Below, piece by piece: positions 1-39,495 of a stretch of DNA of 39,495 bases. A program made the position numbers and the translations under genes. The notes below the pieces were generated by a model. It was not told the origin of the DNA and ran no database searches. It was given only the letters and a program-made list of their open reading frames with translations. Source of the DNA: a virus; IMG/VR virus record IMGVR_UViG_3300023223_000155, positions 1-39,495 of that record. One strand, written 5' to 3'. Numbering within the stretch: position 1 is the first letter of the stretch; every line of letters begins with the position of its first letter.

Positions 1-144
1 TTGGTTGGCAGGTTCTTGCGTGGTGGCTGTGTATGTCTTGCAATCAACTCATTAAATGCCTGCCGTGCATTCTTCTGCGTGTCATTTGATAGCGTCTTAC
101 CAAACATCGGCGCTATTCGTATGGCTAGGTTTAAATAGATCGCT
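1..144. repeat. Terminal direct repeat (contig join), left copy
   Basis: These 144 bases are identical to 39352-39495. They lie inside a gene whose frame continues unbroken across the join, so the molecule is circular or circularly permuted with a unit length of 39,351 bp. A physical short terminal repeat splitting a head-completion gene would be unusual. An assembly overlap of a headful-packaged, circularly permuted genome is the simpler reading. Confidence 0.9.
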
Positions 145-371
145 TCAACAGCATTGGCAGGCGCACCTGTCTCAGTGTCCAAATCACTGTTTTCGGGGCT
201 TGTAGTTAAAGGCCACCCAATACGAATGCCCTTACCATCCCAAGTGCCCATCATACCATCAAGGCGGCGCAAAACACTCTGTAATTGGTCTGGGGTCAAA
301 CTGAAAATATAAGATGCTAAACCAGCTTCTTCAAATCCAGCTTCAACGAATTGCCTTTTCGTGTATGACAT
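1..371 (-). CDS. P22 gp4-like head completion / tail accessory protein (N-terminal part, continues at 39495)
   Basis: This encodes residues 1-123 of a 160-residue protein whose end lies at 39240 across the contig join. The ATG at 369-371 follows a good AGAGGG ribosome site. The residues LDGMMGTWDGKGIRIGW, then AVEAIYLNLAIRIAP, then PTNLPSGAGHR near the C-terminus follow the order seen in P22 gp4, the tail accessory factor that binds under the portal and closes the filled head. The gene sits between coat and gp10 as in P22. P22 gp4 is about 166 residues, so the length fits. A muramidase activity has been reported for P22 gp4; no catalytic assignment is possible here. Confidence 0.85.
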   Translation of the reverse strand, partial: MSYTKRQFVEAGFEEAGLASYIFSLTPDQLQSVLRRLDGMMGTWDGKGIRIGWPLTTSPENSDLDTETGAPANAVEAIYLNLAIRIAPMFGKTLSNDTQKNARQAFNELIARHTQPPRKNLPT

Positions 372-372
372 A

Positions 373-645
373 TTAACCCTCTAACTTGTCAATCTCATCT
401 TCAACCATCTTTTGAAGTTTGGCAGTTTTGATATTTTTTGCATACTTAAGGCCAAGATTATCAGCCTTTGCTTTAACCTCGTCACGTGTGGGCGGCGCAT
501 TGCTTACACAGTCAAGGGCTTCTGGTGTGGTCCTTGACCACCCGTCCTTAATGGCGGCTTCAATATCTTCCGTCACGATGTAGTCAAACATATTACCGTG
601 AATCTTATGTGGACCAGGGTGTTTATAAAGCATTGTATTGGTCAT
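373..645 (-). CDS. HeH/SAP-like small head protein, 90 aa
   Basis: The N-terminal half (LYKHPGPHKIHGNMFDYIV, then a DGW segment) is a layout often seen in small phage proteins next to coat genes. The C-terminal half from about residue 52 (PPTRDEVKAKADNLGLKY...KTAKLQKMVEDEI) reads as a HeH/LEM-type helix-extended loop-helix motif, a possible nucleic-acid contact. It lies between the coat gene and gp4 with a 1-nt gap to the gp4 start, so it is probably a head-completion or minor head component. Function is inferred from position and the motif only. Confidence 0.7.
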   Translation of the reverse strand: MTNTMLYKHPGPHKIHGNMFDYIVTEDIEAAIKDGWSRTTPEALDCVSNAPPTRDEVKAKADNLGLKYAKNIKTAKLQKMVEDEIDKLEG

Positions 646-666
646 GTGGTATTCCTTAGGTTGGAA

Positions 667-684
667 GGGAGGCCGAAGCCCCCC
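667..684 (-). terminator. TTCG-tetraloop hairpin after coat gene
   Basis: On the minus strand the sequence GGGGGGC-TTCG-GCCTCCC forms a 7-position stem with one mismatch closed by a very stable C(TTCG)G tetraloop. It sits a few bases after the coat stop codon. There is no clear T-run behind it, so it may act as an mRNA-stabilising or partial termination hairpin that raises coat expression over downstream genes. Confidence 0.55.
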
Positions 685-690
685 ATTAGA

Positions 691-1974
691 TTAAGTCTGA
701 CCGAACAACATAATACCGGCTTGCTCTGGATTAAGCATTGTGGTCCCGAATAACACATCAAACCTGTATCGGGTGTTCAAGGTGTTCAGATCACCATCAC
801 TGGTCATCAACAGAGTGACGCCCTGATCTGTGGTTCCCATAATGTGCTGCAAATTGCTTTCGCTAGGAATGATCAAACGTGAAGGGTTAAGCTCGATAGC
901 ACCCTTGTGCCAAAAAGGATTGATTGAGGCTAGCGTGGTATTCAAGAACGTCAACGCGGCCCCATTGGCAGGGGTGGCACTACAGTTTTGATACTGAACA
1001 TCGCCGGAGGTGGTGGTGTCATCAACAGTGATAATAGGAGGGCTGATCTCAATGGTTCCTGCGCCGCCACCACCAGTAAGGATGTTCGCAACCCGGAAGG
1101 TCATGGGCTGGCCGGTATCCTCTTTGGTGATATTATGAACTGAGTTTACACCTGCGATGGTAAAGGCATCACCTGCAACCACGGTACCGGAGACAACGCC
1201 AATGGTAATGGTTTGAAGCCGGTTATCAACATTGACCCGGTTATTACCGTCTGATGTCGCGGTGGTTGATACAGGAGTCAAATGACGATCCCCGATGGTA
1301 GCCGCATTAATCGTTACAGTCGTACCAGTAGCAGCGGCAAGGCGATTTGCATAGTCAAGCTTGAATGTATCGAACCCGGCCACAATACCGACAAATGACC
1401 TCTCAAAGGCGCGGGTAGGTTTTCCGGTCATAGTCTCACGAGCCGCTAAATTACCAGCCATGCCATTATAGTCACGGCTGGATAAGGCCAGCATTCTATC
1501 TTCCATAGGAATACCGCGTTCATTAAATAGCGCATCTGCCTCAGCAACGTCATCATATCCCGTTGCGGCTACTGATCTGGCGACAACCGCTGTTCCTTCA
1601 TTGGCCGCCGTGTTCATCAAGGCCACATTAATATCTGACGCGAGTTTCTGGCCCTTGGACCGCATTGTCCTGGAAAACGCCGTACCATCACGTAGTTCGG
1701 TGGCCGTCAACGTAAAGTTGGCAGATTTTACCGTGCCTACGCTGGCCGGGATCATTAATTCAACTTCATCATTAAAGTTGGAGGTCTGATCGATTCCATC
1801 GTATGACTGTGATATTCTCGGGCGCGGGCGCCAGATTGTATCGCTGGAACGTTCAAGGTCTTGGTCGTCAAAGTTAAAAGTATCAACCATGCCAGATATA
1901 ACCAGTTGGTCATCGAAGCCCTCTAGAACATCGTCAAAGAGGACGGTTATTTGTTTACCGAAAGTATTAGCCAT
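691..1974 (-). CDS. Major capsid (coat) protein, P22 gp5 family
   Basis: The 427-residue protein matches the P22 coat (430 aa) in length and in recognisable segments. ERSSDTIWRP (41-50) corresponds to QRSSNTIWMP in P22. RVNVDNR (246-252), followed by a GDAFTIAGV segment, corresponds to the insertion-domain border of P22. The C-terminal stretch has the LNPEQAGI pattern like P22 RPEAIGV. It builds the icosahedral shell by HK97-fold packing and is assembled on the scaffold encoded just upstream. The start at 1974 is preceded by GGAGGCC. There is a 148-base gap to the scaffold gene containing a hairpin, and a tetraloop hairpin follows the stop; both could set the high coat level. Confidence 0.92.
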   Translation of the reverse strand: MANTFGKQITVLFDDVLEGFDDQLVISGMVDTFNFDDQDLERSSDTIWRPRPRISQSYDGIDQTSNFNDEVELMIPASVGTVKSANFTLTATELRDGTAFSRTMRSKGQKLASDINVALMNTAANEGTAVVARSVAATGYDDVAEADALFNERGIPMEDRMLALSSRDYNGMAGNLAARETMTGKPTRAFERSFVGIVAGFDTFKLDYANRLAAATGTTVTINAATIGDRHLTPVSTTATSDGNNRVNVDNRLQTITIGVVSGTVVAGDAFTIAGVNSVHNITKEDTGQPMTFRVANILTGGGGAGTIEISPPIITVDDTTTSGDVQYQNCSATPANGAALTFLNTTLASINPFWHKGAIELNPSRLIIPSESNLQHIMGTTDQGVTLLMTSDGDLNTLNTRYRFDVLFGTTMLNPEQAGIMLFGQT

Positions 1975-2074
1975 TATAGGCCTCCATTGATTAAATTTAA
2001 CATCTACTCATTCAATGGGCTGAACGGGGGCCATGGACTAACTGCTCGTAAGGTGAGCGACACCATGGAATAAA

Positions 2075-2111
2075 CCATTGCGGATATAGTAACTTATTCT
2101 ACCCGCAATGG
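2075..2111 (-). promoter_or_regulatory. Hairpin in scaffold-coat intergenic gap
   Basis: A perfect 9-bp inverted repeat (CCATTGCGG / CCGCAATGG) with a 19-nt loop is followed on the minus strand by TTTATTCC. Two CCATGG hexamers flank a small GCTC/GAGC stem just below it (about 2030-2070). The gap 1975-2122 holds no convincing gene, since an open frame at 2038-2232 overlaps the scaffold end and has no start context. The hairpin could attenuate or process the mRNA between scaffold and coat. Inference only. Confidence 0.4.
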
Positions 2112-2122
2112 CAACTTTGTAT

Positions 2123-2956
2123 TTATGAGGCTTCTTTGAGGGATCGTCTATAAGCGTAAATCTTGGTTCTATCTCCCGTCTTATCAGCCTCACGTTCAAG
2201 CTTTTCCATATGCGTATCAGACGAACCACCAATTGCAGCAGTACCTTTCAGTCTTGTCTCAGGTGGCGGAGATTTTCTCTTCGTGGTTTTCAATTTGGCC
2301 TCAATCTTTCCTATTTCAACGGCGAATATAACGGGGTCTTTAATCTCAGACAATCTATCAAGTGTTTTCTGGTTATTGCCAACTGCCAACATAAACAGCT
2401 CCGGCTTATCAAGAGCATGGATAGCGATAGCGTGTTGCTGAACACTGAATTGGGATTTGACCCTGTCCTCAACCTCTTCAAAGTCATCGACCTTAAGCGC
2501 GGCCTTGTTGGCATCATATGAGGCTAACCGTTTATGATACCGCTCATCAGCGGCAGACTCTTCATCCTTGGCGGCTTTCTTGTTGGATTCAAGTTTGCGC
2601 TTTCTGTCGTTCCAGGCAATCAAATCTTCTGCGAACTTGTCCTGTTGTTCATAATCATAGTCGTCTTGTTTCGGTCTTTCACCTACTTCAACCTGATCTT
2701 TAGTGGATTGTCGTTGTGCTTCTTTGGTTTCGTACTCCTTAAGCCTTTTCTTCTGTTCCCGGTTAGTCTTGCGGAGGTCTTTCACCCATTCCGGCGCACT
2801 CTCTGAGACTTCCTCTTCCTTGTCTGGCTCATCATCACCGATGGAAACAACTAGGGTTTCTTCACCCTCATCTGTATTTTCAGTAACATCATTATCTTCA
2901 ACTTCTTCAACGACCTCATTCTCTTGAACGGCTTCGCCTTGATCTTCATTAGACAT
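2123..2956 (-). CDS. Scaffolding protein (P22 gp8-position)
   Basis: The 277-residue protein lies between portal and coat, exactly where P22 encodes scaffold gp8 (303 aa). It is almost wholly charged and helical: a very acidic N-terminus (residues 1-55), a Lys/Arg/Glu/Gln-rich central coiled-coil region (60-150), and a basic C-terminal segment (about 225-277, KTTKRKSPPP then KLEREADKTGDR). A basic C-terminus is the coat-binding feature of P22-type scaffolds. The assignment rests on position, length and composition rather than on a recognised motif. Confidence 0.78.
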   Translation of the reverse strand: MSNEDQGEAVQENEVVEEVEDNDVTENTDEGEETLVVSIGDDEPDKEEEVSESAPEWVKDLRKTNREQKKRLKEYETKEAQRQSTKDQVEVGERPKQDDYDYEQQDKFAEDLIAWNDRKRKLESNKKAAKDEESAADERYHKRLASYDANKAALKVDDFEEVEDRVKSQFSVQQHAIAIHALDKPELFMLAVGNNQKTLDRLSEIKDPVIFAVEIGKIEAKLKTTKRKSPPPETRLKGTAAIGGSSDTHMEKLEREADKTGDRTKIYAYRRSLKEAS

Positions 2957-2986
2957 AGTTTACTCCATTGTTTTAGGCATGGGGGC

Positions 2987-5041
2987 CTAGTTGGGTTGGT
3001 TTAATTTATCTACTTGATCGAATATTTCCGCTCGATCAGCACGGTCTATACCTTCGATAATCTCAGCTGTTTGTGCTTCTGCTTTGCCTGCTTCAGCAAT
3101 AGTCTTGCCAATTGAGGCCATGTTCTTCATAACCTCAGACTCGTTCTTAGATGCTTCTGATTGCAGGAACTCTTCTTCGGCTGTTGGCGGCGCATTCTGT
3201 TGCGCTTGTTGTGCTGCGGCAATAGCCTTGGCCTCGTCCTCAGTAGGCTTAAGAACGCCAGCCTGAACAAGTTTATTGCGGAAGAATTCGCGAGCTTCAC
3301 TGACACCTTCACCCTCCATATTCATCATAATCATGGAAGTGATAACGTCTTGTGTCTCGGGAGTAAGGGCAAATTGCAACATGTTCGTGAGTGTATTGAC
3401 AGTCCCTTTGCGCTTGGTGCTGCTGGATGGTCCTACCTCGACATTGATCTCCATCTTGGCTTTGCTGAAATCGTTTTCCGTCTTCACCTTACCAGTCTTA
3501 GGGTTAATAACCTTTCGCATTAATTGAATCTGTCTTGACTTGTTCTGATTCGTGATCGCTTTAAGTTTGCGGCCTTCATTACCGTCTTCTGTGAAAATAT
3601 CAATAGCCATTGACAACCATATAATTCCAGACGTCTCAATAGATCGGGCGAAACTATCCATAAACCCGAAGGTCTGCATATCGATAGCATCTTGTATTCG
3701 CTCAACAGCATCCCCGGAAATATTAGAAACAATCCGCTTACCTTGATCCCGATCACCCAATACGTCCTTGATGTCCTGATCGGTGATTGTAAGAAGTGCC
3801 GCCATAGCAGGAGATATTTGAGCGGGTTGGGTATATCCCAACGGTCCGGCCGGGGCCTCATTGCCGTCCTTATCAAGAATAGGATTTAAGGTAAGATATG
3901 CAGGATTGTCTATATTCTCATCACGCCATACATTTTCATGACCTGCTATTTGATCAGGCGTAACGATAGGTTTTGGCTCTCCTGATCTGGACGAGATACC
4001 AGCTAAATCTGATACTTGCATATTTTTAAGACGCTGCATGTCCTTTGCTGGTCTTACGTGGCCCTGGTTTCTTTCGACATTGTTAATATACGACCGCTTA
4101 CCATAGTAGGGAACGATAGGTATAAACTTGCCTGCAATAACACCCTCATCTGAAAGTATCTTACTCCCTGACATAATGTATTTATGAACCTCGCGCTGTT
4201 TGACTTTGCGTTCGCTGACCATCTCATGACCGATTGCCTCTAATTCTGTACGCTTTTCATCTGAGATGTCGTCAAAAGTTTCTTCTTTATCCTCAAGGGA
4301 TTTGAATGTTGTCCTAGTTATCTCCCCTTCATCCACCTGATAATATTCAGCAACATAAACGATATTGGGGGCCTTATGATCAAAAAAGAATGTGTCATCT
4401 ATCTCTTTCGGCCATGATACAGGGTCTTCGTCATATGTCTCTATGTAAGCCTTGCGTGTCATTGCTATTAACGCCCAGGCCTTTGTCGCATCAAGCTTAT
4501 CTTGCCTCTTGGCTCCAAGGTCAAAGAAGATTGTTATATCAGCATCAAAGTGTGGCTCTATGATAATATTCTTCAAATCATTGTCAGGGTCGAACTCATC
4601 CTCCAACTCTGTTTTCAGTCTCCATGCGCCGATACCACCAGCCACACCCTCACTAAAGGCGTTGTCATATGCCTCTTTGGCCACGCTCTTGCGCTCTGCT
4701 GCACGGTATAGGTCATCACATGTATCAGCCAGGGTGTCACCCTCATCACCGTTGACCGGCTCAAAGTTGGCTGTAATGCGGTTGTTCTTATATTCGTTCT
4801 TGATTTCTTCCAGAGATTTCTGAATCTTGTTGACTTCAAACTTAGGCTTGTTCTCGAATTGATCGTTTAGGTCGCCTTCCCATTGTGCACCGGCAATAGT
4901 GACAAAGCGCCTGTCTTCCATATTCTGAATGCGCTCCTCGTGCTGGACTTCCTGAACTTCCTTGGAAGCTATCAATGCCTCCTGGTGGATTTCTCTGAGC
5001 TTATCAGTTAAATGTACAACTTCAATTTCTTTATGCGGCAT
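2987..5041 (-). CDS. Portal protein, P22 gp1 family
   Basis: The product is 684 residues from the ATG at 5041-5039; the open frame extends to a TTG at 5053 that would overlap the terminase. It forms the dodecameric portal ring through which DNA enters and leaves the head. The segment RFVTIAGAQWEGDLNDQF and the following RITANFEPVNGD match the N-terminal region of P22-type portals (P22, 725 aa). The C-terminal part (about 600-684) is Gln/Ala/Glu-rich and predicted helical, as in the P22 barrel. It starts 2 nt after the large terminase stop, so expression is coupled. Confidence 0.9.
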   Translation of the reverse strand: MPHKEIEVVHLTDKLREIHQEALIASKEVQEVQHEERIQNMEDRRFVTIAGAQWEGDLNDQFENKPKFEVNKIQKSLEEIKNEYKNNRITANFEPVNGDEGDTLADTCDDLYRAAERKSVAKEAYDNAFSEGVAGGIGAWRLKTELEDEFDPDNDLKNIIIEPHFDADITIFFDLGAKRQDKLDATKAWALIAMTRKAYIETYDEDPVSWPKEIDDTFFFDHKAPNIVYVAEYYQVDEGEITRTTFKSLEDKEETFDDISDEKRTELEAIGHEMVSERKVKQREVHKYIMSGSKILSDEGVIAGKFIPIVPYYGKRSYINNVERNQGHVRPAKDMQRLKNMQVSDLAGISSRSGEPKPIVTPDQIAGHENVWRDENIDNPAYLTLNPILDKDGNEAPAGPLGYTQPAQISPAMAALLTITDQDIKDVLGDRDQGKRIVSNISGDAVERIQDAIDMQTFGFMDSFARSIETSGIIWLSMAIDIFTEDGNEGRKLKAITNQNKSRQIQLMRKVINPKTGKVKTENDFSKAKMEINVEVGPSSSTKRKGTVNTLTNMLQFALTPETQDVITSMIMMNMEGEGVSEAREFFRNKLVQAGVLKPTEDEAKAIAAAQQAQQNAPPTAEEEFLQSEASKNESEVMKNMASIGKTIAEAGKAEAQTAEIIEGIDRADRAEIFDQVDKLNQPN

Positions 5042-5043
5042 TA

Positions 5044-6393
5044 CTAATTCCAATAATTCTTACGCGGCGCTGGTGGTACTATAACAGGTTTTGGCTTACT
5101 TACAATGGAAGGGAATAGATTAGTCAAAGCCCATACAAGAGCATCGCACCTATCCGGCGAATCCTCTCCCTCATATCCTGCCGTTGTCATCATAGTCATT
5201 TGTTTCTCTAATTCATCGAAAGTTCCGACATGGTGGACCTTGCGTTGCTCATACAGTGACGCAATAGGTTCTGCCCTTACATGCTTGCCTCTAGTCGCCC
5301 TTACCTCGATAACAGGGATGCTTGATCTGACTGTCCTTATATTGGCCTTCACCATGTCGCCGCCTTGATTAACTTCAGCTATTATAGCATCAGCTTCATA
5401 CTTATCATACAGAGACACAGCACGTTTGGCCCAGTCAAGTGGCGAACCTTTCCTTGATCCATCCTCTAAGACGTAAGCCTCACGCCCACTTTCATCTAAC
5501 GCCAATACAACTATACCATGATAATCGCTATCTTCTGTGTTGGTCACTGCTGGGTCAACTGCTACAACTGTACGGCCAAGCCTCTCAGGCATTACGCTCA
5601 CCTTGGATATCTCTATCATTGCGTAAGTCCAAAGAGCATTAGGAATATCACCCAATATCTCAGCATTAAGTTCTTGTCTGCCTAGCCTCGTTCCTTTATA
5701 GCGATTGATAATCTTTGTGAGAAACGCGCCGGCGAGGTTCGATCTGTTGTCCATCGTGTTGCCGCGTGTGGTGGTAACCACGCCCTCTTGTCCTGCTATG
5801 ATAGCCCTTACCACCTCAATAGGTCTCGGCGTTGTCGTAACGAGAACCTTGGGATGATCACCTAGTCTCAGCCCAAACTGTAGCATGTCCCATGTTTCCC
5901 GTGCATACCGCCATTTAGCAAGCTCATCACACCAGGCTAGATCAAACTGAGGACCACGTAACTGGTCAGGCTCCGATGCATTGAATAGGGTAGCTGTCGC
6001 ACCATTATTCCATGTCAACCGCCTCTTTGATGATTCATACAACGGCCTATCAGCCTTGGTATAACAGCGAAGTATCCCGCTATCACCCTCAACAATGACG
6101 TCGCGTGCGTCTGCTGCCGTCTCAGCTATCAAAGCAATACGTCCGGCTGTTCCACTAGCTACGTTCTCTTTGACCCATTCAGCACCTGTTCTGGTCTTTC
6201 CCCACCCTCTACCGGCCAGACAAAGCCATATATCCCAAACACCCCCCGGGGCAATTTGGTCGGGACGTGCCATAAAGCCGCGCCAATCATACATCAAGGC
6301 AGCGGCTTCTTCTTTGCTCAAGCTATTTATGAATGCATCTCGGTCAGTCTGCGGTAGTATCGCCAACTTCTCCGATGCGCTTTGATTGGTCAT
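5044..6393 (-). CDS. Terminase large subunit (ATPase/nuclease)
   Basis: The 449-residue packaging motor and headful nuclease has an N-terminal ATPase with Walker A G61-RGWGKT-67 and Walker B WCDE (D156/E157), then the C-motif TTTPRP (187-191). The C-terminal RNase H-fold nuclease shows the acidic residues VVAVDPAV (D280), IIAEVNQGGD (E340) and DRCDAL (D417). Length is typical for the P22/Terminase_6 class. The start overlaps the small subunit gene by 50 nt. The P22-like context argues for pac/headful packaging. Confidence 0.95.
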   Translation of the reverse strand: MTNQSASEKLAILPQTDRDAFINSLSKEEAAALMYDWRGFMARPDQIAPGGVWDIWLCLAGRGWGKTRTGAEWVKENVASGTAGRIALIAETAADARDVIVEGDSGILRCYTKADRPLYESSKRRLTWNNGATATLFNASEPDQLRGPQFDLAWCDELAKWRYARETWDMLQFGLRLGDHPKVLVTTTPRPIEVVRAIIAGQEGVVTTTRGNTMDNRSNLAGAFLTKIINRYKGTRLGRQELNAEILGDIPNALWTYAMIEISKVSVMPERLGRTVVAVDPAVTNTEDSDYHGIVVLALDESGREAYVLEDGSRKGSPLDWAKRAVSLYDKYEADAIIAEVNQGGDMVKANIRTVRSSIPVIEVRATRGKHVRAEPIASLYEQRKVHHVGTFDELEKQMTMMTTAGYEGEDSPDRCDALVWALTNLFPSIVSKPKPVIVPPAPRKNYWN

Positions 6394-6937
6394 TCAAGAA
6401 ATCTCTTAACTTATCTGATGGGTTCACATTCAATTCAATTGGGTTTTCTGGGTCGCCGCCGACAACTTTAGTGTCACGCCATTTATCTTTCTGCCTGTTC
6501 TTAAGCCAGAAGATGGCACTCGTCGCATCAGGGGGATAATGTTTCATGGTTGGAGTGATCTTAATTTCACCCTGATAGTTGGAAATATGCGTATCCTCAT
6601 GGGAATAACCAAGTGCTCTATTATACAGACTTTCAGATACTTTAGCGTCTGCAATGTCCTTTCCATCGTTTACGGACTGCAAGAATTTAGGATGATTTTC
6701 TTTCCAATTATTAATAGTTCTTTCGCAAACACCAAAATATTCCCCTAGTTTCTTATCTGTCGCACCATATAACAAACATATCCTATAGGCCTGCTCGTTG
6801 TACTCTTCTCTGTACTTAGAGGGCTGGCCTGCCTTGCCTTGCTTATCGGTTAGCTTTGCAGCCTTAACCGCCTTCGCCGCTTGCGCCCTTGTAATCTTGC
6901 CTGTTGATAGTGGTGGTTTAATTTTGCGCCCTGCCAT
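6344..6937 (-). CDS. Terminase small subunit
   Basis: The 197-residue protein has an N-terminal basic linker, a helix-turn-helix at about 45-80 (YRICLLYGATDKKLGEYFGV then ERTINNWKENHPKF), and a C-terminal region ending in GDPENPIEL typical of phage small terminases. It recognises the packaging site and recruits the large subunit encoded immediately downstream with 50-nt overlap. In P22-type phages the pac site lies in the small terminase gene; no such site could be picked out by eye here. Confidence 0.9.
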   Translation of the reverse strand: MAGRKIKPPLSTGKITRAQAAKAVKAAKLTDKQGKAGQPSKYREEYNEQAYRICLLYGATDKKLGEYFGVCERTINNWKENHPKFLQSVNDGKDIADAKVSESLYNRALGYSHEDTHISNYQGEIKITPTMKHYPPDATSAIFWLKNRQKDKWRDTKVVGGDPENPIELNVNPSDKLRDFLNDQSKRIGEVGDTTAD

Positions 6938-7019
6938 GCTTCATCCTCCATACTTGCTCACCACATGGTAACTTGCCCTTAGCTTTGCATTCCTTTACGT
7001 ATTCGTCATAGGTCATCAT
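6918..7019 (-). CDS. Small ORF (33 aa) before terminase
   Basis: An ATG overlaps the stop of the preceding gene (ATGATGA) and the frame ends inside the terminase small-subunit gene. The product MMTYDEYVKECKAKGKLPCG... ends with a basic tail. Tight overlap at both ends suggests a translated coupling peptide or small virion-assembly protein. No family was recognised. Confidence 0.5.
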   Translation of the reverse strand: MMTYDEYVKECKAKGKLPCGEQVWRMKHGRAQN

Positions 7020-7282
7020 TCTTCACCATCTATGCTAGTTACTAGCCGCCTTGCACATCCTGCAACGTAATCAGGGAGGCCGCTAATCCCCTTTACGGCT
7101 TTGGGATCATAGAACCTATTTTCATAGTTCTTTCCGTCTTCATCCCATGACACAATAAAAAAACCAGCAACGCACTCACTGTTTGCCATATCTTTTGCGG
7201 CTCCAATGAGTGTTTTACGGCTTATCTTGCGCTCTCGTTGCTGCCGGTTGTTCTTATGTACGGTTAAATTGACAACGCTCAT
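7016..7282 (-). CDS. Hypothetical phage protein, 88 aa
   Basis: The start MSVVNLTVHKNN at 7282 is chosen because the longer open frame (to 7357) overlaps the previous gene. The N-terminus is basic (KNNRQQRERKISR), followed by AGFFIVSWDEDGKNYENRF and LPDYVAGCARRL. The pattern 'basic N-terminus, VAG(F/Y)xIVSWD, LPDxV' occurs in small conserved phage proteins of unknown role. Its stop overlaps the next ATG. Confidence 0.65.
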   Translation of the reverse strand: MSVVNLTVHKNNRQQRERKISRKTLIGAAKDMANSECVAGFFIVSWDEDGKNYENRFYDPKAVKGISGLPDYVAGCARRLVTSIDGEE

Positions 7283-7331
7283 ATTGCTGGCTCTTTCATT
7301 ACACAATAAACACATAACCCGATTATAACAG

Positions 7332-7523
7332 CTATTGACGGGGAATCTTTGCGCCACGCTTACGGGCTTGGAAAATATTAATCGCTGAAGCCTGACGTTG
7401 GGCCGCCGCTTTGGTCTTGGCTCCCTTGCTCACAGGGGTTCCCGCTGCATTCTTGGCAAGCTTCCCAGTATTGGCCTCAACCACCCTGAACAGCTTGCCT
7501 CGTTTGGCTACCTTGACAGGCAT
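7332..7523 (-). CDS. Small basic conserved phage protein, 63 aa
   Basis: The sequence reads MPVKVAKRGKLFRVVEANTG, then an AGTPVSKG / AAAQRQASAIN segment, resembling the widespread small phage proteins with pattern 'RVVE..TGK...N.AG.....G....AAAQRQ..AIN'. It is strongly basic. The start overlaps the stop of the upstream gene (TAATG). Function is unknown, and location in the late block suggests a virion or packaging accessory. Confidence 0.7.
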   Translation of the reverse strand: MPVKVAKRGKLFRVVEANTGKLAKNAAGTPVSKGAKTKAAAQRQASAINIFQARKRGAKIPRQ

Positions 7524-7633
7524 TATCTCTTTTTCCGTCTTTTCTTTGGCTTATTCAAAGATACGGTTACTACCAGTTTACGGGGGCTATTCTTTTTTCG
7601 TTTAGCTCGTTCTGATTTGGTGTGCTTTGGCAT
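7523..7633 (-). CDS. Very basic 36-aa peptide
   Basis: The frame starts at the ATG at 7631-7633 and reads MPKHTKSERAKRKK..., ending NKPKKRRKKR. About half the residues are Lys or Arg, so it may bind nucleic acid. It fills the gap between 7637 and 7523 exactly and its stop overlaps the next start by one base (TAATG), good evidence of translation. Confidence 0.6.
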   Translation of the reverse strand: MPKHTKSERAKRKKNSPRKLVVTVSLNKPKKRRKKR

Positions 7634-7636
7634 AGT

Positions 7637-8173
7637 CTATCCTCTTCTTGTTACAATATAATTCCAGCCATTAACCACCACCGTGCATGCTTTATCTGCG
7701 GCTAACTGAAATTCTGCTGTTCCTGTTAAAATTGTTGTGGTTTGCATAGCAACAAACGATGATCGAACTAGTGGTGTTCCAGGAGAAGCCACGGCAGAAC
7801 TATAAAACTGATTATCCCACCCCACAGAAAAGGCAGAGACACCAATGCCAGCTTCTAACCTTACCTGTACCTGAGTATTTGGTGAGAGGGTTATGACATT
7901 AATATCAAGCCTAATTTCAACAACGTCACCCATTTTTAACTGAGAAAAATCAAACTCATCATTCGTAGTATCCCATAGTTCAGTAATGCCTACGGGTGCA
8001 TTGGCATTAGTTGTCTGAGTTCCTAGACCATTATTGGTAAGTTTAATAAATGTGTTGGTTCCTGGTATTGAAATAGGTGTGGATGTGGTGGCTGTGTCAG
8101 ACACGTCAAAACTACCACCAAAGAAATTATCACTGGGTACTGATCCGCTAGGATATGCCGGGCCTAAGGTCAT
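7637..8173 (-). CDS. Beta-rich structural protein, 178 aa
   Basis: The product is rich in Thr, Ser, Val and Gly with alternating hydrophobic residues (VEIRLDINVITLSPNTQVQV, SAFSVGWDNQFYSS). It ends CTVVVNGWNYIVTRRG, the strand pattern of C1q/jelly-roll-like domains in phage fibre or decoration proteins. It overlaps the preceding gene by 4 nt. It is probably a virion decoration or fibre component; no specific family assigned. Confidence 0.6.
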   Translation of the reverse strand: MTLGPAYPSGSVPSDNFFGGSFDVSDTATTSTPISIPGTNTFIKLTNNGLGTQTTNANAPVGITELWDTTNDEFDFSQLKMGDVVEIRLDINVITLSPNTQVQVRLEAGIGVSAFSVGWDNQFYSSAVASPGTPLVRSSFVAMQTTTILTGTAEFQLAADKACTVVVNGWNYIVTRRG

Positions 8174-8508
8174 GACAGATTCCCCGTTACCGTAATTCGC
8201 ACCTCATTCGCCCCTGTAATGCCCGTAGGCGTGTACTTTAGTTCTACAGCATTACTCGCAAAGGAAAGGGTGTTAACGGCTGCTGTGGCGTCGATTGCGT
8301 CACCTGAAGGAATACTTTCGAAGTTATCCATACCTGACGTTCGAACTGTAATTGAATACGTTCCCGCCGATGGTGTGACAACAGAGCCACCCGCACCAAT
8401 GAATTTAATTCCTATAAAAACGTGCGGGGTATTCTGTATTTCCCGCTCTGTCAAATCAATAGTGCTTGTTGCCGTAGCATCGAAAGTTTTAGTAATACCT
8501 TTAACCAT
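8170..8508 (-). CDS. Beta-sandwich structural protein, 112 aa; first gene of late block
   Basis: The sequence pattern PSAGTYSITVRTSGMDNFES then NAVELKYTPTGITGANEVRI looks like an Ig- or decoration-type beta sandwich. It is the first gene after the terminator at 8531-8571, with RBS AGAGGAAACT before the ATG, so the late transcript either starts just upstream or reads through that terminator. Confidence 0.6.
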   Translation of the reverse strand: MVKGITKTFDATATSTIDLTEREIQNTPHVFIGIKFIGAGGSVVTPSAGTYSITVRTSGMDNFESIPSGDAIDATAAVNTLSFASNAVELKYTPTGITGANEVRITVTGNLS

Positions 8509-8530
8509 AGTTTCCTCTTATTGTTATATT

Positions 8531-8571
8531 AACGAGAAAACCCCGCCAGAGGCGCATTGCAAAGAGGCGGG
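8531..8571 (-). terminator. Rho-independent terminator between early and late minus-strand blocks
   Basis: On the minus strand, CCCGCC (8566-8571) and GGCGGG (8542-8547) pair around an 18-nt loop that can form a smaller stem, followed directly by GTTTTCTC (8540 downward). It lies between the last gene of the 17.5-8.6 kb block and the first late gene, the classical position for late-gene control by antitermination. No antiterminator gene was recognised. Confidence 0.65.
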
Positions 8572-8600
8572 CAGGGTATTGTTGGGTATAGTTTACGGCC

Positions 8601-8774
8601 TTATAGGCGGCTTGTCAACTTGTTCATGATGTCTGCAACCTTGTCCGGTATCTTCCGTTCGCCATTTTCATAATTCCAGATAGTCTGTTTTGTGCAATCA
8701 AGAACACGCGCAAGATCAGCCTTGAATTCGTAGCAGTTCTGTAACCGCAATTTTTTAAACTCTAGTGGTGTCAT
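8601..8774 (-). CDS. Small HTH (Cro/XRE-type) DNA-binding protein, 57 aa
   Basis: The frame from the ATG at 8772-8774 encodes MTPLEFKKLRLQNCYEFKAD then LARVLDCTKQTIWNYENGER and KIPDKVADIMNKL. This is a compact XRE/Cro-type helix-turn-helix: 'LAxxLxxxxxTIxxxExGxRxIP'. It is the last gene of the minus-strand early block, directly before the terminator and the late genes, so it is a good candidate for a regulator of the early-late switch. The start overlaps the preceding stop (ATGA). Confidence 0.8.
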   Translation of the reverse strand: MTPLEFKKLRLQNCYEFKADLARVLDCTKQTIWNYENGERKIPDKVADIMNKLTSRL

Positions 8775-9052
8775 TCATCTTCTCCATCATAACAACTATA
8801 CCGCTTTCCTGGCCGCTTCGGGTTGCTCTCGTCAATCATCCGCTGCAATTCTGCCTTACGTGCTTCTACCTCCTTGTCCCTGTTGTTGGTCACGGGCTTG
8901 CGCTGTACCTCGCATATGACTGTATGCCACATTAGAACCCTGCCGTTCGTTCGTGGCCCCGGTGCTGCCTGCCATGCCTTTGATGCCAGCATGTCGGGGT
9001 CTATCTTTTGACGGCGGCAATATGCTCGACATTTCTGTTCAAGGGTTAACAT
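8771..9052 (-). CDS. Hypothetical basic protein, ~93 aa
   Basis: From the ATG at 9052 the protein reads MLTLEQKCRAYCRRQKIDPD and ends KRYSCYDGEDE. It is Cys/Arg-rich with a central conserved-looking WQAAPGP / VLMWHTVICEVQRK segment. The open frame extends to 9097, so the start is uncertain. Its stop overlaps the HTH gene start by 4 nt. No family was recognised. Confidence 0.6.
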   Translation of the reverse strand: MLTLEQKCRAYCRRQKIDPDMLASKAWQAAPGPRTNGRVLMWHTVICEVQRKPVTNNRDKEVEARKAELQRMIDESNPKRPGKRYSCYDGEDE

Positions 9053-9246
9053 GTTAATGAGCACTTGGGACATGGGCATGAAATCATGTGGACACAAACA
9101 GACTTATCCTTTTTTATGCCCGTCCCCCGACATGATGAACATTGCTGATGTAGACACTGTCTGTTTTCTTCCTTCATATTTTTCCACATTTCCATAGAGC
9201 CTTCAATTGATACGTCAAATTCTTTACGTAATTGTTTCTCATTCAT
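9046..9246 (-). CDS. Small zinc-finger-like protein, 66 aa
   Basis: The N-terminal half is helical and charged. The C-terminal half has CSSCRGTG, then CVHMISCPCPKC, i.e. CxxCxGxG followed by CPxC, a DnaJ-type zinc-binding arrangement. RBS AGGAGAGAGAAG precedes the ATG. Zinc binding is inferred; target unknown. Confidence 0.65.
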   Translation of the reverse strand: MNEKQLRKEFDVSIEGSMEMWKNMKEENRQCLHQQCSSCRGTGIKKDKSVCVHMISCPCPKCSLTC

Positions 9247-9258
9247 CTTCTCTCTCCT

Positions 9259-9468
9259 TTATTTATCCTGCACATCCTGCCATACCCCGGAGATAAGCAC
9301 AAAAGCTATAAGCTCATCGCGGGTAACTAAAAGCCCATCAAATAAAAACCCATCATCCAATATTTCCATATATCCGTTTTTGCCGCTAATGCCTTTTATC
9401 TCGCCATCAATCATTATGTATTCAAAATCTACTGGCTCCGGTGGTGTGAATTTAATTACGTTATTCAT
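9259..9468 (-). CDS. Hypothetical protein, 69 aa
   Basis: The start MNNVIKFTPPEPVDFEYIMI at 9468 is preceded by AGAGGACAATTAAG and overlaps the upstream stop region by context. The open frame reaches 9501 but has a poorer start. The sequence is acidic with IDGEIKGISGKNGYMEILDD, suggestive of small beta strands. No family was recognised. Confidence 0.6.
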   Translation of the reverse strand: MNNVIKFTPPEPVDFEYIMIDGEIKGISGKNGYMEILDDGFLFDGLLVTRDELIAFVLISGVWQDVQDK

Positions 9469-9469
9469 C

Positions 9470-9661
9470 TTAATTGTCCTCTTTAACATCTGGTTTTGCA
9501 AAAATCTTGCACCTTACGGTTAAAACCGTCCCTTGTGGACTGGCATCAATTGATATAACCGGCATTTCTTCGAAATTGAGATGTGAACAATCATCTTGTT
9601 GATGTTGACATACTGCGCACATGCCGCCCTTTGGGACATATAAATCTTTTTCAATCCTCAT
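9470..9661 (-). CDS. Hypothetical CxxC protein, 63 aa
   Basis: CAVCQHQQDDCSHLNF (about residues 15-30) supplies a CxxC...C..H set compatible with metal binding, followed by a beta-rich tail (PVISIDASPQGTVLTVRCKI). RBS AAGGAGAGAGAAG precedes the ATG at 9661. It is packed tightly against the next gene. Function is unknown. Confidence 0.6.
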   Translation of the reverse strand: MRIEKDLYVPKGGMCAVCQHQQDDCSHLNFEEMPVISIDASPQGTVLTVRCKIFAKPDVKEDN

Positions 9662-9687
9662 CTTCTCTCTCCTTACGATTAATTAAT

Positions 9688-9960
9688 TTATCCTACGGGC
9701 GGTATATGATAAACTGGAAACGGGACAGAATCTACTGCTCTCATAATACCCGCAAACCAGCATTCACCCTTCTCTGTGATCTCAAAGTGTGGCCGGTTAT
9801 AGCCTTCATGTTTTATAACCTCGTGGGCTTCTATGAGCCTTAATACCCCATCTTCGCAGTACTGTGTGCATATCTCTTGATGAAGAGGGTTGGTTATATT
9901 TTCCGGGTCCGTTGGTGTTGTAAAATAGTTCATAATTATACTTAATTCTAACGGTGACAT
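9688..9960 (-). CDS. Conserved phage protein with winged-helix look, 90 aa
   Basis: The start MSPLELSIIMNYFTTPTDPE at 9960 has RBS GGAGAACACT. The pattern 'SPLELSIIMNYFTTPxDPEN ... EDGVLRLIE ... FEITEKGECWF' is recognisable from small conserved phage and prophage proteins of alphaproteobacteria-type phages. The TEKGE motif is typical of the wing of a winged helix. Likely a small DNA-binding protein; not proven. Confidence 0.65.
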   Translation of the reverse strand: MSPLELSIIMNYFTTPTDPENITNPLHQEICTQYCEDGVLRLIEAHEVIKHEGYNRPHFEITEKGECWFAGIMRAVDSVPFPVYHIPPVG

Positions 9961-9970
9961 AGTGTTCTCC

Positions 9971-10387
9971 TTACGATTGCTCAAGCATTTTGCCGAGCAG
10001 GTTCATCTTCTGTTTGAATTTATAATTAGCCGCATAAATATATTTTCTCAGCGTGTTGTCGTTTGGGAAAAATTCATTTGTTTCATTCATCACCAAATTA
10101 AATATGCCTTGGTCAACTGCAAAATACGGATACTCAGCCCTAACCAAATAACCTGCCGTTGCTCCGATAAATACCTTTACCGCGCTGTTTTCCATATTCT
10201 GCATTGGCTTCCTAGCGCGCAACTTTGTTATTTCAATTATAGCCGCCTTCATACTGATCGGTTCCAACGCCGCCATTCCCTGGATATACGTCTTTCCCCA
10301 CATCTCCAAATCATTCGGTGGTATCTTGGGTAGCCTGTAGTCGTCAGGGTCGGCATAGGCGCTTGTCGCTCCCTCATGGTATGTCAT
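9971..10387 (-). CDS. Replication partner protein candidate (lambda P position), 138 aa
   Basis: The frame is open up to 10678, but the upper part overlaps the replication initiator gene. The start MTYHEGATSAYADPDDYRLP at 10387 gives a 14-nt overlap with that gene's stop. The protein is helical with LRARKPMQN and a C-terminal KFKQKMNLLGKMLEQS. It follows the initiator as P/DnaC-type loaders do in lambdoid phages, but has no ATP-binding motif and no recognised domain. Role is inferred from position. Confidence 0.5.
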   Translation of the reverse strand: MTYHEGATSAYADPDDYRLPKIPPNDLEMWGKTYIQGMAALEPISMKAAIIEITKLRARKPMQNMENSAVKVFIGATAGYLVRAEYPYFAVDQGIFNLVMNETNEFFPNDNTLRKYIYAANYKFKQKMNLLGKMLEQS

Positions 10388-11120
10388 CACCGAGTTCATT
10401 GATGAGTTCTGTTGCGATGTTAATGAGGGGAGTACCGCTGCCCCTTGGTCGCCCGTTTCGATTACCGCTGTGATTTCCGTTCCATTCGATAGAATTAGTG
10501 ATCCACTTAAGATAGGCTCGTTTCCAGTTCTTTTTAATTGGGTACTTGGCATCCTCTCCGATGAAGTGGTCGAACATTTTCCTAAATTCAACACAAGCCC
10601 TTTCCCTGCTAAGCCCTTTTCCTGCTGCTGCTTCAATGTATTCATCAGGGATTGAGTCGCCGTCTTTAAATTTTCCATCTATTCGTGATCCTTTAGTTGT
10701 GGGGTTCTTATCTACTTTACCTTCTTTACCTTCTTTACCTTCTTTAAGTGTTGTCGTCTGCCTGTCGTCTGCCTGTCGTTTGCCTGCTTTCTGCTTGTCA
10801 ACCGATTGATGCTTGTCATAGTTAGTTATTGATATAATTGAATATTTATTGAATATCTGCCTGTCAATCATGCACTCATCAGATAATATTCTTATAATAC
10901 GCCTTAGTTTTGAAACAGACACTCCAGACCTATTAGAGAAGGCATTTAAACCGAATATTAATTGACCTCGCTTGACGTGAACAGGAGAGCCATTAAGTAT
11001 TGTTTTATTGTCTTTGAAATTAGCCTCGGCAACCATCCTAAACCACACAGCAAAGAAGTTCGGGTCAGAGGCACACCAATGCTCTGTTATATCTCGCTGA
11101 AGCTTTATCCATCCTGCCAT
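10374..11120 (-). CDS. Replication initiator, phage O / DnaD-like
   Basis: The roughly 248-residue protein opens MAGWIKLQRDITEHWCASDP then NFFAVWFRMVAEANFKD, and KRGQLIFGLNAFSNRSGVS, the N-terminal winged-helix of phage replisome-organiser proteins that bind the origin. Its middle is a Gly/Lys-rich linker (TLKEGKEGKEGKVDKN), and the C-terminal part (about 160-225) is DnaD-like helical with KNWKRAYLKWI. The DNA for the linker contains tandem CTTTACCTT repeats near 10722-10745, where initiator genes often carry origin iterons. Start is ATG 11120, or GTG 11123. Confidence 0.75.
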   Translation of the reverse strand: MAGWIKLQRDITEHWCASDPNFFAVWFRMVAEANFKDNKTILNGSPVHVKRGQLIFGLNAFSNRSGVSVSKLRRIIRILSDECMIDRQIFNKYSIISITNYDKHQSVDKQKAGKRQADDRQTTTLKEGKEGKEGKVDKNPTTKGSRIDGKFKDGDSIPDEYIEAAAGKGLSRERACVEFRKMFDHFIGEDAKYPIKKNWKRAYLKWITNSIEWNGNHSGNRNGRPRGSGTPLINIATELINELGDDIP

Positions 11121-11128
11121 CACTAAAG

Positions 11129-11644
11129 TTACCCTTCCAGATATCTAGCTTCAAAACCGTAATAATCTTCATCTGTAGATGCTCCAGGCTTCCACCCTGG
11201 TGTGTTCTCTAAAACAATCCCCTTTGATGGGCTAAATCCTAATTCATAAACTTCTAACCAATCAATAGACTGCGCTAAGTAGCATAGGTCGCTACCGCTT
11301 ACGGGCAATGTTTTAAGCCCAATCAAGTGAATATTTATTTCACATACATAAGGGCAATATTCAAAAAAATCATGGAAAAAAGATTTATACCTAGCGCACT
11401 GACTTATGTGGTGGTGATTTAATTTTGTATTCTTTAATTCTAATAAATGGAACTCAATGGCGGGTTGCGTTTCTGCGACAAAGTATTTTTTATACAACAG
11501 AATATCGCCCGTTCCATAAGAACCAAACTTTGGTTGACGGATAACTTTATAGCCGTCGTCATCACATAGCATTTTACTGAAATGTTCAATATTATCTATG
11601 AACATATCTTCTAGGTTTTTTTCGCTGTCAAAATGTATTGTCAT
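11129..11644 (-). CDS. PD-(D/E)XK-like nuclease, probable moron, 171 aa
   Basis: From the ATG at 11644 (RBS AGGAAAG) the protein shows FGSYGTGDILLY (D47), then FHLLELKNTK (E69-x-K71), then a helix with ISQCARY. This is the D...ExK...Q order of the PD-(D/E)XK nuclease core. An N-terminal helix with LEDMFIDNIE adds an acidic residue. It has its own strong promoter and a structured 5' leader inside the minus-strand block, typical of an independently expressed accessory gene. It could be a restriction-like, exclusion or recombination nuclease; no specific family is asserted. Confidence 0.6.
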   Translation of the reverse strand: MTIHFDSEKNLEDMFIDNIEHFSKMLCDDDGYKVIRQPKFGSYGTGDILLYKKYFVAETQPAIEFHLLELKNTKLNHHHISQCARYKSFFHDFFEYCPYVCEINIHLIGLKTLPVSGSDLCYLAQSIDWLEVYELGFSPSKGIVLENTPGWKPGASTDEDYYGFEARYLEG

Positions 11645-11673
11645 AAACTTTCCTATGTTGCTTTCCTGGGATG

Positions 11674-11738
11674 AAGTGTGGCGGGTCGGAAAGCGAAACC
11701 TCATAAAGAGCAACCAATATGATTTTTTCGCCACACTT
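11674..11738 (-). promoter_or_regulatory. Leader inverted repeat upstream of nuclease gene
   Basis: AAGTGTGGCG (11674-11683) and its exact complement CGCCACACTT (11729-11738) form a 10-bp inverted repeat spaced by 45 nt. The upstream arm coincides with the expected transcription start of the promoter at 11741-11768, and the other arm ends about 20 nt before the nuclease RBS. It could fold the 5' leader RNA or act as an operator pair. Confidence 0.5.
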
Positions 11739-11740
11739 AT

Positions 11741-11768
11741 ATTATACATATGTTTGTGGGTTTATCAA
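11741..11768 (-). promoter_or_regulatory. Sigma70-type promoter for nuclease gene
   Basis: On the minus strand TTGATA (11763-11768), a 16-bp spacer and a perfect TATAAT (11741-11746) are present. The predicted start is near 11734, about 90 nt before the nuclease ATG. It is the best single promoter in the minus-strand block. Confidence 0.7.
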
Positions 11769-12094
11769 GGGTGTTGTTCAAGTCCGACAAACCTTAAAAT
11801 ATTTCTCTCAGCTCTCATCCCGGCAATATGTATTTTCCTCCTAGACCAGTGACTGCTTATATTGCTTTTGATGCATTTTTTAAATTTCCCAACGGACATA
11901 CAGCCTTTCGCTCTATTGCATTCTAGACAGGCTACGGAAAGATTATCATTATCATCTGTCCCGCCGTCCTTTTGTGGCCTTATGTGTTCTAAGGTGCCTT
12001 CTGACAGTGGGCAATGGCAATATATGCAGCGGTTATTTTGTTCTATTAAAATTCTTTGCCGGGATATTTTTCTCCAACGATTACGATAAATCAT
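11765..12094 (-). CDS. HNH endonuclease, 109 aa
   Basis: A classical HNH zinc-type nuclease: CIYCHCPL (C23, C26), TLEHIRPQKDGGTDDNDNLS (catalytic H37, N51) and ACLECNRAKG (C56, C59). RBS AGGAGAAGAAA precedes the ATG. It may be a free-standing homing-type or recombination nuclease. It lies away from the terminase genes, so a cos-cleavage helper role is less likely. Confidence 0.88.
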   Translation of the reverse strand: MIYRNRWRKISRQRILIEQNNRCIYCHCPLSEGTLEHIRPQKDGGTDDNDNLSVACLECNRAKGCMSVGKFKKCIKSNISSHWSRRKIHIAGMRAERNILRFVGLEQHP

Positions 12095-12106
12095 TTTCTT
12101 CTCCTA

Positions 12107-12298
12107 TTAATTTCTATGATGATTCATATATATTGCCACCGCTAACGGCACACCAAATATAAGAAGTGTCGTAAACACAATCCAATAACAGGTCTTATAC
12201 GAATCTTTTATTTCCATAACCTTCATTGCTGATGGCATGACTGTAGTTATTTGATTGAACATAAAATATATAACTACAAGGTTTGCTGCTATGTACAA
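12107..12298 (-). CDS. Small two-TM membrane protein, ~63 aa
   Basis: There are two hydrophobic segments, about residues 3-16 (IAANLVVIYFMF) and 38-57 (CYWIVFTTLLIFGVPLAVAI), with a short basic tail. The start is uncertain: a TTG at 12298 or an ATG at 12262, neither with a well-spaced RBS. A structured leader with two hairpins lies upstream (12382-12438). Role unknown; membrane location is inferred. Confidence 0.5.
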   Translation of the reverse strand: MYIAANLVVIYFMFNQITTVMPSAMKVMEIKDSYKTCYWIVFTTLLIFGVPLAVAIYMNHHRN

Positions 12299-12381
12299 TA
12301 AATACCAGATTTTATTTCTCCTTCCGTTCCTTTAAATTTAACTTGTGTATCTCCAGAAGAGTGCTATACTGAGGGCCTCCC

Positions 12382-12438
12382 AGAGTGTCCTACACTCTCC
12401 TTTGTCGCCCACCGCTAGTTGTTTATCGCGGTGGGCGT
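12382..12438 (-). promoter_or_regulatory. Double hairpin with minus-strand copy of the ACGCCC leader motif
   Basis: On the minus strand AACGCCCACCGC pairs with GCGGTGGGCG (12428-12437 with 12406-12415), a perfect 10-bp stem with 12-nt loop. It is followed by a second hairpin AGAGTGT-AGG-ACACTCT (12382-12398). The first begins with the same (TAA)...AACGCCC...GGGC signature that precedes the plus-strand genes, shortly after the stop of the previous gene. No gene starts directly after it; the gap 12299-12445 otherwise looks non-coding. Confidence 0.6.
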
Positions 12439-12445
12439 TCCTCGT

Positions 12446-12607
12446 TTATGGCTTCTTTGACAAGCCCTTAGACTGTGCCTTGCTGTAAATAGCCTCTGTT
12501 GAGTATAACACCCCTTCCATGAAGTAAAGCCTTCCCCGCATCTGGTGCACCGTTATGCTGCTGTAGTGGTTACATAGGTATTCTATGGCTCGCTTGTTCC
12601 AGATCAC
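12446..12607 (-). CDS. Hypothetical protein, 53 aa, GTG start
   Basis: The GTG at 12607 is preceded by a perfect AAGGAG with 6-nt spacing and clears the upstream gene (stop at 12618), whereas the longer frame to 12673 overlaps it. The product VIWNKRAIEYLCNHYSSITV, then HQMRGRLYFMEGVLYS is basic and helical, resembling a small DNA-binding fold. No family was recognised. Confidence 0.6.
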   Translation of the reverse strand: MIWNKRAIEYLCNHYSSITVHQMRGRLYFMEGVLYSTEAIYSKAQSKGLSKKP

Positions 12608-12617
12608 GTCTTTCTCC

Positions 12618-12830
12618 TTAATAGTCTTCAATGTCCATCTGCTTTCCAAAGAAAATCTTTCTCTTCGCTGCAAACATCATATCAATAACGTTGTTGACCT
12701 CACTGTCAGGTACCCCGTCCTTGCTGTATTTGTTGATCGTGGCGAGTTTAATACCAGATACCCTGGAAAACTCTTTCAATGGAATATTTATTCCAACCAA
12801 GTTTTTGTTAAATTCTTTTGCGCTCATCAT
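12618..12830 (-). CDS. Small HTH regulator, 70 aa
   Basis: NIPLKEFSRVSGIKLATINK followed by YSKDGVPDSEVNNVIDMM has the 'xLxEFSRxSGIxxxTI' helix-turn-helix spacing of small phage activator/repressor proteins. Start is ATG 12830 or the adjacent ATG, with RBS GGAGAAAGACC. It sits mid-operon with other HTH genes and is probably a transcription regulator. Confidence 0.65.
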   Translation of the reverse strand: MMSAKEFNKNLVGINIPLKEFSRVSGIKLATINKYSKDGVPDSEVNNVIDMMFAAKRKIFFGKQMDIEDY

Positions 12831-12842
12831 GGTCTTTCTCCT

Positions 12843-13337
12843 TCATAATGCAGCGGCGAACTTCTGCGCCGCTTTGTAGTTTGGTAAAATTAAATTATCA
12901 ATGACAATCCGGCCTGTGAAATATAACCCCCGGCCAGTCGGTCTGTTCTCAGCATACACAGGGGAATAACCCGCGCGGCGAATGATGTTGAGGGTTAGTT
13001 CCTGCGCCGTTGTGGGGCTGGCCATTGCTGTATTATGACTGCTTGACTTAGCACTTTTCGGGTCCCATTTCTTGCACACTATATTATTCTTTGCACAATA
13101 CGAATGAAACGAATTGCTTTTAATTCCTAAAATATCAGCTATCTCTGTTTTTGTATTTGTCATGGCCAATTTCATTATCTGATCATGGTATTGCTTTATG
13201 CCAACGTGCTTAATACATATTATTTTAATCTTCTTTGCTATCAGCCTAACACGGTTATATTCATCGTTACATATATCAGCTATCTCGCCAACGGTGTGAG
13301 TTTTGTGTAACTTTCTAATTGTGTCTTCTGTGTTCAT
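12843..13337 (-). CDS. Two-HTH DNA-binding protein, 164 aa
   Basis: The start MNTEDTIRKLHKTHTVGEIA at 13337 overlaps the stop of a small membrane-peptide gene (ATGA); the longer frame to 13451 begins with TTG and is not favoured. Two homeodomain-like HTH units are visible: THTVGEIADICNDEYNRVR (about 13-32) and TNTKTEIADILGIKSNSFHS (about 60-80). The C-terminus (RRAGYSPVYAENRPTGRGLY...) is a separate basic domain. This fits an RNA-polymerase-independent DNA-binding regulator; target unknown. Confidence 0.65.
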   Translation of the reverse strand: MNTEDTIRKLHKTHTVGEIADICNDEYNRVRLIAKKIKIICIKHVGIKQYHDQIMKLAMTNTKTEIADILGIKSNSFHSYCAKNNIVCKKWDPKSAKSSSHNTAMASPTTAQELTLNIIRRAGYSPVYAENRPTGRGLYFTGRIVIDNLILPNYKAAQKFAAAL

Positions 13338-13438
13338 AACCAACCCGCCAATGTTAATATCGTCAATATTAAGGTTGTTGTCCCTACGGCTAATAGCACA
13401 GTCGAACGGTGGCTCTTTCTTTCTTGAATTTGTGTCAT
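13334..13438 (-). CDS. Single-TM membrane peptide, 34 aa
   Basis: MTQIQERKSHRS precedes a hydrophobic stretch STVLLAVGTTTLILTILTLA, giving an N-in single-span peptide. RBS TTGGAGAGACAG is well placed and the stop overlaps the next ATG (TTATGA). Its frame is open inside an apparent longer ORF of another frame, but the start and stop signals favour this one. Function unknown. Confidence 0.55.
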   Translation of the reverse strand: MTQIQERKSHRSTVLLAVGTTTLILTILTLAGWL

Positions 13439-13456
13439 TCTGTCTCTCCAAAATAT

Positions 13457-13490
13457 GCGGGTGGGTTGTCCGTTTAGATTCCCCACCCGC
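13457..13490 (-). terminator. Hairpin with T-rich tail, possible attenuator
   Basis: GCGGGTGGG (13457-13465) and CCCACCCGC (13482-13490) form a perfect 9-bp stem. On the minus strand it is followed by ATATTTTGG just before the small membrane-peptide gene. It resembles a weak rho-independent terminator in mid-operon, following a 13-codon peptide. Confidence 0.45.
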
Positions 13491-13493
13491 CAG

Positions 13494-13535
13494 TTAATCA
13501 CGACCAAAGGGGGAAGCCGTGAGTTCGCTCGTCAT
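13494..13535 (-). CDS. 13-codon mini-ORF before hairpin (possible leader peptide)
   Basis: ATGACGAGC... encodes MTSELTASPFGRD and stops. It has a good RBS (ATGGAGAAAAACT), overlaps the stop of the preceding gene (ATGA) and is followed 4 nt later by the hairpin at 13457-13490. It may be a leader peptide or only a decayed copy of the repeated gene start. Confidence 0.35.
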   Translation of the reverse strand: MTSELTASPFGRD

Positions 13536-13789
13536 AGTTTTTCTCCATTTATATCGGGCCATAAATTATCTAATGATCTAGCTTCATCAAAATTTCGTAA
13601 AATCAGTATCTCACGACCATCTTTTAAAGCTATTGTAGCGGGTCTATGTCCATGGCCGGAACAGGATGCCACAGTCTCAAAACCACCATTGTTTAGAACC
13701 TGAACAAATTCTTGAATTTCAGGATCAACATAAGCCACCCCACCTTTGGTCAGGCCAACGGGTAGCATTTCACTTTCACGGCTCGTCAT
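13532..13789 (-). CDS. Conserved phage protein with CSGHGHRP motif, 85 aa
   Basis: The start MTSRESEMLPVGLTKGGVAY at 13789 has RBS GGAGAACACT. The motif ETVASCSGHGHRPATIALKD is recognisable in small phage proteins of unknown role; the SCSGHG element also occurs in TYW3-type tRNA-modification proteins. A catalytic assignment is not justified on 85 residues. Confidence 0.65.
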   Translation of the reverse strand: MTSRESEMLPVGLTKGGVAYVDPEIQEFVQVLNNGGFETVASCSGHGHRPATIALKDGREILILRNFDEARSLDNLWPDINGEKL

Positions 13790-13934
13790 AGTGTTCTCCT
13801 GTTTTGCAGTTAATAAGATTTTTCTTCTTGCCACAGTTCCAACATTGCTCCCCGGATATAGGGGAACCGAAAGATTCACCCTTGAACCATGAGTGACCAA
13901 ATAACCAACACCAGAGGCTCGTTTGATTTGTCAT
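13776..13934 (-). CDS. Small zinc-ribbon protein (DUF1660-like), 52 aa
   Basis: The product has CWLFGHSWFKGESFG and CWNCGKKK, the 'C.LFGHxW...CxxCGK' layout of small prophage proteins such as DUF1660. The start at 13934 follows GGAGTGAATAG; the last 14 nt overlap the next gene. Its start shares AATCAAACGAGC with the gene at 16120-16287. Confidence 0.6.
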   Translation of the reverse strand: MTNQTSLWCWLFGHSWFKGESFGSPISGEQCWNCGKKKNLINCKTGEHYDEP

Positions 13935-13939
13935 TCTAT

Positions 13940-14152
13940 TCACTCCATTGTAAAACCGTGATTATAGGTAAGAACATCTCCCAGATAATAATCCGGCCCC
14001 TCAAATACAGCGTTCACCATATCTGATGTGAAATACTTTCCGTCGAACCAAACGGCCACTTTTTTTTGATGAATTGGGTTGCTTTCATTTGGGTGTAGAA
14101 ATATGGCCTGATCCACAACATTTTCAAAATCTGTTCTAATCCCGCTCGTCAT
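13940..14152 (-). CDS. Hypothetical protein, 70 aa
   Basis: It starts with the repeated ATGACGAGC gene start (MTSGIRTDFENVVDQAIFLH). It is acidic with KVAVWFDGKYFTSDMVNAV, suggestive of a small beta-alpha fold. It overlaps the upstream stop by 4 nt. No family was recognised. Confidence 0.6.
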   Translation of the reverse strand: MTSGIRTDFENVVDQAIFLHPNESNPIHQKKVAVWFDGKYFTSDMVNAVFEGPDYYLGDVLTYNHGFTME

Positions 14153-14334
14153 AATATTTTCCTTGAATTGAAACTATCGCATAATGCATCGTCACTTGTT
14201 AGGAGTTTAGTCACCCCGCAAGCAGGACGGTAAGATGTGTCATTCACGTCAATCTGATACCTGTGGGTGCAAACTCTACAACAATCAGCACTACGATAAT
14301 TTCTAACCTTACCTATTACCTTCTCATCGCTCAT
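14149..14334 (-). CDS. Cys-rich protein, 61 aa
   Basis: Five cysteines occur as CCRVCTHRY, YRPACGV and ALCDSF, compatible with a metal site. The start overlaps the preceding stop (GATGAG). No family was recognised. Confidence 0.6.
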   Translation of the reverse strand: MSDEKVIGKVRNYRSADCCRVCTHRYQIDVNDTSYRPACGVTKLLTSDDALCDSFNSRKIL

Positions 14335-14483
14335 CTTCGAGTTCCCTTTTCAGTTTTGACATCTGGGTAATATGTGCGCTCGGATTCTCTCTGCATTGAT
14401 TCCCGTTTCCAGTCGTCCCAAGTATCAACCTCTTTCTGGGCGGCATCAATTATCCGCTGAAGCCACGGGGCATATCCGCTCAT
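14331..14483 (-). CDS. Hypothetical charged protein, 50 aa
   Basis: The frame MSGYAPWLQRIIDAAQKEVD then TWDDWKRESMQRESERTYY is amphipathic helix plus a tail of charged residues. The start and stop overlap both neighbours by 4 nt, which supports translation. Unknown role. Confidence 0.55.
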   Translation of the reverse strand: MSGYAPWLQRIIDAAQKEVDTWDDWKRESMQRESERTYYPDVKTEKGTRR

Positions 14484-14656
14484 TTAAAAATATCCTTAAA
14501 TTCTGCTTTGTCTTCGTCGGATAGTCCTTCCCATCCGATTATAAACATGTTCCTGGTGAATTTTGCCAACCATCCAAGGGTGTATGAAAACCACCAAAGG
14601 GGGATGAATATCAAAAACATTATTATTTCATAAATTTTTAGTACCATGCTCGTCAT
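14480..14656 (-). CDS. Single-TM membrane protein, 58 aa
   Basis: It starts with ATGACGAGC. A hydrophobic segment IIMFLIFIPLWWFSYTLGW (about 11-29) precedes a cytoplasmic-type tail ending WEGLSDEDKAEFKDIFK. It overlaps both neighbours. Function unknown; membrane location inferred. Confidence 0.6.
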   Translation of the reverse strand: MTSMVLKIYEIIMFLIFIPLWWFSYTLGWLAKFTRNMFIIGWEGLSDEDKAEFKDIFK

Positions 14657-14844
14657 AGTTTTTCCGATCTCTTTTTGTTTTTACGTTGCCGTTTAGCTTC
14701 AGCCTTGGACATCAATAGTTGATCTGTAGGATTGTTAGGGTCTTTAGGCGGGTTAGTTCTTGTCGGCACTACACTATGTACGTTGCCCATTTCACCGAAC
14801 ATCCCTAACATTGTCCATGCTGTTATATTGACTTTCGCGCTCAT
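14653..14844 (-). CDS. Hypothetical protein with basic tail, 63 aa
   Basis: The N-terminus MSAKVNITAWTMLGMFGEMG is followed by a Pro-rich linker and a basic helix KAEAKRQRKNKKRSEKL. It overlaps both neighbours by a few bases. No family was recognised. Confidence 0.55.
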   Translation of the reverse strand: MSAKVNITAWTMLGMFGEMGNVHSVVPTRTNPPKDPNNPTDQLLMSKAEAKRQRKNKKRSEKL

Positions 14845-14999
14845 TAGTGTAACTCCAATTCATCTATAACTCTGTAACCTCGATCTTGGACAACAGGTTT
14901 ATCTTTTATCTCATCAACCCATTCTTGAGCCTTTTTCCCGCTCCATACATATGCGGTGACAACACCACTTTCTATAAGGATATAAATATAGTTGGTCAT
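14844..14999 (-). CDS. Hypothetical protein, 51 aa
   Basis: MTNYIYILIESGVVTAYVWS then GKKAQEWVDEIKD and a YRVIDELEL end suggest a small beta-beta-alpha-beta fold. RBS AACTGTAAG is weak, but start and stop interlock with neighbours (AGATGA and TAATG). No family was recognised. Confidence 0.55.
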   Translation of the reverse strand: MTNYIYILIESGVVTAYVWSGKKAQEWVDEIKDKPVVQDRGYRVIDELELH

Positions 15000-15172
15000 C
15001 TTACAGTTTCCAATTCTTCTCTAATTATTTCTTTGCAACGCGATTGAAACGCATGGCGTTGGTTGGTTGATAGATTGTCAAACGCCCGTTCTAAGATTGG
15101 GTGCTTTGCGATCTCATTTGATATGCGGATAGACATAGTATTAACCATGAATATTTCCTGATCGTCGTTCAT
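14996..15172 (-). CDS. Hypothetical helical protein, 58 aa
   Basis: The product MNDDQEIFMVNTMSIRISNE then IAKHPILERAFDNLSTNQRH and a basic C-terminus is helical. RBS GGAGCAAGAAAA precedes the start and its stop interlocks with the next gene. No family was recognised. Confidence 0.55.
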   Translation of the reverse strand: MNDDQEIFMVNTMSIRISNEIAKHPILERAFDNLSTNQRHAFQSRCKEIIREELETVR

Positions 15173-15531
15173 TTTTCTTGCTCCGAGGTTTTGAAAGGGA
15201 CCAGTTTATAATCGCACGCTTCCAGATAACCAGTCTCCCAATCTGTTTCTATGTTAATAGTTATAATTTCGTACAAACCATCTTTGACTTCATTTAAGTT
15301 TTCAATTCTGGACAATTCAAATTCCGCCCCATCATCAAAACTTTCGTTAAACATTTGGTGCCCCTCACTGAGTTTCTTTTGTAGCATTAAAGATTTTTTA
15401 ATGTGAACACCACGCTTATCCTTCCAACAAGATGTTGCAACTCTGACGACTTCCCTATGCACTTTTTTAGGGGACGCGCTCACTAGATCAATCTTCAAGC
15501 TTAAATCGCTCGTCTTCGTTTTATCTGACAT
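15169..15531 (-). CDS. Hypothetical protein, 120 aa
   Basis: The start MSDKTKTSDLSLKIDLVSAS at 15531 is preferred to the longer frame (15597), which overlaps the zinc-ribbon gene. The body alternates Lys-rich helices and strands (GLYEIITINIETDWETGYLE). Its first codons carry ACGAGCGATTTAAG, related to the repeated gene start of this block. No family was recognised. Confidence 0.6.
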   Translation of the reverse strand: MSDKTKTSDLSLKIDLVSASPKKVHREVVRVATSCWKDKRGVHIKKSLMLQKKLSEGHQMFNESFDDGAEFELSRIENLNEVKDGLYEIITINIETDWETGYLEACDYKLVPFKTSEQEK

Positions 15532-15902
15532 TATGGAGCACTCCCGCAATTTGGACACCCGCAATATATTTGCTGGTCTGTTAAAAATCTTCCGCACTCT
15601 TCACAGTTATGTTTTGGACGTACATATTTAGGTGGCACATTAAGAACAATACCAGTCCCTTGGAGAGCAACCTCTTTATCTACACATTGAGCATCAACAG
15701 CAGGACGCCATTTATTGTCTATGTATGACTTAGGCCAAGGTATATCAGTTTCACGCGACTGATTTTGAGCAACAGCCTTTTCTTTTGTCATGGCCTCAGC
15801 TTTATTTAGATCGGTGGTATATCCACCTTTATCAGCCCACCACAACATATCATTACCAACGTATTGGCGTTTATCCTGTAAATAATATTGATCATTGCTC
15901 AT
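15531..15902 (-). CDS. C-terminal zinc-ribbon protein, 123 aa
   Basis: The N-terminal part MSNDQYYLQDKRQYVGNDML then WWADKGGYTTDLNKAEAMTK is a recognisable phage-protein opening. The C-terminus has HNCEECGRFLTD and CGCPNCGSAP, i.e. two CxxC knuckles. Likely nucleic-acid binding; not assigned to a named family. Confidence 0.65.
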   Translation of the reverse strand: MSNDQYYLQDKRQYVGNDMLWWADKGGYTTDLNKAEAMTKEKAVAQNQSRETDIPWPKSYIDNKWRPAVDAQCVDKEVALQGTGIVLNVPPKYVRPKHNCEECGRFLTDQQIYCGCPNCGSAP

Positions 15903-16123
15903 TTAAACATCTCCTTCAATTCTGAAACTTCTTTAGTTAAATCTTTAAGCCTTAGCTGGATTTGACCTTTATGATCATCAGCATCTACAGCAAGATTGAG
16001 CATGTTGATTTGACTTTCTATAGACGCGATATATCCTTTTGCGTTTCTAAACCCAACTTTCATGATACCGCTTTTATCAAGCTGCCTTATAAGTCTATCC
16101 TGCGAGGTTTCTCTGCTCGTCAT
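15899..16123 (-). CDS. Coiled-coil protein, 74 aa
   Basis: It starts ATGACGAGC. The C-terminal two thirds (INMLNLAVDADDHKGQIQLR then LKDLTKEVSELKEMF) carries heptad leucines. It overlaps both neighbours by 4 nt. Role unknown. Confidence 0.6.
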   Translation of the reverse strand: MTSRETSQDRLIRQLDKSGIMKVGFRNAKGYIASIESQINMLNLAVDADDHKGQIQLRLKDLTKEVSELKEMFK

Positions 16124-16287
16124 AGTTTCTTCTCCAATTCTGCAACACGTTTTTCCAAGTCAGAGATACGGCAATCCTGTGCAGCATCAGGCATCCAAAC
16201 GCCGCCATCCACGGTCCGCGACTTATCTGACTCTTTATTCATAAGACGGTTCAATTCTTCTGTAGCATCGCTCGTTTGATTTGCCAT
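16120..16287 (-). CDS. Small coiled-coil protein, 55 aa
   Basis: MANQTSDATEELNRLMNKES then a C-terminal heptad CRISDLEKRVAELEKKL. Start and stop interlock with both neighbours (TTGATGG; CTATGACG). Unknown role. Confidence 0.6.
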   Translation of the reverse strand: MANQTSDATEELNRLMNKESDKSRTVDGGVWMPDAAQDCRISDLEKRVAELEKKL

Positions 16288-16598
16288 CAATATAATCCTT
16301 CACTGTATAAAACATTGTCGCTACCATTGCGCTGAAGGTTAAATGGTTGTCCATTCTCTTGAACAATTTTAAATGCATCTTCACGATTATAAAAGCGCCC
16401 CCACTGGTCAATAAAACCTTGTTGACTCATAGAACATTGATATTTACGATTGTCCGTTTTAAATATGCGCTGAACGTTACCATGCATTACATTATCAAAA
16501 TGTCGTGCCCCCGCAATAATAAGACCGTCTTTAAATCTATTAGCGGCACAGACAATAATTATCTTTGCATCTTTTGGTGGTTCCCAATCATCGGTCAT
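16287..16598 (-). CDS. Conserved phage protein, 103 aa
   Basis: The start MTDDWEPPKDAKIIIVCAAN at 16598 replaces a longer frame to 16625. The segment AANRFKDGLIIAGARHFDNV then QGFIDQWGRFYNREDAFKI is typical of small conserved phage proteins built around 'GARHxD...QGFxxxxGxFxxRxEA'. Function unknown; the family is widespread among phages of Gram-negative hosts. Confidence 0.7.
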   Translation of the reverse strand: MTDDWEPPKDAKIIIVCAANRFKDGLIIAGARHFDNVMHGNVQRIFKTDNRKYQCSMSQQGFIDQWGRFYNREDAFKIVQENGQPFNLQRNGSDNVLYSEGLY

Positions 16599-16912
16599 TT
16601 GATTTTTTCCCGTCCAAGCAACCACTCAATAATCCCGATGAGATAATCGCCATAATAAGTGCAAGCATTATATCCTTGTTCACCCTTCATGCTGATCTTA
16701 GCGCAAGCACCCAAATCAATAAGATAGTCCCTGTCCCCCTTTGAGGGTACATCGCCATCATATAGTGGTCCGGCATCATGTAACGCCTTTAGGCTATCTG
16801 CTGCTTTATCTTGAATTATATTAACAGCATCCTTAATGGCATTGATAACATCAGCTCTTTCTTGTTTTGACAAAAGCGTGACGTCGTTTAATTCTGAATA
16901 TATTCTGGTCAT
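16595..16912 (-). CDS. Hypothetical helical protein, 105 aa
   Basis: The start MTRIYSELNDVTLLSKQERA at 16912 has RBS GAGGAGAAATAAG immediately after the recombinase stop. It is helical with a C-terminal YLIGIIEWLLGREKIK. No family was recognised. Confidence 0.6.
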   Translation of the reverse strand: MTRIYSELNDVTLLSKQERADVINAIKDAVNIIQDKAADSLKALHDAGPLYDGDVPSKGDRDYLIDLGACAKISMKGEQGYNACTYYGDYLIGIIEWLLGREKIK

Positions 16913-16913
16913 C

Positions 16914-17543
16914 TTATTTCTCCTCATAAGGGAAACGAACATAAAATTCTAAGCCCGCTTTAATGTCTTTGTAATACCTGTAAACAGTCTGGTATGGTAT
17001 GCCTGTTTCTTTAGCGATGGCGGCTGGCCCTTTGGCCTTATCGTTTTCATAGATATCAAGCATTTTTTTCCACAGCACACCGTCAAATGTCAGGCCCCGA
17101 GTTTTATATGTTCCTCGTTCCTTTGCCGCCTTGATACCCTCCGAAGTTCTTTCTGCCGTCAGGTCGCGTTCTAACTGGGCCAGGATTGCCATCATACCGA
17201 AAATCATAGTCCCCATAGGGGTGGTGGTGTCAAAGGGCTGTGTGAGGCTCTTAAAGTTAACGCCCCGGTCTTTTAATTCATTGATTGTATTGATGAGGCC
17301 AATGGCAGACCGTCCCAATCTATCCAGCTTCCAAACAACAAGACAATCACCTTCCCGGCAACGCTTTAAAGCAAGGTCATATTGGGGACGTTTCTTTGCC
17401 AGGGATGATATTTTTTCTTGAAAGATAAAGTCATCCTTAATACCGGCCTCCTGCAAAGCAAATATCTGTAAGTCAAGGTTTTGATCTTCCCTGGAGGTCC
17501 GAGCATACCCGATTAATTCACCTTTAAATTCTTCGCCAAACAC
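16914..17543 (-). CDS. Small serine recombinase (resolvase/invertase family)
   Basis: The 209-residue protein has a GTG start (17543) with RBS AAAAAGGAA. It has the catalytic serine in IGYARTSREDQNLDLQ (S17), the arginine motif VVWKLDRLGRSA (69-80), the long E-helix region MGTMIFGMMAILAQLERDLT, and a C-terminal HTH (AAIAKETGIPYQTVYRYY). It belongs to the Hin/Gin/Tn3-resolvase type that acts at short sites; it lacks the large C-terminal domain of phage integrases. It is the first gene of the minus-strand block, 140 bp from a perfect 21-bp inverted repeat that could be its target. Confidence 0.9.
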   Translation of the reverse strand: MFGEEFKGELIGYARTSREDQNLDLQIFALQEAGIKDDFIFQEKISSLAKKRPQYDLALKRCREGDCLVVWKLDRLGRSAIGLINTINELKDRGVNFKSLTQPFDTTTPMGTMIFGMMAILAQLERDLTAERTSEGIKAAKERGTYKTRGLTFDGVLWKKMLDIYENDKAKGPAAIAKETGIPYQTVYRYYKDIKAGLEFYVRFPYEEK

Positions 17544-17589
17544 TATTTAAATTCCTTTTTGTATGTTTTGAAATCAACTTATTAACTGA

Positions 17590-17618
17590 AGTGTATATTA
17601 TTAGTGTTGACAAATCAA
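17590..17618 (-). promoter_or_regulatory. Possible minus-strand promoter for recombinase block
   Basis: Read on the minus strand: TTGATT (17613-17618), 17-bp spacer, TACACT (17590-17595), ending about 47 nt before the recombinase GTG. The -10 is weak. It overlaps the strong plus-strand promoter, so the two would compete. Confidence 0.35.
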
Positions 17619-17634
17619 ATGTTTTCTTTATATT
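17607..17634 (+). promoter_or_regulatory. Strong early promoter for plus-strand block
   Basis: A perfect TTGACA (17607-17612), 16-bp spacer and TATATT (17629-17634) lie in an AT-rich divergent region. The start would be near 17641, so the RNA begins just before the first ACGCCC leader (17665) and the 21-bp stem element. It is the only strong promoter seen for the whole plus-strand block. Confidence 0.75.
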
Positions 17635-17685
17635 AGTGTAAGAGAGTTGAATTAAACAACGAAGACGCCCAGAGGGAATAATAGG

Positions 17686-17801
17686 AGTGTCCTTAGTAGG
17701 TATGTGCTTGTTGTGAGATTGGGAATTTTCTAGGGTTCGAATCCCTACGCAGGATACAGGGTGCTGTATGCAGACACGGCCACATACCTACTAAGGACAC
17801 T
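17686..17801 (+). ncRNA. Structured leader element: 21-bp perfect stem enclosing a tRNA-like T-arm
   Basis: The arms 17686-17706 and 17781-17801 are perfect reverse complements (21 bp) and enclose 74 nt. Inside are a canonical T-arm, TAGGG-TTCGAAT-CCCTA (17731-17747), and a second hairpin ATACAG-GGTG-CTGTAT (17754-17769). No D-arm or anticodon arm is visible, and the strand after the T-arm (CGCAGGA) has no complementary 5' acceptor. It occupies a gene-like slot between the leader motifs at 17665 and 17812, with no ORF. It could be a processed RNA, a tRNA fragment used as an attachment core, or an invertible segment for the neighbouring recombinase. Confidence 0.6.
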
Positions 17802-17844
17802 TTAAACTTAAACGCCCAGTTGATGGGCAAAGTAAGGAAAGACT

Positions 17845-18159
17845 ATGAACAAGGCGAGATTAGAACAGATGCAGGCTCACTTTGACGAGGGCGGACATCT
17901 AGGAAGACCAATCGTTGCTGAGCTGTTGGATTCATTGGGTAAGCAGGAAGCAAAGACAATGTATTCACTTAGATTAAGCAAGAAGGGTGAAGCGGCTATG
18001 AATAAGAAGTTCATTAATAATGGTGAAGCCCACAAGCTTTTAGATTTAATTAATGCTGAATTTCAAAGCGACCCGATGAGCGTCCAGTGTTTTGATTTAA
18101 GGATTGTTGAGCGTGTTAAGAAATGCGTTGAAATTGAAAATGATGTGAGCTTTTTATAG
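17845..18159 (+). CDS. Hypothetical helical protein, 104 aa
   Basis: First protein gene of the plus-strand block. Leader motif at 17812 and RBS AAGGAAAG precede the ATG. The product is helical (MNKARLEQMQAHFDEGGHLG; INAEFQSDPMSVQCFDLRIV) without a recognised domain. Its early position suggests host takeover or regulation. Confidence 0.65.
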   Translation: MNKARLEQMQAHFDEGGHLGRPIVAELLDSLGKQEAKTMYSLRLSKKGEAAMNKKFINNGEAHKLLDLINAEFQSDPMSVQCFDLRIVERVKKCVEIENDVSFL

Positions 18160-18187
18160 TTCGCACCAACGCCCGAAAGGCAAGACG

Positions 18188-18430
18188 ATGAAGAAAATGA
18201 ATATAAAGTTTGATAAAAATATTCCACTGCCGTCAGCAAAAGCTAAATATCCTCTTGGTGAAATGGAGGTGGGGGATAGTTTTGCTGTGCCTTACGATAA
18301 TGCACCTCAATTAAGGTCTGCGGCTACTTCTGCGCCGAAGATGAACCCTTCATGTCAAGGCATGAAATTTAGCACTCGCACGTTAAAAGAAAAAGGTGAA
18401 AAAGTTCTGCGTGTCTGGAGAATTGAATAA
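18188..18430 (+). CDS. Conserved small phage protein (DUF7303-like), 80 aa
   Basis: The segment YPLGEMEVGDSFAVP then LRSAATSAPK and KFSTRTLKEKGEKVLRVWRI matches the pattern 'YPxxxMEVGDSFxVP...RSAA...FxTR...VRVWRI' of a widespread small phage protein family. Leader motif at 18169 and a short AAAGGCAAGACG RBS region precede it. Biochemical role unknown. Confidence 0.75.
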   Translation: MKKMNIKFDKNIPLPSAKAKYPLGEMEVGDSFAVPYDNAPQLRSAATSAPKMNPSCQGMKFSTRTLKEKGEKVLRVWRIE

Positions 18431-18458
18431 TCAACTTTAACGCCCGGAAGGAGAGACG

Positions 18459-18965
18459 ATGAATTATACTACCTATGAACTTGAAGGTGAGACTAAGGAT
18501 AAGGTTCTTTCTATCTTTAATGAAAGAGACGCAAACCAAGATAAACGCAAGCAATACTGCAAGGATATTGGAGCGCTAACAAATGGCGTTGTTTGCCAAG
18601 GCCCGGACGTTGTCGGGTTCATTTTTGAGAAACAAGAGAATAAGCCTGACCGTTGGGTATGGGATGGCAGGGTATTCCAAAAAGGCGGGTCGGTAGAATA
18701 TGCAAGACCACAACGGCGTAGCAAGGCAGATAAAGCGCAATGGGTTAAAATCGGTGAGCTTAAGGATAGTACAACAGAAAAATTAAACAAACTTTTTTAC
18801 AATGATGCATGGGGATTCAGCCCTGGGAATGCCTTTAAAAGATTTGGAGTTGGTGCATTTACTAGAGAGGGACGCGCATTTGCAGAGATAGCAACGGAAG
18901 CGGAAACGCTATCGGGAATGAAGGAAATTCTTAGAAGCGAATACGATAACTTTAAAACAACTTAA
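18459..18965 (+). CDS. Hypothetical protein, 168 aa
   Basis: Leader at 18440 merges with the RBS (CGGAAGGAGAGACG). The N-terminus is charged and helical, the middle has DRWVWDGRVFQKGGSVEYAR, and the C-terminus is AFAEIATEAETLSGMKEIL. No family was recognised. Confidence 0.6.
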   Translation: MNYTTYELEGETKDKVLSIFNERDANQDKRKQYCKDIGALTNGVVCQGPDVVGFIFEKQENKPDRWVWDGRVFQKGGSVEYARPQRRSKADKAQWVKIGELKDSTTEKLNKLFYNDAWGFSPGNAFKRFGVGAFTREGRAFAEIATEAETLSGMKEILRSEYDNFKTT

Positions 18966-18993
18966 ACGCCCGATTGGGCAGAGGACCAAGACG

Positions 18994-19176
18994 ATGGAAT
19001 TTTTTATACCAATGTGGATGCTAATGACACCGGTAGTATTATTTGGCGGGTTCTTAGTTTTTGCTGGCATTGCTGAATTATGGTTTTGGTGGGATGAAAG
19101 TTTTGATGCCGCACAGATATTCCGCCTCATATGCTTAATATTTGGTATATTTTTAATAATTTGGGCTGTGATTTAA
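18994..19176 (+). CDS. Small two-TM membrane protein, 60 aa
   Basis: Two hydrophobic segments (about 3-24 MWMLMTPVVLFGGFLVFAGI and 42-59 IFRLICLIFGIFLIIWAV) are separated by a short loop with Trp/Glu/Asp. A full leader hairpin lies at 18966. Unknown role. Confidence 0.65.
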   Translation: MEFFIPMWMLMTPVVLFGGFLVFAGIAELWFWWDESFDAAQIFRLICLIFGIFLIIWAVI

Positions 19177-19224
19177 TTTAATTTTTAACGCCAGATTTGG
19201 CATAACACAAAGAAGGACTAAAAT

Positions 19225-19365
19225 ATGGATACCCCAGAAGGATACAGTGAAGGTTATGTTGCCGCACTTGAAACGATTAAGAGTATGATTGACCAAGGGG
19301 CTGATATTTCACTCGTAAAAATGGCCGTAGAAGAGGCAATCGAAAGTGAACAGGCAGAGGATTAA
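19225..19365 (+). CDS. Small acidic protein, 46 aa
   Basis: ATG at 19225 after the compensated leader hairpin (19188-19202) and RBS AGAAGGACT. The product MDTPEGYSEGYVAALETIKS ends in an acidic helix AVEEAIESEQAED. No family was recognised. Confidence 0.6.
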   Translation: MDTPEGYSEGYVAALETIKSMIDQGADISLVKMAVEEAIESEQAED

Positions 19366-19372
19366 ATTGTCG

Positions 19373-19398
19373 GGGTTGGTCGGTATTCCGACTGACCC
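19373..19398 (+). promoter_or_regulatory. 11-bp intergenic hairpin replacing the usual leader
   Basis: GGGTTGGTCGG-TATT-CCGACTGACCC forms an 11-pair stem (two G-T pairs). It is not followed by a T-run. The gene at 19454 is the only one in this stretch without an ACGCCC motif, so this hairpin may take its place. Confidence 0.55.
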
Positions 19399-19453
19399 TA
19401 ACAACTAACACAACGAACCGTCAATCCTGACAGACCAACAACGGAGAAAAGAT

Positions 19454-19657
19454 ATGTTAGACAATAATGAAGTTGAAAAAAGAATTGATAAGTGCGCTGA
19501 GGGCAATTGGAAAGTTGCAAATCTATTGCGCGATGTTGGACCATTTTTTACATGGAACGAAACACTGCAAAATCAGCTTTTGAAAATCATAAAAGTAAAA
19601 AGAGTGTCTTGTTCAAACACCGGTGCTGTTCACTTTGAAGAACTGGTCACTGAATAA
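19454..19657 (+). CDS. Hypothetical protein, 67 aa
   Basis: RBS CGGAGAAAAGAT precedes the ATG. The product MLDNNEVEKRIDKCAEGNWK then VANLLRDVGPFFTWNETLQN is helical. The leader differs from its neighbours (hairpin 19373-19398). No family was recognised. Confidence 0.6.
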   Translation: MLDNNEVEKRIDKCAEGNWKVANLLRDVGPFFTWNETLQNQLLKIIKVKRVSCSNTGAVHFEELVTE

Positions 19658-19693
19658 TCAACGAAGACGCCCGATTGGGCAAAGGATAAGACG

Positions 19694-19765
19694 ATGATAG
19701 CGGCTATTTTTGTGTTTATTTGTGGTTTTGCAGCAGGTTATTTTTGGTGCAAAATGTGGAATTAA
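19694..19765 (+). CDS. Single-TM micro-protein, 23 aa
   Basis: MIAAIFVFICGFAAGYFWCK ends MWN. It has a full leader hairpin (19667-19680) and RBS AAGGATAAGACG just as the larger genes, and its stop precedes the next leader. This spacing is the best evidence that it is a real gene. Membrane location inferred. Confidence 0.6.
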   Translation: MIAAIFVFICGFAAGYFWCKMWN

Positions 19766-19773
19766 TTTTAAAC

Positions 19774-19848
19774 GCCCCCGTAACCAGCCGATCGAGGTCG
19801 AAGTCTGGTGATTGGTTAAATGTAGGTTCGATTCCTACCGGGGGGGCA
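19774..19848 (+). tRNA. tRNA-like element (non-canonical) in leader position
   Basis: This tRNA-sized stretch begins with the shared leader bases (ACGCCC at 19772) extended to GCCCCCG. It has exactly the canonical 41 nt between acceptor strand and T-stem, then a perfect T-arm GTAGG-TTCGATT-CCTAC (19822-19838) and CGGGGGGGC-A. The acceptor pairs GCCCCC/GGGGGC with two extra G on the 3' side. Instead of D and anticodon arms there is one long arm (ACCAG/CTGGT, or TAACCA/TGGTTA). No anticodon can be assigned. It precedes the gene at 19864. It is either a degenerate tRNA, a tRNA-like RNA, or a tRNA with an assembly error in the G-run. Confidence 0.45.
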
Positions 19849-19863
19849 TAGAAGGAAAATATT

Positions 19864-20091
19864 ATGAAGATAAAAGCATCAATGAAAAAAGTAAACGAAG
19901 CACTTAACAAAATAAGTGATGTCGGATCGGTTACTGTAAATGGATCAGGCGGGAAGGTTTCGGTCAAAGGCGTTGACGCCAATTTCTCTTTTGACGAAAG
20001 TTCAGAGGAATTGACAATAACAATTACTGACAAACCCTGGCTAGTTTCAGAAAGCTTTGTTGAGGATGAAATCAGGAAATTTTTTAATTAA
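19864..20091 (+). CDS. Hypothetical protein, 75 aa
   Basis: RBS AGAAGGAAAA follows the tRNA-like element directly. The protein has a Lys-rich helical N-terminus (MKIKASMKKVNEALNKISDV) and beta-rich GSVTVNGSGGKVSVKGVDAN, then an acidic DESSEELTITITD. The fold resembles a small alpha+beta domain; no family was recognised. Confidence 0.6.
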   Translation: MKIKASMKKVNEALNKISDVGSVTVNGSGGKVSVKGVDANFSFDESSEELTITITDKPWLVSESFVEDEIRKFFN

Positions 20092-20112
20092 CACAGACGC
20101 CTGGAAACGAAC

Positions 20113-20460
20113 ATGAGTAATACATTTTTTCCTTTTACAGTCCGTAATCCTTGGGGATTTAGGGATGTATTTTTAGACCGCAAGCCAAAAGGTTTAACAT
20201 TTTATGAATTTGATGTGGTAGTCCGCAGTAAAACATCCGTAACTTTTGTTGTTTATGATATGAGGGATAATTTTTATGGTGGGCGCGGGAAAGAAATTAA
20301 AAAGATACCCGCAAACAATATATCAGCTAAAGAAATCAGGCCCATGATAATTTCACACTTAGAAGGCAAAGCGTATGAAATTCAATTTGAAAGACAAGAG
20401 AAAAAAGAAGAAATTGAAAGACGTGAAATTATCAAGGAATTAAGAAAACAATTTTTATAA
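20113..20460 (+). CDS. Hypothetical protein, 115 aa
   Basis: Leader half-motif at 20097. The N-terminal 70 residues are beta-rich (FPFTVRNPWGFRDVFLDRKP; TFVVYDMRDNFYGG) and the last 35 form a charged helix (ERQEKKEEIERREIIKELRK). No family was recognised. Confidence 0.6.
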   Translation: MSNTFFPFTVRNPWGFRDVFLDRKPKGLTFYEFDVVVRSKTSVTFVVYDMRDNFYGGRGKEIKKIPANNISAKEIRPMIISHLEGKAYEIQFERQEKKEEIERREIIKELRKQFL

Positions 20461-20481
20461 CACTAACGCCCGGAGATTGAT

Positions 20482-20634
20482 ATGACACAAGGATTTATGA
20501 TTATACTGTCAACGCTTGCTTTGATTGCAGCGGCAACGGCTGGGGTTATGGATAACGAAAGTGCAATGTGGGCGCTTGGAATTATATCTAGCGTATGGTC
20601 GGCGGCTAGTATTATATATGGAAAATTAAACTAA
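20482..20634 (+). CDS. Two-TM membrane peptide, 50 aa
   Basis: ATG at 20482 after leader ACGCCCGGAGATTGAT, where the RBS GGAG is part of the leader. Hydrophobic segments GFMIILSTLALIAAATAGV and MWALGIISSVWSAASIIYG flank a short DNES loop. No family was recognised. Confidence 0.6.
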   Translation: MTQGFMIILSTLALIAAATAGVMDNESAMWALGIISSVWSAASIIYGKLN

Positions 20635-20667
20635 ACACAAACGCCCATTATTGGGTAGGAGAATAAG

Positions 20668-20892
20668 ATGTCATACAAAGATGTTAGAATTAATAACGAA
20701 TGGCATGATATCATTTCATGCGACAAATGCGGAGATGAAATAGGTGTGTTTGGGCAATACGAAGATACAAAACATATTGAAGGATTAAATCATTTGGTAG
20801 GTGGAAAATCAGATCATGAATGTCAAAGATGCAAAGGCTCTAGGCATCAAAGATATGATGATCATGTAGACCCATTAAGAGCATATCATTAA
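20668..20892 (+). CDS. Zinc-binding small protein, 74 aa
   Basis: CDKCGDEIGV and HECQRCKGSRHQR form two CxxC knuckles about 34 residues apart, so a single zinc-ribbon is likely. Leader hairpin at 20641 and RBS AGGAGAATAAG precede the ATG. Role unknown. Confidence 0.65.
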   Translation: MSYKDVRINNEWHDIISCDKCGDEIGVFGQYEDTKHIEGLNHLVGGKSDHECQRCKGSRHQRYDDHVDPLRAYH

Positions 20893-20932
20893 TTACACAC
20901 AGACGCCCGTTACGGGCTGGGAGAATAAAATA

Positions 20933-21283
20933 GTGAAGGATTTACTAGGAAATGAATTTCAGGATTTTAGGGTGGTTCACCCTACGTTAGGCGCAGTGTG
21001 TGCAACAGGGGGGACTTTTATGGTCACCCGTTCCGGATACTCCACTTTAGCCGTGATTATAGGAATAGGTGAAGGGTGGGAGCACATATCGGTGTCTTTG
21101 CAGAAAAGGGTGCCCGTCTGGGAAGAAATGGAATTTATAAAACGGCTGTTCTTTAAGGACGACGAGACAGCAATGCAGCTCCACGTGCCGCCCAAAGACC
21201 ATATAAATATGCACCCTTTTGTGCTCCATATGTGGCGACCTGTTGGGGATAATATACCTCTCCCCCCGGACTATATGGTATAA
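20933..21283 (+). CDS. Conserved phage protein (DUF7694-like), 116 aa
   Basis: The GTG start (20933) follows a 5-bp leader hairpin GCCCG-TTA-CGGGC and RBS GGGAGAATAAAATA. The motif order GWEHISVSLQKRVPVWEEME, FIKRLFFKDDETAMQLHVPP and NMHPFVLHMWRPV is that of a widespread phage protein family with invariant WEHxSVS, CPTWEEM-like and HPxxLHxWRP blocks. Biochemical role unknown. Confidence 0.8.
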   Translation: MKDLLGNEFQDFRVVHPTLGAVCATGGTFMVTRSGYSTLAVIIGIGEGWEHISVSLQKRVPVWEEMEFIKRLFFKDDETAMQLHVPPKDHINMHPFVLHMWRPVGDNIPLPPDYMV

Positions 21284-21327
21284 TTTTTAAACGCCTAAAT
21301 GATTGGGCACAACAACGGAGAACTAAA

Positions 21328-21573
21328 ATGATGAGAGCTAAAATGAAGATCGACAGTATTACCCATTACGATAATACTGAGCAGGTGGATCTTAATATGT
21401 CGGCTGTCTGTAAGAACAAGTACGAGGGTGAGGGGTTAGATGAAAATAACACATTCGCCAAGTTCACACCTAATGCCAATTTAACAATAAGCATCTGCAA
21501 TCCTGCACTTATGGACAAGTTTAGTGAAGGTCAGACATTTTATGTTGATTTCACTGAGACTGAAAAAGGGTAA
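21328..21573 (+). CDS. Conserved phage protein, 81 aa
   Basis: The pattern GEGLDENNTFAKFTPNANLT then ISICNPALMDKFSEGQTFYV is well known from small phage proteins of unknown role ('NTFSKFTPxAxLxxxIxNPALxGxFxxGxxFYVDF'). Leader at 21291 with 6-bp stem; RBS ACGGAGAACT. It is followed by an intrinsic terminator. Confidence 0.75.
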   Translation: MMRAKMKIDSITHYDNTEQVDLNMSAVCKNKYEGEGLDENNTFAKFTPNANLTISICNPALMDKFSEGQTFYVDFTETEKG

Positions 21574-21585
21574 ATCACATTAACG

Positions 21586-21613
21586 GGGGTGGTTTAGTCA
21601 CCATCCCATTTTT
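21586..21613 (+). terminator. Rho-independent terminator inside plus-strand block
   Basis: GGGGTGGT (21586-21593), 6-nt loop TTAGTC, ACCATCCC (21600-21607), then ATTTTT. Eight pairs with one G-T. It would reduce transcription of the genes beyond 21.6 kb unless antiterminated; the next leader motif starts at 21622. Confidence 0.65.
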
Positions 21614-21642
21614 GTATTTAAACGCCCAATGAAAGACAGGAT

Positions 21643-21876
21643 ATGTTCAAACCAATACACAATGAATATACAAACACAGTTTTAGGTGCGCCCAAAGATT
21701 GGGGCATTAAAAAGGATGGCGAGTGTATCGGACTTCCAGTACATCGGGATGAAGAATGTTATTACTCATGGTGGGCAGTCGATTGGAAAAATAGGCTTAA
21801 AATATTATTTGGAAAGCCAATACGATTAACGATCTTTTCGGTCAGTCATCCACCAGTATCATTAGATACAGAATAA
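21643..21876 (+). CDS. Hypothetical protein, 77 aa
   Basis: The product MFKPIHNEYTNTVLGAPKDW then IGLPVHRDEECYYSWWAVDW reads like small conserved phage proteins with 'LGxPxDWD...CxxLPV...W..' order. Leader half-motif at 21622 and RBS GACAGGAT. It is the first gene after the internal terminator. Confidence 0.65.
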   Translation: MFKPIHNEYTNTVLGAPKDWGIKKDGECIGLPVHRDEECYYSWWAVDWKNRLKILFGKPIRLTIFSVSHPPVSLDTE

Positions 21877-21907
21877 TTTTAAACGCCCGATTGGGCAGGA
21901 GAAGACA

Positions 21908-22099
21908 ATGTTCACTATAAAAAATAAACCAGCTACACTTTCACAAGTTTTGTTTTTTGTGATTGGGAATATTATAGCTTTACCGCTTTGCTTTTGGCTT
22001 CTCTCCCTTGCTGGCACGGCCCTAACGGGGGATGTTTTAGGCGGCTATGCCTTTGCTTTATTTGTAGCTGCAATGGGTTCAATAGTGAGTTTGAATTAA
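21908..22099 (+). CDS. Two-TM membrane protein, 63 aa
   Basis: Hydrophobic segments TLSQVLFFVIGNIIALPLCF and GGYAFALFVAAMGSIVSL flank a short polar loop. Full leader hairpin at 21883; RBS AGGAGAAGAC. Role unknown. Confidence 0.65.
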   Translation: MFTIKNKPATLSQVLFFVIGNIIALPLCFWLLSLAGTALTGDVLGGYAFALFVAAMGSIVSLN

Positions 22100-22133
22100 T
22101 TTCAACGAAGACGCCCATAGAAAGGCACACACA

Positions 22134-22595
22134 ATGGAAAGAACAAAATATCCTCTTAATCATGAGTGGCATGTATCCATTAATAGACACAGTGATGCAA
22201 TGCGTAAAGAAGGTAAAGATTGGCCCAAATTTATGTATGCCGCAAAAGATATGGCTGATGAGGTTCCAAGGCTTGCAATGATCTTTAAGCAGGAGCGTGA
22301 AGGCACGCTCACAAAGACACATAAGCAATGTTCTATGCAGAATGAAGTGCCAGTAATTGACAATCATTTAACGTGTGCAATGGGCAAAAAATGTGCATCT
22401 TGTCCCATACTAAAATCACTTGAAAAAACAGACCGTGCAAGTGGTGAAGATATTGATTTAATCAAGGCATGGACTTGCGCATCTCATATAATATCAAGCG
22501 GAATGCACTATGATTGCGGATTCGTGCAATCGGTTGATGATCAAATATATTGGGACAATGTCCATGCTAGCCTAGCAATGGCAGATCAAGATTAA
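22134..22595 (+). CDS. Cys-rich protein, 153 aa
   Basis: The N-terminal half is helical and charged. The C-terminal half has CSMQNEVPVIDNHLTC, then AMGKKCASCPILKSL, WTCASHI and YDCGF. The clustered cysteines with CxxCP suggest a zinc or Fe-S site. Leader at 22111. No family was recognised. Confidence 0.6.
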   Translation: MERTKYPLNHEWHVSINRHSDAMRKEGKDWPKFMYAAKDMADEVPRLAMIFKQEREGTLTKTHKQCSMQNEVPVIDNHLTCAMGKKCASCPILKSLEKTDRASGEDIDLIKAWTCASHIISSGMHYDCGFVQSVDDQIYWDNVHASLAMADQD

Positions 22596-22628
22596 TTTTA
22601 AACGCCCGATTGGGCATGGAGAAATACA

Positions 22629-22907
22629 ATGGCACTATTAGAGGATTTAAAGGTCGCTGCAGGTGATGAACAATACCCAAAATCACTAACCCTGAGAGCT
22701 GTTGCTGAGATTAAAGAATTACGCACAAGCTTAGGTATTGCGCTTGTGGCATTAGAGCAGGCAGACGTATTGCTAATCGCCCTAAGAGATGATGATGATA
22801 AGCGTAGAGATATGTTAAGGGAATTAAACGGGGAATTAAATCTAACTGAACCAAAAGTCCGGCAAGGTATAAAGGTGGCTAAAGATACCTTGAGATTCGG
22901 ATTATAA
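22629..22907 (+). CDS. Helical protein, 92 aa
   Basis: The product is nearly all helix, with heptad-like Leu/Ala (LRAVAEIKELRTSLGIALVA) and an acidic turn RDDDDKRRD. Full leader hairpin at 22602 and RBS TGGAGAAATAC. No family was recognised. Confidence 0.6.
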   Translation: MALLEDLKVAAGDEQYPKSLTLRAVAEIKELRTSLGIALVALEQADVLLIALRDDDDKRRDMLRELNGELNLTEPKVRQGIKVAKDTLRFGL

Positions 22908-22948
22908 AATAGTCACACTAACGCCCATATAACAGGCAAGGAAAAAAG

Positions 22949-23728
22949 ATGGATGCTCTAGGAGACAGAATGAAATTTTATGAACGGTTTGAAACAGGAC
23001 AAGTATTTATGCCAATGATGCCTATACTTGCTCGTGTTGATGGTCGTGCGTTTCATACCTTTTGTAAGGGGCTTAATCGCCCATATGACGAGCGTTTAAT
23101 AGGTCTTATGACTGATGTAACTAGATTTCTAGTAGAGCAAACAAACGCTACTGTAGGCTACACACAAAGTGATGAAATAACCTTGGCGTGGTCAAATCAA
23201 GAGGCAAAATCTGAAATGTTTTTTGGAGGGAAGAAATTTAAGGTTATATCCATTGTTTCTTCTTTAACTACCCTTATGTTCAATCACTTGCTCGAAGAAT
23301 GGCTACCAGAAAAAGCAGATAAGTTGCCTATCTTTGATTGCCGAGTATGGCAGGTGCCTAATCTAGATGAGGCGTGTAATGTATTTGTATGGCGTGAACA
23401 GGATGCTGTTAGAAACAGTCTTCAAATGGCCGCACAGAGCATTTATTCCCATAATGAATTGCACAATAAGAATGCCGCAAATTTGCATGATATGTTGATG
23501 GAAAAAGGCATTAATTGGAATGATTATCCATCCCGATTTAAACGCGGAACATATATTAGGAGAACTGAAAAAACTTCTGTTATTCATCCTGCTGAACTTG
23601 CCAACTTGCCAGAAAAACACAATGCCAGGATTAACCCAGATATGAAATTTACTAGAAATGTTATTGAAGAAATAGATTTGAAACCATTGTCAAAATTTGA
23701 AGACAAAGTATCAATCTTATTTTCATAA
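22949..23728 (+). CDS. Thg1-like protein: tRNA 5'-end 3'-5' nucleotidyltransferase family
   Basis: The 259-residue protein is a full Thg1/TLP catalytic domain. LGDRMKFYERFETGQ starts as in Thg1. ARVDGRAFHTFCKGLNRPYD carries the first metal aspartate (D31). VGYTQSDEITLAW carries the second (D74, with E75). FDCRVWQVPNLDEACNVFVW, then REQDAVRNSLQM, replaces the HINNLYN motif of eukaryotic Thg1, as in bacterial and archaeal Thg1-like proteins, and GINWNDYPSRFKRGTYI completes the fold. Known members add G-1 to tRNA-His or repair truncated tRNA 5' ends by templated 3'-5' addition. Leader at 22921. The same block encodes two tRNA-like elements, which makes them candidate substrates (inference). Confidence 0.9.
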   Translation: MDALGDRMKFYERFETGQVFMPMMPILARVDGRAFHTFCKGLNRPYDERLIGLMTDVTRFLVEQTNATVGYTQSDEITLAWSNQEAKSEMFFGGKKFKVISIVSSLTTLMFNHLLEEWLPEKADKLPIFDCRVWQVPNLDEACNVFVWREQDAVRNSLQMAAQSIYSHNELHNKNAANLHDMLMEKGINWNDYPSRFKRGTYIRRTEKTSVIHPAELANLPEKHNARINPDMKFTRNVIEEIDLKPLSKFEDKVSILFS

Positions 23729-23758
23729 CACTAACGCCCGGTTGGGCAGGAGAGAGAC

Positions 23759-24043
23759 ATGAAAACCAATGTCGAATTTACATACCGCCACCTTGCACAT
23801 GAATACAACGTCACCGCGACATTCACACGGGAGGATGCGCCAGGGCTTGCCATGCATGGAGAAACGGGCGCAGAGGGTGAATGGCAGATGGAAGATATTC
23901 GTGTTGAGGATGAAGATGGTGAGTGCTGGTATGGTGAGATGCGGGAATGGTATAAGATGGTGCCTAATCCATTTAGGCTTGACGTAAGCTATAAATCTCT
24001 TGCCGAAATCATCCTGGATAAAGCATTGGAGGAAATCGAATGA
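23759..24043 (+). CDS. Hypothetical acidic protein, 94 aa
   Basis: Last gene with the leader hairpin (23734-23747, GGTT loop); RBS AGGAGAGAGAC. The product is beta-rich and acidic (EFTYRHLAHEYNVTATFTRE; EDIRVEDEDGECWYGEMREW). It overlaps the next gene by 4 nt, the first such overlap in this block. No family was recognised. Confidence 0.6.
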   Translation: MKTNVEFTYRHLAHEYNVTATFTREDAPGLAMHGETGAEGEWQMEDIRVEDEDGECWYGEMREWYKMVPNPFRLDVSYKSLAEIILDKALEEIE

Positions 24044-24231
24044 TCTACCGTGGATTTGACATATCATATGACCCTAAGCCAGTAGGTACGAGAGCCTGGG
24101 ATTGGGGGTTTTGTCCCGTTGACAATGACGGCGATCCAGAGACAAACGGCATCGGCAAGACCGAAGCGCATTGCATGTTGCAGATTGATGATTTAATTAC
24201 GGAGAGAGATTATGAAAATCAACGGTGTTAA
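24040..24231 (+). CDS. Hypothetical protein, 63 aa
   Basis: MIYRGFDISYDPKPVGTRAW then DWGFCPVDNDGDPETNGIGK and EAHCMLQIDDLITERD resemble a small phage-protein fold 'YRGxxIxxxPxP...DW.....DYDG...G.G.S...C...IDD'. Starts in the stop of the previous gene. Role unknown. Confidence 0.65.
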   Translation: MIYRGFDISYDPKPVGTRAWDWGFCPVDNDGDPETNGIGKTEAHCMLQIDDLITERDYENQRC

Positions 24232-24319
24232 ATTCCGCATACGGGATATATTGGGGTGCTTTGTGGTTGCCGCTTTCATCTATGTGTTCATAGCTTTTCC
24301 GTTATTATTTGGAGTTTGA
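24212..24319 (+). CDS. Single-TM membrane peptide, 35 aa
   Basis: MKINGVKFRIRDI precedes LGCFVVAAFIYVFIAFPLLF. RBS GGAGAGAGATT is inside the end of the previous gene (20-nt overlap). Role unknown. Confidence 0.55.
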   Translation: MKINGVKFRIRDILGCFVVAAFIYVFIAFPLLFGV

Positions 24320-24322
24320 GCA

Positions 24323-24493
24323 GTGACTGACGAGCAATGGGATATAAACAACAACATATGCGCCATAACAAGCGCGCTGGATGACCTAATAGAATATCCT
24401 GGACTGATTACCCCGGAGGACATATCTAGGCTCTGCAAGGTGTCTAATCGCCTTAATGACTTATTGGTTAAAATTACAAATGATAAGGGGTAG
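24323..24493 (+). CDS. Hypothetical helical protein, 56 aa, GTG start
   Basis: The GTG at 24323 follows TTTGGAGTTTGAGCA. The product (M)TDEQWDINNNICAITSALDD then LIEYPGLITPEDISRLCKVS is helical with LNDLLVKITNDKG. It ends 1 nt before the next ATG. No family was recognised. Confidence 0.55.
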   Translation: MTDEQWDINNNICAITSALDDLIEYPGLITPEDISRLCKVSNRLNDLLVKITNDKG

Positions 24494-24494
24494 T

Positions 24495-24767
24495 ATGGAG
24501 GTTAGGAGTGTGCATGAAGGCTACTTCAAAACCCGTGCATATAAAAACGGCCCCTGGGTTCCTGTACGTGTTTGGCTAGAGGATGGTGATAGATGCCCTG
24601 AAACGGGAGAATTACTATCTGATCAAATGTATCGAGCAGAGGAGAATAGGAACCCTAACGATCCACTGGCATTTAATCAGATAGACCCTTTTGATGAGAA
24701 ATGTATTTATAGACGAGAAATAACAAAGGAAGAATTTCAATGGTTGATATTAATGAAAACATTATGA
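24495..24767 (+). CDS. Conserved phage protein, 90 aa
   Basis: The start MEVRSVHEGYFKTRAYKNGP at 24495 is chosen over a longer frame from 24456 that overlaps the previous gene. GPWVPVRVWLEDGDRCPETG is a recognisable segment in small phage proteins found near Erf/NinB genes. It overlaps erf by 28 nt. Role unknown. Confidence 0.65.
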   Translation: MEVRSVHEGYFKTRAYKNGPWVPVRVWLEDGDRCPETGELLSDQMYRAEENRNPNDPLAFNQIDPFDEKCIYRREITKEEFQWLILMKTL

Positions 24768-25417
24768 AAATGCCGGAAAGCGTAGCTAAGGCTATTTGTC
24801 AAGTCATGGGAAATATAACGAAGCTCACCAAGGAAAACGAAAATAAATTCGATAAGTATAAGTTTACTTCGGTTGATGATTTTATGGAATCAGTTAACCC
24901 GCTTTGTGCAGAGGCTGGCCTATTCATCTTACAGACGGAAAGCAAGTCTCCTGCATTTATGGAGAAAGAAGGTAAGAACGGGGTCCAGCGTGTTATATGG
25001 TTTGAGTTTGATTTTATTCTTGGTTCCGCTGCCGGTGATTTATACGGACCATTGCGGCGGTCTGTGTTTGTTCCATCAACAGGAGCGCAAGCTTTCGGCT
25101 CCGGGCAATCATATGCACTGAAACAATTCTTGCGGTCATTATTCCTAATTGCCACTGGCGACCAAGACGACCCCGACAAGACCGCCAATAAAGGCATGGA
25201 AATCGCCCCGACGATTGATACTAAGGCGATGGCAACCAGAATAAACCGCAGTATTTCCGTAGCAAAAACTATAGCGGAAATTGACAAGGTGTCTGTCACC
25301 TATAATGATGACCTTCTTATGGTAAAAAAGGCATCAGCAACCGCATATGATTTCTTGATGGACGCCATCAAAAAACGGACGGATGAAATAAACTGCAACA
25401 CAGGAGAAGAACAATGA
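24740..25417 (+). CDS. erf: Erf-family single-strand annealing recombinase
   Basis: The 225-residue protein shows FDKYKFTSVDDFMESVNPLC (37-56), then GDLYGPLRRSVFVPSTGAQA FGSG-type block (99-122) and QSYALKQFLRSLFLIATGDQ (123-142), the signature of P22 Erf-type annealing proteins. These bind ssDNA and recombine or circularise phage DNA, matching a permuted genome. RBS AAAGGAAGAA; the stop overlaps the next ATG. The adjacent DUF968 and NinB genes form the usual recombination cluster. Confidence 0.9.
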   Translation: MVDINENIMKMPESVAKAICQVMGNITKLTKENENKFDKYKFTSVDDFMESVNPLCAEAGLFILQTESKSPAFMEKEGKNGVQRVIWFEFDFILGSAAGDLYGPLRRSVFVPSTGAQAFGSGQSYALKQFLRSLFLIATGDQDDPDKTANKGMEIAPTIDTKAMATRINRSISVAKTIAEIDKVSVTYNDDLLMVKKASATAYDFLMDAIKKRTDEINCNTGEEQ

Positions 25418-25716
25418 TTGACCAAACATCAGCAGTCTTTGCAGTCGGGACCACGTATGACCCAACAACCCTATTGATCATGGTTTGCATAATCGCCTAC
25501 ACGGTGCTTATCGGTATGGCTGGTTATTTCTTCGGACGGGACGATGCCAGGATTGAGAGTGACAGGTTTTGGGCTATGCAGCGGTTACTTAAAGCTAGAA
25601 GCGAACCAGCACGGTATAAAAGACGGTCAGAGGCTGCAAAGAAGGGGCATAGAACGCGTAAGCGGATTGATAAGCGAGTGGCCGTTCTGATAACAGGCAC
25701 AGAATGTAATCGTTAA
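25414..25716 (+). CDS. Membrane protein with basic tail, 100 aa
   Basis: One strong hydrophobic segment TTLLIMVCIIAYTVLIGMAG (about 18-37) is followed by a long basic tail (KARSEPARYKRRSEAAKKGH; RTRKRIDKR). Overlaps both neighbours by 1-4 nt. Unknown role; the tail could contact nucleic acid or the membrane. Confidence 0.6.
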   Translation: MIDQTSAVFAVGTTYDPTTLLIMVCIIAYTVLIGMAGYFFGRDDARIESDRFWAMQRLLKARSEPARYKRRSEAAKKGHRTRKRIDKRVAVLITGTECNR

Positions 25717-26024
25717 TGGCGGCTAATCTTAAATACGGCCCCCGCTTTAAGTGTATGGAGCATCGTGTATTCGTTCGTTCCCAAAGGTGCCTAGCTTGTG
25801 GCGATTGGCCATCAGACGACCACCACCCGTTGCTGACAGAGGCGCGGCGGAAATTGGGGAAGTCACACGATTGGCAGGTTGTCCCACTATGCAGGCCGCA
25901 TCATATGGAGATTCACGACCGATTAGGCGAACAGAAATTTGTGGATAAATATAATATTGACTTTGAAGAGGCATGGACCAAGCTTTGTGCTATGTCGCCA
26001 TCCAAGAAAGTGAGAGAGAAATGA
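25716..26024 (+). CDS. DUF968/Ref-like HNH-type nuclease, 102 aa
   Basis: CLACGDWPSDDHHPLLTEAR (25-44) and DWQVVPLCRPHHMEIHDRLG (52-71) carry the CxxC...DxHH...PLCxxHHxxxH layout of DUF968 and phage P1 Ref-type RecA-dependent nucleases (beta-beta-alpha metal fold). Between Erf and NinB it is part of the recombination cluster. Its stop is shared with the next ATG (ATGA). Confidence 0.8.
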   Translation: MAANLKYGPRFKCMEHRVFVRSQRCLACGDWPSDDHHPLLTEARRKLGKSHDWQVVPLCRPHHMEIHDRLGEQKFVDKYNIDFEEAWTKLCAMSPSKKVREK

Positions 26025-26329
26025 AAACATGTAAATCTTGTAACACATCAAAAGAACTGTCAGAATTTGCCCGTAACGCCAAAAGCAAGGATGGATACTT
26101 AAAAACGTGCAAGTCGTGCGTAGTTGCGAATAAGCGGACAGGGTATTCACTCAGACAGGCAATCAACGACAAGTGTAAAGACTGTATCCACGATCCGCAT
26201 GGTGGCGGGGGTTCATGGCGCGAACAGGTCAGAATTGTACATCTGGCAACTGTCCGCTTTATGTTGTTCGGCCAATGCCATCCAACGGCTAGAGCCGCAC
26301 ACATGAGCCACAAGATAGCTTGTCGTTAA
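26021..26329 (+). CDS. Zinc-finger protein, probably frameshifted near 26230
   Basis: The N-terminus has CKSCNTSKELSEF and LKTCKSCVVANK (two CxxC), then a second conserved unit CKDCIHDPHGGGGSWREQV. After V70 the annotated frame loses the family ending. In the +2 frame from 26230 the DNA encodes QNCTSGNCPLYVVRPMPSNG and stops at 26292; this CxxxxC-PLY-VRP end is what the family usually has. One missing base at 26229-26230 would restore it. It is either a real mutation that replaces the tail or a base-call error. Confidence 0.7.
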   Translation: MKTCKSCNTSKELSEFARNAKSKDGYLKTCKSCVVANKRTGYSLRQAINDKCKDCIHDPHGGGGSWREQVRIVHLATVRFMLFGQCHPTARAAHMSHKIACR

Positions 26330-26358
26330 TATAACGCGAAATATGAGAGACAAAGGAT

Positions 26359-26814
26359 ATGGCTAATTATTTCATCCTCAAAGAGGATAGCGACAGGGAA
26401 CGGGCAATTAACTTCATCCGCACCGTTGACCTGACCAAGCCAAAAAAGATTAGTTGCGTCAATTATGTGAAAGACAGAAGCGACGAACAGAATAAATTGC
26501 AGATGTTTTGGATTAAAGCCGCAGCCATAGAACTTGACGGGGAAACATTTGAGGAGTTACGGTCAAGGTGTAAACTTCTGTTTGGTGTTCCAATATTGTG
26601 CCGTGATAATGATCGGTTTTGTAGAATATACGATAAACTTATCAAGCCGTTGTCGTATGAAGAAAAGATAGATTATATCACCGTGTTTGATTTTGCCGTA
26701 ACAAGGTTGATGAACGTCAAGCAAATGATGGAATATACCGACAGAATTGCACAATACTTTTCAGAGCAAGGCGTTTATCTGCCTATACGTGAAGAATTAC
26801 AAAGGAATGAATGA
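26359..26814 (+). CDS. ninB: NinB (lambda Orf)-like recombination mediator, 151 aa
   Basis: KDRSDEQNKLQMFWIKAAAI then FEELRSRCKLLFGVPILCRD follow the 'RSxxQNxxxWxxLxxxA' core of NinB/Orf. The helical C-terminus (LMNVKQMMEYTDRIAQYFSE) also fits. Lambda Orf binds SSB and ssDNA and helps annealing recombination; its neighbour here is Erf. RBS AGACAAAGGATAT. The stop overlaps the next ATG. Confidence 0.8.
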   Translation: MANYFILKEDSDRERAINFIRTVDLTKPKKISCVNYVKDRSDEQNKLQMFWIKAAAIELDGETFEELRSRCKLLFGVPILCRDNDRFCRIYDKLIKPLSYEEKIDYITVFDFAVTRLMNVKQMMEYTDRIAQYFSEQGVYLPIREELQRNE

Positions 26815-27098
26815 TGTCAATAGTAAATGGTATTAACCCGCCTGATGTGGACTGTCCTGTTTGTGGCACAAAGCTAATTGAGTTTCAAACATATCACGAC
26901 ACAGGGAAGGATATAATTTTTGAGTTTTGGGAATGTCATACTTTTACCGGGTTCTGCAATAATAAGAAATGTGAAACCATGACGGATTTCGTCAGAAAGA
27001 TGACTCCGGCGAAGATTGAAGATTATGACATGGTGTATGAAAAAAAAGACTGGCCTGCAACCCGCCCATTCTGGGCAAGATGTAAGAAGTTTTTATAA
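26811..27098 (+). CDS. Zinc-ribbon protein, 95 aa
   Basis: VDCPVCGTKLIEF and FCNNKKCETM give CPxCG and CxxxxxC, consistent with one zinc ribbon. It overlaps the ninB-like gene by 4 nt (ATGATG start). Role unknown. Confidence 0.65.
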   Translation: MMSIVNGINPPDVDCPVCGTKLIEFQTYHDTGKDIIFEFWECHTFTGFCNNKKCETMTDFVRKMTPAKIEDYDMVYEKKDWPATRPFWARCKKFL

Positions 27099-27159
27099 AG
27101 CAATCGCTAAACTATGCTATACTAAATAAGAGGACTAACCGCTACACCGTGGATATAAG

Positions 27160-27501
27160 ATGAAGAATTGCTATATATGGGCTAAAGAGCAGATAGCCTC
27201 GCACGGGGGTGAGTTAGTTGTCGCATGGTCGAGCCGGTGGTTTGGCCATTTTCACATAATTCATGTCGCTAATGAGGGAAGTTTGACGGGATATGGCCCA
27301 AATGATAAAAGTTACGTCACGTTGTGGCGGTTCTTGTGGGATGGGGAATGGGTCTTTGAGGGGCATACAGAGGAATACAAAGATTACATACCCTTCATGG
27401 ACGGACTAAAAGCGGCGATGAGAATGGAATTAATGAGGGTTGGCGGGGCAGTTAGGGCCTTAGCCGCTAATCTTTGGGTTCGATTGTCTTGGCCTCTATA
27501 G
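27160..27501 (+). CDS. Hypothetical protein, 113 aa, last plus-strand gene
   Basis: Trp-rich product (AWSSRWFGHFHIIHVANEGS; VTLWRFLWDGEWVFEGHTEE). The preceding gap (27099-27159) has TATACT at 27118 but no good -35. Its last 35 nt overlap the end of the minus-strand gene at 27467, so the two transcription blocks converge inside coding sequence without room for a terminator. No family was recognised. Confidence 0.6.
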   Translation: MKNCYIWAKEQIASHGGELVVAWSSRWFGHFHIIHVANEGSLTGYGPNDKSYVTLWRFLWDGEWVFEGHTEEYKDYIPFMDGLKAAMRMELMRVGGAVRALAANLWVRLSWPL

Positions 27502-27745
27502 CTTTATTATGGCGCACCGTCTCTTGGTGTTCTTTTTCTTTTAAGGCAAGTTCTTTGTTTCTTAGGACGTGGGCCTTTATCTTTAATATACTCCCCAACA
27601 CAATACCGATGATCACGGCCAATGCCCCAATCCCCGAGGCATGCTCACCAAGCCACTTAAGGGCTAGAACAGCCCCACCACCGCCCGATCCAGCAAGAAA
27701 AGCGTTGCCCGCGAAATTAACTATATTAGCCTTCATCGTAATCAT
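27467..27745 (-). CDS. Membrane protein, holin candidate, 92 aa
   Basis: After NIVNFAGNAFLAGSGGGGAV the segment IGALAVIIGIVLGSILKIKA (about 39-58) is a strong membrane helix, and the region 12-32 may form a weaker first one. The C-terminus is charged (LKEKEHQETVRHNKAIEAKT). Length, one to two TM helices and a charged tail fit class II holins. Last gene of the late transcript. Confidence 0.5.
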   Translation of the reverse strand: MITMKANIVNFAGNAFLAGSGGGGAVLALKWLGEHASGIGALAVIIGIVLGSILKIKAHVLRNKELALKEKEHQETVRHNKAIEAKTIEPKD

Positions 27746-27942
27746 CTAACTATCTTCTTCCATGCCCATAAAATCTTATCCTTAAAACCCTGTTTAAATT
27801 CTTCCCACATACCCAATGTAATAAGGCCGCATGCAAATGCACCTAATATTAAGCCCTCAGATAATATTGCGAACACCAAAACCTGGCCTACTGGATCGCC
27901 CCACAAGAGAGAGACTTGATTCATAAATGTTTCGCGCCCCAT
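27742..27942 (-). CDS. Small membrane protein, 66 aa
   Basis: One long hydrophobic stretch (VGQVLVFAILSEGLILGAFA, 18-37, extended by CGLITLGMW) precedes an amphipathic basic helix EEFKQGFKDKILWAWKKIV. Its first 86 nt overlap the end of the previous gene in another frame, unusually long. Holin or antiholin is possible by location; no family was recognised. Confidence 0.55.
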   Translation of the reverse strand: MGRETFMNQVSLLWGDPVGQVLVFAILSEGLILGAFACGLITLGMWEEFKQGFKDKILWAWKKIVR

Positions 27943-28375
27943 TTGCCGAGCCTTTCATAATAGACAATCCTGTTAAGATATATAAAGCTATATTAATTAA
28001 TTCAAAATTATCCCACCATAAAGTATGAACGCCAGTTGTTCTGTATTGCAAAGCATCTATATTCAGCATTGCTTGTGCAAACATGAACCCCATCAGGATG
28101 AGTATCTGCGGTATGATTGTTTTTTCCTTGAACCATTTTGCAGATGTTATCAAAAGCATAATAGTCCCGGCGTTAATGGTGTCTATAATTGTTGATTTGG
28201 TAAGGTTGTCTATAATTGATCCAGCGGCCAATTCTTTTAGATAAGGGTAGAAAGCCGCATTGACAATTGAAGATATTAGGAGGATAGCACCAGTAGCACG
28301 ACAAGATTTATCACATGCCGCGAATAAGAAAAAAAATGCTGCCACCCATGGCAATATCTCCAACAACCAAACCAT
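27857..28375 (-). CDS. Polytopic membrane protein, 172 aa, ~4-5 TM
   Basis: Hydrophobic segments: LLEILPWVAAFFFLFAA (3-19), GAILLISSIVNAAFY (29-43), TINAGTIMLLITSA (66-79), IPQILILMGFMFAQAML (88-104) and FELINIALYILTGLSIM (124-140). The last 30 residues are read over the next gene. Possible lysis or superinfection-exclusion role by location. No family was recognised. Confidence 0.6.
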   Translation of the reverse strand: MVWLLEILPWVAAFFFLFAACDKSCRATGAILLISSIVNAAFYPYLKELAAGSIIDNLTKSTIIDTINAGTIMLLITSAKWFKEKTIIPQILILMGFMFAQAMLNIDALQYRTTGVHTLWWDNFELINIALYILTGLSIMKGSANGARNIYESSLSLVGRSSRPGFGVRNII

Positions 28376-28440
28376 TATTTGCTTTTGGGCTTTGGCTTAG
28401 TTTTCTTGGTTGTTCCTGTCTTCTTTGGTCCTTGTGCCAT
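28375..28440 (-). CDS. Lys-rich 21-aa peptide
   Basis: ATG at 28438-28440 after AGGATAAAGACA; the product begins MAQGPKKTGTTKKTKPK and has 8 lysines in 21 residues. Its stop overlaps the next start by one base (TAATG), as in other coupled genes here. A very small basic peptide; role unknown. Confidence 0.45.
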   Translation of the reverse strand: MAQGPKKTGTTKKTKPKPKSK

Positions 28441-28478
28441 TGTCTTTATCCTGTTGTTAAAATGTCAGTGTACTATTT

Positions 28479-28670
28479 TTAATTGCAATGTTCTACATAT
28501 TTGTCGTTGTGGTTCAATATCTGCTCCACAAGATAATCTGAAATAACATCAATATCATCATTGGTCGGGTTTATCTCACTTGTCCACAGGCAATCCTTTT
28601 GAATCACTTGCGTACTTGCGCAACCTGTCACGGCGACCATCAGCACCAATATCACGATTAGCTTTTTCAA
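28479..28670 (-). CDS. o-spanin lipoprotein (Rz1-like)
   Basis: The 63-residue protein has a signal peptide MKKLIVILVLMVAVTGCAST with lipobox VTGC (acylated C17). It starts inside the i-spanin gene in another frame and extends beyond it, the known partly nested Rz/Rz1 layout. The mature protein would sit in the outer membrane and join the inner spanin to fuse membranes at lysis. It is less Pro-rich than lambda Rz1. Confidence 0.85.
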   Translation of the reverse strand: MKKLIVILVLMVAVTGCASTQVIQKDCLWTSEINPTNDDIDVISDYLVEQILNHNDKYVEHCN

Positions 28671-28836
28671 TTTTCTTGTCCTTCTTTGTGGTTTTGATTA
28701 TTGTCTTTGCTGTCGCGGCTTGAACTTCATTGGCCTTTGATTTACGGCCTTTCAGAAAGGCTCCCAAAAGCAAAAGCAACACGCCCCCAGCAGCCGCCAA
28801 GTATCCACCAAGTTTAGTTCCTAACCACGCTATCAT
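28576..28836 (-). CDS. i-spanin (Rz-like), 86 aa
   Basis: An N-terminal TM segment (YLAAAGGVLLLLLGAFLKG, 12-30) is followed by a charged helical periplasmic part (ATAKTIIKTTKKDKKIEKAN; RDRLRKYASD). It overlaps the o-spanin gene by 95 nt in another frame, which is diagnostic of Rz/Rz1 pairs. Shorter than lambda Rz (153 aa) but typical of small spanins. Overlaps the previous gene by 4 nt. Confidence 0.8.
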   Translation of the reverse strand: MIAWLGTKLGGYLAAAGGVLLLLLGAFLKGRKSKANEVQAATAKTIIKTTKKDKKIEKANRDIGADGRRDRLRKYASDSKGLPVDK

Positions 28837-29036
28837 TTCTCATCCAGGGGCTTGGCGGTATCAAACCGCAAGAACACTTGCACCATTGATAGAGAGAACA
28901 TTGCAATAGCATATGTTTTAGGTTCAAGGGCAGGGGCTAAATCCACCATATTGGCCTGCATAGCAGATAGGAAGGTTGCGATACTGCCGATCCATACCGT
29001 GCGTGATTTCCATGCGTTCTTAAGTTTCTGTAACAT
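28833..29036 (-). CDS. Small membrane protein, holin candidate, 67 aa
   Basis: MLQKLKNAWKSRTVWIGSIA then TFLSAMQANMVDLAPALEPK and AIAMFSLSMVQVFLRFDTAK show one or two TM helices and a basic N-terminus. The arrangement 'KSRTVWxGSIAxFLxAxQ' is common in small phage lysis-cassette proteins directly upstream of Rz. The best holin candidate by position between lysozyme and spanins. Confidence 0.6.
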   Translation of the reverse strand: MLQKLKNAWKSRTVWIGSIATFLSAMQANMVDLAPALEPKTYAIAMFSLSMVQVFLRFDTAKPLDEK

Positions 29037-29251
29037 ATTCAGTCCTTTATAAATTCAACATGTATAGGTATGCATAAAGTTAGTGTGTGGTATGCATGTC
29101 ATATATGCGAACAATAGACTAGGCGTTACTCATGAACGATACATCTTGTAAGGTCTGTATCTAATTGGTCGCTCTTGGGCAATCTCGCGGGAATCAATAT
29201 CTCACCCGTCCCTTACCCTCATCTATTACTCAAAAGATAAAACTTGTGGTC
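29037..29251 (-). promoter_or_regulatory. 215-bp gap with direct repeat GGTATGCAT (operator-like)
   Basis: No gene was found. GGTATGCAT occurs at 29067-29075 and 29089-29097, 22 bp apart (two DNA turns), each containing the palindrome ATGCAT, 30-60 bp upstream of the lysis gene at 29036. This looks like paired regulator sites. No clear -35/-10 pair was found on the minus strand. Confidence 0.4.
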
Positions 29252-29653
29252 CTATCCTTTCATCATTTCGGCTAATTTCTTAGCTCTATTAGGAGTTTGT
29301 TTCGCCCAATTGGAGTCTAACATCTCCGCTGCCGCAATATCAAAAGACTGCATCTCAATACATTTGATCATATTGCGGAACTTGGAAACGCCTCTTTCTC
29401 CCATCTGGAACACCATTGACACTAAAACAATCTTTCTATCGTCTGAAAGCGCATCAAATGTCCGTATTAACCGCCGTGCAGCGTCCTTAGCATGCTTTAT
29501 GTCATTGTCTAGCATAAGCATAGCTTCGGCCTCTGAAATGCCCTTAGCCTCCAGGTTACGCCCGACTCCAATGGTCAACTTGTCGCCCGTGCATTTATAA
29601 GGCTTAAGGCGCAATCCCTCATCTGCTATCAATGTTGTTTTATAATCGGTCAT
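29252..29653 (-). CDS. GH24 (T4-type) lysozyme endolysin with Cys at the Asp20 position
   Basis: The 133-residue protein aligns with T4 lysozyme: ADEGLRLKPYKCTGDKLTIG (10-29) holds the catalytic E12 and T27 (T4 E11, T26), but the T4 D20 position is C21. The T4 NMVFQMGETGV and TPNRAK blocks appear as SMVFQMGERGV and QTPNRAKKLAEM. It cleaves the MurNAc-GlcNAc bond. There is no signal or SAR segment, so release needs a holin. The start overlaps the tailspike stop by 4 nt. Confidence 0.92.
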   Translation of the reverse strand: MTDYKTTLIADEGLRLKPYKCTGDKLTIGVGRNLEAKGISEAEAMLMLDNDIKHAKDAARRLIRTFDALSDDRKIVLVSMVFQMGERGVSKFRNMIKCIEMQSFDIAAAEMLDSNWAKQTPNRAKKLAEMMKG

Positions 29654-31602
29654 GAATATACAATCACCTGGAAATCTCGGTTTATACTATCCGTCGTTGG
29701 GTCATATAGTAAATCCGACCGCCTCATTTGGATTGTAAAGTTCCCAGTGACGCCTGCCCCCGTATAAGTATAATGCACTGGAATAGCGGCACCGGCAGCA
29801 GACAGGCCCTGAATAGAAATAAGTGGATTATTAGGAAGCACCCAGGAAGTGTCTAGGACCACCGCATAAATACCCGTACCTGTTCTGGTTATGCTCGTAA
29901 CTCCGGTATCCCTATTATTACCACCAAGTGCGGCCACTGTATTATCTGCGCCTGATATCCTAAAAACACCCAGTGCTATGGCATGAGGGACAATTCTATT
30001 TTCAATCCCAACCAATGACGTTTTATCAGGATCATAGCTTATATCACTTTCAGGATCAATAAGACGAATGCCACTGATAACATTGCCAAAACCAACGGTT
30101 GACTCTTCATTAATAATGACAGCCTTATCAAGAGAATGAATAGTTCTATCTAGACTATAAGTACCATTAGTTATTCTGATATCATTAGTTGATGTGATAG
30201 AGGATGTCCTGAAATAACAGTTATCAGCATTATTTGCACCACCTTTAAACCAGATATCTGCGGTACCAGCATTATTCTCAAACCACACATCGTTAACGCT
30301 GACTGCTCGGCCAAAACCAATTACTGCCTCATCATCTACCCGATCAACTCCCAAATTATTTTCATTGCCAATCCGACTGCCTGCCTCTTGGCCTACGAAC
30401 AATCCGCCAAAATCAGCACCTAATGGCGAATTGCCGTTTGATTCCATTCGGCCTCCACTTATGCCCAATAAACGCCCATCATTAAAATGGATTCCCCAAT
30501 CTGTATTATTAGTGTAAAGGCAATTGTTCAACCAGTTTGAATTTGGATCACCCGTATAAACAGCAGAATTAAACCACTGCATTCGGAACCCAATGACATT
30601 GGCGTTAAAGTTACAGGTTTTCCATGTGCATGAAATGGCTCCAAAATCCTGCCAGCCTACAAGCGCCTTTTCAAGCCATAGATTTTCAAAGACATTATTA
30701 GCCATACCATAGCTAAGAATACAGGCCGTTGTTGTTCCAACCTGGCCTTCCATCCTAAAATCTCTAAAGACTATATTCGTTGTAAAGAAAGTCTGATCGA
30801 CGGCACTGATTGTTAGCATTGCTTCTAGGGCAGCGTCAGTTTTTATAAACTTGGTTCTATTAAATCCAGCACCAATAATGTCATACCTTTGCGATCCTGT
30901 TAATTTACCATAATCCAAAGTCGTAATAAGATAAGTTCCCTCTGGAACATGTAATGCCGAAAATTTGTTAGCCGCTACAAAATTCATTGCAGCCTGAAAA
31001 GCTACAGTATCATCTACCAGGCCAACGCCATTTACCCCAAACATATGAGGAATTATACGCTTGCTGTTACGAATAAACCCGCCGCTTGCTCCCGTAACAT
31101 CACTATCAAATGGAACAAAAAATCCTTGTTGTGTATCAGCCGTCACATTTGTGGAAATATCTGTTTTCGTAACCCTAAATTCTCCGCCGCCTTGATCTCC
31201 GGCAATCGACCGCGATACCATAAAAACAAGTTGACCCTCGGTAAAATTAGAAGAAACTTCGACTGACATATCAGATTTAGTATCAAAAAATAAGATAGAT
31301 TCTTCAACAACAACAACACCCGGATCAGAGAATACAAATTTATCATTCTTATCATCGACGGTAATAGAATGTGAGTTTTGGGCAATGAAAATATCAGAAG
31401 GTGTGCCATCCCTTGAAGGATAACCACCTAATGTCCTGATAGGTTGCGCTGCTGGTATTGTCAGGGCCGCATCAAAAAACACGCTAACAGAATTGGTTTT
31501 AGGATTGAGATCAACAGCTCCTATGAAAAGCTTGCCGTTCTCTAACGGCTCACCTTTGGTATCCGTGAAAACAGGAAATGGATTAGTTACTTCAAATGAC
31601 AT
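29650..31602 (-). CDS. Tailspike with P22-type head-binding domain and beta-helix
   Basis: Residues 1-110 (EVTNPFPVFTDTKGEPLENG, LFIGAVDLNPKT, NSHSITVDDKND) match the P22 gp9 head-binding domain. From about 185 (PHMFGVNGVGLVDDTVAFQA; HVPEGTYLITTL) a pectate-lyase-3-type right-handed beta-helix runs to about 560, with a small C-terminal beta domain. Trimeric tailspike that binds and probably cleaves surface polysaccharide. Host-range determinant; the rest of the beta-helix will be phage-specific. Confidence 0.88.
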   Translation of the reverse strand: MSFEVTNPFPVFTDTKGEPLENGKLFIGAVDLNPKTNSVSVFFDAALTIPAAQPIRTLGGYPSRDGTPSDIFIAQNSHSITVDDKNDKFVFSDPGVVVVEESILFFDTKSDMSVEVSSNFTEGQLVFMVSRSIAGDQGGGEFRVTKTDISTNVTADTQQGFFVPFDSDVTGASGGFIRNSKRIIPHMFGVNGVGLVDDTVAFQAAMNFVAANKFSALHVPEGTYLITTLDYGKLTGSQRYDIIGAGFNRTKFIKTDAALEAMLTISAVDQTFFTTNIVFRDFRMEGQVGTTTACILSYGMANNVFENLWLEKALVGWQDFGAISCTWKTCNFNANVIGFRMQWFNSAVYTGDPNSNWLNNCLYTNNTDWGIHFNDGRLLGISGGRMESNGNSPLGADFGGLFVGQEAGSRIGNENNLGVDRVDDEAVIGFGRAVSVNDVWFENNAGTADIWFKGGANNADNCYFRTSSITSTNDIRITNGTYSLDRTIHSLDKAVIINEESTVGFGNVISGIRLIDPESDISYDPDKTSLVGIENRIVPHAIALGVFRISGADNTVAALGGNNRDTGVTSITRTGTGIYAVVLDTSWVLPNNPLISIQGLSAAGAAIPVHYTYTGAGVTGNFTIQMRRSDLLYDPTTDSINRDFQVIVYS

Positions 31603-33515
31603 TATTCTGCCTCCGGTGCTGCTATACTTGCGGCAATTGCTGTTCTAAATAATTCTGGATCGGTTCTGATTCTGTCTGTTTTTTGTTTGAAATTTATAAT
31701 CTCTTCTATCCGTTGCGCCGCCCTTGCTTCCTTGGCTGGCGTTATAATTGCTCCAAATGCGGCATTCATAAATTTACTGACAAAGTTTGAGTTGATGCCC
31801 GTACCCTGCATAAACCGCGCAAGCTTGTTAAATGTCCCTGGTGGGTTAGTCGCGCCTGCCTTTTTAACCGTCACGTCTCTGGAGAATCTAGCGAAGTTAC
31901 GTAAATCAATTAATTCTTCTGGTGTAAACAACTCTCTCATCAATGTTTGGTTGTTCTTCATAGCCTTTTCAAAAGCCGTGTTAAATTTAGCACCAGAGAA
32001 ATCAGCGACATCAGATTGATTTTTCACCAACCGAAGAATAGCCTCTTCCTTAAGGGATTTAAACGCTTCGCTTTGCTCGCCAAGAACTGCCTTCATCTTC
32101 TGAACAATACCACCGGCCTGAGTTTTAAAGCCCATCTGTGAGCCGCCGAATATAAGGTTAACGCTTTCTTCTTGGGTAAGGCTTTCATTGACAATCTTTT
32201 TAATGGTTGCATCATCGTTAAACCGCCTGCCAAAATCAGTCCTTAAATCTCTGGCCTTGCGCCATGCCCGTATAGCCTCATCATTCCCACGAATAAGACC
32301 TTCATCCAGCACATCACTTGAGAATTGGTCATAATCTGATTTCAATCTACGCAATGATTCTGCCTCTGCCGGGTCCGAGGCTCTAACTGATTGAATGCGT
32401 TTATTAACACGCTTCCGCCATAGCTCAAGATTATTAACTGTGGCTTCTGTTACCTTGCCGTCAATTAACTTTAAGTCTTCAATCTCATTAAGGCTCTTGG
32501 CAAGCTTAGGGCTATCGGTTATATCAAACCCCTCATCAATCAGTGATTTCCTTGCGCTCTGGCCAAATGATTTCACAAGGTCGCCATCAATTGAGGCATC
32601 TAAGGATTTAGCTTGGTCGTATGCGTCCCGAATAGCCCGTTTTGCATCGCCAGCTGCTATTTTTATGGCCTGTGACGCACGGTCAACTCCTAATCCGGCC
32701 TCTTGTGCTGCTAAGGCTGTTTCGCGACCTGATACCGCTTTCTGGAACTCTTCAACATTTCCACGTAATCCCTGACTCTGCTCTACCTTGACCTGATCGG
32801 CTAATGCTTTAGCACGTTCGCCTAGTAAGCCTTGAGAAGCCTCATCTAATTGTGATTGAAGGTTAATGTCCTGTGTTACATCAGCCTGAGTTAAGGGGAC
32901 TTTTTGTGGTAGGTTTCTTTCTTGCAAGACCCGTGCGGCTTGTGCCTCTTCCTGCTCAAGTTGGGCCGCCGTTCTACCTCTTCCTACACCGCGTCTTAGT
33001 GCGCCGGGAGACACCCCGACCTGCAAAGCTCCTAGATCAAGTATCTCTGTAGCGTCACGTTCAAACTTACGAGCGGTCGTCGCGTCCAATACACCCGTTT
33101 CCCGTAAGGTCTGAGTTATACCCTTAATAGCAGATTCACTTGCTGCCCCCACGCCCTGAAGGAGTGAGAACGCGGCACTAACACCGCCACCAATTAAGAC
33201 CTTGTTGAATGTGTTGACTATATCAATCGGGCTTTGTGTGAATTGCTCTACTGTTTCAGGGTCTAAACCGAATTCTGTTTCTCGGAAAGGCTCTGCAATC
33301 GCTTCGCCGATACGGGCTAACGCTCCCGGTCCCTGTCTTTCCAATGCCGCTTCTTCACGTTCTTCCCGGGTTTGTGTAGGTGGCAACTCTTCACCTGGCC
33401 TTCCAAAAGACGGCAACTCTTCGTCCACAGCCTGCACTATCTTAAATCCAGGAGGGGCTTCTACAACTGGTTTTTCCTGTTCTACAGCTTTGAACCCTTT
33501 AGGAATATCAACCAT
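31602..33515 (-). CDS. Internal virion / ejection protein (gp16 position), 637 aa
   Basis: The N-terminus has a duplicated motif IPKGFKAVEQEKPVVEAPPG then FKIVQ, followed by an acidic, Pro/Glu-rich linker. The remainder is long helices with Gln/Ala/Arg-rich coiled coil. A glycine-rich hydrophobic part (VLIGGGVSAAFSLLQGVGAA, about 106-125) could contact membrane. It is third of three large helical genes before the tailspike, the position of gp16 in P22 (609 aa). Assignment is by position and composition. Confidence 0.7.
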   Translation of the reverse strand: MVDIPKGFKAVEQEKPVVEAPPGFKIVQAVDEELPSFGRPGEELPPTQTREEREEAALERQGPGALARIGEAIAEPFRETEFGLDPETVEQFTQSPIDIVNTFNKVLIGGGVSAAFSLLQGVGAASESAIKGITQTLRETGVLDATTARKFERDATEILDLGALQVGVSPGALRRGVGRGRTAAQLEQEEAQAARVLQERNLPQKVPLTQADVTQDINLQSQLDEASQGLLGERAKALADQVKVEQSQGLRGNVEEFQKAVSGRETALAAQEAGLGVDRASQAIKIAAGDAKRAIRDAYDQAKSLDASIDGDLVKSFGQSARKSLIDEGFDITDSPKLAKSLNEIEDLKLIDGKVTEATVNNLELWRKRVNKRIQSVRASDPAEAESLRRLKSDYDQFSSDVLDEGLIRGNDEAIRAWRKARDLRTDFGRRFNDDATIKKIVNESLTQEESVNLIFGGSQMGFKTQAGGIVQKMKAVLGEQSEAFKSLKEEAILRLVKNQSDVADFSGAKFNTAFEKAMKNNQTLMRELFTPEELIDLRNFARFSRDVTVKKAGATNPPGTFNKLARFMQGTGINSNFVSKFMNAAFGAIITPAKEARAAQRIEEIINFKQKTDRIRTDPELFRTAIAASIAAPEAE

Positions 33516-34729
33516 TATTCAGGCTCCACAACTGTACCATCAGGCAAAGTAAATGTTCCATTTTTATTGTCGACCGTACCAGGCGGCAGCCCTTCGGGCA
33601 ATTCGGCCTCTTGCTGTATACCAAAAATCTGTTCTCTGATGGTTTCAGCATCAAGACCAAGTTTCTTTGCTCTCTTCTCAATTGGCCGCAATGTTTTATC
33701 CGCCGTTTCTTTTGATCTATCGAATATGGCTTGTGATTGATTTTTGAAATCTGCTCTACGCTCAGGAAGAAGTCTCTCCCCCGTCAATGCCCTATTATAA
33801 GCCGACATTATATTTTCTGGAACACTGCCGCTGTTTTGTGCTGTAGCAAATTCACCCTCTCTAACCACCGATGTGGGATCAAGCATTTTCATGAAGGCAA
33901 AGATCAAAGAAATATCCCCCGCTGCTGTATCGCCTGCGGTTTGCACTCTATCAAATTTCGTGCTTACTTCTAAGAAGTCATTAATACGCTTGTCTTTCTT
34001 GGCAGTATCAACAAGTTTTGAGGTCTGTTCAAACTTGAGCTTTGATTCTTTATTAGCAAAGTCAAGTTGCTTGAGAGTATCTCCGGTTATGGCTGTTTTG
34101 ATGTTTTCAAACTGCCCAGTTTCAGAGCTAATTCCTGCGAATTTACCGCCGCCAATTTCAACAACATTGGTAAATTTAATTTGTTTAGGTGCGCTAACCT
34201 TTTGAACTGCTTCCAATGTGCTTGCAAACTTATCACCCGTTGCAGTAGCAAGGAACAAGCCAGCAGATGTCAGAGCAGCTTTAGGATCAGTCTTGATAGC
34301 CTGAATAAGCACATCAGCCTTCTGGACTTCCTGCTGGTTACCAGAATTTACAGCCGCTTCTCTCCGGTCCTCAACTATCTTTAAGGCTGCCTCATTATTG
34401 CCGCTTGATAGCGCTGCAAATACATTAGTCGCCTCTGAAATGGTGGCGGCTTTGGCTTCCTCGTTTAGTTGGTCAATGTTCGTCTGAAACGTCTGGGCCA
34501 ATCCAGGATTTCGAATTATCAAGTCCTGAAAATCATCAGCCGTTCTATTTTCTTTTTGAGACAATGCCAATAGTTCGGCTTGTACTTTCTTTTGCTGTTC
34601 CGCCTGTACCTGTGCGGCCTCTTGTTGCGCTCTCCGGTCTGCCTGCTGCTGCCCGAAAGTAACGCCTTGCTGAACCCTAGTTACAGGGCTTTCAATGCCT
34701 GCTAAAAACTGTGCTACGTTTACAGCCAT
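33515..34729 (-). CDS. DNA ejection protein (gp20 position), 404 aa
   Basis: Opening AVNVAQFLAGIESPVTRVQQ then a Gln-rich coiled coil (QQQADRRAQQEAAQVQAEQQ) is typical of P22-type internal ejection proteins. The rest is almost entirely helical. P22 gp20 is 471 aa. Stop and start overlap neighbours by one base. No motif proves the role; order and composition do. Confidence 0.7.
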   Translation of the reverse strand: MAVNVAQFLAGIESPVTRVQQGVTFGQQQADRRAQQEAAQVQAEQQKKVQAELLALSQKENRTADDFQDLIIRNPGLAQTFQTNIDQLNEEAKAATISEATNVFAALSSGNNEAALKIVEDRREAAVNSGNQQEVQKADVLIQAIKTDPKAALTSAGLFLATATGDKFASTLEAVQKVSAPKQIKFTNVVEIGGGKFAGISSETGQFENIKTAITGDTLKQLDFANKESKLKFEQTSKLVDTAKKDKRINDFLEVSTKFDRVQTAGDTAAGDISLIFAFMKMLDPTSVVREGEFATAQNSGSVPENIMSAYNRALTGERLLPERRADFKNQSQAIFDRSKETADKTLRPIEKRAKKLGLDAETIREQIFGIQQEAELPEGLPPGTVDNKNGTFTLPDGTVVEPE

Positions 34730-35365
34730 TTAAAATACTCCCGATCCGGCAAATGTTCCTATTGTCTGCGCTATATCACCAAACAGGTTAGCACCTATTC
34801 TGCCCTCAGCCAAAGCACCCTGTCCTTGCACCTCGCCCAGATTACGGAACGAACCTCGGACACTTTCACCCGTTCTAATAGCCCCGGCACCAACGCCAGC
34901 CGCCGAAGCCTGACCAAGTTGAGATATTTGTCCAAGGCGTCCAAATCTTTGATTAATCAATTGGCTTAATATTTGTGGTCTGAACTGAGCTAACGCAGAT
35001 TGAACATTACCGCCCCTTAACCCACCTGTTGCGGACACGTTTTGCAATATCGCTTCTTCACCCGTTTCCACCAATGCCCCAAACTCTGGACCGGCCTTAA
35101 TACCCGCAATAGCTGCCGCCTCTGCCTCTGGACCCTCAAGACCTGTTAAGGCACCCTGCGCCCCTATAGCACCGGCCCCTGCCCCAACGAAGGGCTGTAA
35201 GACTTCTTGAAGTTTATCAAATTGACGTCTAGATTCCGCAATCTCTAACTCAGTAGACCGCTCCTGTGCTTCCGTTGCCTCACGGGCCGCGCCCTTCTGT
35301 GCACTGGAGGACAACAACGCTCCGCCAATACTCGTTACTGCTATAGCCGTAGCAATCCCACTCAT
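34730..35365 (-). CDS. DNA ejection / transfer protein (gp7 position), 211 aa
   Basis: The N-terminus is hydrophobic (IATAIAVTSIGGALLSSSAQ), then helical with REATEAQERSTELEIAESRR, then Ala/Gly/Gln-rich (LQPFVGAGAGAIGAQGALTG; GLRGGNVQSALAQFRPQ). These are the hallmarks of gp7-like proteins in short-tailed phages (P22 gp7 229 aa), which leave the virion ahead of DNA. Position before gp20- and gp16-like genes fits. Confidence 0.78.
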   Translation of the reverse strand: MSGIATAIAVTSIGGALLSSSAQKGAAREATEAQERSTELEIAESRRQFDKLQEVLQPFVGAGAGAIGAQGALTGLEGPEAEAAAIAGIKAGPEFGALVETGEEAILQNVSATGGLRGGNVQSALAQFRPQILSQLINQRFGRLGQISQLGQASAAGVGAGAIRTGESVRGSFRNLGEVQGQGALAEGRIGANLFGDIAQTIGTFAGSGVF

Positions 35366-36177
35366 GTTTTAACTCCTGACAATCTTAAGGCATCCCTATA
35401 ATCAATCGTTATTTCCTCGCCGTTACTTCCGCCCTGACATCCTGCGATATCGCGATTAGCAACAAAATAAATATCCCCGTTATCCATTACCTGTGGGTAT
35501 GCGTTCGGGGTTTTTGAATGATTTACATATCTGCCAAGCGGGGTTCTCATGCCACCCAATCGGGCTGGACCCAGAACAGAATCCTTTTCAACGGGCCATG
35601 TCAGAAACATTCCCTTGCCGTGGATGTTGGAATTTCTCTGGGTAATTACAGAAGCCCATTCAACCGGCATCTCAACACGGTCTTCTTGGTTCTCAACCTG
35701 TGTCTTTACTTCATCATGGGTAAAGGGGCTTGCCTCAATAACCGCGTCATAGTCTGCACGGTCTTCTTCTCGCATAGCGTATTCAATCGCGTCAATCTCT
35801 TCTGCTTTTAAAACATTGGCCGCGCTCTTATCCATATACATAGCTTCAAGCTTATCAATATCTGTCTCATCAGTAGCCCAAATATTCTGCCAGACTACAG
35901 TCTCCATGACAAAGCCGATTTTCCTGCCAGGATCGCCAACAAAGAACAGCGGAGCCTCTAATACCTTAACGCCCTTATCCCCAAGCATGGCAATTTTACC
36001 CTGTAGGAGAAAGTTATTCTGTGCGAACTTCTGGATGTGGCCAATTGCAAGAACACCGGCAGGCATTGTTACCTCACGAATATAAATCCCGTCACCAAAA
36101 CGATGGACAACGGGACAATCCGCTTGAGGCATATCAAGCATTATTTCTTCGGCTTCTTTGAGGGCTAAGGCCTGCAT
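35362..36177 (-). CDS. Cupin-like plus SET-domain protein in the virion gene cluster, 271 aa
   Basis: Residues about 23-110 are a beta-rich cupin-like domain (HRFGDGIYIREVTMPAGVLA; IGHIQKFAQNNFLLQGKIAM). Residues 180-262 read as a SET lysine-methyltransferase core: NIHGKGMF (184-191, cofactor loop), GRYVNHSKTPNA (215-226, the NHS-x-x-PN pseudoknot motif) and EEITIDY (254-260, catalytic Tyr260). The pre-SET zinc cluster is absent. The gene lies between tail-completion and ejection genes, so the protein may be a virion or assembly factor that methylates a protein. Phage SET+cupin proteins are known by sequence but substrates are not. Confidence 0.8.
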   Translation of the reverse strand: MQALALKEAEEIMLDMPQADCPVVHRFGDGIYIREVTMPAGVLAIGHIQKFAQNNFLLQGKIAMLGDKGVKVLEAPLFFVGDPGRKIGFVMETVVWQNIWATDETDIDKLEAMYMDKSAANVLKAEEIDAIEYAMREEDRADYDAVIEASPFTHDEVKTQVENQEDRVEMPVEWASVITQRNSNIHGKGMFLTWPVEKDSVLGPARLGGMRTPLGRYVNHSKTPNAYPQVMDNGDIYFVANRDIAGCQGGSNGEEITIDYRDALRLSGVKT

Positions 36178-36260
36178 AACGATCTTTCATCTTATGCGTG
36201 GCCGGGGACGCGGTAACTCAGCACTTGGGAAGTATATAATATTATAAAACAAATTGCAAT

Positions 36261-36599
36261 TTATGTTACCACTCTACCACTTGCTCGGATTGTCAGGCCT
36301 GTTGCACTGGCATTCGTAGATATAAAATCGCCCGTTGTCAAAATATGACCCACTAGCCCGGGGAACGTAAATGTTTCATTGACAGCAACAGGCTGAGCAT
36401 CAATAATTAAATTAGTATTCGTTGCGCTTCCTGCATTAGGAACAAGATTAACTGATAAAGTTAAGGTCCCAGCACTTACATTTGTTGCGGTGAATTTATC
36501 AATAATAGTTTTTACATTAGATGATGTGTATTGAGCAGTATCAACTATTTCAGCGTCCTTTGCAGGTATAATATTTTCAATCGTTACAGTCATTTTCAA
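36261..36599 (-). CDS. Beta-rich virion protein, 112 aa
   Basis: MTVTIENIIPAKDAEIVDTA, then VKTIIDKFTATNVSAGTLTL and ILTTGDFISTNASATGLTIR show repeated beta strands with Asn/Thr turns, typical of small tail or decoration proteins. It overlaps the preceding gene by 4 nt. A gap of 83 bp follows without features. Confidence 0.6.
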   Translation of the reverse strand: MKMTVTIENIIPAKDAEIVDTAQYTSSNVKTIIDKFTATNVSAGTLTLSVNLVPNAGSATNTNLIIDAQPVAVNETFTFPGLVGHILTTGDFISTNASATGLTIRASGRVVT

Positions 36600-37378
36600 A
36601 CCTTTCTTATGTAAAAATCTGCATAAACATTTCTAACATTATCAGTAGCATTATTAATCGCTATACCAAATCCATCGGTTGCTTGCACCCGCCCGGTGTA
36701 ATGTCTCAATTCTAACACCTCTGTGCCATCTAATGTCAGAGTACCAATAAAACTACTTGGTTGACAATTAGTATCTGCTGCTGCTGCAAAATTAGAAGAA
36801 CCTTCTATTAATACTGATCCAGCAGTAGTATCATAAATATATGTTTGGTGTCGCTCAACATCATGACCAATACTCATACCTTGCATTTCATAGGTTCCCG
36901 CGGGTAGCGTTACTTGATTTGAGCTTACTGACGCACCCGTTATGGTGTTTAAAACCGTTGTATTTAGCACTTTTGTATTAACACCAAGAAGATTGCTTCC
37001 ACCAGCAGTAAACCTTGCCTCTTCATGCCTAACGTGAAATACCTGCAACGTTTCTTTAACATTTGGAATAATGGGTGGAAATAAATCCTCAATTGCTTTT
37101 AAATCTTCTTTTCTTGGAGACAAATCATCATCTTTAATATCTTCTCTTCGAGGGATTAGTGATGACAATTCAACTGCGCTTGCTATTCTCTCCAATATGT
37201 CAAGAGCCTGTACAGCTTTATTATCAGCCATTCCAGCAGCAATTAACGCCTCTTCAATAGCGGTGGGTGATAAGTCTCCTGCTTGTTTGAACAACTCCCG
37301 CATTGCCCTGAATATTCTGGTGTTGTTACCGAAAATCTTTGCAAGTTCACTATCTAGCGGCGTGGTTGGTTTAGACAT
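36596..37378 (-). CDS. Tail protein with C-terminal C1q-like domain, 260 aa
   Basis: The N-terminal half is helical (RAMRELFKQAGDLSPTAIEE, then two 'PRREDIKDDDLSP' repeats). The C-terminal half from about 105 is a TNF/C1q-type jelly roll (NQVTLPAGTYEMQGMSIGHD; RHQTYIYDTTAGSVLIEGSS; VLELRHYTGR). Placed after gp10, it could be the tail needle or a fibre, but the coiled-coil rod of P22 gp26 is not obvious. Overlaps gp10 by 8 nt. Confidence 0.6.
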   Translation of the reverse strand: MSKPTTPLDSELAKIFGNNTRIFRAMRELFKQAGDLSPTAIEEALIAAGMADNKAVQALDILERIASAVELSSLIPRREDIKDDDLSPRKEDLKAIEDLFPPIIPNVKETLQVFHVRHEEARFTAGGSNLLGVNTKVLNTTVLNTITGASVSSNQVTLPAGTYEMQGMSIGHDVERHQTYIYDTTAGSVLIEGSSNFAAAADTNCQPSSFIGTLTLDGTEVLELRHYTGRVQATDGFGIAINNATDNVRNVYADFYIRKV

Positions 37379-38777
37379 TCAATGCCTCCATTGTCGCCTC
37401 AAGACGAGCAATTGACATGTGAGCATCACTGGTGCCTCTAAACTTCTGTATGCGCCAATTACGCATCGAACCAGCTTGAAGCCACGCAATACGGGTATCC
37501 CTATCACCAAATTTACCAACAGGTAAAGCGAACTCTTGGCTAAACGTCTCCCCATCTAATGAATACGACATAAAAATAGTTGACTCATCACCAAAAGCAG
37601 AGCGCCCGGTTAAACTGACAAGTTCCAGTCTATGAAATACCGCCCCAAAACCACTATTATAAATAATGATAGTACCAAAATCCCATCCTATAGCATCGCC
37701 ATAGTGAGAAGAGATATTATCAACAAATTCTCCAACTCTAGGGGCTGTAGGATCACCAACAATCCATTTATCAAATATCCTTACAAGATTACGTGCTTTA
37801 TAAATGGAATCCCCTACAATACTTGACCCCAATGTAAACCAGATAGGTTGACCTACAATACCGGAAGCCGCCCCGTCATAAACAATAGCTCTATCGGGAA
37901 GATGGATATATAAAAACTGGTGTCCTTTATCAACTCGCACCTCCATGACGGAATCAGCAAGTTGAACCTCTGTAAACTCTGCTAATATTTGATCTATCTC
38001 ACGGGTTGCAATGCGCTGGGACTGTCCACTAATACCAAGCCATATAGACGTGGCCTCATTACGCGCTCCACCCATAAAGGCAATCTGTTCAAGGAAAATA
38101 GCTTTAGCATGTGTTCCTATACATCCCCGGCGAATAGCCGCGCTTTCAATCCTAGCAAACGGAAACCCTAACCCGCCAATATTATCAAATACCTCAATAG
38201 TAAATCTGTTTAATGCATAAACTTCATTGTTTAATTCTAATAATCCAACAATCCGGTCCGGGTCAATTTCTGAACTCCCAAACTTCAGTGGATTAACTGA
38301 AAAAGGATCATTTAATTCGGTAACAACAAGAGATGTCCCGTCTGTTGTCATGAAAAACCCATCAATCCATACGAAATCAATTACCGGGCCTAAATCTGGA
38401 TCAGTGATTTGTGTTAATGTCGTCTTATCAAAGAGAAAAAGGTTTTTGTTGGATGATACGCCTAAAAAATCAAAGCTATAATCAAGTGTAACCTGCCCAC
38501 CGGCACCAACATCGGCTATTACGGTGATAACCCCTGTTTCAGAAATGGAAACAAATTTAGTACCCATTACACGATGCAATACTCCGTCCCAATTGATGCC
38601 ACCTCTATCAATACCTGGCGCATTAGAGGCAAACTCTACAATACCATCAGCAGGCCGCAAGTATCCATTGGAAATCCCTTGGTTGACAGGAACAGGAATG
38701 AGGTTTCGCGGATAGGAAGTTCTAAAATCGCTATCCTGATCTGTGAATATACCGTTTAGGATTGGTATTTGTACCAT
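37371..38777 (-). CDS. P22 gp10-like head completion / tail hub protein
   Basis: The 468-residue protein matches P22 gp10 (472 aa) in length and order: MVQIPILNGIFTDQDSDFRT then PRNLIPVPVNQG at the N-terminus, VGLLELNNEVYALNRFTIEVFD-type segment in the middle, HQFLYIHLPDRAIVYDGAAS (P22 HELLIIHLPRHVLVYDASSS) and IFMSYSLDGETFSQE near the end. It forms the tail hub hexamer below gp4. Next to a 152-aa structural gene it completes the P22-type tail machine. Confidence 0.88.
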   Translation of the reverse strand: MVQIPILNGIFTDQDSDFRTSYPRNLIPVPVNQGISNGYLRPADGIVEFASNAPGIDRGGINWDGVLHRVMGTKFVSISETGVITVIADVGAGGQVTLDYSFDFLGVSSNKNLFLFDKTTLTQITDPDLGPVIDFVWIDGFFMTTDGTSLVVTELNDPFSVNPLKFGSSEIDPDRIVGLLELNNEVYALNRFTIEVFDNIGGLGFPFARIESAAIRRGCIGTHAKAIFLEQIAFMGGARNEATSIWLGISGQSQRIATREIDQILAEFTEVQLADSVMEVRVDKGHQFLYIHLPDRAIVYDGAASGIVGQPIWFTLGSSIVGDSIYKARNLVRIFDKWIVGDPTAPRVGEFVDNISSHYGDAIGWDFGTIIIYNSGFGAVFHRLELVSLTGRSAFGDESTIFMSYSLDGETFSQEFALPVGKFGDRDTRIAWLQAGSMRNWRIQKFRGTSDAHMSIARLEATMEALNV

Positions 38778-39236
38778 TTAGCCTACTCTAAACCAGACGG
38801 AATTAGGTTTATCAAATTTAAGGGTGAAGAAGTCATTGGCGGCTAATGTGGTGGGTTCCCCGGTTACAGTGGCTCCGCTTCCATCAACGGTCAAGGTGGT
38901 GACAATCTGTGTGCTATTCACCAAAACCTGTTGTTTGTCTACGGCTACCGTAGAGGTGGGTAAAACAATCGTACCTGTTGCGAATGTCGCAGTAGGTGTG
39001 AGGATTAAATGCGTGTCGTCTGTGTCGTCCGTTATCTGAACACTGAACCCTGTTGATGACGGGCTTGCGTACTGTGTTGTGAATGCGGCAACACCAAAAC
39101 TAAGATTGGCCTGCATGAAGGCCTGAAGTGTTGATATAGAGGCTTTACGGGCTTGGCCGTCATTGGTAGCAAATATGGCAAGCAAATCACCAGCGGTTAA
39201 ACTGTCAATCCCTGTCAATTTATTAATTGTAGTCAT
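38778..39236 (-). CDS. Small structural protein, 152 aa
   Basis: The N-terminal NKLTGIDSLTAGDLLAIFAT then NDGQARKASISTLQAFMQAN is a motif common at the start of phage tail-fibre and tail-attached proteins. The remainder is beta-rich (TDDTDDTHLILTPTATFATG; TTLTVDGSGATVTG). It lies between gp4 and gp10, 3 nt after the gp4 stop. Probably a virion protein of the neck; exact role unknown. Confidence 0.65.
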   Translation of the reverse strand: MTTINKLTGIDSLTAGDLLAIFATNDGQARKASISTLQAFMQANLSFGVAAFTTQYASPSSTGFSVQITDDTDDTHLILTPTATFATGTIVLPTSTVAVDKQQVLVNSTQIVTTLTVDGSGATVTGEPTTLAANDFFTLKFDKPNSVWFRVG

Positions 39237-39239
39237 GTT

Positions 39240-39495
39240 TTACTCCAAATCTATTTCACCATCAAAGGCGGTGTCTATTGTGGGTGCTGGTGGCCGTATG
39301 AAATTATCATGAATACCATGATGATGTCTGTGACCCGCTCCGCTAGGCAAATTGGTTGGCAGGTTCTTGCGTGGTGGCTGTGTATGTCTTGCAATCAACT
39401 CATTAAATGCCTGCCGTGCATTCTTCTGCGTGTCATTTGATAGCGTCTTACCAAACATCGGCGCTATTCGTATGGCTAGGTTTAAATAGATCGCT
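39240..39495 (-). CDS. P22 gp4-like head completion protein (C-terminal part, start at 371 across the join)
   Basis: This is the end of the gene that begins at 371. Bases 39352-39495 repeat 1-144, and 39240-39351 are unique. It encodes the end of the 160-residue protein: PTNLPSGAGHRHHHGIHDNF then IRPPAPTIDTAFDGEIDLE. Frame continuity across the join was checked by counting (371 to 107 is a multiple of 3). An apparent start at 39458 is an internal Met. Confidence 0.85.
   Translation of the reverse strand, partial: AIYLNLAIRIAPMFGKTLSNDTQKNARQAFNELIARHTQPPRKNLPTNLPSGAGHRHHHGIHDNFIRPPAPTIDTAFDGEIDLE
39352..39495. repeat. Terminal direct repeat (contig join), right copy
   Basis: Identical to 1-144. 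See the left copy for interpretation. Confidence 0.9.

What the first reader, a model, noticed from the sequence alone, without database searches (positions are those of the whole stretch)
22949..23728. Phage-encoded Thg1-like 3'-5' nucleotidyltransferase
Seen: RVDGRAFHTF, YTQSDEI and the FKRG block with both metal aspartates intact and the TLP-type VRNSLQM in place of HINNLYN. Known: this family extends or repairs tRNA 5' ends in the 3'-5' direction. Inference: the phage restores tRNAs damaged by host anticodon or tRNA nucleases, or acts on its own tRNA-like RNAs, either of which would be a new phage role.
Basis: partly seen in the sequence, partly recalled or inferred. Interest (0 to 1): 0.85.

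Follow-up and report, generated by a model that had tools for sequence, protein, structure and literature searches.

The report
Phage Thg1-like reverse RNA polymerase
A small virus of bacteria carries an apparently intact enzyme of a known family that lengthens RNA at its "wrong" (5') end, probably to mend damaged tRNAs; such genes are already known in large phages, but one in a 39.5-kb phage without tRNA genes is unusual.

Summary
ORF 22949-23728 (+) encodes a 259-aa Thg1-like protein (TLP) with all the motifs named. PF04446, PHROG 4717, PDB sequence searches and a confident AlphaFold model (pLDDT 90) all agree, and the closest solved structure is Bacillus thuringiensis TLP.

It is not new to phages. 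At least 125 named phage records and 567 IMG/VR stretches encode relatives, and the RNA-repair and anti-defence idea was published for phage 201phi2-1 in 2010 and for jumbo phages in 2021.

What is unusual is the carrier. It is a ~39.5-kb P22-like podovirus with no recognisable tRNA gene or RNA ligase. None of 38 portal-related records has Thg1, and no listed named carrier is under 88 kb.

New tests here narrow the role. None of 299 Pseudomonadota genomes encodes the family. tRNAs of Thg1 phages have normal 5' acceptor ends, and most of their few tRNA-His genes already encode G-1. In relatives, Thg1 lies near RNA ligase genes more often than chance. This favours 5'-end repair of host tRNAs over His-tRNA maturation.

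Two T-arm-bearing RNA elements in the same early operon are real sequence features. No evidence ties them to the enzyme. Activity is untested.

The parts
22949..23728 (+). Thg1-like protein (TLP), 259 aa, predicted 3'-5' nucleotidyltransferase
23033..23062 (+). RVDGRAFHTF motif (R29, metal ligand D31)
   Evidence: sequence; invariant columns
23159..23179 (+). YTQSDEI motif (S74, metal ligands D75/E76)
   Evidence: sequence; invariant columns
23408..23428 (+). VRNSLQM, TLP-type sequence in place of eukaryotic HINNLYN
   Evidence: sequence; DATKNSI consensus; KNSIS in BtTLP
23537..23548 (+). FKRG block near the end of the catalytic core
   Evidence: sequence
22920..22948 (+). leader AACGCCCATATAACAGGC plus ribosome-binding site upstream of the TLP start, one copy of the repeated early leader
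17686..17801 (+). early-operon leader RNA: 21-nt perfect inverted repeat around a 74-nt loop with a tRNA-Ser-like T-arm (about 17731-17747); possible but unproven TLP substrate
19774..19848 (+). degenerate tRNA-like element: acceptor stem and T-arm at tRNA spacing, no recognisable anticodon arm; possible but unproven TLP substrate

Best explanation
The gene encodes an apparently active Thg1-like protein, expressed from the phage early operon. It most likely activates the 5'-phosphate of 5'-truncated host tRNAs and adds Watson-Crick-templated nucleotides in the 3'-5' direction, using the 3' acceptor strand as template, so that tRNA pools stay usable during infection. Shown: family, fold, intact catalytic residues, TLP type, absence from sampled Pseudomonadota genomes, link to RNA ligase genes in phage relatives. 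Inferred: catalytic activity, the substrate, and that the damage is a host defence.
For: Family, fold and conserved residues. Bacterial and archaeal TLPs tested so far prefer repair of 5'-truncated tRNAs and do not need the His anticodon (PMC6471195). The family is absent from 299 of 299 Pseudomonadota genomes sampled but common in phages, so in that phylum it is largely phage-borne. 29 of 50 viral Thg1 records carry an RNA ligase, which lies within 3 kb of Thg1 in 8 records against 1.7 expected, P = 1e-4. It is directly adjacent in L003 and L008, which belong to the supported clade of the window protein (99/93). RlaP, an RNA-repair nucleotidyltransferase, is adjacent in L010.
Against: No biochemistry. 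This phage has no PF09414 RNA ligase and no repair gene was recognised among the ORFs scanned, so the context evidence comes from relatives with mostly much larger genomes. A bacterial defence nuclease that removes 5' acceptor nucleotides is not known to me; the sources read name anticodon-loop and 3'-CCA attack (PMC12851939). The ligase-proximity test ignores relatedness among records, and those records may be fragments.
Confidence: 0.52

Rival explanations
1. The TLP acts on the phage's own tRNA-like RNAs in the same early operon, for example filling or extending the 5' end left after RNase III or RNase P cuts 17686-17801 or 19774-19848.
For: The window's only two T-arm-like motifs are intergenic in this operon, 0.165 expected in the whole window, and their best short matches in 185 gammaproteobacterial genomes, in the seven loci checked, fall at T-arms of real tRNA genes. 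Archaeal TLP binds acceptor stem plus T-arm and not the anticodon (PMC6471195).
Against: A phage sharing early-operon sequence (G093) has a comparable inverted-repeat RNA, there with a 23S rRNA fragment, but no Thg1. The elements were not searched for in all Thg1 relatives. An acceptor-plus-T-arm core such as 19774 is expected 0.57 times per window by a loose scan.
Confidence: 0.13
2. It adds G-1 to tRNA-His (host or phage), the classical Thg1 role.
For: Database names; the CBB genome paper suggests Thg1 assists phage tRNA-His (PMC5259590). TLPs can add a templated G-1 opposite C73 in vitro (PMC6471195).
Against: The window has no tRNA gene. Four of five plausible tRNA-His genes in Thg1 phages, CBB included, already encode G at -1. 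Most bacteria encode G-1, and the eukaryotic HINNLYN motif that reads the His anticodon is absent.
Confidence: 0.06
3. It edits 5' mismatches of phage-encoded tRNAs, as DdiTLP3 does in slime-mould mitochondria.
For: 37 of 50 viral Thg1 records carry tRNA genes.
Against: Acceptor mismatches at positions 1-3 occur in 17 of 341 tRNAs of Thg1 phages, many of them initiator-type tRNAs, against 5 of 86 in five tRNA-bearing phages without Thg1. The window has no tRNA gene.
Confidence: 0.03
4. It has left RNA work for nucleotide signalling (palm domain related to GGDEF and Cas10/mCpol), for example making or depleting a nucleotide used by host defence.
For: Shared palm fold with GGDEF and CRISPR polymerases (PMC2904730, PMC12657218).
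Against: Every confident fold and sequence match is Thg1/TLP; Cas10 and cyclase chains appear only at E > 0.005. R29, S74, K98 and R132, which match Thg1 residues used for 5' activation and nucleotidyl transfer, are kept.
Confidence: 0.04
5. It is 5'-end RNA repair of non-tRNA substrates (rRNA, mRNA or guide RNAs).
For: DdiTLP4 uses non-tRNA RNAs (PMC6471195).
Against: No sequence evidence for any such substrate.
Confidence: 0.12

Closest known systems
Bacillus thuringiensis TLP (PDB 4kgk, 4kgm)
   Same: Best sequence and structure match; same motifs, KNS-type sequence in place of HINNLYN, same active-site carboxylates.
   Different: Only about 30% identical over the fold; BtTLP is bacterial and biochemically tested, this one is phage-borne and untested.
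PHROG 4717, phage 'tRNA-His guanylyltransferase' (201phi2-1, CBB, GAP32, Bcep and Caulobacter phages)
   Same: Clear family member, about 27-55% identical to viral relatives.
   Different: The named carriers listed are 88 kb or larger, and many relatives carry tRNAs and RNA ligases; this carrier is about 39.5 kb with neither.
Eukaryotic Thg1 (yeast, Candida, human)
   Same: Palm fold and catalytic residues.
   Different: No HINNLYN anticodon-reading motif; 19-26% identity in the fold alignments.
Predicted jumbo-phage RNA-repair sets (RNA ligase, RlaP, Thg1, CCA enzyme; PMC7824862)
   Same: Thg1 of relatives clusters with RNA ligase and RlaP genes.
   Different: No PF09414 ligase in this phage; at most a one-enzyme version.

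Membership tests
Thg1-like protein (TLP) | PF04446 catalytic domain above the curated cut-off | tested here: met
   100 bits against 29.2
Thg1-like protein (TLP) | Two-metal carboxylates and the 5'-activation and transfer residues | tested here: met
   R29, D31, S74, D75, E76, K98, R132 invariant; yeast K44 is R44 here
Thg1-like protein (TLP) | Lacks the eukaryotic HINNLYN motif | tested here: met
   DAVRNSLQM at that place; KNSIS in BtTLP
Thg1-like protein (TLP) | TLP/Thg1 fold | tested here: met
   pLDDT 90.4; 32 of 32 confident PDB hits are Thg1/TLP, BtTLP best
Thg1-like protein (TLP) | Templated 3'-5' addition, preference for 5'-truncated tRNA | not testable with these tools
   needs an enzyme assay
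bona fide tRNA-His guanylyltransferase (Thg1) | HINNLYN motif | tested here: not met
bona fide tRNA-His guanylyltransferase (Thg1) | Cognate tRNA-His lacking encoded G-1 | tested here: inconclusive
   no tRNA in the window and host unknown; in relatives G-1 is encoded in 4 of 5
phage multi-enzyme RNA-repair set | RNA ligase in the same genome | tested here: not met
   no PF09414 match in the window; 29 of 50 relatives have it

The most novel reading that the evidence does not exclude
A small phage uses reverse (3'-5') RNA synthesis on its own RNAs: T-arm-bearing elements in the early operon are cut out of the transcript, leaving recessed 5'-phosphate ends beside 3' overhangs that the TLP fills in, which matures or stabilises these RNAs or controls the early operon.
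Probability: 0.08. Interest if true: 0.85.

Novelty: new member of a known kind. Interest (0 to 1): 0.4.

Why it matters
What phage Thg1-like proteins do has been an open question since at least 2010, and no experimental role was found in the literature searched. A 39.5-kb phage that carries the gene without tRNA genes or a recognised RNA ligase is a far simpler genetic setting than a 300-kb jumbo phage for asking whether reverse RNA polymerisation mends tRNAs in infected cells. The tests here also weaken the two textbook roles, tRNA-His maturation and 5' editing of phage tRNAs, for the phage family.

Tried and rejected
tRNA genes in the window: none by ARAGORN or at Rfam gathering; only a sub-threshold tRNA hit at 19774. 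Close DNA relatives of the phage among named phages: none. The 17686 inverted repeat elsewhere: three pattern hits, none with the hairpin. The early-leader pattern led to G093, G094 and G091, which share the leader but lack Thg1. Fragment of a jumbo genome: rejected, because the P22-like structural genes run off one end of the window and on at the other in the same order as in G001. tRNA-His maturation and 5' editing of phage tRNAs: weakened. Link between Thg1 and the long inverted repeats: weakened, because G093 has the repeat without Thg1. A tree against cellular Thg1 was not made; plasmid-borne relatives reach at most 42% identity. Host identity was not found; portal relatives point to gammaproteobacteria.

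Full report
Observation. ORF 22949-23728 (+) is a clean 259-aa reading frame with its own leader and ribosome-binding site. It matches PF04446 at 1.3e-28, PHROG 4717 at 5.6e-84 and B. thuringiensis TLP (PDB 4kgk/4kgm) at 8.8e-39. In an alignment with 21 viral relatives, R29, D31, S74, D75, E76, K98 and R132 are invariant. The yeast Thg1 alignment places R27, D29, S75, D76/E77, K96 and R133 there; yeast K44 is R44 here. The HINNLYN motif is replaced by DAVRNSLQM, as in TLPs. The AlphaFold model (pLDDT 90.4, pTM 0.85) finds only Thg1/TLP chains among its 32 PDB hits at E <= 0.001, with BtTLP best.

The phage. The window is one IMG/VR record of 39,495 bases. Portal, terminase, head and head-closure genes are of the P22 kind, and Erf-like, DnaD-like and NinB/Orf-like genes are present. 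Structural genes run off one end of the window and continue at the other in the order seen in relative G001, so the record looks like a circularly permuted and nearly complete genome (inference). It has no tRNA gene and no PF09414 RNA ligase. None of 38 records that encode a related portal protein has PF04446; many of these are fragments.

How ordinary the gene is. 125 named phage records and 567 viral-contig stretches encode relatives. Of the named records printed, none is shorter than 88 kb. Published work already names the phage gene and proposes RNA repair against host defences (PMC2904730; PMC7824862), tRNA modification (PMC3601020) or help for tRNA-His (PMC5259590). No experiment on a phage TLP was found in the library searched.

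Tests of the role. (a) Host role: 0 of 299 Pseudomonadota genomes have PF04446, so a host housekeeping function is unlikely if the host is in that phylum. (b) Phage tRNA editing: 341 tRNAs in 20 stretches from Thg1 phages show 17 with a mismatch at acceptor positions 1-3, many of them initiator-type tRNAs; five tRNA-bearing phages without Thg1 show 5 of 86. There is no excess. (c) tRNA-His: four of five plausible tRNA-His genes in Thg1 phages already have G before position 1, CBB among them; the numbers are small. (d) Context: 29 of 50 Thg1 records have an RNA ligase, within 3 kb of Thg1 in 8 records against 1.7 expected when Thg1 is placed at random (P = 1e-4). L003 and L008, with the ligase directly adjacent, fall with the window protein in a clade with 99/93 support. 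RlaP is adjacent in L010. Relatedness among records was not corrected for.

Mechanism. TLPs studied so far activate a 5'-phosphate and add Watson-Crick-templated nucleotides, preferring 5'-truncated tRNAs and ignoring the anticodon (PMC6471195). The best-supported reading is therefore 5'-end repair of host tRNAs during infection. It cannot rejoin anticodon cuts, and the sources read place bacterial defence attack on tRNA at the anticodon loop or the 3' CCA tail (PMC12851939), so the source of 5' damage is unknown. This is the weakest step.

tRNA-like elements. 17686-17801 is the longest perfect inverted repeat of the window (21 nt) and encloses a T-arm. 19774-19846 has acceptor stem and T-arm at tRNA spacing but no clear anticodon arm. 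These hold the only two T-arm motifs of the window, with 0.165 expected. In 185 gammaproteobacterial genomes their best short matches lie at T-arms of tRNA-Ser, and of tRNA-Gln and tRNA-Arg, genes in the seven loci checked. They are probably tRNA-derived sequences in the same operon as the TLP. A phage sharing part of this early region (G093) has a similar hairpin that encloses a 23S rRNA fragment and has no Thg1, so hairpin and enzyme are not obligatorily linked.

Verdict. The gene is a new member of a known phage enzyme family in an unusually small carrier. The role is probably 5' tRNA repair but unproven.

Noticed in passing
window 17811-23733 (+); also G093, G094, G091: Most early ORFs are preceded by a repeated leader [A/G]ACGCCCG...(GGGC) with ribosome-binding site and ATG; AACGCC occurs 45 times in the window against 14 expected. 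The same leader design occurs in three otherwise different phages. It recalls mycobacteriophage start-associated sequences (own knowledge); function unknown.
   Followed up: partly
L167:10698-10850 (phage record G093): An 18-nt inverted repeat in an early intergenic region encloses 117 nt that contain a fragment resembling bacterial 23S rRNA domain I (71-78% identity over 54-91 nt). It looks like a phage-borne rRNA piece inside a processing-stem-like hairpin.
   Followed up: partly
window 17560-17660: Sigma-70-like promoter (TTGACA, 16 nt, TATATT) just before the 17686 hairpin, read by eye; it would put the hairpin near the start of the early transcript.
   Followed up: no
window 16914-17543 (-): DNA invertase/serine recombinase gene (phrog_125, 9.7e-62) beside the early promoter; no dedicated phage integrase was recognised among the ORFs scanned.
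   Followed up: no
NZ_CP126028.1 29482-30231 (67-kb Bradyrhizobium plasmid record): A Thg1-like protein 38.5% identical over the whole length sits on a 67-kb plasmid record, possibly a phage-plasmid.
   Followed up: no
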